From Sulfuricurvum sp. (GTDB lineage: Bacteria > Campylobacterota > Campylobacteria > Campylobacterales > Sulfurimonadaceae), in assembly GCA_030694265.1 (NCBI GenBank), contig JAUXYP010000001.1:248001-312000 (forward strand): a DNA stretch of 64,000 nucleotides, given 5' to 3'. Of the stretch, positions 1 to 64,000 are shown one piece after another (position 1 is the stretch's first letter; every line of letters starts with the position of its first letter). A program made the position numbers and the translations under genes. The notes under the pieces were generated by a model. The model was not told the origin of the DNA. It was given only the letters and a program-made list of their open reading frames with translations, and did not search any database.

Positions 1-127
1 TATTGCTATGAGCTTTTTAGTGGCGGGTTTACGATGCGGGATGGAGGTTGAAGATATTGAATGTATCAATACTTCATTTCCTAACTTTTTTGATCTATTA
101 GGACAATGCACCAAGGTAACACGATGA
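1..127 (+). CDS. aroA: 3' end of a CDS truncated by the window edge, probably 3-phosphoshikimate 1-carboxyvinyltransferase (AroA)
   Basis: Frame 2 reads [41 protein letters not shown], an EPSP-synthase-like C-terminus. Its stop overlaps the ispH start as ATGA at 124-127. Confidence 0.7.
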
Positions 128-957
128 AAATACAATTAGCAGAGAATTACGGATTTTGTTTTGGCGTTAAACGCGCCATTAAAATTGCGGAAGAAAATCG
201 TAACTCTGCAACCTACGGACCGCTTATTCATAATGCCAATGAAATAGATCGTCTTAAGCGTGATTTTAATGTAGCATTGAGTGAGAATTTGGAAAGTTTT
301 CATGCCGGCGATACGGCAGTTATTCGTACTCATGGTATTCCAAAAGAGGAACTTTCTCTCTTGCATGAGCGTCAAGTAAATGTGATTGATGCAACCTGCC
401 CGTATGTTACGAAGCCTCAGCAAATTTGCGAAGAGATGAGTGAACAAGGATACGATATCCTCATTTTCGGAGATGAATCGCATCCTGAAATCAAAGGGGT
501 AAAAAGCTACGCAACCGGAAAAGCGTATGTGGTCAATTCGGTGGAAGAGGTTGATGCACTTCATTTACGTGAAAAAGTGGCCGTTGTTGCTCAAACGACG
601 CGAAAAATAGAAGAGTATCAGCAAATCGTTGGCAAATTGATGACAACACACAAAGAGGTGAGAGTTTTTAATACAATCTGCAACGCTACATTAGAAAATC
701 AAGATGCTATCTATAAACTAGCACGTGAAGCGGATGTGATGATTGTGATTGGGGGGAAGAATTCTTCCAATACCAAACAACTTCATTCCATCGCGTTGAG
801 CGAATGTGCCGACAGCTACTATATCGAAAGCGATGTTGATTTACAAGCACAATGGTTTACGAATAAGACTCTTTGCGGTATCAGTGCGGGCGCTTCTACT
901 CCCGATTGGATTATTCAAGGGGTAATTGAAAAAATTCAAGCCTTGACGCAGCCTTAA
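124..957 (+). CDS. ispH: 4-hydroxy-3-methylbut-2-enyl diphosphate reductase (IspH/LytB)
   Basis: [19 protein letters not shown] start, DATCPYV and CNAT cysteine motifs. Start refined to 124 (ATGA overlap with aroA) from ORF start 106. Confidence 0.95.
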
Positions 958-995
958 TTTCCTCTTTTCTAATCAAAAAAAAAGCATTTTTACGC

Positions 996-1001
996 TATAA
1001 T
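996..1001 (+). promoter_or_regulatory. Putative sigma70 -10 element (TATAAT) upstream of rpsA
   Basis: Exact TATAAT 30 bp upstream of the rpsA ATG, preceded by an A/T-rich tract. Confidence 0.55.
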
Positions 1002-1030
1002 CAGCCAATTTTAGTTACAAGGGAATAGGC

Positions 1031-2686
1031 ATGGCTTTCGATAACGAAGCATTTGAAGAAGAAAATTTTGCTGAAATGCTGGAGGCATCGTTCAAAGAGC
1101 AAGAATCCACACGCATTACAGAAGGTGAAGTAGTAGAGATCCAAGAGAGTGATAACCGCGCATTGGTAGGCGTTGGTGAAAAACTTGAGGGTATCCTTTC
1201 ATTGGATGAAATTCGTGATGCAGCAGGCAATCTTCTTTTTAACGTTGGCGATAAAATTACCGTTATGGTAATTGGACATTACAATGAGCGTCCAAAAATT
1301 TCGTACAAAAAAGTACTTGAGCAAGAAAAAACATTGGCATTTATTAATGCTCATAAAGAAGACTTTGAATCGGTTGTAATCGAAGCATTGGTTACTAAGA
1401 AGAACAAAGGCGGCTATCTTCTTGAAGCGGATGATGTTCATTTCTTCCTTCCTCGTTCACTCGCAGCGTTCAAAGACACAGACCAAGTTGTCGGTAAGAC
1501 AATTAAGGCACAAGTGGTCAAAGTTGACCCAGCAGAGGCATCAATCGTTGTTTCTCGTCGTAAACTTTTCAATGATGAACGTAAGCGTAAAAAAGAGGTG
1601 ATCGACGCATTGATGGAAGAGGGTAAAGTTATCCAAGGTACCATCAAAAAGATCACTAGTTACGGTATGTTTGTGGATGCTGGCGGGATTGACGGTTTGG
1701 TTCATTACAATGAAATCAGCTACAAAGGTCCTGTTAACCCGTCTAAGCTTTATAAAGAAGGCGACATCGTTAACGTAAAAGCAATCGCATACGATAAAGA
1801 AAAGCGTCACCTTTCTCTCTCAATCAAAGCGGTTCAATCTGATCCATGGAAAGAAGTGGAAGAAGCATTGGATGAAGGTGATACCATCACTGTTACCGTC
1901 AGCAACATCGAGCCATATGGTGTTTTTGTTGATTTGGGTAATGATATCGAAGGCTTTTTGCACATCTCTGAAATCACATGGGATAAAAACATCAAGCATC
2001 CAAAAGACTATTTGACAATGGGTCAAGAGATTGACGTTGAAGTGATTGAAATCAATTCTGATACGCATAAATTGCGTGTGTCCTATAAGCGTCTTCAGCC
2101 GAAACCGTTTGAAGAGTTTATGAAGAAAACCAGAGAAGGAGATGTTGTTACAGGAACAGTTACTTCTTTGACTGATTTTGGTGCATTTATCAAAATTAAT
2201 GGCGTAGAAGGATTGCTTCATAATCAAGATCTTTCATGGGACAAAAATGCGAAATGTAAAGAAACACTAAAAGTCGGTGATGAGATCGAAGTAAAAGTAG
2301 CAAAAATCAACGTCGAAGACGAAAAAATTTCTTTAAACCGTAAATCATTGGAAGAGAGTCCAATTGATAAATTTGCACTGAATCATAAAATGAATGAGGT
2401 TGTGAGTGCAACTGTCCGTGACATTAAAGACTTTGGTGTATTCGTTTCATTAGAAGGCGGTGTTGATGCATTGATCCGTAATGAAGACCTTTCACCAATG
2501 GAGCCCGAAGAGCTTCAAATCGGTCAAGTTATTGATGCTGTCATCATGGTTATCGATCCAAAACGTGACCGTATCCGTCTTTCGGTACGTAAGTTAGAGC
2601 GTATCAAAGATCAAGAGATGCTCAATGAGATTAATGATAACGATGCGCACAGTCTCGGTGATTTGATTAAAGATAAATTTAAATAA
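1031..2686 (+). CDS. rpsA: 30S ribosomal protein S1
   Basis: 551 aa with repeated S1 RNA-binding domains (e.g. VIQGTIKKITSYGMFVDAGGIDGLVHYNEIS; VTGTVTSLTDFGAFIKINGVEGLLHNQDLSW). Confidence 0.95.
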   Translation: MAFDNEAFEEENFAEMLEASFKEQESTRITEGEVVEIQESDNRALVGVGEKLEGILSLDEIRDAAGNLLFNVGDKITVMVIGHYNERPKISYKKVLEQEKTLAFINAHKEDFESVVIEALVTKKNKGGYLLEADDVHFFLPRSLAAFKDTDQVVGKTIKAQVVKVDPAEASIVVSRRKLFNDERKRKKEVIDALMEEGKVIQGTIKKITSYGMFVDAGGIDGLVHYNEISYKGPVNPSKLYKEGDIVNVKAIAYDKEKRHLSLSIKAVQSDPWKEVEEALDEGDTITVTVSNIEPYGVFVDLGNDIEGFLHISEITWDKNIKHPKDYLTMGQEIDVEVIEINSDTHKLRVSYKRLQPKPFEEFMKKTREGDVVTGTVTSLTDFGAFIKINGVEGLLHNQDLSWDKNAKCKETLKVGDEIEVKVAKINVEDEKISLNRKSLEESPIDKFALNHKMNEVVSATVRDIKDFGVFVSLEGGVDALIRNEDLSPMEPEELQIGQVIDAVIMVIDPKRDRIRLSVRKLERIKDQEMLNEINDNDAHSLGDLIKDKFK

Positions 2687-2692
2687 TTTGTG

Positions 2693-3175
2693 ATGCGACG
2701 ATTCGCTTATTGGCTCTTTCCGATTATAGCCATTTTTGTAGCTGTTTTTATCGTCGTATTAATGATTGAAGTCAATCCTGTTGCACCTGCTATAGGGCAG
2801 GATATTGCTTTGGATGAAACGCCAAAACCGCTCCTCTCGGAGGAGAGTTCATCGGGATGGATTAAGAATTTTAACATTAGTCATGAAAAAGAGTATTTTT
2901 ACCCTGTCAATGAAGTGACCATTGCATTAGATGATAATGAGAGTCATACGAAAGCTCAACAATATCATCTGGTAGTTCCTTTGAAAGATTCTTACGAGTT
3001 CTTTTGTCTTAAGCAAGAACTTAAAAATAGTAACCTTCCTTATCTCTTGAACCAAGAGGGGGAGGGAATGACCGCGTTGATTGATTCAGCCGATCACACT
3101 AAGCTAACTACCCTTGTAGCGAAACTAAAAACCTATCAAATTTCGGCGACTTTATCGTCGTTTAAAGAGGATTAA
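2693..3175 (+). CDS. Hypothetical protein with one N-terminal transmembrane helix
   Basis: MRRFAYWLFPIIAIFVAVFIVVLMIEV hydrophobic N-terminus. Sits between rpsA and serA with tight spacing. Confidence 0.7.
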   Translation: MRRFAYWLFPIIAIFVAVFIVVLMIEVNPVAPAIGQDIALDETPKPLLSEESSSGWIKNFNISHEKEYFYPVNEVTIALDDNESHTKAQQYHLVVPLKDSYEFFCLKQELKNSNLPYLLNQEGEGMTALIDSADHTKLTTLVAKLKTYQISATLSSFKED

Positions 3176-3179
3176 ACCT

Positions 3180-4769
3180 ATGGAAAAATTTAAAATCGTT
3201 GTTTGTGATCATATTCATGAAGAGGGTCTCAATCTCCTGCGTGCAGACGATCAAATTGAGATGATATTTGCGGCTGATATGGATAAAACAGCCTTGTTGG
3301 ATGTTGTGGCAACTGCTGATGTTGCTATTACCCGCAGCTCAACAGATGTTGATGATAAGTTTATTCAAGCGGCACGCTCAAAGCTCAAAGCGGTTGTTCG
3401 TGCCGGTGTAGGTGTTGACAATGTGGATATTCCAGGATGTTCAAAAGAGGGAATTATCGTCATGAATGTTCCGACTGCCAATACGATTGCTGCAGTTGAA
3501 TTAACGATGACGCACATGCTGTCTTGTATGCGTATGTTTCCGTATTCTCATGATCATTTGAAAAATCAGCGTATCTGGAAGCGTGAGAAATGGTATGGGT
3601 ATGAACTCAAAGGAAAAAAATTGGGAGTCATCGGTTTTGGTAACATCGGTAGCCGCGTCGGTATTCGTTCCAAAGCATTTGAAATGGAAGTTATTGCCTA
3701 TGACCCGTATATTCATCCCTCAAAAGCAACGGATGTCGGTGCTAAATATACCAGTAATTTCCAAGATATTTTAGACTGTGACATTATTACCATTCATACG
3801 CCTAAAAACAAAGAAACGGTGGGGATGATCGGTGCAGAAGAGATAGCCAAAATGAAAGACGGTGTTGTCCTCATTAACTGTGCGCGTGGCGGATTGTACG
3901 ATGAAGAGGCTCTTTATGAGGGGCTTAAATCACGTAAAATTCGTTTTGCAGGGATTGATGTTTTCAATAAAGAACCGGCAACCGATCATAAGCTTTTGGA
4001 TTTGGATAATATCTGTGTCTCTCCGCATTTGGGTGCTAATACGTTTGAATCGCAGTTAAATATTGGTTTAGAAGCAGCACAGCAAGCCATTGAAGCAGCA
4101 AAGGGTATTGCGTATCCGCATGCACTAAACCTTCCGATTGATGAAACAAAGATTCCTTCTTTTGTTAAACCATTTTTAGAGATGAGTCAAAAAATCGGAT
4201 TTTTAGCGTCTCAAATGAATAAAGCGCCAATCATTTCTATCAAAATAAGCGGCCGTGGCGATATTGCTCAATATGTTAGCTCTCTCGCTACTTTTGTAAC
4301 AGTAGGTGCATTGGCTGAAATGTCAGGTGAAACGATTAACTATGTTAATGCCGATTTCGTGGCAGCCGAGCGCGGTATCAAAATTGAGACCGAAGAACTT
4401 CCTGGAAGCCCTGTTTATAAAAACTTGGTTACCGTTAGATTAACCACCGATAAAGACGTGATTGAGATCAGTGCTACGATGTTCAATGATGATGTGCAAC
4501 GCATTGTAGATATCAACGGATTTGGTGTTGATGTTGAGCCAAAAGGGAACATGATTTTGTTTAAAAATACGGATGTTCCTGGTGTTATCGGTCACGTTGG
4601 CACCACGTTGGCAGCCCATGCCGTTAATATTGCTGACTTCCGTTTAGGCCGTAATAAAAGTGGTCAAGCGTTAGCCGTCATTATTGTTGATTCTGCAGTC
4701 AGTGAGAAAACACTCAAAGAATTAGCCTCTTTAGAAGCATGTATCAGCGTCTCTTACGCGCGACTTTAA
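3180..4769 (+). CDS. serA: D-3-phosphoglycerate dehydrogenase
   Basis: 529 aa. RAGVGVDNVDIPGCSKEGI, LGVIGFGNIGSRVG NAD motif, C-terminal ACT-like domain. Confidence 0.95.
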   Translation: MEKFKIVVCDHIHEEGLNLLRADDQIEMIFAADMDKTALLDVVATADVAITRSSTDVDDKFIQAARSKLKAVVRAGVGVDNVDIPGCSKEGIIVMNVPTANTIAAVELTMTHMLSCMRMFPYSHDHLKNQRIWKREKWYGYELKGKKLGVIGFGNIGSRVGIRSKAFEMEVIAYDPYIHPSKATDVGAKYTSNFQDILDCDIITIHTPKNKETVGMIGAEEIAKMKDGVVLINCARGGLYDEEALYEGLKSRKIRFAGIDVFNKEPATDHKLLDLDNICVSPHLGANTFESQLNIGLEAAQQAIEAAKGIAYPHALNLPIDETKIPSFVKPFLEMSQKIGFLASQMNKAPIISIKISGRGDIAQYVSSLATFVTVGALAEMSGETINYVNADFVAAERGIKIETEELPGSPVYKNLVTVRLTTDKDVIEISATMFNDDVQRIVDINGFGVDVEPKGNMILFKNTDVPGVIGHVGTTLAAHAVNIADFRLGRNKSGQALAVIIVDSAVSEKTLKELASLEACISVSYARL

Positions 4770-4919
4770 GCTTTTTTTAGCCTCTCCTCTTTGGAGGATG
4801 GTGTCAATATTATTGTCAAAAATCAGACTTTTCTTTTTTATACTCTCCTCGCTTAGTATTTTTACCATTCTTTTCTAATCTATTAAGTATTTTATTGGTT
4901 TATTTGCAAATATACAAGT

Positions 4920-4925
4920 TATAAT
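4920..4925 (+). promoter_or_regulatory. Putative -10 element (TATAAT) upstream of the PAS/MCP pair
   Basis: TATAAT about 24 bp upstream of the ATG at 4949, in AT-rich DNA. Confidence 0.45.
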
Positions 4926-4948
4926 TTAACAGATAATAAGGGGTATAT

Positions 4949-5437
4949 ATGGCAAATAATGAGTTGACGTTTGGTGAAAATGAGTTTATCGTTTCAAAAA
5001 CAGATTTGAAGGGGAATATTACGTATGGGAATAGCCTTTTTATTAAAATTTCAGGCTATGAGGAAAATGAATTACTGAACAAGCCTCATAATATTTTACG
5101 CCATATTGATATGCCTGCACTCATATTTACATTATTATGGGAACGCATTCGCAAAGGTGAAGAAATTTTTGCATATGTTAAGAATAAGACAAAACAAGGA
5201 GATTTTTATTGGGTGTTTGCGCATGTAACGGCATCTTTAGATGCTAGTGGACAAATGATCGGTTTTCATTCTGTACGACGACGTCCGACACAAGAGGCGC
5301 TTTCAGTAATTAAACCTCTGTATACAGATTTGTTGCGTATTGAAAAAACAGGAGGAGTGGATGCATCCCGTAAACACCTCGAATCCATTCTTGCACAAAA
5401 AGGGGTCAATTATGACGAATTTATCTTCTCTCTCTAA
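4949..5437 (+). CDS. PAS domain sensor protein, Aer/CetB-like
   Basis: [44 protein letters not shown]..., the Aer/CetB-type PAS. Immediately upstream of an MCP. Confidence 0.85.
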
Positions 5438-6854
5438 AGTTCAGTATGCTAATCTAATTTCGCTTGGGATTTTCGCACTTGCCCTCAGTGTAGAATTTAT
5501 CATTGATGGCTTTAGCTGGGTCCGGATGTTTAATATTGCCAATTTTGGGCTGGCGTGGTTTATGTACATTAACCTTCGCGCTGCACAAGAAACTATCCGT
5601 AGTCTTGCCTCCATTATAGATGGTGCTAAACAAGGAAATCTGGAAGGAAGGATAACTCATATAAAAGACCATGGAGAGCTCAAAGATCTCGCATGGAATA
5701 CCAATAATCTCCTTGATCAGCTCGAAATTTTTATGCGGGAGATCAGTGCCGGTATCAATAATGCGAGTAAAAGTATTTTTTACCGTCAGATGATTCCTAA
5801 GGGACTTGCGGGTACATTTAATTATAATGCTGTCTTGATCAACAAAGCGATTCATGCTATGGAAGAGAGTCATGCACATATTGAGCGTATTGCTGTCAAT
5901 TCAACGCTGGGTGAAATCGGGCGCGGTATTGCGGGAGGTCTTACCGTTATACAGAGTGATTTGCAAGATAGCATTAAGAACCTTGATGAAATTGTGGGGG
6001 TGAGTAAAGTCACAGCGGATAACTCCAGCCGTACGGTCTGTGACCTCGAAAAGATCATCACTAAACTCTCTTCTCTCATTGAGCTCGTTGGAATCTCCAA
6101 TGATGCGATTAATGCCCTTAACAATAAAACCAATGAAATTAATTCAGTCCTTGATTTGATCAAGGATATCGCTGATCAAACGAATCTGCTGGCATTGAAT
6201 GCCGCTATCGAAGCGGCACGGGCAGGGGAACACGGGCGCGGATTTGCCGTTGTTGCGGATGAAGTCCGTAAATTGGCGGAACGGACTCAAAAGGCAACCG
6301 GCGAGATCGGGATCGCAATACAAACACTTCAGCAAGATGCTTCTGACATTCAAAATAATTCGGATGATATGAGTATTATTGCAAATGAGTCAAGTAGCAC
6401 GATTGAAACATTTCGAGATACCCTTCATTCGTTTAATCGTGATGCGCTTTCAACGGCTTTTCAAGCAGACATGATTCAAAAAACTACCTTTATCACGTTG
6501 GCTAAAATTGACCATGTCGCTTTTAAATCGAATGTTTTCAGTGCTATATTCCAAGGGCGTACAAAAGCCACTTTCTCCGATCATCATAGTTGTCGTCTCG
6601 GAAAATGGTATGATACGGGAATAGGGAAAGAGAAGTTTTCTCATCTCCCGAGCTTTCGTTTGGTGGAAAGACCTCATGCGCTTGTACACAGTAAGGCGCA
6701 TGAAAATCTCGCATTTATCCAGGGTGAGGATAGAGTGGTTGCAAACAAAGAGGTCATCGTCCGTAATTTCTTGGAGATGGAAGACGCCAGTGATGAGCTC
6801 TTGGTTATTTTAGATACTCTTCTGAGTGAATCCGCGGCTCAAAAGCAGCTATAA
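5412..6854 (+). CDS. Methyl-accepting chemotaxis protein, CetA-like, with C-terminal CZB (zinc-binding) domain
   Basis: N-terminal hydrophobic segments, MCP hairpin tip [39 protein letters not shown]-terminal [17 protein letters not shown]...[12 protein letters not shown] begins 5340; ATG at 5412 is preferred (26-bp overlap with the PAS gene, AGGGG upstream). Confidence 0.85.
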
Positions 6855-6888
6855 ACATTAAGGGTGTCTTCTTTTAGTCCCTCTTTGT

Positions 6889-6894
6889 TATAAT
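6889..6894 (+). promoter_or_regulatory. Putative -10 element (TATAAT) upstream of the MutS7-like gene
   Basis: Exact TATAAT 29 bp upstream of the ATG at 6923. Confidence 0.5.
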
Positions 6895-6922
6895 CTACTA
6901 CTTTTTTAAAGCGGGTAAGTGG

Positions 6923-9850
6923 ATGAATATTGAAGAGATCGGGGCGTTGTTACAGAGTAAAAACAAGCTCCTTTCGGAAGTTTATTTTGAGCTTCAGCGT
7001 GCTTGCGAAGCCAAATACGGTCCCGATGCGCTCGTGATCATAGAAATTGGATCCTTTTTCGAGATTTATGAGGTCAATAATGAAACGATGAAAATCGGAA
7101 AGGCGAAAGAAGTTGCCGAGTTTCTGAACATTCAGCTCACCCGTAAAAACAAAACGATACTCGAAAACTCCGTACAAAATCCCCTTTTAGCCGGTGTGCC
7201 TACGGTATCCATTGAACGTTATCTGGGCCGTTTAGTCCAATCCAAAAAATACACAATTGTCCTCGTACGTCAGCAGGGCGAACCTCCTCATATCAAACGC
7301 TATATTTCCAATATTATTTCTCCCGGTACCAATTTTGACTACATTGCTGAAGTGAGTGAAAATTACATTGCTTCCCTTTTGATTGATCAAAATAACGGTG
7401 TTTATTCAGTAGGATATGCCGCCATCGATGTAGGGACGGGTAAAACACTGATCAACGAGATTCATGGTACACGTGAGGACAAAACGTATGCGTTGGATGA
7501 GATTTTCACTCTACTGCAAAGTTATCTAACCTCTGAAGTGGTTGTGACCTTTTGCGACAGTAGTATTGATGTTGAAGAGGTCAATCGTTATTTGGAACTC
7601 AAAAGTCATCATCGCAGTAACCGCAACGAGAAGAGGCTGCGTATCGATTACCAAAATGAGTTATTTGAGCGTATTTATCAGATTCGCTCGCTTTTAAGCC
7701 CCATTGAATATCTGGATTTGGAGCGTTTTGCGTATGCTTCAGAGTCATTGGCCCTTTTGATTCATACTATCATTGATCATGATCCGGCTATTATTGAAAA
7801 AATGAATCGCCCAACTTTTTTGGGAACAAACCGATATATGTATCTGGGCAATAATGCGGCGGAGCAGCTTGGGATAATCTCCAGAGATAATGATGAAATG
7901 ACACTGCTAAAGCTGATCGATAAAACATCGACTGCAATGGGTAAAAGGCTGTTGCGCGAACGCTTACTTAATCCTATTTGTGATGCTAGTTTATTAAATG
8001 AACGATATGATCTCATTGAAAAAATGGAAGATCATATAGCCCCATTGGAAACAAAACTCAAAGAAGTGTACGATTTAGAGCGTATTTTACGCCGCTTGAA
8101 ACTGGGTAAGCTCCACCCCTATGAACTTGCCTACTTTTATGCCTCATTAACTGCGGCAGAGAGTTTGTTCACTGATGCCAAGCGGTTAGGGATAGATTAT
8201 GACAAAAGCAGTGCGGTAGAAGCACAGCTGTGTGCGAGTGAATTGAAACGTATTTTTGATATTGATTCGTGTGCGAAATATCGGCGTGATCAGGTGAATG
8301 AAAACCTCTTTAATGAGGGAATAGACCCCGCTATTGACGCGTTGGAGCGACTGCAAGAAACCAATGAATCGAAGCTACAGCTGATCATTGAGCACATTGA
8401 TAAGCATTTTGAGAGTGGAAATGGTCCGTATGCGTCGATAGGGTGGCTGGAGAGTGAGGGGTATCATTTGCTGATGACCCGTAATCGGTATGTCAATGTT
8501 GAGGAAGTACTGCATAACAGCTTTTTTACCATTGAGGGGACACACTATTTTTTCCGTGATTTCCAGATTCGCAAACTTAAAACGACGGTGAAGCTCACTT
8601 CTGCACTGCTTGATGATCTTTCCATCGAAAATGCAGGGGCAAAATCTCGAATGCTGGCTATGGTCAAAGAACGCTATCGTGAGCAGATGGAAGCGATCGA
8701 AAAACGGTTTTCCCATGCGATTGAACATCTGATTTCTTTTTTAGCCGTTGTCGACGTATCGCTTAGTGCTGCAAAGGTAGCGAAGCAATACCGCTATGTT
8801 CGTCCGATACTGGTTGCCAATGAATCCAAAACGTTTATCGAAGCGGTTGGATTGCGCCATCCGTTGATCGAATCACGTGAAGAAAACGGTATTTTTATCC
8901 CCAATGATCTGTTTTTAGGGGATGGGGCTAACCACACATATGTAGAACATGCTACGCTGGAAAATGCCAAAGAGGTTAACGGCGTATTGCTGTACGGGAT
9001 AAACTCCAGCGGTAAGTCATCACTGATGAAAAGTATAGGTATCGCGGTCGTAATGGCACAAGCGGGATTTTTTGTCCCGTGTGCGATGTTGCGGTTTTCT
9101 CCTGTGGATAAATTACTGACGCGTATCGTTTCCAAAGACAATCTTTATAAAGGGCTCTCCACGTTTGCGGTGGAGATGCTGGAACTGCGCAATATTTTCA
9201 ATCGTGCAACGCCCAACAGTCTGATTTTAGGAGATGAAATCAGTCACGGTACGGAGACCGAGTCCGCATTGGCGATTGTGGCGAGTGCTATCTTGAAATT
9301 ACGAGAGATTGGCAGTCTTTTTATCTTTGCAACACACTTGCATCAGCTCTCTAGTTTGAGTGAAATACAAAAAGCACAGAACATCGTATTGCTGCATTTA
9401 GGGGTTTACTACGATGAAGCCACGGACAAGCTCGTCTATGACCGCAAACTCAAAAACGGGAGCGGTAGCACGCTGTACGGGTTGGAGTTTGCCAAATCGC
9501 TGCATATGGATGAAACGTTTATCCAAAAAGCGTATGAGATACGAGGGCGTATCGGGGATACGAAGGGTGAGATATCGCAACTCAAACGAGAGAAAAAGAG
9601 CCGCTATAACAGTAAACTCTATTTGACTAAATGCGCGTTGTGCGATGAAGCTGTGGATGAAGTCCATCACATTATCCCACAAGCCAACGCGGATGAGGGC
9701 GGTTCTATCGGTCATTTTGGGATGAACCACCGTTACAATTTAATACCTCTTTGTTCAAAGCACCACAGGCTCGTCCATGAGGGCAAAATTGCCATTCATG
9801 GGTTTGTGATGAGCGAGGATGGATTGCGACTGAGTTATTCAGAAACGTAA
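6923..9850 (+). CDS. MutS-family mismatch recognition protein with C-terminal HNH endonuclease domain (MutS7-like)
   Basis: N-terminal [11 protein letters not shown] (FxE-type mismatch motif), Walker [14 protein letters not shown], Walker [15 protein letters not shown]-terminal HNH: CALC...VHHIIP...[15 protein letters not shown]. Confidence 0.9.
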
Positions 9851-9863
9851 AGAGGATAGGTCA

Positions 9864-11798
9864 ATGAGAGAGTCACAAGTATATGATCTGCTTCGAGGGT
9901 ATGATTTTAAGATCACCCCTTATGTCTCTTTTAAAATGGATGAAGTTCCCAAGATTGATTTTTTTCCTATTGTGGTTAAGTTAGAGTCGGATAAGGTCGT
10001 GCATAAAAGCGATTTTGGAGCGGTCAAACTCAACATCAACTCGTACGATGAATTAGCAGTGGCGAAAAAAGGAATTACGGCTAATGTATTGGCCAAGGGT
10101 ATTGTTCTGGATAGTGATGACCGTTTTATAGCGGCTCAAATGCTTAGTGGGATAGAACTCTATGTCGGGATGGTCGATGATGCCGTGTTTGGCAAGACGA
10201 TCGTGTTTGGTAAGGGGGGAATCGAGCTGGAACTCTATAAAGATGTCTGTTCCATCGATATCTATGCCGATGAGGAAGAGATTAAACGGGCGATTAATTT
10301 AACGACTATATCAAAAATATTTCACGGGTTTCGAGGATTTGAGTATTCGATTGAGATGGCGGTTGATTTAATACGCGCTGTTCAAAAGCTTTCACTGAAC
10401 AATCCTAATATTATTGAACTTGATTTTAATCCTGTGATTCTTACCAAGGATGGGCTTATCATTGTCGATGCACGGATAAAAAAGGGTGAAGCGAGAGCTG
10501 AAAAATTGGGAAGCTTGCGAAAAAACAGGCATCATTTTTTTACCAATGAACGCGTGGCATTGATCGGTGCATCCTCTGACTCTATGAAAGTAGGGTATGC
10601 AGTAGCACGAAATTCACTCGATTTTGAGGGGGAACTCTTTTTTGTGAATGCAAAAGGGGGTGAGCTTTTCGGTCATACCCTGTACAAAAATATTACGGAT
10701 ATAGAGGGTGATATTGATACGGCTGTGATCATGATTCCTTCTGGCTTTGTGGTTGATACGATTAAGGAATTAGTTCAGAAGAATATTAAAAATGTGATCA
10801 TTATTTCGGCAGGTTTTAAAGAATCAGGAGATTTTGAGAGCGAAAATATCATTGCAAGTTTGAGTCAACAATACAATTTTAATGTCATAGGCCCAAACTG
10901 TCTGGGATATCTTGAGAGTTTCAAAAAACTTAATCTTACATTTGGAATTGGCGGCTTGCAAAGTGGAGGATTAGCATTGCTCTCGCAATCAGGAGCGGTA
11001 CTCTCAGCACTCATGGACAAAGCATACGATGCCGGGATAGGATTCTCTCATCTTGTCTCATGCGGGAATATGGTTGATTTGGATTTTGCCCAGATGATCG
11101 ATATGCTTAATCGTGAAGAGTCGTGCCGCTATATTTCTATTTATGTCGAGGGGATTATAAACGGTAAAGAATTTCTGCGCGCCATACGAGAGAGTCAAAA
11201 AAAGATTTACATTTTTAAAACCGGCAAATCTGTGCAAAGTCAAAAAGCGGCTTTTTCTCATACAGGAAATTTGAGTGGAAATTATGCGATGTTTAAAGGA
11301 CTGGCTGAATCGGTAGGGGCTAAAATGGAGGAGAACATCGAAGCATTGCTGTTTAACCCGTTTAATGAAAGCAAAAATATTTTGGTGGTGACCAATGCGG
11401 GGGGGCCTGCTACGATATTGACTGATTATATTGTGGATCAAGGGGGGATGCTCTACACGTTAAGTGATGAAGAACGTGAGAAGCTAGATAGCGTTCTTCC
11501 CTCCAATTGGTCGAAAAACAATCCGATTGATATCATAGGGGATGCGATGGCAGATCGCTATGCGAAGACCTTGGATATTGTGAGCACCTTTAAAGAGGTT
11601 GATTTGGTGTATCTCCTTATTACGCCACAATGCATGACCGATACGCTTAATATTGTCAAACTGTGTGAGAGAGCGGGAGCACAAAAGATTTATCCGATTC
11701 TCTTGGGCGGTCATGAGATGGAAGAAGCGCAGCGCTATCTTAGAGGTAAAAAAATTCCTTTTTTTAAAACACTGCAATCCGCAACATCGTTTTTATAA
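9864..11798 (+). CDS. ADP-forming acyl/acetyl-CoA synthetase family protein, ATP-grasp (beta) domain N-terminal, CoA-binding/ligase (alpha) domains C-terminal
   Basis: ATP-grasp_5-like IIELDFNPVILTKDGLIIVDARI at about residues 185-205, then RVALIGASSDSMKVGYAVARN, LLSQSGAVLSALMD and the phospho-His region AAFSHTGNLSG. Confidence 0.85.
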   Translation: MRESQVYDLLRGYDFKITPYVSFKMDEVPKIDFFPIVVKLESDKVVHKSDFGAVKLNINSYDELAVAKKGITANVLAKGIVLDSDDRFIAAQMLSGIELYVGMVDDAVFGKTIVFGKGGIELELYKDVCSIDIYADEEEIKRAINLTTISKIFHGFRGFEYSIEMAVDLIRAVQKLSLNNPNIIELDFNPVILTKDGLIIVDARIKKGEARAEKLGSLRKNRHHFFTNERVALIGASSDSMKVGYAVARNSLDFEGELFFVNAKGGELFGHTLYKNITDIEGDIDTAVIMIPSGFVVDTIKELVQKNIKNVIIISAGFKESGDFESENIIASLSQQYNFNVIGPNCLGYLESFKKLNLTFGIGGLQSGGLALLSQSGAVLSALMDKAYDAGIGFSHLVSCGNMVDLDFAQMIDMLNREESCRYISIYVEGIINGKEFLRAIRESQKKIYIFKTGKSVQSQKAAFSHTGNLSGNYAMFKGLAESVGAKMEENIEALLFNPFNESKNILVVTNAGGPATILTDYIVDQGGMLYTLSDEEREKLDSVLPSNWSKNNPIDIIGDAMADRYAKTLDIVSTFKEVDLVYLLITPQCMTDTLNIVKLCERAGAQKIYPILLGGHEMEEAQRYLRGKKIPFFKTLQSATSFL

Positions 11799-12080
11799 TA
11801 GGCTATTTTAGAAAAATTATAATTATTCCAAATTCATTGCTTGTATCCAACGTAATTGTTATATTAGGATTCTTTATCAAATTTTCTTAAAAGGCATCAA
11901 GTGAGTTGTTGAAAAGTATAAGGGGTACTTGAATGACTTATTGTTTTAATTACTCATATGTTGTAATCATTTTGAAACATTTTTAATATATAAATCACAG
12001 ATAAAATGATCTTTTGTGATTGTTTTATGATTTTTTATCAATAAGATATCGCAATTCTTAAATTTTATTAATGGTGTGTA

Positions 12081-13493
12081 ATGACTGATTTGAAGCTTTT
12101 GATAGTTGATGATATGGACGTAAATCGTTTTATATTGGCGAATATATGTGGAAAATTAAATAATATAGAAACGCGTGAAGCAGAAAATGGCATTGAAGCC
12201 ATTGAGATAGCAGAGCAATGGCATCCTGACATTATATTGATGGATATTGTGATGCCAAAAATGGATGGATATGAAGCATCTAAGGTTATTAGAGCGCGTT
12301 ATCCGGAGATTATGATTATTGCCATAAGTGCAATGGCAGATCCAAGTATGGAAAAAAACTTAGCATCAATTGGTGTTGTTACGTATATTCATGAGCCTAT
12401 GGACAAAGACTTCATCCAATTTAAGCTAGAGAGTTTTTGCGAATTAATTCGTGCACAAAAGGGAAAATTCAAACAGCTTTCGAATGCTAAAGCCCTCAAC
12501 CCTTTTAGCACAGATATTCGCCATTTAAAAACTGTTTTTAATATAGATGATGCAGAGTCTATGATGGATTTTGGAATGTGGATATTGGGGAAAGTGCCCC
12601 TTTCCTGTTTTAAAGTAGATATAGCGCTTGAACTTTTTTATTCAATTATGCGTCAGAATACATTTAATCAAAAAACACTCTCTATTATAGTAGAAGAAAA
12701 TTTTTATGAAATATTTGTAACCATAGAAAGCGCAGAGGGATTTGTGCTTCAACAAGCATCTCGTGCATTGGCAGACAAACTGAAAGATAAGTGTGTCATC
12801 ACAGATACTTGTATCTATGTTCGTATGCCTTTGCAAGAGAGTGCTCCTCTTTCTACAACCCCGGTAAAATTGCCTGAGAAACATATGGAAGTACTAATAC
12901 CAATAGTCGAAACGAAAATTGAATCTGTTGAGCTGATCTGTACACCTGAGAAATCACTAGAAACACGGGTTGTTGTTGGTGAAGAAAAAGATTTATTGCG
13001 ACAGAGCTTTACACAAAAAACATCGGCGCAAGAGTACGTACAAGATATCGGTGGAGACGTTCTCGATGAAATTCGTGATTTGTCCAGTGCGGATAATGAA
13101 TGGCAAGAAGATCTTAGTGCGCTTGACAATGAAGCTACAGTAGAAAATTTACATCATTTTGCAGAGAGTGTATTGGGAACATACATCCATGCGATTAACG
13201 GTCTTTTTGAATTCACTGCGCTTGGCTATGCTCTTTCTGCTCTTGCACTAAGTATAAAAGAAAATTCGGAAGGGATCATTGGTGATCCAAAGAGACTAAA
13301 AACATTGCTTATGCTTTTAGAACACTTAGGCGAAGATCTTTCATCATGGCGAGAGCATATTTTCATTGCACAAGATACGGCAGACATCCATTACTTGGAC
13401 AGTTCATTTTTTAGTTCATGCATGCAAATTGAGGGGATAGTCAGCAATAAAGTTGTTCAATCTGATGACAATGATGAGATGGAATTTTTTTAA
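12081..13493 (+). CDS. Response regulator receiver protein with uncharacterised C-terminal helical region
   Basis: REC: LLIVDDMDVNRF...DIILMDIVMPKMDGYEA. C-terminus ends DDNDEMEFF. Confidence 0.8.
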   Translation: MTDLKLLIVDDMDVNRFILANICGKLNNIETREAENGIEAIEIAEQWHPDIILMDIVMPKMDGYEASKVIRARYPEIMIIAISAMADPSMEKNLASIGVVTYIHEPMDKDFIQFKLESFCELIRAQKGKFKQLSNAKALNPFSTDIRHLKTVFNIDDAESMMDFGMWILGKVPLSCFKVDIALELFYSIMRQNTFNQKTLSIIVEENFYEIFVTIESAEGFVLQQASRALADKLKDKCVITDTCIYVRMPLQESAPLSTTPVKLPEKHMEVLIPIVETKIESVELICTPEKSLETRVVVGEEKDLLRQSFTQKTSAQEYVQDIGGDVLDEIRDLSSADNEWQEDLSALDNEATVENLHHFAESVLGTYIHAINGLFEFTALGYALSALALSIKENSEGIIGDPKRLKTLLMLLEHLGEDLSSWREHIFIAQDTADIHYLDSSFFSSCMQIEGIVSNKVVQSDDNDEMEFF

Positions 13494-13515
13494 ACACACT
13501 TCAAGGAGGAAATAA

Positions 13516-13902
13516 ATGGCAAAAAGAGTGATTATTGTTGACGATTCGAGGGCGGTTATTGCAACAGCACAACTCGCGTTGGATGAGATAATAAGCAGTG
13601 GAGTAATTGAATTCAAATCGTATTTGAATCCAGCGGAACTGTTAGCTGCACTTCAAAGCGGTGCAGAGAATTTTGATTTGCTTATCAGCGATGTCAATAT
13701 GCCTGAGATGAACGGATTGGATCTGGCCCGAGCGATCAAAGCGGATGATCGGTACAAAACCAAACCTATCATTATCTTAACGACGGAGAGTTCAGATCAG
13801 ATGAAAATGGCAGGTAAAGAGATCGGAGTGACCGGGTGGATGGTCAAACCTTTCAGTGATGAAAAGATGGTCAAATCGATCAAAATGGTATTGGGGGTAT
13901 AA
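13516..13902 (+). CDS. cheY: CheY-like single-domain response regulator
   Basis: RVIIVDDSRAVI, LLISDVNMPEMNGLDLA, PIIILTTE, GWMVKPF. AGGAGG SD upstream. Confidence 0.85.
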   Translation: MAKRVIIVDDSRAVIATAQLALDEIISSGVIEFKSYLNPAELLAALQSGAENFDLLISDVNMPEMNGLDLARAIKADDRYKTKPIIILTTESSDQMKMAGKEIGVTGWMVKPFSDEKMVKSIKMVLGV

Positions 13903-13904
13903 CA

Positions 13905-14402
13905 ATGGAAATAAACACAGCTCAATCTAGAAGAGAACGGTATCTGACGTTCTTTTTAGGTGAGGAACAATACGGTATTGCAATCGACCGTATCAAAGAG
14001 ATTATTGCGATGATGAAGGTGACGTATGTCCCTAAAACACCTGAGTATATGAAAGGGGTCATCAACCTGCGCGGTTCGATTATCCCTGTTGTGGATACAA
14101 GGTTACGTTTTGGAATGGAGCCTCAAGAGCCTGACATGCATACGACGATTATCATTGTTGAAGTGTCAAAAGTCAATATCGGCTTTATTGTAGACCGTGT
14201 AGAAGAGGTCGCATCGATCGATTCAGCCAACATGGGAGCAGCTCCGAAATTCGGTAGTAACGTGGATACTGATTTTATCTGTTCTATGGCGCAGATCGAA
14301 GAAAATGTTGTGATGATACTCGATGTGCTCAAGCTTTTCGAAGCCGATGAGCTGGTAAGTTTAGAAGAGATACAAAAAACACAAACAACAGAGGGAGAAT
14401 AA
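13905..14402 (+). CDS. cheW: Chemotaxis coupling protein CheW
   Basis: [22 protein letters not shown]...[24 protein letters not shown]. Confidence 0.93.
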
Positions 14403-14403
14403 G

Positions 14404-16050
14404 ATGAATTGGTTAGAAAATATGGTATTGCAAAGTAAGTTAATCTTGCTGACGGCGGTTATGATGATAGCGCTTGGTGCACTTGGGTTTTTAGGGTACA
14501 GCACAACGCAAAAATGGGATAGCAGTATCAACGTAGTAGGTGCTGTTAAGCTTCCTTCTATTGTTGGTGTTATGGAGATGCGAATCGGAATTAATCAGGT
14601 TGTTATTCAGCAAAACCGTGTGCGCGGAGTGAAGGGTGATCCGAGAATGCGGGAAATCCTTCAGGATGCTATGGAGCGGACGAACAAAGGGCTCGAACGC
14701 TATGAAAAAGGGCTTAAAATTTATGCTCCTCTTCCGCAAACAGCTGAAGAAGCTATTGAGTGGAAAAAGTATGAAGAGAACTTTGGGAAATGGAAAGAAT
14801 TGAGTTTGAAGTTTCAAGCTAATACCCTTGAACCACTTTCTCGTAACACTGATCCGGCGATGGAAGAAACTTACTTTGCTCAGATGAAAACCTTTGTCGA
14901 AACAAGCCGTGATACTCGACAAGCGGCATTGGCTAGTATGGATGTTATTGGAAAAATCAACGTAGACAGTGCGGATGAAGAGGTTAAAATGGCGCAACAG
15001 GATGCAAGTTCTGCCGTACAAATGACGATAATGATTGTACTGATTGCTTTTGCTATCTCCATCATCTTGGCAATATTGATTATCCGCTCGATCACTCGCT
15101 CGATCACACAAAGCGTCACTTCAATCCGTGATGGTGCAATGCAGATCACCTCTGCTTCTGACCAAGTCGCTTCATCATCATCCTCTTTGGCACAAGGGGC
15201 CAGCGAACAAGCAAGCAGTGTTGAAGAAGTCAGCGCAACACTCGAAGAGTCTACTGCGATCAATACCCAAAACACTGATAACGCACGTCAAGCCGATATT
15301 TTGGCAAGAAACGCAAACGATTCGGCGAAAGCGGGATATGAGAAGGGGGAACAGCTCTCTCACTCTATGCACGCGATTACCGAATCAGCGGCTAAAATTT
15401 CAGGAATCATTAAAACCATCGACCAAATCGCCTTCCAAACCAACCTTTTGGCTCTTAACGCGGCGGTTGAAGCGGCTCGTGCCGGTGAACACGGTTTAGG
15501 GTTTGCAGTCGTTGCGGATGAAGTACGTAATTTGGCACAACGTGCAGCCTCTGCTGCCAAAGAGACTTCCGATATTATCGAAGAAGTTGTAAGCCAGATC
15601 AAAGAGGGAAACCAAATTGCTCTTGCAACACACACTTCATTCCAAGAGATCGTCGAACAGTCTAAAAAAGTATCTGATCTGATCGGTGAAATCTCGATTG
15701 CCGGCAAAGAACAATCCGAGGGTATGTCACAAATTAATCAGGCAATGGGACAAGTCGACCAAGTAACCCAACAAGTGGCTGCAAACTCTGAAGAAGCAGC
15801 AGCTGCCGCTGAAGAGCTCAATGCACAAGCGACCTCTATGATGGAAACCGTCGGTATTCTCGCTGCCATGGTAGGGATGCAAACCAATGCTCCTGTTGTG
15901 GCATCCAAGAAAAAGAAGGCTATTCAGCAATTGGAAATGAGAGCCCCTATCGCTCCTCGCAGAAATATTTCTGTTCCTCAACATAGAGGAGCTTCCGCGA
16001 AAGCAGAAGATGTTTTTCCTCTAAATGAGGATGACTTGAGAGAGTTCTAA
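14404..16050 (+). CDS. Methyl-accepting chemotaxis protein (4HB-like sensor, HAMP)
   Basis: TM1 [22 protein letters not shown]2 [21 protein letters not shown], hairpin tip [40 protein letters not shown]. Ends NEDDLREF. Confidence 0.93.
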
Positions 16051-16051
16051 G

Positions 16052-16315
16052 ATGCTATTTGACGGTGATGAGCTCACCATAGCTTTGGATATGCCAATGG
16101 AAGAAATTCGGGAGTTCGAACTGTTTGTTCGACCTCGTTTGGAATACATTGAAACCATAGAGGTTGAAGAGGGGACATCTTTGCGAAGCAGTTCTCTTTT
16201 AGCTTTACTGGTAAGCCTTAAGCGAACCCGTCCGGAGTTAAAAATACCTTTTTTAGACAAAGGCTTGACCGCTTCGAGCGGCAATGGAACCTTACATTGG
16301 ATGTGTCATGACTAA
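16052..16315 (+). CDS. Small STAS-like protein between MCP and cheA
   Basis: 87 aa. ...EVEEGTSLRSSSLLALLVSLKRTRPELKIPFLDKG resembles the STAS beta-alpha-beta core. Overlaps cheA by 8 bp. Confidence 0.5.
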   Translation: MLFDGDELTIALDMPMEEIREFELFVRPRLEYIETIEVEEGTSLRSSSLLALLVSLKRTRPELKIPFLDKGLTASSGNGTLHWMCHD

Positions 16316-18404
16316 ACAAGAACAAGTCAAAGCGATTTTTATCGAAGAAGCCGGGGAAATTATAGAGAAACTCGATGTCAACATTCTCCGTTTTGAAGAA
16401 GATTCGAGTGATTTTGATCTCTTAAACGAAATATTTCGAGGGGTTCATACGCTAAAAGGCAATGCCAATGCGTTTGGCTTTACCCGTTTGGGTGAATTTG
16501 TTCACCATTTCGAAGATGTATTGGATCATTACCGCAGTACGAAAGAAGATGTTGAAGAACACCTTCTTGAACTGTTTGTGGAAAGTGTAGACATCATTAA
16601 AGAAGTAATGATATGTGAACTTGATGCCCTTCCTGATCTTCCGAATGGTTATCCTGATTGTCTAAAAAGTATTAAAAATTTGATCGCTTCGAAAAAAAAC
16701 GGATCGCTATTGCCTACAATAGAAGAAACTCAAGAGGTCTTTGGTGATTTAGCTTCAGAGTTTGCGTTTGAGTCTCCCAGGGGAACAGAAGAAGCGGTAG
16801 AAAAAAGTATACAGTTTCACCGTGCGATGCAAGAGGATGGGCTTAATCTTTATAAAATTGAGCTTACATTGGATGCTGATTGTTATAAACGCGGATTTGA
16901 TCATCTCCTTTTTCTCAATTTATTGGGTGAAAAAGCAAAATCATTGGAGAGCTTTTTTGATATGGAAGACGTATCAACCCTCGATACATTTTCAAGCGAC
17001 GTTAACAGCATCAAAAAAGTCCATGTAATCGTATTAACTCCACAAACTGAGGAGGAGGTTGCAGAGAACTTTGAGTATTTATTCGATAATGAATACCACA
17101 TTACTCTGATTGCTCCCGTAGTAGCCCAGGCGGCTATTGAAAAAAAAGAAGTGATTGAAGAAACCATTGAAACACTTAAAAAACCAAAAGCAGAAGAGCG
17201 AAGAGGTACGGAGAGGGTAACGACAGGTTCTACTATTCGTATCGATACGTTCAAACTCGACGAACTCTTTGATTCGGTCGGTGAGTTGGTTATTGCCCAA
17301 AACTTCATCGCCCAGAATGAGCAAATTCGCGCAATCGAAGACGAATCAATAAAGCGAGCGATTGAAACACTTTCTAAGATCACGAAAAAAATTCAAGACC
17401 GGGTTATGAGTTTGAGAATGGTCGCGATACGTGATACATTTGACAAGATGAAACGTGTTGTTCGTGACACGTCTAAAAAGACAGGTAAAGAGCTTCATCT
17501 CAATGTCCAGGGTGAAGAGACAGAGATTGATAAAACAATGATCGACAGCCTCTCAGACCCATTGATCCATATTATCCGAAACGCAATCGATCATGGTTTG
17601 GAGTCTGATGCCGCAGAGCGACTGAGCGTCGGTAAAAAAGTGGAAGGGACGATCACATTACGTGCCTACCATAAAAGCGGCAGCATCGTCATCAGCGTCA
17701 GTGATGATGGGCGTGGAATCAACAAAGAAAAAGTGTTGCAAAAAGCGATAGAGCGAGGTGTTATTACCGGGGATGAAAATCTCACAGACAGTCAGATCTT
17801 TGGTTTGATTATGCAGCCCGGTTTTTCGACAGCCGATACGATCAGTGACCTATCAGGGCGCGGGGTTGGTTTGGATGTTGTTAAAACGTCAATAGAAAAG
17901 CTTCGCGGTAAAGTTGAAATCGATTCAAAAGAAGGAGTGGGGACAACATTCTCCATGGTTCTTCCTCTGACATTGGCAATTATTGACGGAATGCTTGTAC
18001 AGACTGCGGGAGAGATTTACATCATTCCTACTTTGAGTGTCGTCGAATCCTTCCGACCGAATCGTGAGATTGTAAACATAATCAAAGGGCAGGGCGAATT
18101 TGTCAGTATGCGCGGACAACACATCCCTGTTATACGATTAAGCGATGTATTTGATCTAACTACAGATCGTATCCCTCCTTGGGAGGGAATTTTGGTGTGC
18201 GTTGAAACGGAAGCCGGCCGCATCGCAATTATGGTAGATGAACTCATAGGGCGTCAGCAAGTAGTAATTAAGCCATTAGGTAAATCATTGGCGAAACTCA
18301 AAGAAATCACAGGTGGAGCAATCCTTGGTAGCGGTGATATTGCTTTGATCCTCAATGTCGATGAATTGCGCCCGCTTATTGAGGGTGCTCATGGTACAGC
18401 TTGA
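16308..18404 (+). CDS. cheA: Chemotaxis histidine kinase CheA
   Basis: Hpt EIFRGVHTLKGNANAFGF, N-box DPLIHIIRNAIDHGLE, SDDGRGI, SGRGVGLDVVK, C-terminal CheW-like domain. ORF begins 16284; ATG at 16308 (MTKQEQVKAIF) preferred. Confidence 0.93.
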   Translation: MTKQEQVKAIFIEEAGEIIEKLDVNILRFEEDSSDFDLLNEIFRGVHTLKGNANAFGFTRLGEFVHHFEDVLDHYRSTKEDVEEHLLELFVESVDIIKEVMICELDALPDLPNGYPDCLKSIKNLIASKKNGSLLPTIEETQEVFGDLASEFAFESPRGTEEAVEKSIQFHRAMQEDGLNLYKIELTLDADCYKRGFDHLLFLNLLGEKAKSLESFFDMEDVSTLDTFSSDVNSIKKVHVIVLTPQTEEEVAENFEYLFDNEYHITLIAPVVAQAAIEKKEVIEETIETLKKPKAEERRGTERVTTGSTIRIDTFKLDELFDSVGELVIAQNFIAQNEQIRAIEDESIKRAIETLSKITKKIQDRVMSLRMVAIRDTFDKMKRVVRDTSKKTGKELHLNVQGEETEIDKTMIDSLSDPLIHIIRNAIDHGLESDAAERLSVGKKVEGTITLRAYHKSGSIVISVSDDGRGINKEKVLQKAIERGVITGDENLTDSQIFGLIMQPGFSTADTISDLSGRGVGLDVVKTSIEKLRGKVEIDSKEGVGTTFSMVLPLTLAIIDGMLVQTAGEIYIIPTLSVVESFRPNREIVNIIKGQGEFVSMRGQHIPVIRLSDVFDLTTDRIPPWEGILVCVETEAGRIAIMVDELIGRQQVVIKPLGKSLAKLKEITGGAILGSGDIALILNVDELRPLIEGAHGTA

Positions 18405-19215
18405 ACTAAGTCCAGCGGATTTTGATCTTTTTCGCCGTTACATCTATGAAAAAGTAGGGATCTCCCTCTCTGATCAAAAAACCACCCTTGTTCAAGGGCG
18501 GCTGAATAAGCGGATCAATCAATTGGGGCTCAACTCATTTCGAGACTATTACGATTATTTGGTCACGGATGCATCTGGGGATGAGCTTGGTTTTTTTGTC
18601 AGTGCTATCTCCACCAATGTTACTTCTTTTTTTCGAGAGTCTGCTCAGTGGATATGGCTAGAGAGCTATTTACCGGCACTGATTGCCTCTAAGCGAGAGA
18701 AAAAAATCCGTATTTGGTCAGCAGGGTGTTCCAGCGGTGAGGAACCCTATACTATTTTGATGTTTTTACAGCACCATTTGAGTGATTTTGATCAGTGGGA
18801 CATCAAAATTTTGGCAACCGATATTTCTGCCAAAGTACTTTCCAAAGCCATTGTCGGAAAATACGAGGCAAAGCACGTCGAAGCACTTCCTAGGGACATT
18901 GCATTGCGTTCATTTGAAAAAGTACGTGGTGATACGCAAATGAGTTATCAAGTCCTTCCCCATTTACGGGAAAAAGTACTGTTTCGTCTTTATAATTTAG
19001 TAACGGACCCGTTTTTCTTCAAAAACAAATTTGATATGGTCTTTTGTCGAAATGTAATGATCTATTTTGATGACACTACCCGTCATGATCTAATAGGGCG
19101 CTTTGGAACTCTGCTTCCAAAAGGGGCACCACTGTTTTTAGGGAGTTCAGAATCCTTAACATCTCATCGTGATACATTGAAACTCTTGGGTTCTTCAATT
19201 TATCAACGACTGTAA
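18391..19215 (+). CDS. cheR: Chemotaxis protein methyltransferase CheR
   Basis: SAISTNVTSFFRE, IRIWSAGCSSGEEPYTILMFL, FDMVFCRNVMIYFDD. ORF begins 18355; ATG at 18391 (MVQLELSPADF) preferred. Confidence 0.92.
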   Translation: MVQLELSPADFDLFRRYIYEKVGISLSDQKTTLVQGRLNKRINQLGLNSFRDYYDYLVTDASGDELGFFVSAISTNVTSFFRESAQWIWLESYLPALIASKREKKIRIWSAGCSSGEEPYTILMFLQHHLSDFDQWDIKILATDISAKVLSKAIVGKYEAKHVEALPRDIALRSFEKVRGDTQMSYQVLPHLREKVLFRLYNLVTDPFFFKNKFDMVFCRNVMIYFDDTTRHDLIGRFGTLLPKGAPLFLGSSESLTSHRDTLKLLGSSIYQRL

Positions 19216-19232
19216 TAAGGATTTTATTATAT

Positions 19233-20603
19233 ATGGACAAAACTGTTATAAATAAGGAAGCTAAATTTGATAGCAACGAGCTTTTTTTTTCCATTACTGA
19301 CAAGCAAAGCACGATACTCTCAAGCAATAGTGTTTTTGTCCGAATCAGTGGTTATCAAAAAGAGGAGTTGATTGGGCATTATCACAATGTAATTCGTCAT
19401 CCGGATATGCCCAAAGTCATTTTTAAAACGCTTTGGGACTATTTACAAGCGGATAAACCGATTGTAGCCTATGTAAAAAATAGGGCAAAAGACGGAGGGT
19501 ATTATTGGGTCCTTGCGGCCGTTTTTCCCTTAAACGATAGCTATGTCTCCATTCGTATTAAGCCCAGTACAAAGATATTTTCTGCGGTAAAAGAAGTTTA
19601 TTTTAAATTGTTGATGGTTGAGAGCCAAGAGGGAGTAGACGCAAGTGCCCTTAGGATTTCAACTCTATTACGTGATTTAGGTTATGCAGATTATGATCAT
19701 TTTATGAGTGATGCTCTTTTGCAAGAACTGCAAGGGCGTCAGGAAATTATTTTTGGAACATGCCATAGTAAGCAAGATGTGGATTCTTCGTCTACATTAT
19801 TGCAAAATCTGAAGTCGGTTCACAGTTACAGTCAAGCTTTGATGGATGAATATGATCACTGGTTTGAAAAAATAGCAATGTTTAACAGTATCAAGTCGAT
19901 GTTTGAAGAAAAAGGGCTTTCGCTTCGTCATCTTGCGCGAGATATAGTCTTGTTATCGTTGAATGCTTCGGTATCATCACATAAAATTGCTCATGGTGGA
20001 GAAACTTTTGGTATTTTAGCTCGGGACATTCACAGTAATGCAAAAGATAATGATGTTCTAATCAATGATATCCATGAGATAGTTAACAAGGTCTCCAATT
20101 CGTTAAGCACAATAGTATTGGCTATCGCTTCAATGCGTTTGCAAATTGAGATGGTAACAAATTTCATCGAAGAAGTGTCCTGTAAAAAGAGTGATATGCC
20201 CTTGAGTGAAATGAGTGGAAATGTTTGCGATCTCATCGCTTTAATTGTGGCGTATTCGACTAAAACAAACGCATTACAAAACACGCTTGATATGCAAATT
20301 AATGAAAGTCTGGTGCATCTGGATCAATTAGAAAAGCAAATGATGTATTTGGGATACATACAGGTTTATGGTTTTATCGAAGCGGCTGCAAGTGAGGGTG
20401 AATCGGTACGATTTAAGGTTATCTTTTCTCAGTTGAAAACGCTCGTTATGCAAACTTCACAAGAGATTGATGTTATGCAAAAAAGCGGGAAACGTTTTTA
20501 CAGTGAGAACCGTCGGCTTATGGAAAAATCAAATGGGATTGATATGTTACTGAGTCATTTGAAAGAAGAGATGATGATGATTAAGACAATGGAGCAAGAA
20601 TGA
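19233..20603 (+). CDS. Soluble PAS protein with degenerate chemoreceptor-like helical hairpin
   Basis: N-terminal Aer/CetB-type PAS (RISGYQKEELIGHYHNVIRHPDMP). Later LLSLNASVSSHKIAHGGETFGILARDI aligns by eye with the MCP tip [27 protein letters not shown]. No TM segment evident. Confidence 0.75.
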   Translation: MDKTVINKEAKFDSNELFFSITDKQSTILSSNSVFVRISGYQKEELIGHYHNVIRHPDMPKVIFKTLWDYLQADKPIVAYVKNRAKDGGYYWVLAAVFPLNDSYVSIRIKPSTKIFSAVKEVYFKLLMVESQEGVDASALRISTLLRDLGYADYDHFMSDALLQELQGRQEIIFGTCHSKQDVDSSSTLLQNLKSVHSYSQALMDEYDHWFEKIAMFNSIKSMFEEKGLSLRHLARDIVLLSLNASVSSHKIAHGGETFGILARDIHSNAKDNDVLINDIHEIVNKVSNSLSTIVLAIASMRLQIEMVTNFIEEVSCKKSDMPLSEMSGNVCDLIALIVAYSTKTNALQNTLDMQINESLVHLDQLEKQMMYLGYIQVYGFIEAAASEGESVRFKVIFSQLKTLVMQTSQEIDVMQKSGKRFYSENRRLMEKSNGIDMLLSHLKEEMMMIKTMEQE

Positions 20604-21442
20604 TGAGAGAGACACCTCTTTATGAAGAAAAAAAATGTGAAGATGCATGCGAAGAGATTGCTTTTTTAAGTCATAAGATATTGGATTTAAATAAACAATT
20701 GATTGAAAGTGAAAAAGCCAAGTCACGGTTTTTATCGTTAATCGGTAACGAACTCAACAACCCAATGACGGCACTTTTAGGGATGATTCCTCGTTTGGCC
20801 CCTAAAAATGATGAAAAACTTGAAGCTATTTTTGCATTGGTACATGAAGAGGCATTAATATTGGATTTTCGCATTCAAAACTTGGTGACTGCATCGGAAA
20901 TAGAGAGTGGCGCATTCAATATTTCTCATTCATTGGTGGATATAAACGAGATCATCAAAGAGGCGATAGAGACATTAAAATACCCAATCAAAGTAAAAAA
21001 TATTGATATAGTCATTCATGATTCGTTAAAGCAAAAAGTTGTTACCGATCCTCAAAAACTCTATATTATCCTTAAAAATATTTTAGCTAATGCTATATGT
21101 TATGGGATAGCGGATGGTATTGTAGAAATTATCATTCTTGGTGATGACTCAAAGATATCAATTGCCGTGAAAAACCAAGGAAAAGGACCGGATGTAGAGT
21201 ATAAACCACAGGTTTTTACCCGTTTTGCCAATGGACCTGACGGAGCGCATGGATTAGGTCTTGGGCTAAGTATCGTTCGTAATTTGATGGAATGTTTGGA
21301 TGGAAGTATCGACTATGTTGTAGGCGATGGGACGGTCATATTTACACTTACTTTGCCTCTAGAAACAATCCTTCCTGATTCTGAAGCGTGTGGTTCCAAT
21401 GAATTTTTATTTGAATCGTTTGATGGGGCGATAGAACTCTAA
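20600..21442 (+). CDS. Histidine-kinase-like protein lacking the canonical phospho-acceptor His
   Basis: KSRFLSLIGNELNNPMTALLG at the H-box position; N-box ILKNILANAICYG; G2 HGLGLGLSIVRNLMECLDG. Confidence 0.75.
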   Translation: MMRETPLYEEKKCEDACEEIAFLSHKILDLNKQLIESEKAKSRFLSLIGNELNNPMTALLGMIPRLAPKNDEKLEAIFALVHEEALILDFRIQNLVTASEIESGAFNISHSLVDINEIIKEAIETLKYPIKVKNIDIVIHDSLKQKVVTDPQKLYIILKNILANAICYGIADGIVEIIILGDDSKISIAVKNQGKGPDVEYKPQVFTRFANGPDGAHGLGLGLSIVRNLMECLDGSIDYVVGDGTVIFTLTLPLETILPDSEACGSNEFLFESFDGAIEL

Positions 21443-21909
21443 TGATTCAAGGATGTTCCACTTTTATTCATGTAGGACAGATACATGTGGACACGGCACC
21501 CACCGCAATTTCTACGGTTCTAGGTTCGTGTGTTGCGGTATGTTTGTACGATGCTGGTCTTGGAATAGGGGGGATGAATCATTATTTACTCCCTTTTTGG
21601 AATGGGAATGGCTTGCAATCACCAAAGTTTGGAAATATCTCAATACCAAAACTGATTGAAGCGATGATGGCAAAAGGGTCGACCCATAAAAGCATTGAAG
21701 CTAAAATCTTTGGCGGCGCTTCTATGAATATCGGGATAAACGATTCAATGATGATTGGGCAAAAAAATATTTTGGTTGCTAAAGAAATTTTAAAAGAGTA
21801 TAAAATTGCCATCGTTGCCGAGGATATTGGTGGGCAAAGTGGGCGTAAGATACAGTTTGATTTACAACGGGGCAAAGTACTGTTGAAGTATGCTTCCAGT
21901 AATAATTAG
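21442..21909 (+). CDS. cheD: Chemoreceptor glutamine deamidase CheD
   Basis: ISTVLGSCVAVCLYDAGLGIGGMNHYLLP; KIFGGASMN; GRKIQFDLQRGKVLLK. Confidence 0.92.
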   Translation: MIQGCSTFIHVGQIHVDTAPTAISTVLGSCVAVCLYDAGLGIGGMNHYLLPFWNGNGLQSPKFGNISIPKLIEAMMAKGSTHKSIEAKIFGGASMNIGINDSMMIGQKNILVAKEILKEYKIAIVAEDIGGQSGRKIQFDLQRGKVLLKYASSNN

Positions 21910-21919
21910 GGGGTAGAGT

Positions 21920-22942
21920 ATGGCAATACGGGTACTAATTGTTGATGACAGTGCAACTGCGAGAGCCGTTTTAGCAGATATCCTTGGATCAGACCCTATG
22001 ATCGAAGTAGTAGGAACGGCATCGGATGCGTATGTCGCACGCGATAAAATAGTCGAATTGAAGCCGGATGTAATCTGCTTAGATGTAGAGATGCCTCGAA
22101 TGGATGGGATCACTTTTCTAAAACGCTTGATGCATTATATGCCTCTGCCGGTCATTATGGTTTCATCCCTCACACAAGCGGGAGCAAAAACGACACTCCA
22201 AGCACTCGAATCGGGTGCGGTCGATTTTGTACCCAAACCTCATTCCCATATTTATGATGGCAAAGATGAGATGCGTGACGAACTTATTTCAAAAATAAAA
22301 GTTGCAGCCAAAGTGAAAGTTAAACAGCGTGTATTGGGAAATACACAGCAGGCCAATACTACGTCACTGGCAGAAACGACCCATAAAATTTTGGCGATAG
22401 CGGCGTCTACTGGTGGAACGGAAGCACTGAAGGAGGTCTTAATGGGACTTCCCCGTAATGCCCCTGGAACCATTATTGTTCAGCATATGCCGGCTAATTT
22501 TACAGGGCCATTTGCAGAGAGGCTTAATTCCTTATGCGCAATGGAAGTACGTGAAGCCCGCAATGGTGATTCGATTACACCAGGTCTCGTATTGATAGCA
22601 CCTGGAGATTATCATATGGTAGTACGGCGTTCAGGTGCTCGTTACTATGTTGAAATAGGCAGTGGCGATAAAGTCTCCGGTCACCGTCCCTCAGCTGATG
22701 TACTACTTAACTCGGTTGCTAAAATTGCAGGAGCCAATGCTATTGGGGTTATCTTAACTGGGATGGGTGGTGATGGCGCACGAGGGTTACTTGCCATGCG
22801 TAATGCAGGTGCCAGAACTATTGGACAAGATGAAGCTAGTTGCATTGTTTATGGAATGCCAAAAGTAGCCTATGAACTAGGAGCAGTAGACATACAAGCA
22901 TCTTTACAGAAAATTTCTTCTCGTATATTAGAATCTTTATAA
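21920..22942 (+). CDS. cheB: Chemotaxis response regulator / protein-glutamate methylesterase CheB
   Basis: REC (VLIVDDSATARAV, DVICLDVEMPRMDG) plus methylesterase (IAASTGGTEAL, IIVQHMPANFTGPFAERL, LTGMGGDGARGLLAM). Confidence 0.95.
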   Translation: MAIRVLIVDDSATARAVLADILGSDPMIEVVGTASDAYVARDKIVELKPDVICLDVEMPRMDGITFLKRLMHYMPLPVIMVSSLTQAGAKTTLQALESGAVDFVPKPHSHIYDGKDEMRDELISKIKVAAKVKVKQRVLGNTQQANTTSLAETTHKILAIAASTGGTEALKEVLMGLPRNAPGTIIVQHMPANFTGPFAERLNSLCAMEVREARNGDSITPGLVLIAPGDYHMVVRRSGARYYVEIGSGDKVSGHRPSADVLLNSVAKIAGANAIGVILTGMGGDGARGLLAMRNAGARTIGQDEASCIVYGMPKVAYELGAVDIQASLQKISSRILESL

Positions 22943-22988
22943 CTATATAGACCTATTGAGATTGTTTTATGATTTGAGATTGATATGA

Positions 22989-24071
22989 TTGCTTAATAAA
23001 TTATTATTTAGGGATCAGACGATGATTTTTATGAAAGAACTGCAAAAATTTTCACTTCGATTGAATCTATTATATGTTGAAGATAATAGATCAGTACGAG
23101 AAGAAACGTTAAAAGTTTTTGAACCTCTATTTGCACATGTTGATATTGCCGAAAATGGTAAAGAAGGATTAGATAAATACAATCAATTTCATTATGATAT
23201 TGTTATAACAGACATCAATATGCCCGTGATGAATGGGATCGAAATGATTGAATATATTCATGAAGTCAATCCTGAGCAAAAAATAATTGCTATTTCAGCA
23301 CACGATGAGACTGATATATTATTGGATATCCTCTTAAAGGGAGTGAGTAGTTTTATCCTAAAGCCCATTGATTTAGACAAACTTTTTAAAATACTTTTAC
23401 CTGTCTGTAGAGATGCAGACGCACAAAATGTTAATATTGAACTCTTTAATGCCTTACAAGAAGAGCGTAAAAAGCTTAAACAGACTGTGGAAGCTTTGAC
23501 CTCTCATATGCATACGGTGAGTATTAAAAATGAACAAATCGGAGAACTCTATTTTCAAACCAAACCTGAAATTGAATCACAGCTTTTGGAAGAATATTTT
23601 GCAAAAGATGAAGATCAAGGTTATGAAAAAGTTGTATTTTTGTTCGATGATTGTGAAGAGATGAGAGATTTACTCAGTGAGATACCGGATAAACTTTCCA
23701 ATTTTACGGATGCCAATGATTTGAAGTATATTGATATAGTAGCTAATGACGTTTCTAAAATAGCTAATATTTTGTACCGTTATACCCCATTTTTAGATCC
23801 TTTGGCTCAAAAGTTGGAAGAGCTTGCTCGAATGATTGCACAAGATCCTGATTTTATCACCATAATTACAACTAAGCCTGAGCATATTTTGAAATTATTT
23901 GATGCTATTTGTATTGATCTGAGCTTTTATATTAAACGTTTTTCAATAGAGAGTATGGCGATGAAAAATATCCACCATATTCATCAGCCAACGACCCTGA
24001 GTATTCAACAAATCATCACCATGATTCATCCTTCAGAAAATGATGATGAAGGTGATATGGAATTTTTTTAA
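22989..24071 (+). CDS. Response regulator receiver protein with uncharacterised helical C-terminal domain
   Basis: REC: LLYVEDNRSVRE, DIVITDINMPVMNG, FILKPIDLDKL. C-terminus DDEGDMEFF. Confidence 0.8.
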   Translation: MLNKLLFRDQTMIFMKELQKFSLRLNLLYVEDNRSVREETLKVFEPLFAHVDIAENGKEGLDKYNQFHYDIVITDINMPVMNGIEMIEYIHEVNPEQKIIAISAHDETDILLDILLKGVSSFILKPIDLDKLFKILLPVCRDADAQNVNIELFNALQEERKKLKQTVEALTSHMHTVSIKNEQIGELYFQTKPEIESQLLEEYFAKDEDQGYEKVVFLFDDCEEMRDLLSEIPDKLSNFTDANDLKYIDIVANDVSKIANILYRYTPFLDPLAQKLEELARMIAQDPDFITIITTKPEHILKLFDAICIDLSFYIKRFSIESMAMKNIHHIHQPTTLSIQQIITMIHPSENDDEGDMEFF

Positions 24072-24112
24072 AATGCATTACAGAACTATCCTAAGATTTT
24101 GGAGTTTATTTA

Positions 24113-26683
24113 ATGAATAATACTTGTAAAAAAATGATACGTTATGATTTAAATGGTCTTGTACTGCCGGTGATTTTAATTGTCCTTTTAATTGCTATTC
24201 GAATTTATCATGGATATTTATTGTTTCATGTTATGGTAGAACTTTTTGCTGTTATTGTAGGTATCCTTATAGCAATTATCTCTTATTATATGCATAAATT
24301 TAGTCGTAATGATTTTTTACTTGCGCTTGGAGTCGGCTTTTTTTGGACAGCCGTGCTGGATTTATTTCATATGCTTAGTTACCACGGTATGAATGTCTAT
24401 CCAGAAGTTATAAGCGCAAATCCATCGACGACACTCTGGATATTTGCTCGCTTACTCCAAATTGCAACCTTACTTGCAGCTCCTTTTATCCGTTTTGACA
24501 GAGTATCACCACACATGCTGTTTACAGGAGTGGGGCTTTTAACGGTCATTTTGTATTTTGGTACTTTTATGGGTCTGTTTCCTGTAATGCATGTCCAAAA
24601 TACAGGAATAACAAACACGAAAATTGCACTTGAATATTTTGTGATTTTTGGATCAATGGTCGCGATGTTGATTTATAAATGGACACGTAGAGACTACCAT
24701 CCCTTTATGTATCATACGATCATGGCAGCGCTTTTTTTTAATGTCATAGCAGAAAGTTGTTTTACACTTTATGTGGACTTGTATGGTATCACGAATGTAT
24801 TAGGGCATATTTTTAAATTTATAGCATATTTGATGATTTTTAGAGGAATTGTTGTTACAGCACTCAAAGAGCCATTTGCTGTTATGTCTAAGAGATCCAC
24901 TGCTTATGATGCTATTCCTGTTCCTGTTGTAATCGTTGATAATAATGGGATCGTACGTCAGATTAATCATATGGCAAATCAGTATAAGTCGAATCAAGAT
25001 GATATAGTAGGTCAAGGTAATCATGAATTATTTCATCCGAATTTAAATGCAGATGTTTGCCCGATATGTCAAGCCATAGATAAAAAAATATTTAATACAT
25101 TAGAAGTAGAATGGGAAGATAAATATGAGCAATATACCATTAGCCCAATCATTGTTGATGGTATAGTGACGGGGACACTACAAATAAGTATTGATATTAG
25201 TGCTCAACGTCAAGCGGAAAAGCAGCTGCATAAAAAAGCAACATTGTTAAAAACCATTATCAATACTATACCGGTTCGATTATTTTGGAAAAATAAAGAC
25301 TCAGTTTATTTAGGATGCAATAATCTTTTTGCTGAGGATGCCGGTTTAACTAATTCTGATCAGATAATCGGTATGCATGATCACCAATTTTATTGGCATG
25401 ATCAAGCCAATTTGTATCATAAAGACGATAAATATGTTATGGAAAATGGTATGTCTAAAATCAATTCTGTTGAACCACAGGACAGGGGAAATGGCGAAAC
25501 TGCTTGGCTAAGCACATCAAAAGTACCCTTATATGATGAAAATGGCGATGTGATCGGTGTGGTTGGTGCTTATATCGATATTACAAATATTCGATTGGCT
25601 CAACTTAAATTAAAAGAGAGTGAAGAATTTTATCGAGTAATTTTTTCATCAGTCCATGAGGCAATCCTAATATTAACCGATAATACCATTAGCGATTGCA
25701 ATAATTTGGCATTATCTCTATTTGAATTGGATAGAGAATCGATGATTGGGATGGATATCTTTAGCTCAACATTCAGTATTGAATGCCGTGATGAGGATTT
25801 GAGTCATCATATAAAGCTCTCAGCTCAAGGTCAATACACACAAACGCAGTGCACATTGATATTACAGACAAAGGTGATTAAAATAGTCGAGATAAGTATT
25901 TCTGGATCGGGTGATTTTTCAGATAATAAACTTATTATGGTAGCCCGAGATATTACAAAAAAAATTGAACTTGAAAAATTATTTACAATGCAAACAAGAC
26001 AAGCGCAAATGGGTGAAATGATTTCTATTATTGCCCACCAATGGCGCCAACCGTTAGCTATTATTAATGCGATTACATCTCAAATGCGGTTAAAACAGTT
26101 GATGAATGGAGAAGAAGATTCTCCTGAGTACCAAAATCTCATAAAGGTAGAAGAACAGTCCACCCATCTCTCCCAAACCATTTCTGAATATCGTGATTTT
26201 TTCAAACCCGATAAACCAAAAGAGTATTTTAATTTTTCATTACTCATGCGCCATGCGCTTAATCTTCTTGATCATACTCTAAAAAATCATGGAATTATAA
26301 TTGAGGAGGTTATTTTAAATGATCCAAAACTTTTTAGCTTTAGAAATGAAATCTTACAGGTATTAACTGCTTTATTAAAAAATTCGTTGGATGCATTTCA
26401 AGATAATGACTGTAAAAATGGTAAGATCGTTCTAACGTTAGACAGCGATGACACTTATTCAATCTTGAGCATACACGATAACGCCGGTGGTATATCAAAT
26501 GAGAATATGAATAAATTGTTTATTCCGTATTTCACGACCAAAAGCAAACATGGTGGGACTGGTCTGGGTCTTTATATGAGTAAAATGATTATACATGAAC
26601 ATTGTGAAGGAGTATTAGAAATGTCCAGTCAAGATACAGAAACGATATTTACCATTAAAATCCCACATCAGGTACGTAAATGA
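24113..26683 (+). CDS. MASE3-like membrane sensor histidine kinase with PAS domains
   Basis: Multiple N-terminal TM helices with LFHMLSYHGMNV (MASE3-like), PAS repeats, H-box MGEMISIIAHQWRQPLAIINAI, GGTGLGLYMSKMII. Confidence 0.87.
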   Translation: MNNTCKKMIRYDLNGLVLPVILIVLLIAIRIYHGYLLFHVMVELFAVIVGILIAIISYYMHKFSRNDFLLALGVGFFWTAVLDLFHMLSYHGMNVYPEVISANPSTTLWIFARLLQIATLLAAPFIRFDRVSPHMLFTGVGLLTVILYFGTFMGLFPVMHVQNTGITNTKIALEYFVIFGSMVAMLIYKWTRRDYHPFMYHTIMAALFFNVIAESCFTLYVDLYGITNVLGHIFKFIAYLMIFRGIVVTALKEPFAVMSKRSTAYDAIPVPVVIVDNNGIVRQINHMANQYKSNQDDIVGQGNHELFHPNLNADVCPICQAIDKKIFNTLEVEWEDKYEQYTISPIIVDGIVTGTLQISIDISAQRQAEKQLHKKATLLKTIINTIPVRLFWKNKDSVYLGCNNLFAEDAGLTNSDQIIGMHDHQFYWHDQANLYHKDDKYVMENGMSKINSVEPQDRGNGETAWLSTSKVPLYDENGDVIGVVGAYIDITNIRLAQLKLKESEEFYRVIFSSVHEAILILTDNTISDCNNLALSLFELDRESMIGMDIFSSTFSIECRDEDLSHHIKLSAQGQYTQTQCTLILQTKVIKIVEISISGSGDFSDNKLIMVARDITKKIELEKLFTMQTRQAQMGEMISIIAHQWRQPLAIINAITSQMRLKQLMNGEEDSPEYQNLIKVEEQSTHLSQTISEYRDFFKPDKPKEYFNFSLLMRHALNLLDHTLKNHGIIIEEVILNDPKLFSFRNEILQVLTALLKNSLDAFQDNDCKNGKIVLTLDSDDTYSILSIHDNAGGISNENMNKLFIPYFTTKSKHGGTGLGLYMSKMIIHEHCEGVLEMSSQDTETIFTIKIPHQVRK

Positions 26684-28113
26684 GTTTAAAAGAACAATTA
26701 AACCATATCATAGAATACTCAAAAGGGATGAGAATTCTATATGTAGAAGATGAACAATCGATAAGAGAAAATACGAAGATTCTGTTAGAAACGATCTTTT
26801 TGGAGGTTCAAACAGCTAATAATGGACTAATGGGGCTTAAATTATATGAAGAGTTAGCATTTGACATCGTTGTAACGGATATATTAATGCCAGAGATGAA
26901 TGGTGTTAATATGGTAAAAAAAATAAAAGAGATCAATCCAAATCAATCTATCATCATTACGTCTGCATGTGAAGATAGTAACTATTTGTTAGAACTTATC
27001 AATCTAGCTGTTGCTCAATTTATCCTTAAACCGATTAAAACAGAACAGTTAATAAAGATTCTGGATGAAGTTGTCACAAATATTTATAATCAGCGTAAGG
27101 TAAATGAATTTACGACTCAGCTCAAACAAGATCTGATTCATCAAACGACCCTATTAGAACAATATAAAGAGGTTGTCGATTTTGCAACCATTGTATCAAA
27201 GACAGATTTAAGTGGAAAAATAATTTATGTTAATGAACAATTTATAAGAACGAGCGGATACAGTTACGATGAAATTGTTGAAAAAAAGCATAAACTTCTC
27301 CGACATCCGGATATGAGTCATGAATTTTATGAAAACCTTTGGCAAATGATATTAAGCAAACGAACATGGAAAGGTATCATAAAAAATATCAAAAAAAATG
27401 GTGAACGTTATATTACTGAGACAACTATAAAACCTATTTTAGATGAGTTTGGCGATATTGTCGAATTTATTAGTATCAGTTACAATGTGACAGAATTGTA
27501 TGATCTAAATGACGAGATATGGCAAACACAACATGAGATGTTATCACTTCTTGGGGAGGTGGGTGAAACACGTTCGCAAGAGACTGGAAATCATGTACGG
27601 CGTGTGGCAGAATACTCAAGATTATTGGGACAATTAGTAGGATTAAATGAAGAAGACATTCGATTGATCTACGGTGCCGCTCCGATGCATGATATTGGAA
27701 AAATCGGTATTGCGGATGCTATTTTGTTAAAACCGGGTAAACTTGATCCTGACGAATACACCATTATGAAAACGCATAGTAGCATTGGTTATAATATCTT
27801 GAAACACTCAAGTCGGCCATTACTTCAAGCTGCTGCAATTATTGCAAATGAACACCATGAAAAATGGGATGGATCAGGTTACCCCAATGCTCTTAGCGGG
27901 GATGGTATTCATATTTATGGACGTATTATTGCATTGGCGGATGTGTTTGATGCATTGAGTTGTGAACGTGTTTATAAAAAAGCGTGGCCGATTGAAAAGA
28001 TCATTGATCTAATTGTCAGTGAGCGCGGTCGCCATTTTGACCCAAATCTGGTCAAGCTATTTATGGACAATATTGATCAGTTTACAGAGATTTCGTATAA
28101 ATTTACTGACTAA
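26680..28113 (+). CDS. REC-PAS-HD-GYP domain protein (putative c-di-GMP phosphodiesterase)
   Basis: REC (YVEDEQSIRENTK, VVTDILMPEMNG), PAS (KLLRHPDMS), HD-GYP (HDIGKIGIADAILLKPGKL; NEHHEKWDGSGYP). Confidence 0.9.
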   Translation: MSLKEQLNHIIEYSKGMRILYVEDEQSIRENTKILLETIFLEVQTANNGLMGLKLYEELAFDIVVTDILMPEMNGVNMVKKIKEINPNQSIIITSACEDSNYLLELINLAVAQFILKPIKTEQLIKILDEVVTNIYNQRKVNEFTTQLKQDLIHQTTLLEQYKEVVDFATIVSKTDLSGKIIYVNEQFIRTSGYSYDEIVEKKHKLLRHPDMSHEFYENLWQMILSKRTWKGIIKNIKKNGERYITETTIKPILDEFGDIVEFISISYNVTELYDLNDEIWQTQHEMLSLLGEVGETRSQETGNHVRRVAEYSRLLGQLVGLNEEDIRLIYGAAPMHDIGKIGIADAILLKPGKLDPDEYTIMKTHSSIGYNILKHSSRPLLQAAAIIANEHHEKWDGSGYPNALSGDGIHIYGRIIALADVFDALSCERVYKKAWPIEKIIDLIVSERGRHFDPNLVKLFMDNIDQFTEISYKFTD

Positions 28114-28128
28114 ATAAGAAAGGTCAAA

Positions 28129-28818
28129 ATGGCTAAGTTCAATGAATTTATTGAGTTTAAAAATCTGTCAGTGTTATACGCAGAAGATAATGATACATTA
28201 CGTGAGATCACGGAAAAGACTCTGAACTTAGTCGTAGGAAAAGTTTTTTCTGTGGCAAATGGGGTAGAAGCCCTGGATGTTTATAAAAACAACACGATTA
28301 ATATTGTTATATTAGACATTCACATGGGCAATATCAGTGGTATCGATGTTGCTAAAAAAATACGAGAGCATAACGATAATATTCCCATTGTAATTGTTTC
28401 AGGATCAATTGCTACCGAAGACCTGTTAGCTGCATGCAAACTCAATTTAATCGATTACATCCACAAACCCATAGAGTTTAATGCTTTAATAAAAATACTT
28501 TATCTTGCCGTAGATCGATTGAAATCTCATGGAATGCTCCAGGCAACAATCAATGATACTTTATCGTATGATTATTTTGGAAAAGTATTTGTTCATAAAA
28601 ACTGTGAAAAAACCGTATTGACGAAAAATGAGATCCTTGCGATAGAACTGCTACTATCCCAACGTGGCAAGGTTATCCCTTATTCGGGCTTTTCACAAGC
28701 ATTGGATGAGGAAATGTCCGATGGTGCACTCAAAAATCTAATACTTCGAATTCGAAAAAAAATGGGAGATGATAGCAATCTTCGAAATTTAGCGAAGATT
28801 GGATACAGTTTAGTTTGA
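28129..28818 (+). CDS. OmpR-family response regulator
   Basis: REC (YAEDNDTLRE, IVILDIHMGNISG) and winged helix (TVLTKNEILAIELLLSQRGKVIPYS...LKNLILRIRKKMGDD...IGYSLV). Confidence 0.83.
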   Translation: MAKFNEFIEFKNLSVLYAEDNDTLREITEKTLNLVVGKVFSVANGVEALDVYKNNTINIVILDIHMGNISGIDVAKKIREHNDNIPIVIVSGSIATEDLLAACKLNLIDYIHKPIEFNALIKILYLAVDRLKSHGMLQATINDTLSYDYFGKVFVHKNCEKTVLTKNEILAIELLLSQRGKVIPYSGFSQALDEEMSDGALKNLILRIRKKMGDDSNLRNLAKIGYSLV

Positions 28819-28891
28819 TTTTTAAGTATAGCTTTATTTTATTCTATAACATTGTTTTACAGTATTCTTGGATTAAAGTAAATTAATAGAA

Positions 28892-31381
28892 ATGTGGACA
28901 ATGAGTAAAAAAATCACGTGGTATCAGTTAATCAAAAAAAATTCTTTTATAAATAAATATAATCTTCTTTTCGTACTGCTTGTCTCGATCATTATAGCTA
29001 CTGTAGTATGGTCATTATCCAAAACCTATTTTGAAGAACGTACACAAGCACTATTTGAAATAAGAGTGAATACAAACATTGTTCAAATAGAAAAACGGAT
29101 AATGACGTATGAACAGGTATTACGCAGTGGCGTTGCCTTTTTTCAGGGTAGTGGCCATGTAAGTTCCGAAGAATGGCATCGATTCATCCAAACACTTGAA
29201 ATCGATAAAAATTATCCCGGCATGCAGGGTATGGGGTTTTCATTAATGATAGCACCTTCGGATATCAGACGAGTTGAGCAAGACATGCGGATGAATGGTT
29301 ACCCAAGTTTTACGATAAAGCCTAAAGGTAAGCGTGACCAATACAGTGCAATACTCTATCTAGAACCGCATGATCCACGAAATTTAAAAGCTCTCGGCTA
29401 CGATATGTATTCAAATACAAAGCGCCAAGAAGCCATGATGCGAGCGCGAGATACAGGTGCTCCGTGCGCTTCAGGACCTGTAAAATTGCTGCAAGAGATT
29501 GATACGGATATTCAGCCTGGTATTTTGTTATATCTTCCATTGTATAAGACAGGGAATAAGACAGACACGATTAAAGAAAAACGTCAATCTTTAGTCGGAT
29601 TTATTTACAGCCCGTTTCGAATGAGAAATCTATTGAATACTATTGTTCTTAAAGATGATGCGGTAGATTTTGAAGTATACGATGGTGATAAAAAATTTAA
29701 AAAAAATTACCTTTATAGCACATTTGAGCATAAGAGTTATGTCTCAAAATATCAGGCTAGAAGAACGCTTTTAGTAGGGGGTCGTAAATGGGATATCTAT
29801 TTTTACAGTACACCGGAATTTGATACATCAACTGATAATAAATATCCGCTTTTATTTACATTTTTTGGTGTATTTTTTTATTTAATCCTTTTTATGATCA
29901 TAGCATCCCTCATCCAAAGTCAAAAAATAGTTCACATAAAAACATCTCAACTGGAACGAAATCAATTGTGGCTTAATTCATTGTTGAAAGCTGCTACGGA
30001 TGGCATTCATCTATTGGATTCTGATGGGAATCTTATCGAGTACAGTATTTCGTTTATTGACGCACTTGGTTATAGTCATGAGGAAGCGCAAAATTTGACG
30101 ATCTTTGATTTTGAGGCACAACTTTCTAAACAAGATATTATCGACATGATGGCTTCAGTTACTGCATATCCTATAGCATATGAGACCCGTTTACGCTGTA
30201 AAAATGGTACTGTATTTGATGTTGAGATTACAACACGTGAGCTAATCTTGGATGGTAAGCGGTTTTTATATGCTTCGTCACGTGATATTACGGATAGAAA
30301 AAATGTTGAAAAAACACTTCATGAGAATAAAGTGTTCTATGAAACTGTTTTTTCATCAGTACATGAAGCTATTTTGATTTTGGATAACAATAAGATTGTT
30401 GATTGTAATGATATGGCAGTGCAATTATTTGAATTAACCAAAGAGAACCTCATTGGCATAAATGTGCTTGATACTGTGTGGAAGATTGAGTGTGATGATG
30501 CTGTTTTTGGGAGTCATCTCGATGCCGCGTGTTTAGGGAAACCTGTATTGGCACGTTGTTCACTTGTCATTGAAGGTGTAAACAAAAAGATTAAAAATAT
30601 TGAGATAGTGCTTTCAGAGTTTGGGAAAAATGAGGGAAAGTTGATTTGGATTGCTCGTGATATAACACAACAGTTAGAAGAAGAAAAATTATTTAGAATG
30701 CAGACACGTCAGGCCCAAATGGGTGAAATGGTTTCAATGATTGCACATCAATGGCGGCAGCCTCTTGCAATAATCAATGCTATTACAGCTCAATTGCGTA
30801 TTCAAGAGGCTATGAAAGAAGAGTCTGACATGTTGCTAAGTGAAAAACTAATGAAAATCGAACAGCAGAGTAATCATCTTTCGCAAACGATTTCAGATTA
30901 CCGAGATTTTTTTCGTCCTGACAAGCCCAAAGAATTTCTAACCCTATCTTCAATACTTAATGATTCGCTCGATCTTATCGACTATGCCCTCAAAAGTAAT
31001 GGGATTAAAGTAACAAAGCTGATTCTAAACGATTTAAATATCTTTACCTATCGTAATGAGGTACTCCAAGTTTTAATTGCACTCTTGAAGAACTCGATGG
31101 ATGCATTTATTGAAAATAATATTCATGATGGAAATATTACACTCACTGTCGATCAAGATGATAAGTATGGGATTATCACAATATTGGACAATGCAGGTGG
31201 GATTAATGATGAAGTGATGAGTAGACTTTTTACCCCTTATTTTACAACCAAAAACAATGGTCTTGGTACCGGTCTTGGCCTTTATATGAGTAAAACCATT
31301 ATTGAAGAGCATTGTGAGGGGATCTTAACCGTTTTTAGCGAAGGGGTTGATACCATCTTTACGATTAAATTACCCCTATAG
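28892..31381 (+). CDS. CHASE-domain membrane sensor histidine kinase with PAS domains
   Basis: N-terminal TM, CHASE-like FFQGSGHVSSEEWHRFIQTLEIDKNYPGMQGMGFS, PAS, MGEMVSMIAHQWRQPLAIINAI, GTGLGLYMSKTII. Confidence 0.87.
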   Translation: MWTMSKKITWYQLIKKNSFINKYNLLFVLLVSIIIATVVWSLSKTYFEERTQALFEIRVNTNIVQIEKRIMTYEQVLRSGVAFFQGSGHVSSEEWHRFIQTLEIDKNYPGMQGMGFSLMIAPSDIRRVEQDMRMNGYPSFTIKPKGKRDQYSAILYLEPHDPRNLKALGYDMYSNTKRQEAMMRARDTGAPCASGPVKLLQEIDTDIQPGILLYLPLYKTGNKTDTIKEKRQSLVGFIYSPFRMRNLLNTIVLKDDAVDFEVYDGDKKFKKNYLYSTFEHKSYVSKYQARRTLLVGGRKWDIYFYSTPEFDTSTDNKYPLLFTFFGVFFYLILFMIIASLIQSQKIVHIKTSQLERNQLWLNSLLKAATDGIHLLDSDGNLIEYSISFIDALGYSHEEAQNLTIFDFEAQLSKQDIIDMMASVTAYPIAYETRLRCKNGTVFDVEITTRELILDGKRFLYASSRDITDRKNVEKTLHENKVFYETVFSSVHEAILILDNNKIVDCNDMAVQLFELTKENLIGINVLDTVWKIECDDAVFGSHLDAACLGKPVLARCSLVIEGVNKKIKNIEIVLSEFGKNEGKLIWIARDITQQLEEEKLFRMQTRQAQMGEMVSMIAHQWRQPLAIINAITAQLRIQEAMKEESDMLLSEKLMKIEQQSNHLSQTISDYRDFFRPDKPKEFLTLSSILNDSLDLIDYALKSNGIKVTKLILNDLNIFTYRNEVLQVLIALLKNSMDAFIENNIHDGNITLTVDQDDKYGIITILDNAGGINDEVMSRLFTPYFTTKNNGLGTGLGLYMSKTIIEEHCEGILTVFSEGVDTIFTIKLPL

Positions 31382-31451
31382 TTACTGGTGTTAGAGCTTT
31401 ATTATTCTTTTCTTATGTAGTATTTTAGGGCCATATGTAAAGCACTGATTA

Positions 31452-34031
31452 TTACGCCATAACCCGGCTTAATGGGCGTGAAAAGGGCTGAACGAGCTGG
31501 GCATATATTTTCGGGATATCAAGGATAGAAATCATCTCATTTCCGAAATCTTCGGCTCTATCGGGGATGATAACTGCTTTGGTCAGCGAATTTTCATTTT
31601 TCAATACATTACTGTAATTGCTGATCGAACGCAGTGGAATCTCCGGACTGCTGTAAATTGCATCAACAGCGAGACCGAGATAGACTACCTGCTGCTCGAT
31701 GAGGGCTTTTACAATAATGATGGTATCGCTTTGCTTATTGTATTGCTTGTTGATACCTAAAAGTTTGCCGAGTGATATAACACTGACCATCCGTTTTTCA
31801 AATCCGATGACTCCCAAATTGTATTCGCTCGCATGGAGTATGGATGTGAGCTCTTGATGTACCAATGAACAGACGACGTTTTTGGACTCTACAGCAAACA
31901 GAGATTTATCAATGAAGAAGGTTGATATTTCACAGGTCTCTTCAGTCCCTGCCGCTTTTGGATAAACGTACGTACGTTTGGCAGGTGCTTCATTGACAAG
32001 AGCATGACACGCTCCAATAGGTCGGTAAAGAATAGCGATAATATCGTTGCTGTATCCATCGCTGTGTTTATATTCTCGGTAGCCGCTAGAACAGGTGGCA
32101 CCTACTGTGTAGTATATTCCGTTGAACTCAATCATCTGTGCGTCACTTTGCCCATTGGAAAGCTGTAGAATGGATTCTGGAAGCGTAACGGTTGAGCCAA
32201 TGGCAATCTCTTGGCTGGTTGAAGCAATAACTTGTCCTAAGCGATCAATGAAAAGTGCAAACATACCGTCTTTGATTTCATGATTTTCATTTTTTGGAAG
32301 GACATCGTGAAGCATGGCTTCAAATTGAGGCTGTGCATCAAATACGATACCGATTCCTCCGACTCCTTGCCCTGAAAAATCTTGTATACAGGCATTGTAA
32401 ATATACGTAGAACGGTTGTCATAAAAGATACTCGGTTCAAACGGTGAAACAATGTACTCTTGAGTTGACTCAAGGCGAAGCGTTTGGGAAGCCCAGTTGT
32501 AACCGACACGTTTACCGATGTAATGCGTCTCTTTTGTGTTCGATACGGCAACAATAAATCCATCTCGATCATATACGAACATCGACGTGTAGACCGTATA
32601 AAGATCGTTAATGGTGAGTAAGATAGCATTCATCTTTTCACGGTCGTCTTCGGTAATACTGGTTTGAGAGAGGATTTCTCGAAAGGTTGTTGTTAGCGCC
32701 CACCATCGTGAATCATTTGAGCGTTCATAGAGATTTCGGTCCATGATATCGATGGCCAAAGATGACTGAAATTTCTGATCTTCTAAATAGCGGATGAGCA
32801 TCGCGGTATTGAGATTGGCAACGGTATCGTCAAACACGAGTTTGGTCTCTTCCCCGGTTTTAGAAATTTCGTTGAGCAGCGCTTTTGTAAAAGGGTTTTC
32901 TTTATTGGCAGCGTTGGCGATTTGTACATTTCCGTTCCAAACGGTGATGTCGAGTTCGGTTTGAATTTTTTTCGCTTTGTCTAAAATATCGGTCAGCTCT
33001 TTTGGGAAATAGGCCGTTGCATTGGCCACCGTATCAAAAAGATTGTTTTTCAAAAATGAATTTCTGACAGAGGAACGAAATGCCAGATGCAGGGGAACCA
33101 TCGCATGCCCAATCCATCCCGGGCCGAAATAGCCTTGATATCCTCCGGTGGTGACCGATTTATAGAGGTATTCAAATCCTGCATAATAGGTTTGATGGGT
33201 TTCGCTATTACGGGTATCTAGATGCGATCCAACGGGAACGTGATGGGTTGAAGATGACGCGATGACCTGTTCTTTGACATTCAGAAGTTCTAATGCGATG
33301 TAGGGATTTTCACGGGTAAGTTTATGAAAAATACTTTTGAGTTCATCTTCAAATTTAAACATCAAACATAAAACGCCTAACGGTTCTTGCGTCTGGGGAT
33401 GATCGACGCGATAGGAGTAGATGAGAGAGGGTTTGTGATGGGTTAGATCACTGGTTCGAAACGTTTCGACGTACCCTTGATGGGTTCTTAAAGATTCTTG
33501 TATTAGGGGGTCTTTGGACATACTCACAGGATTTGTCTCATCAAGCTGTACCAGTACTTTGCCTTGTGTATCGAGTAAGATGATGTTCTCATAGACACTG
33601 TATTTGGCAACGTATTCGCGAAAATGTTGGGAAAGAGCTTCTTTTTTGGCTATTTTGAGATGTCTCATCTCATCAGAACTGGACATATCGGTAGTATTTA
33701 AGAAAATCAGATAATGGCGAATATCATCATCGGTTGCTAAAAAACCGATATCGGCGGTCCGTTCGAAAAGATTGCGGATTAAAATATCGATGGCCGATTG
33801 CGCTTTGGATTCGAGCTCATCGATACTTTTATGGAAGGTTTCCTGAGTGAGACGCAGCAGAGGCTCATCGAGGAGATCTTCGAAAGCTTTGCGGGTTTCA
33901 CTCGTATCCATTCCGATATTGGACATGGAACCAAGCAGGGTTAACAAATTCCATTTATCGGAGAGAGAACTCATGTTTTTTTCAAAATTTTGTACATCGG
34001 ACATGTAACCGATGAGGTGGTCGTAATGCAT
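31452..34031 (-). CDS. Tandem Cache-like sensor protein with C-terminal CheW domain
   Basis: Two Cache-like segments (RNLFERTADIGFLATDDDIR... and RNLYERSNDSRWWALTTTFRE...); C-terminal CheW-like CEISTFFIDKSLFAVESKNV...LGVIGFEKRMVSVISLGKLLGI. Confidence 0.75.
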   Translation of the reverse strand: MHYDHLIGYMSDVQNFEKNMSSLSDKWNLLTLLGSMSNIGMDTSETRKAFEDLLDEPLLRLTQETFHKSIDELESKAQSAIDILIRNLFERTADIGFLATDDDIRHYLIFLNTTDMSSSDEMRHLKIAKKEALSQHFREYVAKYSVYENIILLDTQGKVLVQLDETNPVSMSKDPLIQESLRTHQGYVETFRTSDLTHHKPSLIYSYRVDHPQTQEPLGVLCLMFKFEDELKSIFHKLTRENPYIALELLNVKEQVIASSSTHHVPVGSHLDTRNSETHQTYYAGFEYLYKSVTTGGYQGYFGPGWIGHAMVPLHLAFRSSVRNSFLKNNLFDTVANATAYFPKELTDILDKAKKIQTELDITVWNGNVQIANAANKENPFTKALLNEISKTGEETKLVFDDTVANLNTAMLIRYLEDQKFQSSLAIDIMDRNLYERSNDSRWWALTTTFREILSQTSITEDDREKMNAILLTINDLYTVYTSMFVYDRDGFIVAVSNTKETHYIGKRVGYNWASQTLRLESTQEYIVSPFEPSIFYDNRSTYIYNACIQDFSGQGVGGIGIVFDAQPQFEAMLHDVLPKNENHEIKDGMFALFIDRLGQVIASTSQEIAIGSTVTLPESILQLSNGQSDAQMIEFNGIYYTVGATCSSGYREYKHSDGYSNDIIAILYRPIGACHALVNEAPAKRTYVYPKAAGTEETCEISTFFIDKSLFAVESKNVVCSLVHQELTSILHASEYNLGVIGFEKRMVSVISLGKLLGINKQYNKQSDTIIIVKALIEQQVVYLGLAVDAIYSSPEIPLRSISNYSNVLKNENSLTKAVIIPDRAEDFGNEMISILDIPKIYAQLVQPFSRPLSRVMA

Positions 34032-34129
34032 AGATACTCCTCATATATAAAACGTTTGGTTAAATTATGATGACAGTATAGGCAAGAGTCGAGTATGGAA
34101 TATGCATTTATTGATTAATATTTAGGCAA

Positions 34130-34155
34130 ATAATAAGAGTTAAAACTCTTATTAT
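34130..34155 (-). terminator. Inverted repeat (12-bp arms) at the selO 3' end, terminator-like
   Basis: ATAATAAGAGTT-AA-AACTCTTATTAT, perfect arms, overlapping the selO stop. Only a short T-rich tail on the minus strand. Confidence 0.5.
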
Positions 34156-35588
34156 GATGAGCAGCTTAGCTTGAGGTTAGTATGTTGTAACGGGGTAGAT
34201 TGCGCATAGCGTTCAAATTCAGGATGTTCATCATAGGGGCTTTGTGCGAGTTTTAAAAGACCATTAACGAGACTAAAATCATCTTTTTCGGCTAGGTCTA
34301 TGGCTTCTTGTAAGATATAGTTTTTGAGTACGTATTTTGGATTACACGCTAGCATTTTTGCATGGCGTTCATGGACGGATGAGGTATTGATTTGTAAACA
34401 TTCGTCGTAGATGTCCAGCCAGTCATTAAGCTGATTAGGAGCCAAGCTCAAAGCAAGCAGAGGGCTTCGATCTCCCTCATAATGACTCAGTGTTCGGAAA
34501 AATGGGGTCATGTCGGTGCGTCCATTTTCCATGGTGGTGAAGAGGGAGCGAAAGAGGGTACTTTCCTCATCGGGAAGAGTGTCCAATCCCAGTTTATTTT
34601 TGAGCAGTTCGAGCAGTTTTGTGGTGAAATAGTTCCCGTATTTTTCAAGTTCATGTGCCGATTTTTCAGGTGAGATCAGCGGTGAAAGGGCACGTCCCAG
34701 TTGGGCAAGATTCCAGTGACCGATGCGGGGTTGGTTGTCATAGCTGTATCGCCCCTCATGATCGGTATGGTTACAGATATAGCCTGATTCAAAGGTGTCT
34801 AGGAACGCATAGGGGCCGTAATCGATGGTTATTCCGATTGCTGACATGTTATCGGTGTTCATAACGCCATGGTTGAATCCTACGCTTTGCCAATGAGCAA
34901 TCATATGGGCGGTACGTTTGACGATTTCCCCGTACATTTTTGTATAGGCATCTTCAACGCCCACGAGTTCAGGGAACGATTCTGTGATTAGAAAATCGGC
35001 AAGCTGTTCAAGCTGTGCATGTTTATTGGAGTGAAAAAAATACTCAAAGCTTCCAAAGCGTATCCATGAGGGGGAGAGACGCAAAACAATGGCTCCTCGT
35101 TCCCAGTTCTCCCGTGCCACTTTCTCATCTGAGCTGATAAGGGCCAAAGCACGTGATGTCGGGATACCAAGAGCGTGCATCGCTTCGCTCATCAGGTATT
35201 CTCGGATAGAGGACCGCAGGACGGCACGACCATCACCTTGTCTCGAATAGAGAGTTTGTCCTGAACCTTTGAGTTGCAGATTCCATCCATTGTACAATCC
35301 CAGATTAATGGCGCGTCCATCACCGAGTCTAGGGACAAAATAGCCAAACTGATGCCCTGCATAGCACATAGCGTAGGGGCGTGAACCGTTGAGTATTTGA
35401 GTACCATTGAGTATGTTGGTTAACTGTTCAGGGACAATTTGATCAGGGTCCAGTCCTAGCAGTTGCACTGCATCTGTGTTGTAGCTGACAAGCTGTGGAT
35501 TGTGAAGAGGTGTAGGATGCACCTCATGATAAAAGATCGGGTCAAGATTCAGATAAGGAGTTGTAAGGGAGATAGTTTCTATTTTCAT
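34152..35588 (-). CDS. selO: Protein adenylyltransferase SelO (YdiU family)
   Basis: 478 aa. YAMCYAGHQFGYFVPRLGDGRAINLG, LQLKGSGQTLYSRQGDGRAVLRSSIREYLMSEAM, GVMNTDNMS, C-terminal LSCSS. Confidence 0.93.
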   Translation of the reverse strand: MKIETISLTTPYLNLDPIFYHEVHPTPLHNPQLVSYNTDAVQLLGLDPDQIVPEQLTNILNGTQILNGSRPYAMCYAGHQFGYFVPRLGDGRAINLGLYNGWNLQLKGSGQTLYSRQGDGRAVLRSSIREYLMSEAMHALGIPTSRALALISSDEKVARENWERGAIVLRLSPSWIRFGSFEYFFHSNKHAQLEQLADFLITESFPELVGVEDAYTKMYGEIVKRTAHMIAHWQSVGFNHGVMNTDNMSAIGITIDYGPYAFLDTFESGYICNHTDHEGRYSYDNQPRIGHWNLAQLGRALSPLISPEKSAHELEKYGNYFTTKLLELLKNKLGLDTLPDEESTLFRSLFTTMENGRTDMTPFFRTLSHYEGDRSPLLALSLAPNQLNDWLDIYDECLQINTSSVHERHAKMLACNPKYVLKNYILQEAIDLAEKDDFSLVNGLLKLAQSPYDEHPEFERYAQSTPLQHTNLKLSCSS

Positions 35589-35660
35589 AAGAGAGTTTTA
35601 CCCCAAAAAACTGAAACGTTCATCGGCTAGAGAGATCACCTCTCTTTTTTAAACTCGACG

Positions 35661-37463
35661 CTAGGATTCGAAAAAGAATTTTTTCTCGTCGCCTTCTTTG
35701 TGCAATTTAATATGAGTGACCTTTCCTATAGGAGAAACGGCATAAACCCTATGTGTTTTTGGATCAACGAATTGGATGCGTGTATGTCCGTCATAGGCCT
35801 TTTGATGCGTTACAACTGCATGCAAATCGGCATCATAGAGTTTGTTGAGTTTACGCTCAAATGCGTGTATCGCATCTTCTTGTGCTTTGATCATAATTTC
35901 TTCATTCTTTAGGTAGGCAACCGCACTTTTATACTGAGTAACCCGCACCTGATCCGCTTTGAGCGGGTCACGATTTTGTCGCTTTGCAGTATTGATATTT
36001 TCGATGCTGCGTTGAACACGCAGATGATGCTCTTTGAGAGCAATCTCCTTTTGCAAATACTCTTTCCCTCTTTGCTGCAACTCAAATTGTTTACGTGCTA
36101 ATTCATTCTCTAAAACAGTGATTTGATCCAAATAACTCGGGATTGCCCGTGGGTTTATAATGAGCTCATTGCCATTTCCCACAATACTTTTTATTTCAAT
36201 CGATTCAAGTGCGGTGATTTTGGCATTCGAATAGAGTACATCAATAATGACACGCTCGGCAATAATTTCGCCTCCGGACATATTTTTGACATAAACAGTT
36301 TCACCTTCGATGGTTCCTGCTTCGAGTATATCAATGGTGGCATTTTTGGCTTTTAAATTTCCGCGGTGGAGATGAATAGTAGCATTTTCTTGCACTTCAA
36401 TCAACGATTTTTTGTGAGTTTGAGCTCCGATGGTTAATTCGCAGGCTTGGATCTTTGTATTGCTTCCAATCGTCCCTTTTACATCGAGTGTTTGAACCTC
36501 GATATTGACACCTGATCCAACAGCGTCACCATCTTCATCTCCGTGACCTATTTTGATATTTATCTCTTTTTCTTGACCCGCTTCCAACGAACCGGTGCTT
36601 CTGAAACTGGCACTTTTTAAATGAAGATCCTGACTGACAGAAAAGATGCCGTTTTTACGTTCGATGAATCCAGATTTGGTTGCATAGAAACGGATGGAAT
36701 GGTGATCTTCTTCGGCTCTAATACTCTCTGGATCAATAATAATGGCATTCTCATAGCGAATCAATGGCTCCCCAATATGGATGTGTTCTCCTGTACAGCT
36801 ACGTCCATCTAGACCCCAAACGGGAAAAATATACTCCAAAATAAGGTCATCTACTGCAACGCCATCGACTAAATTATTTTCACGTTGTATTTTTTTATAG
36901 TGCTGTATTACATTGTCATTAGAAGGAGCAACAGGCGGAAAAAAATGGGCAATGGGTAAACGGTACGCAGCTACAAGTGGTCCCTCTTTTTGAATCTTCA
37001 GAAGCATCGCATTGATCTCCTTATCCAAACTTCCATCAGTGATCCCTATCATAAAGCCGCTGCGCAGTTTTTTACGATAAAGGGTCTCTTTTAAATACTC
37101 TTGCAATCCTTTTTTAAGGGGAAGCTTGGATGTTGGATCGATTATGGCGACTGCTTTGGATTTGTATTTATCCGAAGCTATGGTGAAACGAAGATCGAAA
37201 TGAGGATGCGGTACGAGAGGGCGTACGAGAATGTGATACTCTTGACGTATCAGTAATGTGGCTGAGCGGATTTCCACTTCAGTGGTGATCTCATCAAGGT
37301 TGGTTCCTTCAAGAGTACGCCAATCCTCATCGATGGTTCCACGATATTGGGTTTGGTACGAGAGCAAGTCAAAGTCAACAGCATCAATGGGCATACGCCA
37401 TTGCAGTGCTATCTTTTTAAGCTCATCAGGAACATTGGAAGTCGTTATTTTAATGGCGTGCAA
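35661..37463 (-). CDS. FapA/DUF342-family protein
   Basis: Polymeric beta-rich region (GSNTKIQACELTIGAQTHKKSLIEVQENATIHLHRGNLKAKNATI) followed by a coiled coil, typical of DUF342/FapA. Confidence 0.75.
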   Translation of the reverse strand: MHAIKITTSNVPDELKKIALQWRMPIDAVDFDLLSYQTQYRGTIDEDWRTLEGTNLDEITTEVEIRSATLLIRQEYHILVRPLVPHPHFDLRFTIASDKYKSKAVAIIDPTSKLPLKKGLQEYLKETLYRKKLRSGFMIGITDGSLDKEINAMLLKIQKEGPLVAAYRLPIAHFFPPVAPSNDNVIQHYKKIQRENNLVDGVAVDDLILEYIFPVWGLDGRSCTGEHIHIGEPLIRYENAIIIDPESIRAEEDHHSIRFYATKSGFIERKNGIFSVSQDLHLKSASFRSTGSLEAGQEKEINIKIGHGDEDGDAVGSGVNIEVQTLDVKGTIGSNTKIQACELTIGAQTHKKSLIEVQENATIHLHRGNLKAKNATIDILEAGTIEGETVYVKNMSGGEIIAERVIIDVLYSNAKITALESIEIKSIVGNGNELIINPRAIPSYLDQITVLENELARKQFELQQRGKEYLQKEIALKEHHLRVQRSIENINTAKRQNRDPLKADQVRVTQYKSAVAYLKNEEIMIKAQEDAIHAFERKLNKLYDADLHAVVTHQKAYDGHTRIQFVDPKTHRVYAVSPIGKVTHIKLHKEGDEKKFFFES

Positions 37464-37514
37464 AGTGTTCTCATTTTATTACAAAAATATTACACGATAA
37501 TAGCTAGTAATGCA

Positions 37515-39176
37515 TTAGATAACGCTTGAATTATCGAGTAGAATAGGAACCACAATCAGTGAGGCAATAACCGCCGCGATTGTACCAAAAATCAGAGAAA
37601 CGCCTAAGCCTCCGAAAACTGCATCGCTTGCAAGTAAGGTAGAGGCGAGAATAATCGCAGCAGCAGTTAAAAATATAGGTTTTGCGCGTGTCGCGGCTGC
37701 ATACGCAATCGCCTCTTTTTTCTCCATCCCTTTTTGGGTTATAAGGGATTTGGTAAAATCGATTAACAGCAGTGAATTACGAGAACTGATTCCAATAAGG
37801 GCAATAAATCCGATTAAAGAAGTGGCAGTTAAGAAAAAAGTATCGGCTGTAAAAAGATTCATAATAAAATGACCGATGATGACACCGATGATGGAGAGGA
37901 AACTGCCCAATAATACAATACCGGAAAGGGCGAAACTTTTGTAATAAATTACCATCAGCAAAAAAATCAGGAGGAGTGCTGCGATAAAGGCACCGCCTAA
38001 GTCCACAAAGGTGTCGAGGGTGACTTTCATCTCTCCATCCCATTTCAAATCATAATGCTGATGATTTTTTTTATCAATCAATTCAAGATCAAATAATCCT
38101 GTTTTATGGATCGTGTACTCGTTACTAAATTGTTCCAAAATCGTTGTACGTGCAGCCATCAGAGGATAGACTTGAGACACCATATCGGTTTCTGCTACGA
38201 CATTGCTCATTTCCCTCAGGTCTTTGTGCATAATACGGGGATTTGATTTTACCGCAACGATATTGATGACTTCAGTGATGGGTACCATCATTCCCATGCT
38301 GTTCATAAGATTGAGGCTTGAGAGTTTTAGTGTAACAGCATCTTGTGTATGGGCGTCAAATTTTTTATTTTCAGGAGTTAGGGTTAGATAAATAGGAATT
38401 TGTTCGCTTGCCTTTTGGCTATTTTTGACCGCGATACTCATTCCCTCAAATGCCATATACAGGGTGTCGTTTACTTGTTGGACGCTTAGACCTGATTGTG
38501 TGATCTTATCGCTGTTGACGTGGACCTCAAATTTATCGACGATTTCGTCTTGCATGATGTCCACATCAACGAGTCCTTTGGTTTTTTGAAAAACCTCTTG
38601 TACCCGCTGGCTTAGGTGGCGAATACCGTTTGTGTCTTCGCCGTAAATTTCCGCAACCACCGCTGCCATTGTTGGAGGGCCTGCGGGCGGTTCTGTAAAT
38701 TTGATACTTGTTTGTGGGATAAGTGTTTCACAGTGTTGGAGAATTTGGGGACGCAGACGCTGAACCATAGTATAAGATGGCTCATCACGGTGATCCTTTT
38801 TGGTCAAATTGACAACGATTTCGGCAACATTTTCGGAGTTTTTAAACTGAGACCCTTTGATAAGTCCTGCAAAATCCAACGGTGCACCACCACCCAAGAA
38901 GACTTCAGTATCAATAACTTGGCTCTCTTTTTGGATGATTTGCGTTACACATTCCCCCACTTTAGAGGTTTGTTCTATAGAACTTCCGATGGGGAGGTCG
39001 ATGTAGATGCTGTAGGTGTCACTGTTTTTCCCAGGGAGCATTTTGGCCAATACAATTTTAGAAGGGATAAGGGCAACGGCAATCATAAACGCGGCCAATG
39101 TCCCCCATAGAATCTGTTTTTTCTTTTTTGGTGTTTCTAAAACAGTGCGTAAATAATTTTCAAATTTTTGATACAT
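37515..39176 (-). CDS. RND efflux transporter, C-terminal half (TM7-12)
   Basis: Amphipathic start MYQKFENYLRTVLETPKKKKQ, TM7, periplasmic porter region, LIGFIALIGISSRNSLLLIDF...RAKPIFLTAAAIILA. Confidence 0.88.
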   Translation of the reverse strand: MYQKFENYLRTVLETPKKKKQILWGTLAAFMIAVALIPSKIVLAKMLPGKNSDTYSIYIDLPIGSSIEQTSKVGECVTQIIQKESQVIDTEVFLGGGAPLDFAGLIKGSQFKNSENVAEIVVNLTKKDHRDEPSYTMVQRLRPQILQHCETLIPQTSIKFTEPPAGPPTMAAVVAEIYGEDTNGIRHLSQRVQEVFQKTKGLVDVDIMQDEIVDKFEVHVNSDKITQSGLSVQQVNDTLYMAFEGMSIAVKNSQKASEQIPIYLTLTPENKKFDAHTQDAVTLKLSSLNLMNSMGMMVPITEVINIVAVKSNPRIMHKDLREMSNVVAETDMVSQVYPLMAARTTILEQFSNEYTIHKTGLFDLELIDKKNHQHYDLKWDGEMKVTLDTFVDLGGAFIAALLLIFLLMVIYYKSFALSGIVLLGSFLSIIGVIIGHFIMNLFTADTFFLTATSLIGFIALIGISSRNSLLLIDFTKSLITQKGMEKKEAIAYAAATRAKPIFLTAAAIILASTLLASDAVFGGLGVSLIFGTIAAVIASLIVVPILLDNSSVI

Positions 39177-40765
39177 CAGTGAACCTCAGAGTCATGATCG
39201 GGTTTTTTCAAAAGGCGTACAGCCAGATAAGGGGTGAAAATGTAGGCCACAAAAAGTGACGCGATAAGTGCCACAGGGACATTGGCAGGAATAGGTTTCA
39301 TGAACTGTCCCATCATTTGTCCTACAAACGCCATTGGGACCATGGTGAGGATAATGGCAAGGGTCGCAATGTTCGTTGGTGCTCCTATCTCATCAGTGGC
39401 TTCAATCATCAGTTGATCAATATCCTGATCAGCGGCACCGGGAGCATGAAAATGGCGATGGATGTTTTCGATAACAATGATCGCGGCATCCACCAGCAAT
39501 CCCAAGCTGAGCAAAAATGCAAAGAGGGTAATACGGTTTATCGTTTGCCCTGTGAGATAAGCTACAAACAAAGTAATCGCCAAAATAGCAGGAACGGTAA
39601 AAGTCACGATAAGAGATTCTCTCCATCCCAGTACAACGGCCAGTAAAATAGCGATGATGACAATGGAAAGGAGGAGATGAAAGACGAGTTCATTAACGGC
39701 TTCGTTGGCTCTTTCACCATCATTTCGGGTTATTACGTAGTGTATTCCCTCATTTTTTAGGGCTTCTTTGTATTTTGATAATTCTTCTTTGACTTCATCG
39801 GCAATGATAACGGAATTGGCACCTTGGAGTTTGGACACAGTGAGGGTGACTTGATTGATAAGAGGTGAAAAATGACCATCAGATTTCTTAACGCTGATGA
39901 GTGCGGATTTGAAATTTTGAATATCTTGCCCTTGGGTAACTGTTGCAATATCACGTAAATAGACGGGTGCACCCATATTTTGAGAGATGATGATATTCCC
40001 GACATCTTCGGCGCTTTCAATCGCATTTTTGACACCGATCATGACAATCTCATTGGAAAGTGTTTTCCCTTTGATCTCGGGAACATTGTAGGAGAGCGAT
40101 TGGACACCTTGTACGATTTGTCCCAGAGAGAGGTTGTAGCCGCTTAAACGTTCCATATCAACGGTAACGTTGTATTGCTGCTTCTTATTCCCCTTGAGAT
40201 TGGTGACGGCAACATTATTGAGCGCGTTTATACGGTGCTGAATTTTTTTGACCCGATCTGAAAGGAGGGTTGGATTCATTTTAGGGTTATTGGCATAAAA
40301 AGCGACCGATACGATGGGGATATCAATATCAATGTCCAGTGGTTTGATAATCGGCTGCATGGCACCTTTTGGAAGGATATCCATATTCTGCATCAGCTTA
40401 TCATAAATTTTTAGATTGGAATCTGCTTTAGCCTGTCCGATGTAAAAGGCGGCATTGAGTACGGCGACATTGTCCATCGCGATTGAGTGAATGTGTTCAA
40501 TCCCTTTGACCTCTTTGAGTTTTCGTTCGAGGGGTTTAATGATGACATTCTCAACTTCATTAGCGGTTGCCCCAGGCAGGGCGATGATGACGGTTGAACC
40601 GCTGACTATCATCTGAGGGTTCTCTTCACGCGGCATCATTTCTAGCGCCAGATAACCGATGATAAGGAGGAATAGTCCTAATATAAGGGTGAGTGGATTT
40701 TTGATAAATGTCTTGGCCAGTTTCCCGGCGATATCTTTAGGCTCTGGATAGTGAGAATCAGACAT
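39176..40765 (-). CDS. RND efflux transporter, N-terminal half (TM1-6)
   Basis: NPLTLILGLFLLIIGYLALEMMPREENPQ, ATANEVENVIIKPLE, LLLSIVIIAILLAVVLGWRES...LLVDAAIIVIENIHRH. Confidence 0.88.
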   Translation of the reverse strand: MSDSHYPEPKDIAGKLAKTFIKNPLTLILGLFLLIIGYLALEMMPREENPQMIVSGSTVIIALPGATANEVENVIIKPLERKLKEVKGIEHIHSIAMDNVAVLNAAFYIGQAKADSNLKIYDKLMQNMDILPKGAMQPIIKPLDIDIDIPIVSVAFYANNPKMNPTLLSDRVKKIQHRINALNNVAVTNLKGNKKQQYNVTVDMERLSGYNLSLGQIVQGVQSLSYNVPEIKGKTLSNEIVMIGVKNAIESAEDVGNIIISQNMGAPVYLRDIATVTQGQDIQNFKSALISVKKSDGHFSPLINQVTLTVSKLQGANSVIIADEVKEELSKYKEALKNEGIHYVITRNDGERANEAVNELVFHLLLSIVIIAILLAVVLGWRESLIVTFTVPAILAITLFVAYLTGQTINRITLFAFLLSLGLLVDAAIIVIENIHRHFHAPGAADQDIDQLMIEATDEIGAPTNIATLAIILTMVPMAFVGQMMGQFMKPIPANVPVALIASLFVAYIFTPYLAVRLLKKPDHDSEVH

Positions 40766-40774
40766 GGTATTCTC

Positions 40775-41569
40775 CTATTGAATTTCGACGAGAGCGTACA
40801 TTCCAGGATAAACGGCCTGTCTTGCTTTGAAGGAAATTTTAACTTTGAAAGTATGGGTCATAGGGTTGGAACTAGGTATTACGGAACTGATGGTTCCAAT
40901 ACCGATAAAGCCCACTGAGGGGATAGAAATTTTGACCTTTTTACCGATAGGCGTTAATTTGAGATTGTTTTCAGCAACGTCGACATTGATCTTCAGATCA
41001 CTCATATCGGCTAAAACCATGGTTGGCATTCCCGGCATTGCCATTTCGCCCACTTTGATACTTTTTGAGATGATCACTCCGTTATTGGGAGCTACAATAC
41101 GTAAATAGCGGTATTGGTTCTTGACCTCTTTTAAACGGGCTTTGGCCTGATCAACTTGATGTTGGGCAATGGTGATTGTGTTGCGTAGATTTCTGCGAGA
41201 GAGTTCGATATTTTCAACCTCATAGCGGGAAACCATATCTTGTTGTAAAAGACGCTTGTTACGTTCCAAATTGAGTTCAAGATTTTGGTATTGGTTTTGA
41301 TACATTTGCAGTGAAAGCTCCGCTTGTGCGATTGCTGATTCGATTTGGGTTTTTGAAGAATCAATCTCTTGGGAATCAATAGTGTAGAGCAGATCGCCCG
41401 TTTTGACACGTGAACCCTCCGAGACGTTAACTTGTGTTACAAAACCCATGTTGCGGCTAGTGATCATTTTTTGGTTGTCGCTAAAAACACTGCCCGATAG
41501 GCTCAGCCCTGCTGCGCTTAATGTGGCGCTTAGGGTAAAAAGTAGAATCGATAATGTTAGTGCTTTCAT
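40775..41569 (-). CDS. RND efflux periplasmic adaptor (HlyD/AcrA family)
   Basis: Signal-peptide-like N-terminus, GFVTQVNVSEGSRVKTGDLLYTID lipoyl half-motif, coiled coil, LRIVAPNNGVIISKSIKVGEMA. Confidence 0.88.
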   Translation of the reverse strand: MKALTLSILLFTLSATLSAAGLSLSGSVFSDNQKMITSRNMGFVTQVNVSEGSRVKTGDLLYTIDSQEIDSSKTQIESAIAQAELSLQMYQNQYQNLELNLERNKRLLQQDMVSRYEVENIELSRRNLRNTITIAQHQVDQAKARLKEVKNQYRYLRIVAPNNGVIISKSIKVGEMAMPGMPTMVLADMSDLKINVDVAENNLKLTPIGKKVKISIPSVGFIGIGTISSVIPSSNPMTHTFKVKISFKARQAVYPGMYALVEIQ

Positions 41570-42918
41570 TTTTGAGCTCCGGCGGTAAGTTTTTCGAGGG
41601 CAAAAATGCGCTCATTTCGTTGGTTTTTGATATTTTTAAGGGCCAATATTTTTTCGATTTGTTGAGAGTGCTTGATGAGTACATCGCTCATTGAGGCAAG
41701 ATGCTCACGGTATCTCCCCTCATAATTACGGTAAATCGCTTCTGAAAGTTCTAATTCTTTGGTCAAGCTTTGAATTTGGAAATCATCATTTTGTATTTCG
41801 GTACGTATTTGATCGTATTGCAATGAAATCCCTTTTTTGGCGAGCTCCATTTGGGTTTTGCTTTTGAGGTGTTCAATGCGCGCTTTTTCGAGTGTATGAT
41901 TGTCGATACCGCCGTTGAAAAGATTCCAACTAAGCCGTGCCCCGATTGTGTAGGCTTTATGATTGCCAAAATCACCTAAAAAAGTATCGTCTGCAGTAGC
42001 GGCTTCCCCAAAAGCACCGATTTGAGGCAAATAAGAAGCAGTCGCAACGTCAATCATCTGTGAGCGTATTTCAAGACCACTGGACGCTTTTTGCAAATCC
42101 AAATTGGAAGCCATCACATCCGCTTCACTGATATTGGTCTGAACACTCTGCAAATTTGGGAGGGTGATTTCAGTAACATTTTGATTCAGTAAAAAGCTCA
42201 AATAATGTAGGGTGAGTCTTTGATTGTTTTTCAGCTCTTGAAGGGTACGGGTTACGTTTGCTTTTTTGGCCTGAACCTCGAGTAAATCCACTTTTTTGGC
42301 ATACCCTTCAGTAATCATTGCGGTTACGGTTTTCTCCAATGCCGTGATGTTGTTAAAGATGAGGTTCATGTGCGTCATCGAATCGTCAATGAGTGCCATG
42401 TCATAGTAGCTTTTACGGGTTTGGTATATTTTTTCTGCCGTTACAGTGGCCGTATCAAGCTGTTTAATTTTTTCCATCTGGGCTGCTATTTTTTCATAAC
42501 CGGTAAGTTTTCCTCCAGTATAGAGGGGGATTGAATACGCCAGTTTGGACTGATGAAAGCTTTGATAGCCTGGGTAATTGAGATCTTTTGGCATAACTGA
42601 GGCATCACCCGTATATTGAGCAAGTCCAAAATCGCCGAATGTTGCTTCACGTGAACTGAGTTTAAACCCAAATACATTGAGTGCTTCATTGGAGCGACTC
42701 GCGGTTTGAGTAAAATCGAGTGATCCATACGAGTACCCTTGCGCTATTTTGAGATCACGCTGTGCACTTTGGGTTGAGAGAGAGGCCGCTTTGATTTCGA
42801 GATTTTGTGTTTTGAGAAGTTCGATGGCATCATTGAGCGAGAGAGGAGCGGCCTGAAGTTCTAAAAAACTTAGAAATAAAGAACACGATACGATGTTGCG
42901 AAGGATGATGTGTGTCAT
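41566..42918 (-). CDS. TolC-family outer-membrane efflux protein
   Basis: Signal peptide MTHIILRNIVSCSLFLSFLELQAAPLSLNDAIELL. Conserved RLSWNLFNGG. ORF begins 43020; start at 42918 preferred. Confidence 0.85.
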   Translation of the reverse strand: MTHIILRNIVSCSLFLSFLELQAAPLSLNDAIELLKTQNLEIKAASLSTQSAQRDLKIAQGYSYGSLDFTQTASRSNEALNVFGFKLSSREATFGDFGLAQYTGDASVMPKDLNYPGYQSFHQSKLAYSIPLYTGGKLTGYEKIAAQMEKIKQLDTATVTAEKIYQTRKSYYDMALIDDSMTHMNLIFNNITALEKTVTAMITEGYAKKVDLLEVQAKKANVTRTLQELKNNQRLTLHYLSFLLNQNVTEITLPNLQSVQTNISEADVMASNLDLQKASSGLEIRSQMIDVATASYLPQIGAFGEAATADDTFLGDFGNHKAYTIGARLSWNLFNGGIDNHTLEKARIEHLKSKTQMELAKKGISLQYDQIRTEIQNDDFQIQSLTKELELSEAIYRNYEGRYREHLASMSDVLIKHSQQIEKILALKNIKNQRNERIFALEKLTAGAQK

Positions 42919-42948
42919 ATCTGCAAGACCCTTTATAAGATATTTGTG

Positions 42949-42987
42949 ATACTTATTGTTATTATAAGCAATTATGGCAATAAGTAT
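42949..42987. promoter_or_regulatory. Putative operator upstream of the RND efflux operon
   Basis: Perfect 10-bp inverted repeat ATACTTATTG-N19-CAATAAGTAT. Confidence 0.5.
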
Positions 42988-43113
42988 TTTATCTAAAAAT
43001 TGTTCATTTTCTAGTATCAATAGTAGCTAAATGATAACATAAAAGTAATATGTTTGGAATTCAAAGCGGTTTGCGGTAAAATTCGTCTAAACAGTCTTTT
43101 GAAGGAATAAAGC

Positions 43114-43680
43114 ATGGCAACAATCGGCATGGGTGATATCAAAAAAGGGGTACGCCTCGAAATTACAGGTATCCCATATAAAGTAGTAGATTTTCAGCAC
43201 GTCAAGCCGGGCAAAGGTGCAGCCTTCGTACGTTGTAAAGTTAAAAGCTTTATGAACGGAAAAGTAATCGAAAAAACGATTCATGCAGGTGACAAGTTTG
43301 AAGTGCCAAATATTGAGCATAAAACAATGCAGTTTTTGTATGATGATGGCGATATGCTTCAGTTTATGGACAACGACAGTTACGAGCAGTTGGGTCTGTC
43401 GTATGAGCAGTGTGATGATGCAATGAAATGGATCAAAGACGGCACCAATGTTGACATGATCTTCCACAACGGAAAAGCAATCAGTGTTGACGCTCCTGAA
43501 ATCATGGAACTTAAAATCGTTGATACTCCTCCTAACTTCAAGGGCGATACCTCAAGCAGCTCTAAAAAACCAGCAACATTGGAAACAGGTGCTGTTGTAC
43601 AAGTTCCTTACCACGTTCTTGAGGGTGATATTATTCGTGTTAACACCGTCGAGGGTGAATACATGGAAAAAGTTAAATAA
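43114..43680 (+). CDS. efp: Elongation factor P
   Basis: [45 protein letters not shown]. Confidence 0.97.
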
Positions 43681-43692
43681 ATTTACTCTTCT

Positions 43693-43715
43693 AGTTGCGG
43701 ATTTATTCCGCAACT
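43693..43715 (+). terminator. Rho-independent-like terminator after efp
   Basis: Perfect 9-bp stem AGTTGCGGA-TTTAT-TCCGCAACT followed by CTTTCTTAACTCTTCTGTTTT. Confidence 0.65.
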
Positions 43716-43811
43716 CTTTCTTAACTCTTCTGTTTTAGTCACATTAAAGCCTTAACTTACTACTATCTATCAACAAACTTACATACTATTGGTAATAATA
43801 AAGGAGTTCTT

Positions 43812-44378
43812 ATGTCACGTGTACTTGTTCCTATAGCTACAGGATTTGAAGAGATTGAAGCCATTTGTATCATCGATGTGATGCGTCGTGGAGGGATCGA
43901 GGTGATTATGGGTTCATTGGATGATAATTTGCTTGTTAAAGGTGCTCATGGCATTGCAGTACAAGCTGACAGGCCGATTTCAGGGCTCAGTGCGGATGAT
44001 CTGGATATGATCGTTCTGCCTGGCGGCTGGGATGGTACAAAAGCTTTAATGCATGATCTAGCCGTTCAATCGCTGCTCAAAACAATGGACGCTAAAGGGA
44101 AAAATATTGGTGCGATCTGTGCCGCTCCACTTGCCCTTTACACCGCAGGAGTTCTCAAAGAGGGGTACACCTGTTACCCAGGTATCGAAGAGCAGATTAA
44201 GTTGGCAGGGTTTTCGGGAGATAAGGAGGATGTTGTTCAAAGCGGCAATGTTATGACCTCACGCGGGCCTGGTACCGCAATCTGTTTTGGTTTGGCAATC
44301 GTTAAGAAACTTGCAGGTGACAAAGCTTACGAGGGACTTCGCAGCGGACTGCTTGCGCAGTATTGCGCACCGCTTTAA
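43812..44378 (+). CDS. DJ-1/PfpI family protein
   Basis: RVLVPIATGFEEIEAICIIDVMRRGGIEV, DMIVLPGGWDG, IGAICAAPLAL. Confidence 0.93.
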   Translation: MSRVLVPIATGFEEIEAICIIDVMRRGGIEVIMGSLDDNLLVKGAHGIAVQADRPISGLSADDLDMIVLPGGWDGTKALMHDLAVQSLLKTMDAKGKNIGAICAAPLALYTAGVLKEGYTCYPGIEEQIKLAGFSGDKEDVVQSGNVMTSRGPGTAICFGLAIVKKLAGDKAYEGLRSGLLAQYCAPL

Positions 44379-44433
44379 TACTTTAAAGAGAAGTTGCAGT
44401 ACCATAAGGTAATTTACTTTATGGAGCACTTTC

Positions 44434-45714
44434 GTGAATCAGGACAATACCCTCAACAAAGAAGCCCTCAATTATCATGAGTTCCCACAACCGGGAAAAA
44501 TAGCAACCCAAATCACCAAATCTTTTTCATCTCAGCACGATTTGAGCATGGCCTATACTCCGGGTGTTGGGGCTCCGTGTTTGGCTATCCAAGCCAATCC
44601 ACTCGATGCTTATCGCTATACATCTAAAGGCAATCTCGTGGCGGTTATCTCCAACGGAACAGCAGTATTAGGTCTTGGTAATCTTGGGGCATTGGCATCC
44701 AAGCCGGTGATGGAAGGCAAAGCGATCCTCTTTAAAAAATTCAGCGGTTTGGATTCGTATGATATTGAGGTGGATGCGACGGATATTGATCTATTTTGCG
44801 ATACGGTTGCGGCGATTGCTCCGACATTTGGGGGAATTAATCTCGAAGACATCAAGGCACCTGAGTGTTTTGAGATTGAACGCCGTCTTGTTGAACGGCT
44901 GGATATCCCTGTGATGCACGACGATCAGCACGGTACGGCCGTGATCTCATCGGCAGCCATTATGAACGGCTGTAAAATTACGGGCAGGTCATTGGAAAAC
45001 ATTAAAATTGTGATTGTCGGAGCGGGAGCTGCGGCGATTAGCTGTGGACGAATGTATCGTTTTATGGGAGTAGGTGAAATTTATATGTGCGACTCAAAAG
45101 GGCTGATTCATGCAGGGCGCAATGATATTAATGCTCAGAAGCAAGAGTTTGCAGCAGATGAGGGGATGACGATGGAGATGGCATTTGAAAATGCGGATGT
45201 CGTAGTAGGGCTTTCAAAGCCGGGGAGTTTTACCATTGACCATATTATGCGTATGGCTTCTAATCCTATCATTTTTACCCTTGCCAATCCGATTCCCGAA
45301 CTCTTTCCCCAAGATGTTAAAGCTGCCCGTCCTGATGCGATTATCGCGACAGGACGCAGTGATTTTCCCAATCAGGTAAACAATGTGCTGGGGTTTCCGT
45401 TTATTTTTCGCGGAGCGATGGATGTGCGTGCCAAAACCATCAATATGGAGATGAAAGTAGCGGCATCCATGGCGCTGTCCGCATTGGCACAAGCTCCTGT
45501 CCCGGAATATCTGAATGAAATTTATGGCACTAAACTGCTATTTGGAAAAGAGTACATTATCCCTAAACCCTTTGATAAACGGCTTATTGTCGAAGTTTCC
45601 AGCAGTGTGGCAGAGGCGGCAGTTAAAAGCGGCGTAGCGCGTATTGATTCATTTGACTTGGAAAGTTACAAGGGTGAATTGGCACAGCGCTTAGTAGAAG
45701 ACAATTTTCTATAA
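44434..45714 (+). CDS. NAD(P)-dependent malic enzyme (short form, without PTA domain)
   Basis: [69 protein letters not shown] start. Confidence 0.93.
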
Positions 45715-45734
45715 GACTTTTTGAGCATGGAGGA

Positions 45735-46868
45735 ATGAAGATGTTCGAACATCAAGATACGTTGCATGAACTTACGCAAAAAGGCTTATTCAGCAACAAG
45801 TTAAAAGCTACCCATCGCGCTATCAATGAAATATTTCCTTTTATTATCCGTATTGCGATAGCGGTCTATGATCCTGAGACAAAAGTCTTGAAGACTTTTT
45901 TACACAGTAGCGGTGAAGATAATCCTCTAAGCCATTATCAGTCACTGCTTGCAAATGCTCCTTCTTTGAAAAGTATTCTAGAAAAGGGGAGGCCTCGTGT
46001 CGTCAATGACCTCAATGAATTTGCCTATGGAGAACATGAACATACTCAAAAGATTAAAAATCAAGGGTACGCTGCAAGTTATACAATGCCTATGTATAAC
46101 GAAGGAATTTTCATGGGGTTTCTCTTTTTTAATTCAGACAAAAAAAATGTCTTTACTGAAAATGTGTTGCGCCAACTTGATGTTTATGGTCATATGATCT
46201 CGCTATTAATCATTAATGAATTTTCTTCTATTCAAACATTGACTGCTGCCGTTAAAACAACCGGTAAACTATCCCATTTAAGAGACCCTGAAACAGGAAG
46301 CCATCTTGACCGTATGTCACGCTATAGTCGTATCATCGCAAATGCTTTGGCAGATAAATACGCTCTTGATGACAGCTATATAGAACATATCTTCATGTTC
46401 GCTCCGCTGCATGATATAGGCAAAATAGGAATTCCCGATACTATTTTGTTAAAGCCAGGTGCCTTGGATGAAAAAGAATGGTCAATTATGCAGACACATG
46501 CCCATCTAGGACAAGAGATGATTGATGATCTTCTGAAAAATTTTGGACTTGTAAATTTTGAACATGTAGATATTTTACGCAATATTGCCGAATATCATCA
46601 TGAAGCCATTAACGGAACAGGATATCCTAGGGGAATAAAGGGGATTGAAATTCCTTTAGAAGCCCGTATTGTTGCTGTAGCAGATGTGTTTGATGCGCTT
46701 ACCAGTGTGCGCAGTTATAAAGAAGCTTGGAGTAATGACAAAGCGATAAGTACTCTGAAAGAACTTTCAGGGGAAACGCTGGATCAAGACTGCGTTGATG
46801 CCTTAATCCACAATATGGATAAGATAATAGAAATACAAGAACAATTTTCTCAGGATAAATTTGGCTAA
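45735..46868 (+). CDS. GAF-HD-GYP domain protein (putative c-di-GMP phosphodiesterase)
   Basis: GAF-like N-terminal region; RDPETGSHLDRMSRYSRIIA, HDIGKIGIPDTILLKPGAL, EYHHEAINGTGYP. Confidence 0.87.
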   Translation: MKMFEHQDTLHELTQKGLFSNKLKATHRAINEIFPFIIRIAIAVYDPETKVLKTFLHSSGEDNPLSHYQSLLANAPSLKSILEKGRPRVVNDLNEFAYGEHEHTQKIKNQGYAASYTMPMYNEGIFMGFLFFNSDKKNVFTENVLRQLDVYGHMISLLIINEFSSIQTLTAAVKTTGKLSHLRDPETGSHLDRMSRYSRIIANALADKYALDDSYIEHIFMFAPLHDIGKIGIPDTILLKPGALDEKEWSIMQTHAHLGQEMIDDLLKNFGLVNFEHVDILRNIAEYHHEAINGTGYPRGIKGIEIPLEARIVAVADVFDALTSVRSYKEAWSNDKAISTLKELSGETLDQDCVDALIHNMDKIIEIQEQFSQDKFG

Positions 46869-46890
46869 AAAATATAATGCTAAATTTCGC

Positions 46891-46896
46891 TATAAT
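46891..46896 (+). promoter_or_regulatory. Putative -10 element (TATAAT) for the DEAD-box helicase gene
   Basis: Exact TATAAT about 108 bp upstream of the ATG at 47004. Confidence 0.45.
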
Positions 46897-47003
46897 GCGG
46901 CTATCAAAACGGAAAAATCCGTAAGCCGCTCAATATCTGCACATTTGGTTTTAACTTCCTCTGCATTGTTTGTCTGCTTGAACTACCCAAAGGAACTTTA
47001 CTA

Positions 47004-48332
47004 ATGTTATTTACAGATTTAAAACTGTCAGAGCCGATTTTAAAAGCGATTACTGATCAAGGCTACACCACTCCATCCCCCGTCCAAGCGCAAGCTATTC
47101 CGTTTATTTTAGAAGGGCGTGATATGCTCGCAGGTGCTCAAACGGGTACGGGTAAAACAGCAGGTTTTACACTGCCGATGTTGGAGATACTTTCACGCAC
47201 TAAAAATACCAAAGGTCCTCGTCACATACGTGTGCTTATTTTGACGCCGACACGTGAGCTTGCGGCGCAAGTGGGTGAGAGTGTTAAAACGTACGGTAAA
47301 TATTTACCGTATAAAAGTGCCGTTGTTTTTGGCGGTGTCGGTATTCAACCTCAGATCACTACATTGCGCAACGGTGTTGATATTTTGATCGCAACTCCGG
47401 GCCGATTGCTGGATCACATGTCTCAAGGAACAGTTGATTTGCGCAATGTTGAGATGTTGATTCTCGATGAAGCAGATCGTATGTTAGACATGGGCTTTAT
47501 CAAAGATATCCGCCGTGTTATCTCCATTTTGCCACAAAAACGACAAAATCTTCTTTTCTCTGCGACCTATTCGGATGAGATTAAGACGTTGTGTGAATCG
47601 ATTTTACGCAATCCTGCCATCGTTGAAGTAGCACGTCGCAATACCTCCAGCGAGCTTGTTACGCAAAAGGTAATCTTAGTCGATTGTGCCAAGAAAAGTG
47701 CCCTTTTTGGACATTTGGTCAAAGAGAACAAATGGGAGCAAGTGTTGGTCTTTACCCGTACCAAACACCAAGCCAACAAGCTCTCCGAGTACCTCCAAAA
47801 AATCGGGGTCAGTTCAGCGGCCATTCATGGTAACAAAAGCCAAGCAGCACGTACTAAAGCGCTTGCTGATTTCAAAAATGGTTCGGTTAAAATTCTCGTG
47901 GCAACCGATATCGCAGCGCGTGGATTGGATATCGATCAGCTTCCGCATGTTGTTAATCTCGAACTGCCAAACATTGCAGAAGACTACGTTCACCGTATCG
48001 GACGTACCGGACGTGCGGGTAATGAAGGTGAAGCGATTTCATTGGTATGTGTGGATGAGTATGATTACCTCAAGGGAATTGAACGTCTGATCAACCGTAA
48101 GCTCGATCGTGAGGTTATTCCTGGATTCGAGCCTGATCCTTCCATCATGGCAATGCCGATCATGCAAGGACGTGGCGGCGGAGGCGGACGCGGTAACAGC
48201 GGTGGCGGACAGTCACCTAGCGGTAAACCACAAGGACAAAAGCGCGACAGTTCGAGCCGTAGATCTGAAGGAAACCGCAGCGAAGGGCGCAGTAATAGTC
48301 AGCGTCGCGAAGGCAGTGGTAGAGGCAGATAA
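47004..48332 (+). CDS. rhlE: DEAD-box ATP-dependent RNA helicase (RhlE-like)
   Basis: [50 protein letters not shown]-rich C-terminal tail. Confidence 0.9.
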
Positions 48333-48338
48333 AAGAGG

Positions 48339-48803
48339 ATGAAAATTCTTGTCGATGCCGATGCGTTTCCCAACGCACTCAAAGAGGTTTTGATGCGCGC
48401 GGTTCTCAAGCGCAAAATTACCACTATCTACGTAGCCAATAAAAACATTTCCATTCCGAATGTCCCTTTTGTTTCCATGCAAGTCGTGGAGCAAGGTCCT
48501 GATGAAGCCGATCACCGCATTGCCGAGCTGTGCGAGTCTTGCGATTTGGTCATCACTGCTGATATTCCCCTTGCGGATCGTATTGTCACTATCGGTGCTG
48601 TGGCACTTGATCCCAGAGGGACGATTTACGATGAAAACAACATTAAACATCTCCTCGCGATGCGAAATCTTATGGAAGAGTTGCGAAACTCGGGAGAGAT
48701 CACGGGGGGACCTGCTGCGATAGGGGCTAAAACTGTTCGAGAATTTGCAGATGGGCTCAATAAGTTATTGTCGAACCGCCTTAAACCTTTTCCTAATTTA
48801 TAA
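48339..48803 (+). CDS. UPF0178 (YaiI/YqxD family) protein
   Basis: MKILVDADAFPNALKEVLMRA, VITADIPLADRIV, GGPAAIG. Confidence 0.88.
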   Translation: MKILVDADAFPNALKEVLMRAVLKRKITTIYVANKNISIPNVPFVSMQVVEQGPDEADHRIAELCESCDLVITADIPLADRIVTIGAVALDPRGTIYDENNIKHLLAMRNLMEELRNSGEITGGPAAIGAKTVREFADGLNKLLSNRLKPFPNL

Positions 48804-48905
48804 GCATCACTCTTTTCTTTTTCATTCTCCTATACTAGAGATATTTTAAAATTTTTATTGCTTTCTGAGAGTACTTTTATGCGTGAAAAATAATGTTATT
48901 ACTAT

Positions 48906-48927
48906 AATAGTTATTATAATAACTATT
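48906..48927. promoter_or_regulatory. Putative MarR operator: perfect 22-bp palindrome
   Basis: AATAGTTATTATAATAACTATT equals its own reverse complement. Overlaps a TATAAT at 48903-48908, about 50 bp upstream of the marR-like ATG. Confidence 0.65.
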
Positions 48928-48976
48928 TAAGCTCCATCGTTCTAAAATGTCACAATTTTTAGAATAAAGGGATTAC

Positions 48977-49414
48977 ATGAGTTTCGAATCGGATAAGTCG
49001 ATCGCCTTTTTGATCGCCAAAACGCGTAATATTTTGAAAAATGAACTTGAAAAAGAGCTAAAACCCTATTCGATCTCGTATGCTCAGCGGGTTATCCTCA
49101 TCCGACTATGCGAAAAAGACGGCTTGACCCAAAAAGAGTTGGCGCAGGATACCTACTTTGAACAGTCGAATATGACACTTATGCTCGATAAATTGGAGTT
49201 AAAAGGGTTGATTAAACGCGAACCGAAGGAAAACGATCGCAGAGCCTATTTAGTGACTATCACAGCCCAGGGCAGGGAGCTGAAAGAGCTTCTGATATCT
49301 TTAGGTGATAATGTAATTGAGAGGGCTTTTCGCGGAGTCAGCGATGATCAAAAAGCCAAACTTGCAAGTCTCTTGCAGACGCTCTATGAAAATCTTAAAA
49401 ATCCTGTATCATGA
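48977..49414 (+). CDS. MarR-family transcriptional regulator
   Basis: DGLTQKELAQDTYFEQSNMTLMLDKLELKGLIKREPKENDRRAYLVTITAQGRE. Confidence 0.92.
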   Translation: MSFESDKSIAFLIAKTRNILKNELEKELKPYSISYAQRVILIRLCEKDGLTQKELAQDTYFEQSNMTLMLDKLELKGLIKREPKENDRRAYLVTITAQGRELKELLISLGDNVIERAFRGVSDDQKAKLASLLQTLYENLKNPVS

Positions 49415-50841
49415 ATTTAAAAATTCTTTTGCCTGCTTTTTTTGGTCTTTTACTGGCAACCGGATGTGTTCCAAAGATCGATAAAGCGGTTCCTGTCTCT
49501 GAAGCGACAGTGAAGAGTGATTTAGAAAAAAACATGCTCCTTTTCAACGATGAAAAACTTGTAAGTGATTGGTGGGAAGGGTACGGGGATGAACAACTCA
49601 ATATCATGATTGAGCAAGCATTATCCAACGCACCGACCCTTAAAAGTATCGAAGCACGGTACGCACAAGCCAACAGCATCATCCAATCGGTTCAATCGCA
49701 TAATCTCCCTTGGCTTTCTGCAAATACAAGTGTCCTTCGGGAACGCTTTAGTGAAAATCACATATTTCCCCCACCGCTTGGCGGCGGTACCTACACGCAG
49801 TATCAACCGTCATTGACACTGGATTATGATTTTGACTTTTGGAACGCGCGAGGCTCGCACATCCTGGCCGCTAAAAATGGGGCTTTTGCCAAAAGAGCCT
49901 CCATCGAAGCTTCTAAATTGGCATTAACCAGCGCTATGTGCGAGAGCTATCTCTCATGGAACTATGATGAACGTAAGCTTACGGTGTTAAGCGCTATGGA
50001 GCAAACAAACCGTCAAGAGCTGAAAATTATTGAAAAACAATATCGATTGGGATTGATCGATGCGGTAGCCATCAATGATAAAAAGAGCTCCGTTTTCCAA
50101 ATGATGCAGCGAATCATGGAACTCAAACGGACTGTTGAGGGAAAAAAAGAGGCTCTTTGTGTTTTAGGTGGATTTCTCCCCTCCTATGCGGATACCCTAA
50201 AAACTCCTCATATTAAGGACACATTTACTCTCCCGTTGCCTAAAGAGATCATGCTGGATCTTCTCGCACACCGTCCAGACGTTGCCATCGCAAAATACAC
50301 GGCGCTGAGTAAAAGTCATACGATTGAGCAGACAAAAGCCCAATTTTATCCCAATATCAGTCTCAGCGGCCTCATCGGTTTTACCTCGTTTAGCTGGACC
50401 AAACTAATCGATCACTCCTCCTACACTCCATTGGCAGGAATTGCATTATCACTTCCGTTGTTGGACTGGGGGGAGAGAAAGGCAAACCTGCAAAACAGTG
50501 TGAGCGATTATAACAGTTCGGTCTATGAGTATAACGCAGTCGTCATCAAAGCAGCCAATGAGGTTGTTGTGTTACTCAAACAAGCCAAACTCATTGAGGC
50601 ACAACGACAGCTTCATAATGAAGAGATGAGCGCTAAAGCGGCGAATGAAAACATTGCGCGTAAAAAACTCTCACTAGGATTGAACAATAAACTTCCCTAC
50701 CTTGGTGCAAAAAGAACGGTCTATGAGGGGGAAATCGAATCGCTAGGCTTGAATGAAACAAAATCGTTGATTCAAATCGATCTGATCAAAGCATTAGGAG
50801 GCGGATACACCGATAAAGAGGACACCAATGCAAGCCGCTAA
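49411..50841 (+). CDS. NodT/OprM-type efflux outer-membrane lipoprotein
   Basis: Lipoprotein signal FFGLLLATGCVPK, DWWEGYGDEQLNIMIEQALSNAPTL, LLAHRPDVAIAKYTA. ATGA overlap with the marR stop. Confidence 0.9.
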   Translation: MNLKILLPAFFGLLLATGCVPKIDKAVPVSEATVKSDLEKNMLLFNDEKLVSDWWEGYGDEQLNIMIEQALSNAPTLKSIEARYAQANSIIQSVQSHNLPWLSANTSVLRERFSENHIFPPPLGGGTYTQYQPSLTLDYDFDFWNARGSHILAAKNGAFAKRASIEASKLALTSAMCESYLSWNYDERKLTVLSAMEQTNRQELKIIEKQYRLGLIDAVAINDKKSSVFQMMQRIMELKRTVEGKKEALCVLGGFLPSYADTLKTPHIKDTFTLPLPKEIMLDLLAHRPDVAIAKYTALSKSHTIEQTKAQFYPNISLSGLIGFTSFSWTKLIDHSSYTPLAGIALSLPLLDWGERKANLQNSVSDYNSSVYEYNAVVIKAANEVVVLLKQAKLIEAQRQLHNEEMSAKAANENIARKKLSLGLNNKLPYLGAKRTVYEGEIESLGLNETKSLIQIDLIKALGGGYTDKEDTNASR

Positions 50842-52990
50842 TATCCTTATTTCATCGCTTAAAAGGTTTCCGTGGCAACTTGCATTGCGCCAGTGGCTTA
50901 CAATCGATGCTCCGGTTCTCATTTATATGGCCAAGGTGATCATTGCTGCGCTCTTAGCGCTGTGGATTGCAATGACCTTGAACATGCCAGATCCCCGAAC
51001 GGCTATTTTCACGGTTTTCATCGTTATGCATCCTCAAAGCGGACTCGTATTTTCCAAAAGCTATTATCGTATTTTGGGAACGATTGCCGGCGTAGGAATT
51101 TCACTTGTGATAACAGGGATGTTTTCGCAGGATCCGGTTTGGTTTATCGCTTTTTTTGCCCTTTGGATCGGTCTTACTACCGCAGCGGGATTTAAATATC
51201 GCAATTTTCAGTTTTACGGGTTTGTTTTGGCGGGATATACGCTATGTATCGTTTCCCTTCCCGTTATCGAGACACCGCTTGATGTTTTTGACATCGCTGT
51301 TTCCCGCTTTTCTGAAGTCCTTATTGGCATCATGTGTGCGACTCTGGTCAGCGATATTGTTTTTCCCCGTCGCCTATTGGATTCGTTGATTGCGAGCGAA
51401 CAAGAGCGGTTTCGTAATGTTCTCTCTACCTTGTCCGATCCCCAATCGGTTTTCGGTACGTTCGATGATACTAACCCGGCCGTTAGCCGCTTTTCCAGCG
51501 GAGTTGTCGGACTGAATGCGGTAAGGGTCAACAGCAGTTTTGAGAGCGGATCCGATCGAAAAGAACGGCACTATTATGGGCATCTCAACCATGAGTATAT
51601 GAATCTTTCCACGACCTATCATTCTCTAAAAAGCATCATTGCAGCGATAAAAGAGGGTGAAAAATCAGAGGTGATATGTGCGTTAGAGCGTCTGTATGAT
51701 CCTATCGCATCCGTATTGAAAACACTTCCCGATACGTTGTTACACCCGGAAGATTTGGATACGGTTATTCGAAAACTCTCAGAGGTTAAAAAGACGCTTG
51801 AAGAGCATTTTGAATTCGATAAGGAACGTCTTAGAGAGGTGATGTACGTTGAGTGGGAGGATGAATTCACATCGGCGGGATATCTGATTGGGCGTCTTTT
51901 ACATGAGCTGCACCATCACTGTGCAACCTATCTTTCTCTTCTCAACCATCGTTTATCGGGAAATTCATCCTTCGAACTCAGTCGAACGGTACGGTTTTCA
52001 ACCCATACCGATAATGTTTTGGTTGCCTTGGCCGCATTGCGCGGAATCGGTGTGTTACTCGTGACAATGCTGTTTTGGATTTTAACCGCATGGCCTTATG
52101 CAACCTTGACGATCACGATGGCGGTTGTCATCGGACTGTTACTGGGAACGCTTCCGAGTCCTCTAGACGGTGTCAAAGACTTTTTCAAAGGGGGCGTCGT
52201 TGCGCTCATCATTGCCGCCGTTTACGACTTTTATCTGATACCGGCGTACACATCCGATCTCTTAACTCTCGGGATACTTCTGTCTCCTACGTTAGCCCTT
52301 ATCGGATGGATGACAACAAGGCCGAAGTTAGCGATTTTTACGTTTGGGTTTGTATTTATGTTTATGACCCAATGTTCTCTTGATCCCTATTATAAAATAG
52401 AACCGACCAAATTTTTAGAGAGTTCTCTGGCGGCATTGATCGGCATCGTTTTCGGCGGTCTTGCGTATGTATTGGTCAATTTCTGGTCATGTTCCCTCAC
52501 ACAGCAAAGAGTTTCGAAGATCTTGCGTACTCAAATCGTGAGGTTATGCAATGGAGTTTTGAATGTAGAGCGAAGCGCGCTGGAGAGTACGGGACGTGAT
52601 CTAGTACAGCAGTTTTCGACGCAGGGAAGGCTCAATATGCGTTCCAGTCGTCTGGTGTTCGAATGGCTCCTTTCTACGCTGGAAATCGGACGTTCCATTT
52701 TGGCAATCCGACGCAGTCTCAAAAGGCTCTATGCCCGTTATTACCCTGAAAGTATCGACATTGCTTTGGAATCGATCAAAGAGTATTTTGAGGCTCCCTC
52801 ATCATCAGGGAGGGAGCAGTTACTTGGCACACTCCAAGAGAGTCTCCAAGTGTTACGTGTAACCCAAATGCCCAGTGAGAAAGCTCAATTTAAACGGGTG
52901 CAAAGTGTTATCGTTGAGCTGGCCCTCATACGTACGGTTTTACTCAATTCACAGACCTTTCCTGTGGTTACGGAGGATTCATGCCATTAG
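50828..52990 (+). CDS. FUSC/AaeB-family aromatic-acid-type efflux transporter
   Basis: 720 aa with two TM blocks. KVIIAALLALWIAMTLNMPDPRTAIFTVFIVMHPQSGLVFSKSYYRILGTIAG. Confidence 0.88.
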   Translation: MQAANILISSLKRFPWQLALRQWLTIDAPVLIYMAKVIIAALLALWIAMTLNMPDPRTAIFTVFIVMHPQSGLVFSKSYYRILGTIAGVGISLVITGMFSQDPVWFIAFFALWIGLTTAAGFKYRNFQFYGFVLAGYTLCIVSLPVIETPLDVFDIAVSRFSEVLIGIMCATLVSDIVFPRRLLDSLIASEQERFRNVLSTLSDPQSVFGTFDDTNPAVSRFSSGVVGLNAVRVNSSFESGSDRKERHYYGHLNHEYMNLSTTYHSLKSIIAAIKEGEKSEVICALERLYDPIASVLKTLPDTLLHPEDLDTVIRKLSEVKKTLEEHFEFDKERLREVMYVEWEDEFTSAGYLIGRLLHELHHHCATYLSLLNHRLSGNSSFELSRTVRFSTHTDNVLVALAALRGIGVLLVTMLFWILTAWPYATLTITMAVVIGLLLGTLPSPLDGVKDFFKGGVVALIIAAVYDFYLIPAYTSDLLTLGILLSPTLALIGWMTTRPKLAIFTFGFVFMFMTQCSLDPYYKIEPTKFLESSLAALIGIVFGGLAYVLVNFWSCSLTQQRVSKILRTQIVRLCNGVLNVERSALESTGRDLVQQFSTQGRLNMRSSRLVFEWLLSTLEIGRSILAIRRSLKRLYARYYPESIDIALESIKEYFEAPSSSGREQLLGTLQESLQVLRVTQMPSEKAQFKRVQSVIVELALIRTVLLNSQTFPVVTEDSCH

Positions 52991-53181
52991 ATATAACCTT
53001 GTTTGGGATTCAGATGCCGACGCTCCTTCCTATTTTCGTTATGAGCGCCGTTGTACAGATTTTATTGGATCGTGTGATGTCGGATGCCGGCATCTACCAT
53101 TATGTTTGGCACCCAGGATTGTTTCGAACAGCCGTATTTGTATGTTTGTTCTCAATCCCCTGTTTACTTATTTATCGCTAA
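52981..53181 (+). CDS. DUF1656 (AaeX-like) small membrane protein
   Basis: 66 aa, position between FUSC and HlyD genes, two hydrophobic segments, WHPGLFRTAVFVCLFS. Confidence 0.8.
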   Translation: MPLDITLFGIQMPTLLPIFVMSAVVQILLDRVMSDAGIYHYVWHPGLFRTAVFVCLFSIPCLLIYR

Positions 53182-53190
53182 GGAACTAAA

Positions 53191-54075
53191 ATGAATAAAA
53201 ATAACAAACTGGCAAAACTTTTACGCTTTGCCATCACTTTTTTAGTGGTTTCTCTGGCCATCTTTTTAGGTCTTATGCTATGGGATAACTATATGAACAG
53301 TGCATGGACCCGAGATGGTCGTGTCCGTGCCGACGTTGTTATGGTCGCACCGGATGTTGGGGGATTGGTTAGTCGTGTCGCCGTTGTGGACAATCAGTTT
53401 GTTAAAAAAGGAGAACTTCTTTATCAAATCGATGAGGTCCGTTTTCGTCACGCGTTGCATGAAGCACACGCCATTGCTCAGACGCGTAAAGCCGAATATG
53501 AGATGAAAAAACGCCAGGCACTGCGACGCAACGTCGCGGACGATGAAGTCGTATCGGCTGAAAATCGTGACGATGCTCTTTATGATGCTCAAATTGCCCA
53601 TGCCAGATACGAAGAGGCGATGACGCAAGTAGAGACACAAGAACTTAATCTTGAGCGCTCCTCTGTTCTTGCTCCTACGGATGGCTGGGTATCCAATTTG
53701 CTGTTGCGAAAAGGTGATTTTGTTCAAGCAGGCGAAAAAAGGATGGCACTCATCACCGGCGATTCATTCTGGGTTTATGGCTATTTTGAGGAACATAAAC
53801 TCTCGATGATTCATATCGGGGACAAGGCTCAGATGAAGATGCTGGGAACTAAATATACTCTAAAAGGGCATGTTGAAAGCATCGCGAGAGGGATTTCAGA
53901 TCGTGACAATGTAACGGATGGCCGCCTTTTGGCGAATGTTAATCCAATTTTTACCTGGGTTCGATTGGCGCAGCGTATCCCTGTTCGTATCCATATCGAT
54001 GAGGTGCCACAAGGGTTGAGCCTCTCCGCGGGGATGACGTGTTCGGTAAGTATTATTTCCGATAAATCAAAATAA
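53191..54075 (+). CDS. HlyD/EmrA/AaeA-type membrane fusion protein
   Basis: Single TM, AWTRDGRVRADVVMVAPDVGGLVSRVAVVDNQFVKKGELLYQID, LAPTDGWVSNLLLRKGDFV. Confidence 0.9.
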   Translation: MNKNNKLAKLLRFAITFLVVSLAIFLGLMLWDNYMNSAWTRDGRVRADVVMVAPDVGGLVSRVAVVDNQFVKKGELLYQIDEVRFRHALHEAHAIAQTRKAEYEMKKRQALRRNVADDEVVSAENRDDALYDAQIAHARYEEAMTQVETQELNLERSSVLAPTDGWVSNLLLRKGDFVQAGEKRMALITGDSFWVYGYFEEHKLSMIHIGDKAQMKMLGTKYTLKGHVESIARGISDRDNVTDGRLLANVNPIFTWVRLAQRIPVRIHIDEVPQGLSLSAGMTCSVSIISDKSK

Positions 54076-54088
54076 AAGGTGTTAGATT

Positions 54089-54397
54089 ATGAAAAAAGTA
54101 GCGGGTATCGTTTCATTGTTAATGGTTGCAGGAGTTATTTCGTCATGTTTTGCCGATACATATCAAGAGGGTAAAACGGCATTAGCTCAACATAATTATT
54201 CAAAAGCTATGGAAGCGTTTACAAAAGCATGCGATAGCGGTAATTTCAAGGGGTGTTTTCAACTTGGGGCACTGTATGAAAACGGGGAAGGGGTTGGGCA
54301 GAATACTTACACAGCAGCCACCTTTTACACACAAGCGTGCAGAGGGGGCGAACCGCTTGGATGCAGTAATATGGGCCTAAAATATGATACTCCTTAA
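54089..54397 (+). CDS. Small secreted Sel1/Hcp-like cysteine-rich repeat protein
   Basis: Signal peptide; KACDSGNFKGCFQLGALYENGEGVGQNTYTAATFYTQACRGGEPLGCSNMG with paired Cys at matching spacing. Confidence 0.8.
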   Translation: MKKVAGIVSLLMVAGVISSCFADTYQEGKTALAQHNYSKAMEAFTKACDSGNFKGCFQLGALYENGEGVGQNTYTAATFYTQACRGGEPLGCSNMGLKYDTP

Positions 54398-54440
54398 GAA
54401 AAAAAGGGGCTATTAAATACGTTCTTAATCACGCAAAGAC

Positions 54441-54446
54441 TATAAT
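54441..54446 (+). promoter_or_regulatory. Putative -10 element (TATAAT) upstream of dnaE
   Basis: Exact TATAAT 28 bp upstream of the ATG at 54474. Confidence 0.5.
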
Positions 54447-54473
54447 CTTTTTATATTTTTTCAAGGTTTTTTC

Positions 54474-57400
54474 ATGAGCGTTCCTCCGTTTACCCATCTG
54501 CATTTGCACACCGAATACTCACTGCTTGATGGTGCCAATAAAATCTCGGCATTGGCAGCACGGGTCAAAGAGTTGGGGATGACGTCGGTGGCGATGAGCG
54601 ATCACGGGAACATGTTCGGAGCGATTGATTTTTACCATCAGATGCGCGATGCCGGGATTAAACCAATTATCGGGATGGAAGCGTATATCCACAATGGTGA
54701 AGAGCTGGGGGACAAGAGCATCAAACAGCGTTTTCACGTCTGCTTGTTCGCCAAAAACGAGATAGGGTATAAAAACCTGATGTATCTTTCCTCACAAGCC
54801 TATATCAACGGCTTTTACTACTTCCCCCGTATCAATAAACAGCTCCTGCGTGAAAACTGTGAGGGGATCATCTGTACCTCTGCGTGTTTGCAGGGGGAAG
54901 TAAACTGGCATCTCAATCTCAACAGCGAGCGCAATGTCAAAAACGGCGCGCTTGGGTACGATGAAGCCAAACGTATCGCGTTAGAGTACAAAGAAATATT
55001 TGGGGATGATTTTTACCTTGAAATCATGCGTCACGGGATTGCCGATCAGCTCTTTATTGATGAACAGGTGATCCGTATCTCGCAAGAGGCAGGAATCAAG
55101 CTCGTCGCTACCAACGACACCCACTACACCTTTCCGGGCGATGCGCAGTATCACGAAGCGTTTATGTGTATCGGGATGAATAAACTCTATGACGATCCCA
55201 AGCGTATGCGTCACTCAGTCCATGAGTTTTATGTCAAATCTCCTGAGCAGATGGCACTACTGTTTGCGGACATTCCTGAAGCGCTTTATCATACGCAGGA
55301 AATTGCAGACAAATGTCAGCTCGAGCTCAATCTGGGCAATCCTACCCCTCCAAATTTTAAATTTACGACCGAATATGCCCTCGAAGAGGGATTGGTTATC
55401 GAAGAAGATTCGGAGTACTTTATCCACCGTTGCCGTGTCGGTTTGGAAGAGCGACTCAAACACGTTCCAAAAGAGCGTTATCAAGAATACCGTGATCGCC
55501 TCGAATTCGAAATTGGGGTCATCAATCAGATGAAGTTCCCGGGCTACATGCTCATCGTTTGGGATTTTGTCCGTGAAGCAAAACGTATGGGGATCGCTGT
55601 TGGTCCTGGGCGTGGTTCTGCGGCGGGAAGTCTGGTAGCGTACAGCCTTGAAATCACGGATATCGATCCGATGAAATACGATTTGCTCTTTGAGCGTTTC
55701 CTCAATCCCGAGCGTGTATCTATGCCCGATATCGATATGGACTTTATGCAAGCACGCCGTGGCGAGATTATCGACTATGTGGTACGCAAATACGGACGCG
55801 AGCAAGTTGCACAAATTATCACCTTTGGTTCGCTCTTGGCCAAAGGGGTTATTCGTGACGTCGCACGTGTTTTAGACATGCCGCTCTCTCAAGCGGATAT
55901 TATGGCAAAACTAATTCCCGATGAATTGGGTATTACCCTCAACGGTAAAACCAAAGGGGGAAAAACCGAAGACGGTGCCTACCAAAAAGAGCCGAAGATT
56001 CGAGAACTCATCGAGGGTGATGCGTCTGCGATGCGCGTGTGGGAATTTGCGAAAAAACTCGAGGGTCTAAAGCGTAATGCGGGGATGCACGCGGCAGGGG
56101 TTGTTATCTCCAATGAGCCGTTATGGAAAAAAACTCCTATTTATAAACCTTCTGGGGAAGAAAACTACATAACGCAGTATTCGCTGAACTATCTCGAAGA
56201 TGTCGATTTGATCAAATTCGACTTCTTGGGACTCAAAACCCTCGACGTTATCGACAGCGCCATCAAGCTGATTAAAAACCGATACGATAAAGAGGTCGAT
56301 TGGCACGCGATTGACGAAAACGATCCCGAAGTGTACAAGGTGATCCAAAGCGGTGACACGATCGGTATGTTCCAGATCGAGAGTTCGGGGATGCAAGACC
56401 TTAACAAACGTCTAAAGCCCAGTTCATTCGAGGACTTGATTGCGGTCTTGGCATTGTATCGTCCGGGACCGATGGAGTCTGGGATGCTTGATGACTTTAT
56501 CGAGCGTAAACACGGACGTCAAGCCATCACCTATACATTCCCTGCGATGGAAGCGATTCTCAAACCCACCTACGGGGTCATTGTTTACCAAGAGCAGGTT
56601 ATGCAGATCGTTCAGACGATCGGTGGATTCAGTCTGGGGTATTCGGACATTATTCGTCGTGCGATGGGGAAGAAAAAAGACCTCTCGGCTTACAACGATG
56701 AGTTCAGCCAAGGGGCGGCAAAACAGAGCTTGGATTACAAAAAAGCGTCCGAACTCTTTGACCTGATTGAGAAATTCGCAGGATACGGGTTTAACAAATC
56801 CCACTCTGCCGCGTATGCGATGATCACCTTTCAAACGGCATGGCTCAAAACCTATTATCCGCAGGAATTTATGGCGGCATTGCTAACGAGTGAAAAAGAT
56901 AACACCGACAAAGTGGTTAAATACATCGATGAAGCCAAACGGATGAAGATCTTTTTAGGAGCGCCTGATATCAACCACTCACAGCTCGAATTCTCAGCCA
57001 TCAACAAAGATGGTCAAGATCAGATTCTCTTCGGTCTAGGAGCGATCAAGGGTGTTGGAGAAGCGGCAGTAGAATCGATGCTCGAAGCCAGAGCAGAGGG
57101 TGAATTTAAAGACATTCAGGATTTTATCAATCGCATAGAGCCTCAAAAAGTAAACAAACGCGTGATCGAATGCATTATCAAAGCAGGGGGATTGGACAGT
57201 TTTGGCTATTCACGCCGTGCGCTCTTGGAGCAGGTCGAGATGATGGTAGAAACCGCCAAAAAAAGTTCCACGCTGCAAAAAGATGCGCAATTCAGTCTTT
57301 TTGGGGATGATGATGAGGTCATGACGGTTGAGTTAACCCTCAAAAACTATGAGGAATACGATCTCAAAGCACTCTTAGAGTTTGAAAAAGACACTTTGGG

Positions 57401-57998
57401 CTTTTATGTCTCAGGGCATCCACTCGATAACTTCCGAGAAGCCATTGACAGTATTAATTACACACTCTCATCCGAATTGGAAAACATCGCAGACGGTTCG
57501 AGTGCGATTTTCATCGGTAAAGTCGAAGAGATCAAGGTAAAAATGTCGAAGAAGGGATCACAGTTTGGTCTCGTGAGTCTAATGGATTTTCACGGCAATA
57601 TCGAGATGATGCTGTTTAGTGACAAGCTCGAACAGCTCGAAAAAATGGATCAGGATGAGCCGATCGCATTCAAGGTAAAAGTAACCCACACAGAGATGTT
57701 CACCCGTATCAGTGTAACGAAGATCATGACCCTCTCCGAAGCCAAAAAAGAGGCGAAAAAAGTTGAAACGAAAATCGTCGAAGCACCGCAAGAGCCGTTG
57801 GTATTACGTATCCGACTCAGCGATAATCTCGAACCGCTAGAAAAACTTTATACACTTGTTCGCCGTAACCCAGGGCGTCGTGCGATCAAACTGATCATTG
57901 TCTCAAAACTATGCGATGTCGTCATCGATTCGGCAATACGGGTGGATAACAAGGTGCTTGAAGAGTTAAGTGGTTTGGAAAATGTGGATGTGATTTAA
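54474..57998 (+). CDS. dnaE: DNA polymerase III alpha subunit
   Basis: FTHLHLHTEYSLLDGANKI PHP domain; VGPGRGSAAGSLVAYSLEITDIDP; PDIDMDF. Confidence 0.97.
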   Translation: MSVPPFTHLHLHTEYSLLDGANKISALAARVKELGMTSVAMSDHGNMFGAIDFYHQMRDAGIKPIIGMEAYIHNGEELGDKSIKQRFHVCLFAKNEIGYKNLMYLSSQAYINGFYYFPRINKQLLRENCEGIICTSACLQGEVNWHLNLNSERNVKNGALGYDEAKRIALEYKEIFGDDFYLEIMRHGIADQLFIDEQVIRISQEAGIKLVATNDTHYTFPGDAQYHEAFMCIGMNKLYDDPKRMRHSVHEFYVKSPEQMALLFADIPEALYHTQEIADKCQLELNLGNPTPPNFKFTTEYALEEGLVIEEDSEYFIHRCRVGLEERLKHVPKERYQEYRDRLEFEIGVINQMKFPGYMLIVWDFVREAKRMGIAVGPGRGSAAGSLVAYSLEITDIDPMKYDLLFERFLNPERVSMPDIDMDFMQARRGEIIDYVVRKYGREQVAQIITFGSLLAKGVIRDVARVLDMPLSQADIMAKLIPDELGITLNGKTKGGKTEDGAYQKEPKIRELIEGDASAMRVWEFAKKLEGLKRNAGMHAAGVVISNEPLWKKTPIYKPSGEENYITQYSLNYLEDVDLIKFDFLGLKTLDVIDSAIKLIKNRYDKEVDWHAIDENDPEVYKVIQSGDTIGMFQIESSGMQDLNKRLKPSSFEDLIAVLALYRPGPMESGMLDDFIERKHGRQAITYTFPAMEAILKPTYGVIVYQEQVMQIVQTIGGFSLGYSDIIRRAMGKKKDLSAYNDEFSQGAAKQSLDYKKASELFDLIEKFAGYGFNKSHSAAYAMITFQTAWLKTYYPQEFMAALLTSEKDNTDKVVKYIDEAKRMKIFLGAPDINHSQLEFSAINKDGQDQILFGLGAIKGVGEAAVESMLEARAEGEFKDIQDFINRIEPQKVNKRVIECIIKAGGLDSFGYSRRALLEQVEMMVETAKKSSTLQKDAQFSLFGDDDEVMTVELTLKNYEEYDLKALLEFEKDTLGFYVSGHPLDNFREAIDSINYTLSSELENIADGSSAIFIGKVEEIKVKMSKKGSQFGLVSLMDFHGNIEMMLFSDKLEQLEKMDQDEPIAFKVKVTHTEMFTRISVTKIMTLSEAKKEAKKVETKIVEAPQEPLVLRIRLSDNLEPLEKLYTLVRRNPGRRAIKLIIVSKLCDVVIDSAIRVDNKVLEELSGLENVDVI

Positions 57999-58026
57999 AT
58001 TCATTATGCACACAAAAGCTGTAATC

Positions 58027-58047
58027 GAATTACTGTGAAAGTAATTC
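58027..58047 (+). terminator. Terminator-like hairpin downstream of dnaE
   Basis: Perfect 8-bp stem GAATTACT-GTGAA-AGTAATTC followed by ATATATTTTCTTTATTTTC. Confidence 0.5.
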
Positions 58048-58372
58048 ATATATTTTCTTTATTTTCAATAGTAATGAGGATTTTTCTATAACTTTTTTTG
58101 TAATAAAAATAGATTATCCATGCGCTAATATACCATGTTAGTGGAACGAGAAAACTCAAACCGTGTGGCATTAAATGACCTTGAAGAGCAACAACAAGCA
58201 CTGTTACTATAATTTTCAGTATATACGGAATTATTAAGGCAGCAAGTACCCACATTACTTTTGTTTGTCCTGATATTTTATTTGAAAGTGCTATTAATAT
58301 AGCAGGGGCAATCGCAATTATAAATCCTAAAATAATCCCAATTATAATGCCATACATAAGAACCTCCTCCAT
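58046..58372 (-). CDS. Small hypothetical membrane protein
   Basis: 108 aa with about three hydrophobic helices, intergenic position, AGGAGG-type SD (GAGGAGGTT) upstream on the minus strand. Confidence 0.6.
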   Translation of the reverse strand: MEEVLMYGIIIGIILGFIIAIAPAILIALSNKISGQTKVMWVLAALIIPYILKIIVTVLVVALQGHLMPHGLSFLVPLTWYISAWIIYFYYKKSYRKILITIENKENI

Positions 58373-58441
58373 TATAAAATTTAACTTATATTACGTATTA
58401 TAACTAAAAAAAATATTTTTTAAAGTTAGTAATTTTAATAT

Positions 58442-58482
58442 TTTTGTAGTATAATGTATCTACAAAACTCTACAGGAGTAGA
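58442..58482. promoter_or_regulatory. Putative autoregulatory operator/promoter of the RHH-RelE module
   Basis: TTTTGTAG-N10-CTACAAAA flanking TATAAT (58450-58455), plus TCTAC-AGGA-GTAGA around the SD. Confidence 0.6.
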
Positions 58483-58484
58483 CA

Positions 58485-58715
58485 ATGAAAAAAGCAATTA
58501 ATATCCGTATAGATGAATCTCTATTAAGTGATTTGGATCAATATGCGCATGAACTGGATCGTTCTCGTACGTACTTGATCGAAAAAGCGGTGAGTGCATA
58601 TTTTGATACGCTTGATGAAATTATCAGTGATAAACGCATTGATGACATCAAAAGTGGCAAAAGTGAAGTTTATACTCTCGAAGAAGTTGCACTCAAACTG
58701 GGATTGAATGTATAA
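58485..58715 (+). CDS. Ribbon-helix-helix antitoxin
   Basis: MKKAINIRIDESLLSDLDQYAHELDRSRTYLIEKAVSAYFD, RHH fold pattern. Confidence 0.88.
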   Translation: MKKAINIRIDESLLSDLDQYAHELDRSRTYLIEKAVSAYFDTLDEIISDKRIDDIKSGKSEVYTLEEVALKLGLNV

Positions 58716-58959
58716 AGTTATCATTCCAAAAACTGTTTTTAAAGAGCTTGAAGCAATTGGTTCTGAAAATCAAAAACTTATTTGGACAAAAATCAAAGAT
58801 CTCGAAAGTGGTATTTTTAGCAGTGATAAGCCCCTAAAAGGAAGTCATAAAGGAAAATTTCGCAAACGTGCAGGGGATTATCGTATTGTTTATTTGCGAG
58901 AAAATGATATTTTAGTAATTACACTCATCCGAATCGCTCATCGAAAAGAAGTTTATTAA
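58708..58959 (+). CDS. RelE/ParE-family toxin
   Basis: MYKVIIPKTVFKELEAI...KPLKGSHKGKFRKRAGDYRIVYLRENDILVITLIRIAHRKEVY. 8-bp overlap with the antitoxin. Confidence 0.9.
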   Translation: MYKVIIPKTVFKELEAIGSENQKLIWTKIKDLESGIFSSDKPLKGSHKGKFRKRAGDYRIVYLRENDILVITLIRIAHRKEVY

Positions 58960-58970
58960 GGAAGGTAACC

Positions 58971-60206
58971 ATGCGCGAATTTAACGAAAAACTGATCCAA
59001 TTTATCGATGCTTCTCCAACACCATTTCATGCCGTGGTACAAATGGCTAATGAATTGGAAGCCGCAGGATACCAAAAGCTCGATGAGTGCGAGAAGTGGG
59101 AATTGAGCGAGGGGAGTGGGTACTACGTCACCCGTAACGACTCTTCGATTGTGGCATTTACCTATCCGCCGTCTCTGAAAGGGTACACCATCGTAGGTGC
59201 CCATACCGATTCTCCTCATCTGCGTCTAAAACCCAATCCGGTGACGAAAAGTGCGGGGACGATACGGTTCGGTGTGGAGCCGTATGGGGGGGTATTGCTT
59301 AACCCGTGGTTTGACCGTGATTTGAGTCTGGCTGGTCGGATTGTTTATGTGGACGGTCAGGGTGTGCGCTGTGAGAAGCTGATCGATATCAAGCGCCCTA
59401 TCGGTGTGGTCTCTTCACTTGCGATTCACCTCGACCGTGAGGCAAATACGAGCCGTTCCATCAATGCCCAAACCGATATTGTCCCGATGATGGCGTGCGG
59501 TGAAGAATTTGATTTCGAGTCGTGGATATTGGAGGAAGCGGGAGAGAGCAGCGGAAAACTTCTTGCCCACGAGCTGAGCTTTTATGACGTGCAAAAAGGG
59601 TCATTCCTCGGTATTCACGAAGAGTTTATCACCTCTGCGCGTTTGGACAATCTACTGAGCTGTTATGTAGGACTTCAAGCATTGATTCATACCAAAAATC
59701 CAATGATGCTCGCGTGTATGGATCATGAAGAGGTGGGGAGCGATTCGCACGTCGGGGCAGGGGGGACATTTGTCGAAGAGGTACTGCGCCGTATTGCAGG
59801 TGAGAACTTTTCTACCCTTATGCGCCAATCACTGATGGTATCGTGTGACAATGCCCATGCACAGCATCCCAATTTTCCGTCCAAACATGAAAGTGAGCAT
59901 GCTCCGTTATTAAACCGAGGCGTTGCTATCAAGATCAACTCCAATCAGCGTTATGCAACGAGCGCTCGGACGATGGGTCGGTTTGTTCAGTGTGCTAATG
60001 AAATCGCCGTTGCAACGCAAACGTTTGTAACGCGCAGCGATATGGGATGCGGTTCGACGATCGGCCCCATTAGTGCAACACGCTTGGGTGTAGAAACCAT
60101 CGATGTTGGTGTCCCGACGTTGGCAATGCATTCGATTCGAGAATTGGCAGGGACCGAAGACGCGTATGGACTGTATCAAATTTTACTGCATATTGGGGAG
60201 TCTTGA
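58971..60206 (+). CDS. apeB: M18 family aminopeptidase
   Basis: IVGAHTDSPHLRLKPNPV, YGGVLLNPWFDRDLSLAGR, ACMDHEEVGSDSHVGAGGTFV. Confidence 0.93.
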   Translation: MREFNEKLIQFIDASPTPFHAVVQMANELEAAGYQKLDECEKWELSEGSGYYVTRNDSSIVAFTYPPSLKGYTIVGAHTDSPHLRLKPNPVTKSAGTIRFGVEPYGGVLLNPWFDRDLSLAGRIVYVDGQGVRCEKLIDIKRPIGVVSSLAIHLDREANTSRSINAQTDIVPMMACGEEFDFESWILEEAGESSGKLLAHELSFYDVQKGSFLGIHEEFITSARLDNLLSCYVGLQALIHTKNPMMLACMDHEEVGSDSHVGAGGTFVEEVLRRIAGENFSTLMRQSLMVSCDNAHAQHPNFPSKHESEHAPLLNRGVAIKINSNQRYATSARTMGRFVQCANEIAVATQTFVTRSDMGCGSTIGPISATRLGVETIDVGVPTLAMHSIRELAGTEDAYGLYQILLHIGES

Positions 60207-61183
60207 TGATCTCAGCTGAAGAACTCAAAGCTCTTATTGATCAAACCTATAAAGTCGAAGAAGAATACGTATCTCTTCGCCAATCGTATGATCATTTACA
60301 ATCAACAATTGAACAGATCATTGAGTTTTTGCCCAATGCTATTTGGATAGTAGAAGAAGACGGATCGATTTTTCTGCAAAATTCCCAAGCTAAATTACTG
60401 GAAAATTTGTTCGAAACACTGCATTGGGATGAACAGGATTATGAGGTGACTTTTGGGGAGCGCTCGTATTTGATCAAATCGGCACTGCATAATGAAAAAC
60501 AGCTCTTTAGTGCAACCGATATCACGGAGCAAAAGCGCAAAGAAAATCTGGCGACCATGGGACAAATGGCGGCGCATCTGAGTCATGAAATCCGTAACCC
60601 TATCGGCTCCATCGCACTCTTGGCCTCAACACTGATGAAACGGGTCAAAGAGGAAAATAAACCGATTGTCAGCGAGATACAAAAGTCATTGTATCGTATT
60701 GAGCGGATCATCAAAGCCACGTTGATGTTTTCGAAAGGAGTTAGTACCCAAAAATCGGCACTTAAATGGAGTGTTATTCGCAATGAACTCAAAAATGCGA
60801 TCGGCTACTACAGTTATGCTAAAGAGATCCATTTTCAGTTTCCTGAAGTGGAGTTTGAATTACAAGGGGATCTTGATTTACTGGGGATGCTTTTTACCAA
60901 TTTCATTTTTAATGCCATCGATGCGATTGAACTCGATGATGAGCATGACGAGGGGAGTGTTGAGATCGTATATACGAGAGAGGGGGAATTTCACCGTTTT
61001 GCTATCTATGACAGCGGTATCCCCATCGTAAATGAAAAACTGCTGTTTGAAGCGTTTAAAAGTACCAAAGAAAAAGGAAATGGTTTAGGATTGGTTCTGG
61101 CCAAAAACATCGCGAGTGCCCACGGCGGGAATGTGGAGCTGTGTCGGGGTGAGCGCAAAGGGTTTATTATCACCCTTGGCTAA
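60203..61183 (+). CDS. flgS: Cytoplasmic sensor histidine kinase, FlgS-like
   Basis: MGQMAAHLSHEIRNPIGSIALLASTLMKRVKEENKPIVSEIQKSLYRIERIIKATLMFSKG; GNGLGLVLAKNIASAHGG. FlgS assignment is by recall of the Campylobacter/Helicobacter family. Confidence 0.7.
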   Translation: MMISAEELKALIDQTYKVEEEYVSLRQSYDHLQSTIEQIIEFLPNAIWIVEEDGSIFLQNSQAKLLENLFETLHWDEQDYEVTFGERSYLIKSALHNEKQLFSATDITEQKRKENLATMGQMAAHLSHEIRNPIGSIALLASTLMKRVKEENKPIVSEIQKSLYRIERIIKATLMFSKGVSTQKSALKWSVIRNELKNAIGYYSYAKEIHFQFPEVEFELQGDLDLLGMLFTNFIFNAIDAIELDDEHDEGSVEIVYTREGEFHRFAIYDSGIPIVNEKLLFEAFKSTKEKGNGLGLVLAKNIASAHGGNVELCRGERKGFIITLG

Positions 61184-63588
61184 GATTCTTTTTGGCTGTT
61201 TTCCAACTCTAAAACCAGTTTCCATGTTTTGACGATGGAATCGGGATTTAAAGAGATCGAGTCAATTCCCGATTCTACTAAAAACTGGGTGATTTCGGGA
61301 TAGTCAGAGGGCGCCTGACCGCAGATGCCGATGTATTTTTTCTCTTTTTTACACGCATCGATTGCCATTTTCAACATCCGTTTTACCGCTTCATTACGTT
61401 CATCGAAGATGGAGGCTACGAGTGTGCTGTCACGGTCAACGCCCAATATAAGCTGTGTCAAATCATTGGAGCCGATGCTGTATCCATCGAAAATTTTCAA
61501 AAACTCGTCGGCAAGGATAACGTTGCTGGGAATTTCACACATGGCGTATATTTTTAAGCCGTTTACCCCTTGTACCAGCCCCTGTGTATTCATAATAGAA
61601 ATGGCATTGCGTCCCTCTTGCGGTGTCCGTACAAAAGGAAGCATCAACTGCATGTTGGTTAATCCCATCTCATCGCGAACTTTACGCAGCGCTTCACATT
61701 CCCATTCAAATGCTTTTTTGTAAACATCAGAGTTGTATCGAGAAGCTCCACGAAATCCTATCATTGGATTTTCTTCCTCTGACTCATAGGCTTCGCCACC
61801 GATCATGTGACGGTATTCGTTGGATTTAAAATCACTGGTGCGGACAATGACGGGTTTGGGGTAAAAAGCGGCACAGATCGTTCCGATACCTTCCATGATT
61901 TTTTCTTGAAAAAAGTGCTTAGGATCGTCGTATCCACGCATCAGGATTTTAATTTCATCGGCGTTTGGAACGGTTTTATTTTCCATCATATCAATCAGAG
62001 CCAGCGGATGGGTTTTGATGGTGTTGTTAATCACAAATTCCATACGTGCAAGCCCCACACCGTGATTGGGCAATCGGGCGTAGCGAAAAGCACTTTTTGG
62101 ATCGCCGATATTGAGATAAAGGTGTGTTTGAGGTTCACCGCAATCGCTTAGATCAAGACTATGAACATGATAGGGGATAAGTCCCTCATACACATGACCT
62201 GTTTCCCCCTCGGCGCAGCTGATGGTGACGTCTTGTCCATTCATAAGTTGAGTTGTAGCATCGGATGTACCGACAATGGCGCTCACCCCTATCTCTCGGG
62301 CAATAATGGCCGCATGACAGGTACGCCCTCCGCGATTGGTAATGAGGGCAGACGCCTTTTTCATCACCGGCTCCCAATCGGGATCGGTGTTATCGGTTAC
62401 GAGCACGTCACCCTCCTCAAACAGATGAAATTCACTGCTGTTATGGATAATACGTACTTTTCCACTTCCGATTCGCTCACCGACCGCTGTACCGGAGAGA
62501 AGCTCTTTTTTAGCAGTATTGGCATCAAAGACATACGAGGAGAGGGTGAAGTTTTTTTCTTTTTGGCTTTGCACCGTTTCGGGACGTGCTTGAACGATGT
62601 AAAGTTTTCCATCGAGTGCATCCTTCGCCCATTCGATATCCATAGGAGACTCTTGTCCGGAGAGTTTTGAATAATGTTGTTCGATAATATACGCATTTTT
62701 GGCAAGATGGATGATTTCATCATCCGAAAGAGAAAACTGATGTTGTAACGTTTCGGGTGTGTTGATGTTGAGGGTTTTAGCGGTATCTTGGGGATCATAG
62801 ATCATCTGCAATCGTTTTGTCCCCATCTGACGTTTTAGAATCGTCGAATGGCGTGCCAAGGTTGGTTTGAAGACGATAAATTCATCTGGGTTTATTTTAC
62901 CGCCAACGATGTTCTCCCCCAATCCCCATGTAGAGTTGATAATGATCAAAGAATCCGATCCGGAATCAGGATCAATGGTAAACATGATACCGCTGCTGGC
63001 TTGATCGCTTCGGACCATTTTCTGAACACCTGCACACAAGCTTATCTGCATATGATCGAAGCCGTTATGATGACGATAACTGATGGCGCGATCGGTAAAA
63101 AGGGAGGCATAACACCGGCGTACATGCTCCAAAAGAGCTTCTTCACCAGAGATATTTAGAAAACTCTCTTGTTGTCCCGCAAAACTGGCAGTAGGAAGGT
63201 CTTCAGCCGTTGCAGAAGAGCGAACGGCGACGTCGAGTATAGGAAGGTTATAGTGAGCACATAAAGTGCTGTAGGCACTGACAATCTCTTCTGTAAGAGA
63301 TTGGGGAAAGGGTGTATTGAGAATGAGGGTGCGGATTTTTTGCCCTGTATCAGAAAGAGAAGTAACATCATCGGGATCAAGTGTTTTTAAAAGTTGCACA
63401 ATCTGGGATTTAATACCGGTTTCATTAAGAAAGGCACGATAAGCTCGCGCGGTGGTGGCAAAACCAAAAGGAACATCTATCCCTTTTGAGGAGAGATTAC
63501 AGTACATCTCACCTAAGCTGGCATTTTTACCACCCACAAGAGCGACATCATTATTGGAAATTTGATCGAAAAATAGGATAAATGGCAT
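61180..63588 (-). CDS. ppsA: Phosphoenolpyruvate synthase (pyruvate, water dikinase)
   Basis: VALVGGKNASLGEM, VAVRSSATAEDLPTASFAGQQESFLN, ALITNRGGRTCHAAIIAREIGV, IGSNDLTQLILGVDRDS, GICGQAPSD. Confidence 0.95.
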   Translation of the reverse strand: MPFILFFDQISNNDVALVGGKNASLGEMYCNLSSKGIDVPFGFATTARAYRAFLNETGIKSQIVQLLKTLDPDDVTSLSDTGQKIRTLILNTPFPQSLTEEIVSAYSTLCAHYNLPILDVAVRSSATAEDLPTASFAGQQESFLNISGEEALLEHVRRCYASLFTDRAISYRHHNGFDHMQISLCAGVQKMVRSDQASSGIMFTIDPDSGSDSLIIINSTWGLGENIVGGKINPDEFIVFKPTLARHSTILKRQMGTKRLQMIYDPQDTAKTLNINTPETLQHQFSLSDDEIIHLAKNAYIIEQHYSKLSGQESPMDIEWAKDALDGKLYIVQARPETVQSQKEKNFTLSSYVFDANTAKKELLSGTAVGERIGSGKVRIIHNSSEFHLFEEGDVLVTDNTDPDWEPVMKKASALITNRGGRTCHAAIIAREIGVSAIVGTSDATTQLMNGQDVTISCAEGETGHVYEGLIPYHVHSLDLSDCGEPQTHLYLNIGDPKSAFRYARLPNHGVGLARMEFVINNTIKTHPLALIDMMENKTVPNADEIKILMRGYDDPKHFFQEKIMEGIGTICAAFYPKPVIVRTSDFKSNEYRHMIGGEAYESEEENPMIGFRGASRYNSDVYKKAFEWECEALRKVRDEMGLTNMQLMLPFVRTPQEGRNAISIMNTQGLVQGVNGLKIYAMCEIPSNVILADEFLKIFDGYSIGSNDLTQLILGVDRDSTLVASIFDERNEAVKRMLKMAIDACKKEKKYIGICGQAPSDYPEITQFLVESGIDSISLNPDSIVKTWKLVLELENSQKES

Positions 63589-63646
63589 ATTGTCTCCCTT
63601 ATATCATAGCGTACCATAACGTAGGAGAAAAAGGGATAAAAAAAGG

Positions 63647-64000
63647 TTAAGCGTTGAGTAGCGGCATCGGTTCGGGTTTACTTAGGTAATATCCCTGAAC
63701 ATAGTCGATACCAAGTTCGATACACTCGTCATAAATATCTTTTGTCGAAACGAACTCAGCAACGGTTTTGATATTCAAACGGTGGGCAAATTCAACGATG
63801 GCACGTACAATATCTTGTGCACTAAAATCAAGATCAAGACGGCTGATCAGAGAACCGTCAATTTTGATGTAATCAACATTAAGTTTCATGATATGGGCAA
63901 AATTCGAATAACCGGTTCCAAAATCATCAATAGCAATTTGACATCCATACTCTTTAACGCGCGTTATAAATGCCAAAACTTCTTGATAGTTCTCAATCCC
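63647..64000 (-). CDS. EAL-domain protein, C-terminal part (truncated by window edge)
   Basis: IAIDDFGTGYSNFAHIMKLNVDYIKIDGSLI...TVAEFVS...YVQGYYLSKP. Frame stays open to 64000. Confidence 0.88.
   Translation of the reverse strand, partial: GIENYQEVLAFITRVKEYGCQIAIDDFGTGYSNFAHIMKLNVDYIKIDGSLISRLDLDFSAQDIVRAIVEFAHRLNIKTVAEFVSTKDIYDECIELGIDYVQGYYLSKPEPMPLLNA

Follow-up and report, generated by a model that had tools for sequence, protein, structure and literature searches.

Cache domains have been described as extracytoplasmic sensor domains, with PAS as their cytosolic counterpart (PMC12889525, PMC10767990). One gene in the 64-kb window (the whole stretch of Sulfuricurvum DNA that was analyzed) raises the question of whether this division always holds, as it codes for an 859 aa protein in which two dCache domains are placed in the cytosol and joined to an array coupling protein, CheW, rather than to a receptor. 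An earlier, sequence-only reading had suggested a cytosolic ligand sensor that plugs directly into the chemosensory array. The analysis described here favors a soluble sensing coupling protein, with a probability of roughly 0.7. The features of the gene and its surroundings are given in Table 1.

Table 1. Features of the tandem dCache-CheW gene and of its neighborhood (window coordinates; residues refer to the 859 aa protein)
Feature	Position	Strand	Basis or remarks
Whole gene, tandem dCache-CheW protein, 859 aa	31452..34031	(-)	Intact ORF, Pfam, AlphaFold, relatives
Helical hairpin 1 (residues 11-100; helices 11-36, 44-100)	33732..34001	(-)	AlphaFold
Motif 1, RNLFERTAD (residues 86-94)	33750..33776	(-)	Family alignment
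dCache domain 1 (residues 102-317)	33081..33728	(-)	Pfam dCache_1, AlphaFold, Foldseek
Helical hairpin 2 (residues 344-444; helices 344-373, 380-444)	32700..33002	(-)	AlphaFold, internal repeat
Motif 2, RNLYERSND (residues 432-440)	32712..32738	(-)	Family alignment
dCache domain 2 (residues 448-678)	31998..32690	(-)	Foldseek to DctB, NagS, Tlp3; homology to mini-MCP dCache, E 3e-31
CheW domain (residues 699-846), divergent, NLRG -> GFEK	31494..31937	(-)	Pfam, Foldseek, tree, residues
SelO (protein adenylyltransferase family)	34152..35588	(-)	Conserved upstream neighbor in many genus relatives; no functional role claimed
600-aa protein, no Pfam/NCBIfam match	35661-37463	(-)	Conserved upstream of SelO or of the tandem dCache-CheW gene in Sulfuricurvum
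Chemotaxis cluster, possible partner	12081..22942	(+)	CheW 13905-14402, MCP 14404-16050, CheA 16284-18404, CheR 18355-19215

The gene is present as a single copy in the source genome, begins with ATG, and has an AGGAG ribosome-binding site within 10 bases upstream. Since the open frame (862 aa) extends only three codons beyond the start, no signal peptide or TM helix is concealed upstream. From the N- to the C-terminus the layout is helical hairpin, dCache, hairpin, dCache and CheW, as seen by AlphaFold, Foldseek and Pfam together, and the minus-strand ORF with two Cache-like regions and a C-terminal CheW that had been proposed from the letters alone was borne out. The AlphaFold model (61-sequence alignment; pLDDT 82.1, pTM 0.72), a check that had been suggested beforehand, recovered two dCache folds and a CheW fold, in agreement with Foldseek. 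Solved dCache structures matched by the sensor domains include rpHK1S-Z16, Tlp3, NagS and DctB (TMt 0.6-0.73). The Pfam dCache_1 (PF02743) match at residues 87-228 scores 42.7 bits, just below the cut-off of 45 that is passed by four relatives (L097, L146, L114 and L105; 45.8-55.8 bits), and there is a weak match to Cache_WalK at 481-527. NCBIfam has no model for the protein, nor for two of its relatives.

Ahead of each Cache region stands an RNL(F/Y)ERxxD motif, as first noticed in the sequence-only reading; both copies are found in all 61 aligned full-length sequences, with the R, N, L, E, R and D residues invariant. Residues 1-325 and 330-690 are homologous within the protein (blastp, E 3e-8), as are the two hairpin-dCache units at the family level (hhalign 99.1%, E 1.8e-18 over 273 columns), and the hairpin-motif-dCache units are, judged by their sequences, an internal duplication. 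Hairpin 1 occupies the position of TM1 or of an MCP hairpin in other proteins, and is homologous to the hairpin of the CheW-less paralogues described below (hhalign 98.6%). A derivation of the hairpins from MCP tips was also considered, in view of their position and of the mini-MCP relatives described below; hhalign detects no homology between the two, and because the scores (10-13) are no better than those of column-shuffled controls (up to 15-18), such an origin is not claimed.

No membrane segment was detected. The highest score of any 19-residue hydrophobic window is 1.77, in a stretch of CheW beta strands that includes Lys and Glu, compared to 2.07-3.44 for true membrane proteins in the 64-kb window. 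No HAMP or MCPsignal domain is detected by Pfam, and a search for a TM pair or signal peptide, which had been named beforehand as evidence against a cytosolic protein, found neither in the protein nor in the 61 aligned sequences of its family. Hydrophobicity windows, Pfam and the upstream frame thus agree with the original view that TM helix, signal peptide, HAMP and MCP hairpin are all absent, and the dCache domains do not lie outside the cytoplasm between two TM helices, unlike the usual placement of dCache_1. Export or membrane anchoring of the dCache domains, in what would be a fragment or a misannotated receptor, would accord with the general description of Cache domains (PMC12889525, PMC10767990) but is very improbable and largely refuted by sequence: there is no upstream coding room, no TM segment or signal peptide in relatives, and CheW is at the C-terminus of a full-length form that is conserved across phyla.

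The same type of dCache domain was found by tblastn on plasmids, where it forms the C-terminus of proteins of about 345 aa, several of them annotated as methyl-accepting chemotaxis proteins. The hosts of these mini-MCPs are Burkholderia, Caballeronia, Ralstonia, Niveispirillum, Paraburkholderia, Methylobacterium, Tistrella and others, and the loci (L209:2668-3708, L210:2752-3786, L211 and L213-L217) specify an MCP hairpin tip and a C-terminal dCache only. The proteins begin almost directly with the hairpin tip (MCPsignal positions 39-89, 57 bits), have no TM segment, and carry a dCache homologous to both units of the 859 aa protein (hhalign E 3e-31 and 4e-25). They are of the same RNLYER dCache lineage, without a membrane segment and joined to a chemotaxis output, but the MCP tip precedes one dCache, whereas in the 859 aa protein CheW follows two. 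That one dCache lineage is combined with two different cytosolic outputs speaks strongly for a dCache type that works in the cytosol, and its presence on soluble mini-MCPs argues for a cytosolic dCache lineage, against the extracytoplasmic rule for Cache. This lineage is the point of greatest interest. We give an even chance to the broader proposal that it is ancient and widespread, is marked by RNL(F/Y)ER, and reports internal metabolites to arrays, either via CheW, with CheA regulated without a receptor, or via a minimal MCP tip. If true, this would break the rule by which Cache folds sense outside the cytoplasm and PAS folds within it. MtpA, a cytosolic receptor for formaldehyde taxis in Methylobacterium aquaticum (PMC10613068), might be a mini-MCP.

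The dCache-CheW protein is not unique but a member of a large, widespread family. A scan of one genome per species (85,462 species) returned 417 relatives. Relatives are present in 81 of 398 genomes of the phylum Campylobacterota and in 61/201 of the same taxonomic family, and a protein in L075 is 90% identical. The taxonomic spread of the full-length forms was taken from 80 of the 417 relatives, and among these 80, CheW-bearing forms occur in Campylobacterota, Gammaproteobacteria (Allochromatium, Thiorhodococcus), Betaproteobacteria (Rhodocyclus, Methylovorus, Paludibacterium, Gallionella), Deferribacterota (Seleniivibrio), Desulfobacterota (Desulfatibacillum) and a few MAGs labeled otherwise. 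Some family members are split into two frames (L074, G018:C36:13494-14766; G079:C5:303-2905), possibly decaying copies or assembly errors. Spread by mobile elements was considered and rejected, there being no phage match, while plasmid matches were to mini-MCPs only, on large, mostly non-mobilizable replicons.

Sulfuricurvum and other Campylobacterota also carry CheW-less tandem dCache paralogues of 630-680 aa (among them L055, L056, L059-L061, L185-L191, L194 and L195). These share the two hairpin-dCache units, at 31-41% identity for most and less for the most diverged, and stop after dCache 2, without CheW. A tree built from the sensor part splits CheW-bearing from CheW-less forms by one branch with 100/100 support, a pattern for which, the tree being unrooted, one fusion event or one loss would be sufficient explanation. 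Full-length homologues across phyla, both motifs in every one of the aligned sequences, and trees that fit a single fusion together argue that dCache-CheW is not a chance fusion. The persistence of CheW-less sensor paralogues in many genomes suggests that some of the function may be independent of CheW. In the most diverged of them the N-terminal hairpin (TTLTGKISSLDIAENLF) remains conserved even where the dCache motifs are eroding, suggesting a separate output role for this hairpin.

The C-terminal domain is recognized by Pfam as CheW (PF01584; residues 704-844, 51.1 bits against a cut-off of 23.5), and its fold matches solved CheW structures (Foldseek, TMt 0.79-0.80). In the tree, the CheW domains of the family form one clade (92/88 support), separate from CheW+CheV (87/72); an origin from the CheA P5 domain is rejected, P5 grouping apart with 100/98 support. 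Canonical CheW is marked by R62 of the NLRG motif. The E. coli residues N60 L61 R62 G63 correspond to G743 F744 E745 K746 in the 859 aa protein, and an arginine is found at the R62 position in only 11/61 family sequences. Among the other mapped contacts, R40 is replaced by L723, D107 by S794, R117 by S804 and F122 by V809. E18, R40 and D107 are receptor contacts of E. coli CheW (PMC6954272), and R117 and F122 are array-interface residues (PMC5181776). The D107 position, serine here, is an acid in 53 of the 61 family sequences, the acid at the E18 position is kept in all 61, and two conserved CheW residues, P796 and E797, are specific to the family. By inspection, canonical CheW proteins of the source genome also vary at R40, R117 and F122. 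The LRG arginine is kept there in the single-domain CheW of systems C9, C11 and C21 as well as in both CheV; the exceptions are confined to some of the CheW-type domains in the C12 (class F9-like) cluster.

The absence of CheW residues that contact CheA was named in the sequence-only reading as a point that would count against it, and this point holds in part: R62, R40, D107, R117 and F122 are lost, and the acid at E18 is kept. CheA P5 domains are likewise without the full contact set and still form rings, so the losses weaken the plug-in model but do not refute it. With the NLRG arginine and other contacts absent, docking in the array is plausible rather than readable from the residues. The CheW domain also varies more than the sensor (mean pair identity 32% vs 50%; lower in 1759 of 1830 pairs). 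A sensor that is far more conserved than its CheW points to a ligand shared by the family and to array partners that differ between lineages, and screening a single representative should be enough to find such a ligand.

A nearby CheA had been put forward as a partner, and this part of the proposal has to be corrected: the CheA of the cluster at 12081-22942, in which further CheY-, CheD- and CheB-like ORFs are recognizable by eye, ends about 13 kb from the gene, and the conserved neighbors in Sulfuricurvum are SelO and the 600-aa protein, not che genes. In other phyla the neighbors differ, and no che gene was recognized by eye beside the family genes. The 600-aa protein sometimes occurs as two tandem copies (L075, L076, L077 and L080) and by eye resembles FapA/DUF342-type proteins. 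Elsewhere in the window (5340-6854, plus strand) is an MCP with a C-terminal CZB (chemoreceptor zinc-binding) domain; MCPs of this type are linked to hypochlorous acid sensing. A further cluster of the source genome (G000 contig 12, 94218-104662) codes for a DosM-like receptor with a double signaling domain, a 470-aa triple CheW and a 931-aa CheA, and bears marks of a cytoplasmic class F9 system.

In all, the source genome has four CheA, 15 CheW-domain matches and 20 MCP-domain matches. Across the taxonomic family, CheA is found in 60/61 genomes that carry the protein family vs 113/140 that do not (Fisher p 3e-4, relatedness ignored), and in all 16 host genomes checked from outside the genus. 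Eight of the genomes with the family have a single detected CheA, with an adjoining CheV and a receiver-like tail. A CheA next to a CheV with receiver-like tail marks class F3 (PMC9321776), making F3 the likely, and sole, candidate partner in these eight. Family members in single-CheA species provide a clean genetic test.

These distributions bear on the main rival, in which a diverged CheW domain now serves another partner. The domain would then act outside the array as a module for dimerization or for binding a partner such as a histidine kinase or a c-di-GMP protein, and the protein as a whole would be a cytosolic metabolite sensor outside chemotaxis. Several of the observations that fit this reading are also those counted against the coupling model: the canonical signature residues, including the NLRG arginine, are lost, the CheW domain is less conserved, the gene lies outside che operons and beside SelO, and sensor-only paralogues exist. 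We nevertheless consider it unlikely, as the family goes with CheA-bearing genomes, the domain has retained the CheW fold, the acid at the E. coli E18 position and the family-specific P796 and E797, and dCache domains of this lineage are also found attached to MCP tips.

CheW is an inherently cytosolic protein. Together with the family-wide lack of a membrane segment, the occurrence of the dCache lineage on cytosolic MCP tips, and the near-constant presence of CheA, this makes a cytosolic CheW-fused sensor well supported. That much of the original idea of a sensor plugging into the array stands, whereas the array docking, given the lost CheW contact residues, is something that we infer, as are the dimerization, the direction of the signal and the ligand. 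In the favored model, that of a soluble sensing coupling protein, the tandem cytosolic dCache domains would bind one or two intracellular small molecules, while soluble helical hairpins would replace the membrane helices that normally hold dCache, and probably dimerize. The C-terminal CheW would dock in the CheA/CheW baseplate of the array, where ligand binding would tune CheA activity without a chemoreceptor. Bacteria probably use the family to steer by an intracellular cue. The position of the best-conserved motifs (RNLxER and GYxxYxG-type), near the helix base and not in the usual ligand pocket, could instead suggest a fixed-effect modulator of the array, competing with CheW for ring positions and setting the stoichiometry, with dCache mainly for dimerization. 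The known dCache_1 amino-acid motif was, in addition, not spotted by eye in the dCache domains. Such a modulator is improbable, as two complete dCache folds have been kept over several phyla, and the sensor region has conserved aromatics (YSVY/YTVY, SLIYSYRV and TYIY).

Other known kinds of protein can be compared with the 859 aa protein. Transmembrane dCache receptors (C. jejuni Tlp3, DctB, NagS and PctA) have the dCache fold in common with it (TMt 0.6-0.73), but possess TM helices and a periplasmic sensor, in place of which it is soluble and has helical hairpins. CheV is similar in being an extra coupling protein with CheW fused to an input domain. As had been proposed, the 859 aa protein is distinct from CheV, which has a receiver at its C-terminus: Pfam detects no receiver, two dCache domains are N-terminal, and the CheW domain branches outside the CheW+CheV clade. 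A keyword search of the literature brought no account of a Cache-CheW protein to light; a supplementary figure of Muok et al. lists 30 CheW architectures that are as yet undescribed, and dCache-CheW may be among them. The family is apparently an undescribed, though widespread, variant of the CheW-fused sensor, of which CheWS of Treponema denticola, a CheW fused to a CheR-like SAM sensor, is described as the first to be characterized in chemotaxis; it is reported to be tethered to the array beneath the rings and to modulate taxis (PMC10653840). By analogy, CheWS is the closest precedent, having a cytosolic sensor and CheW in one chain, and it shows that such a fusion can function. Compared by description, its CheW is followed by one SAM-binding CheR-like domain, a domain that Pfam and NCBIfam do not detect in the 859 aa protein, where two dCache domains precede a CheW of a clade of its own. 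If the favored reading is true, the steering of CheA by internal metabolites through CheW, reported once for CheWS, would occur in many more phyla.
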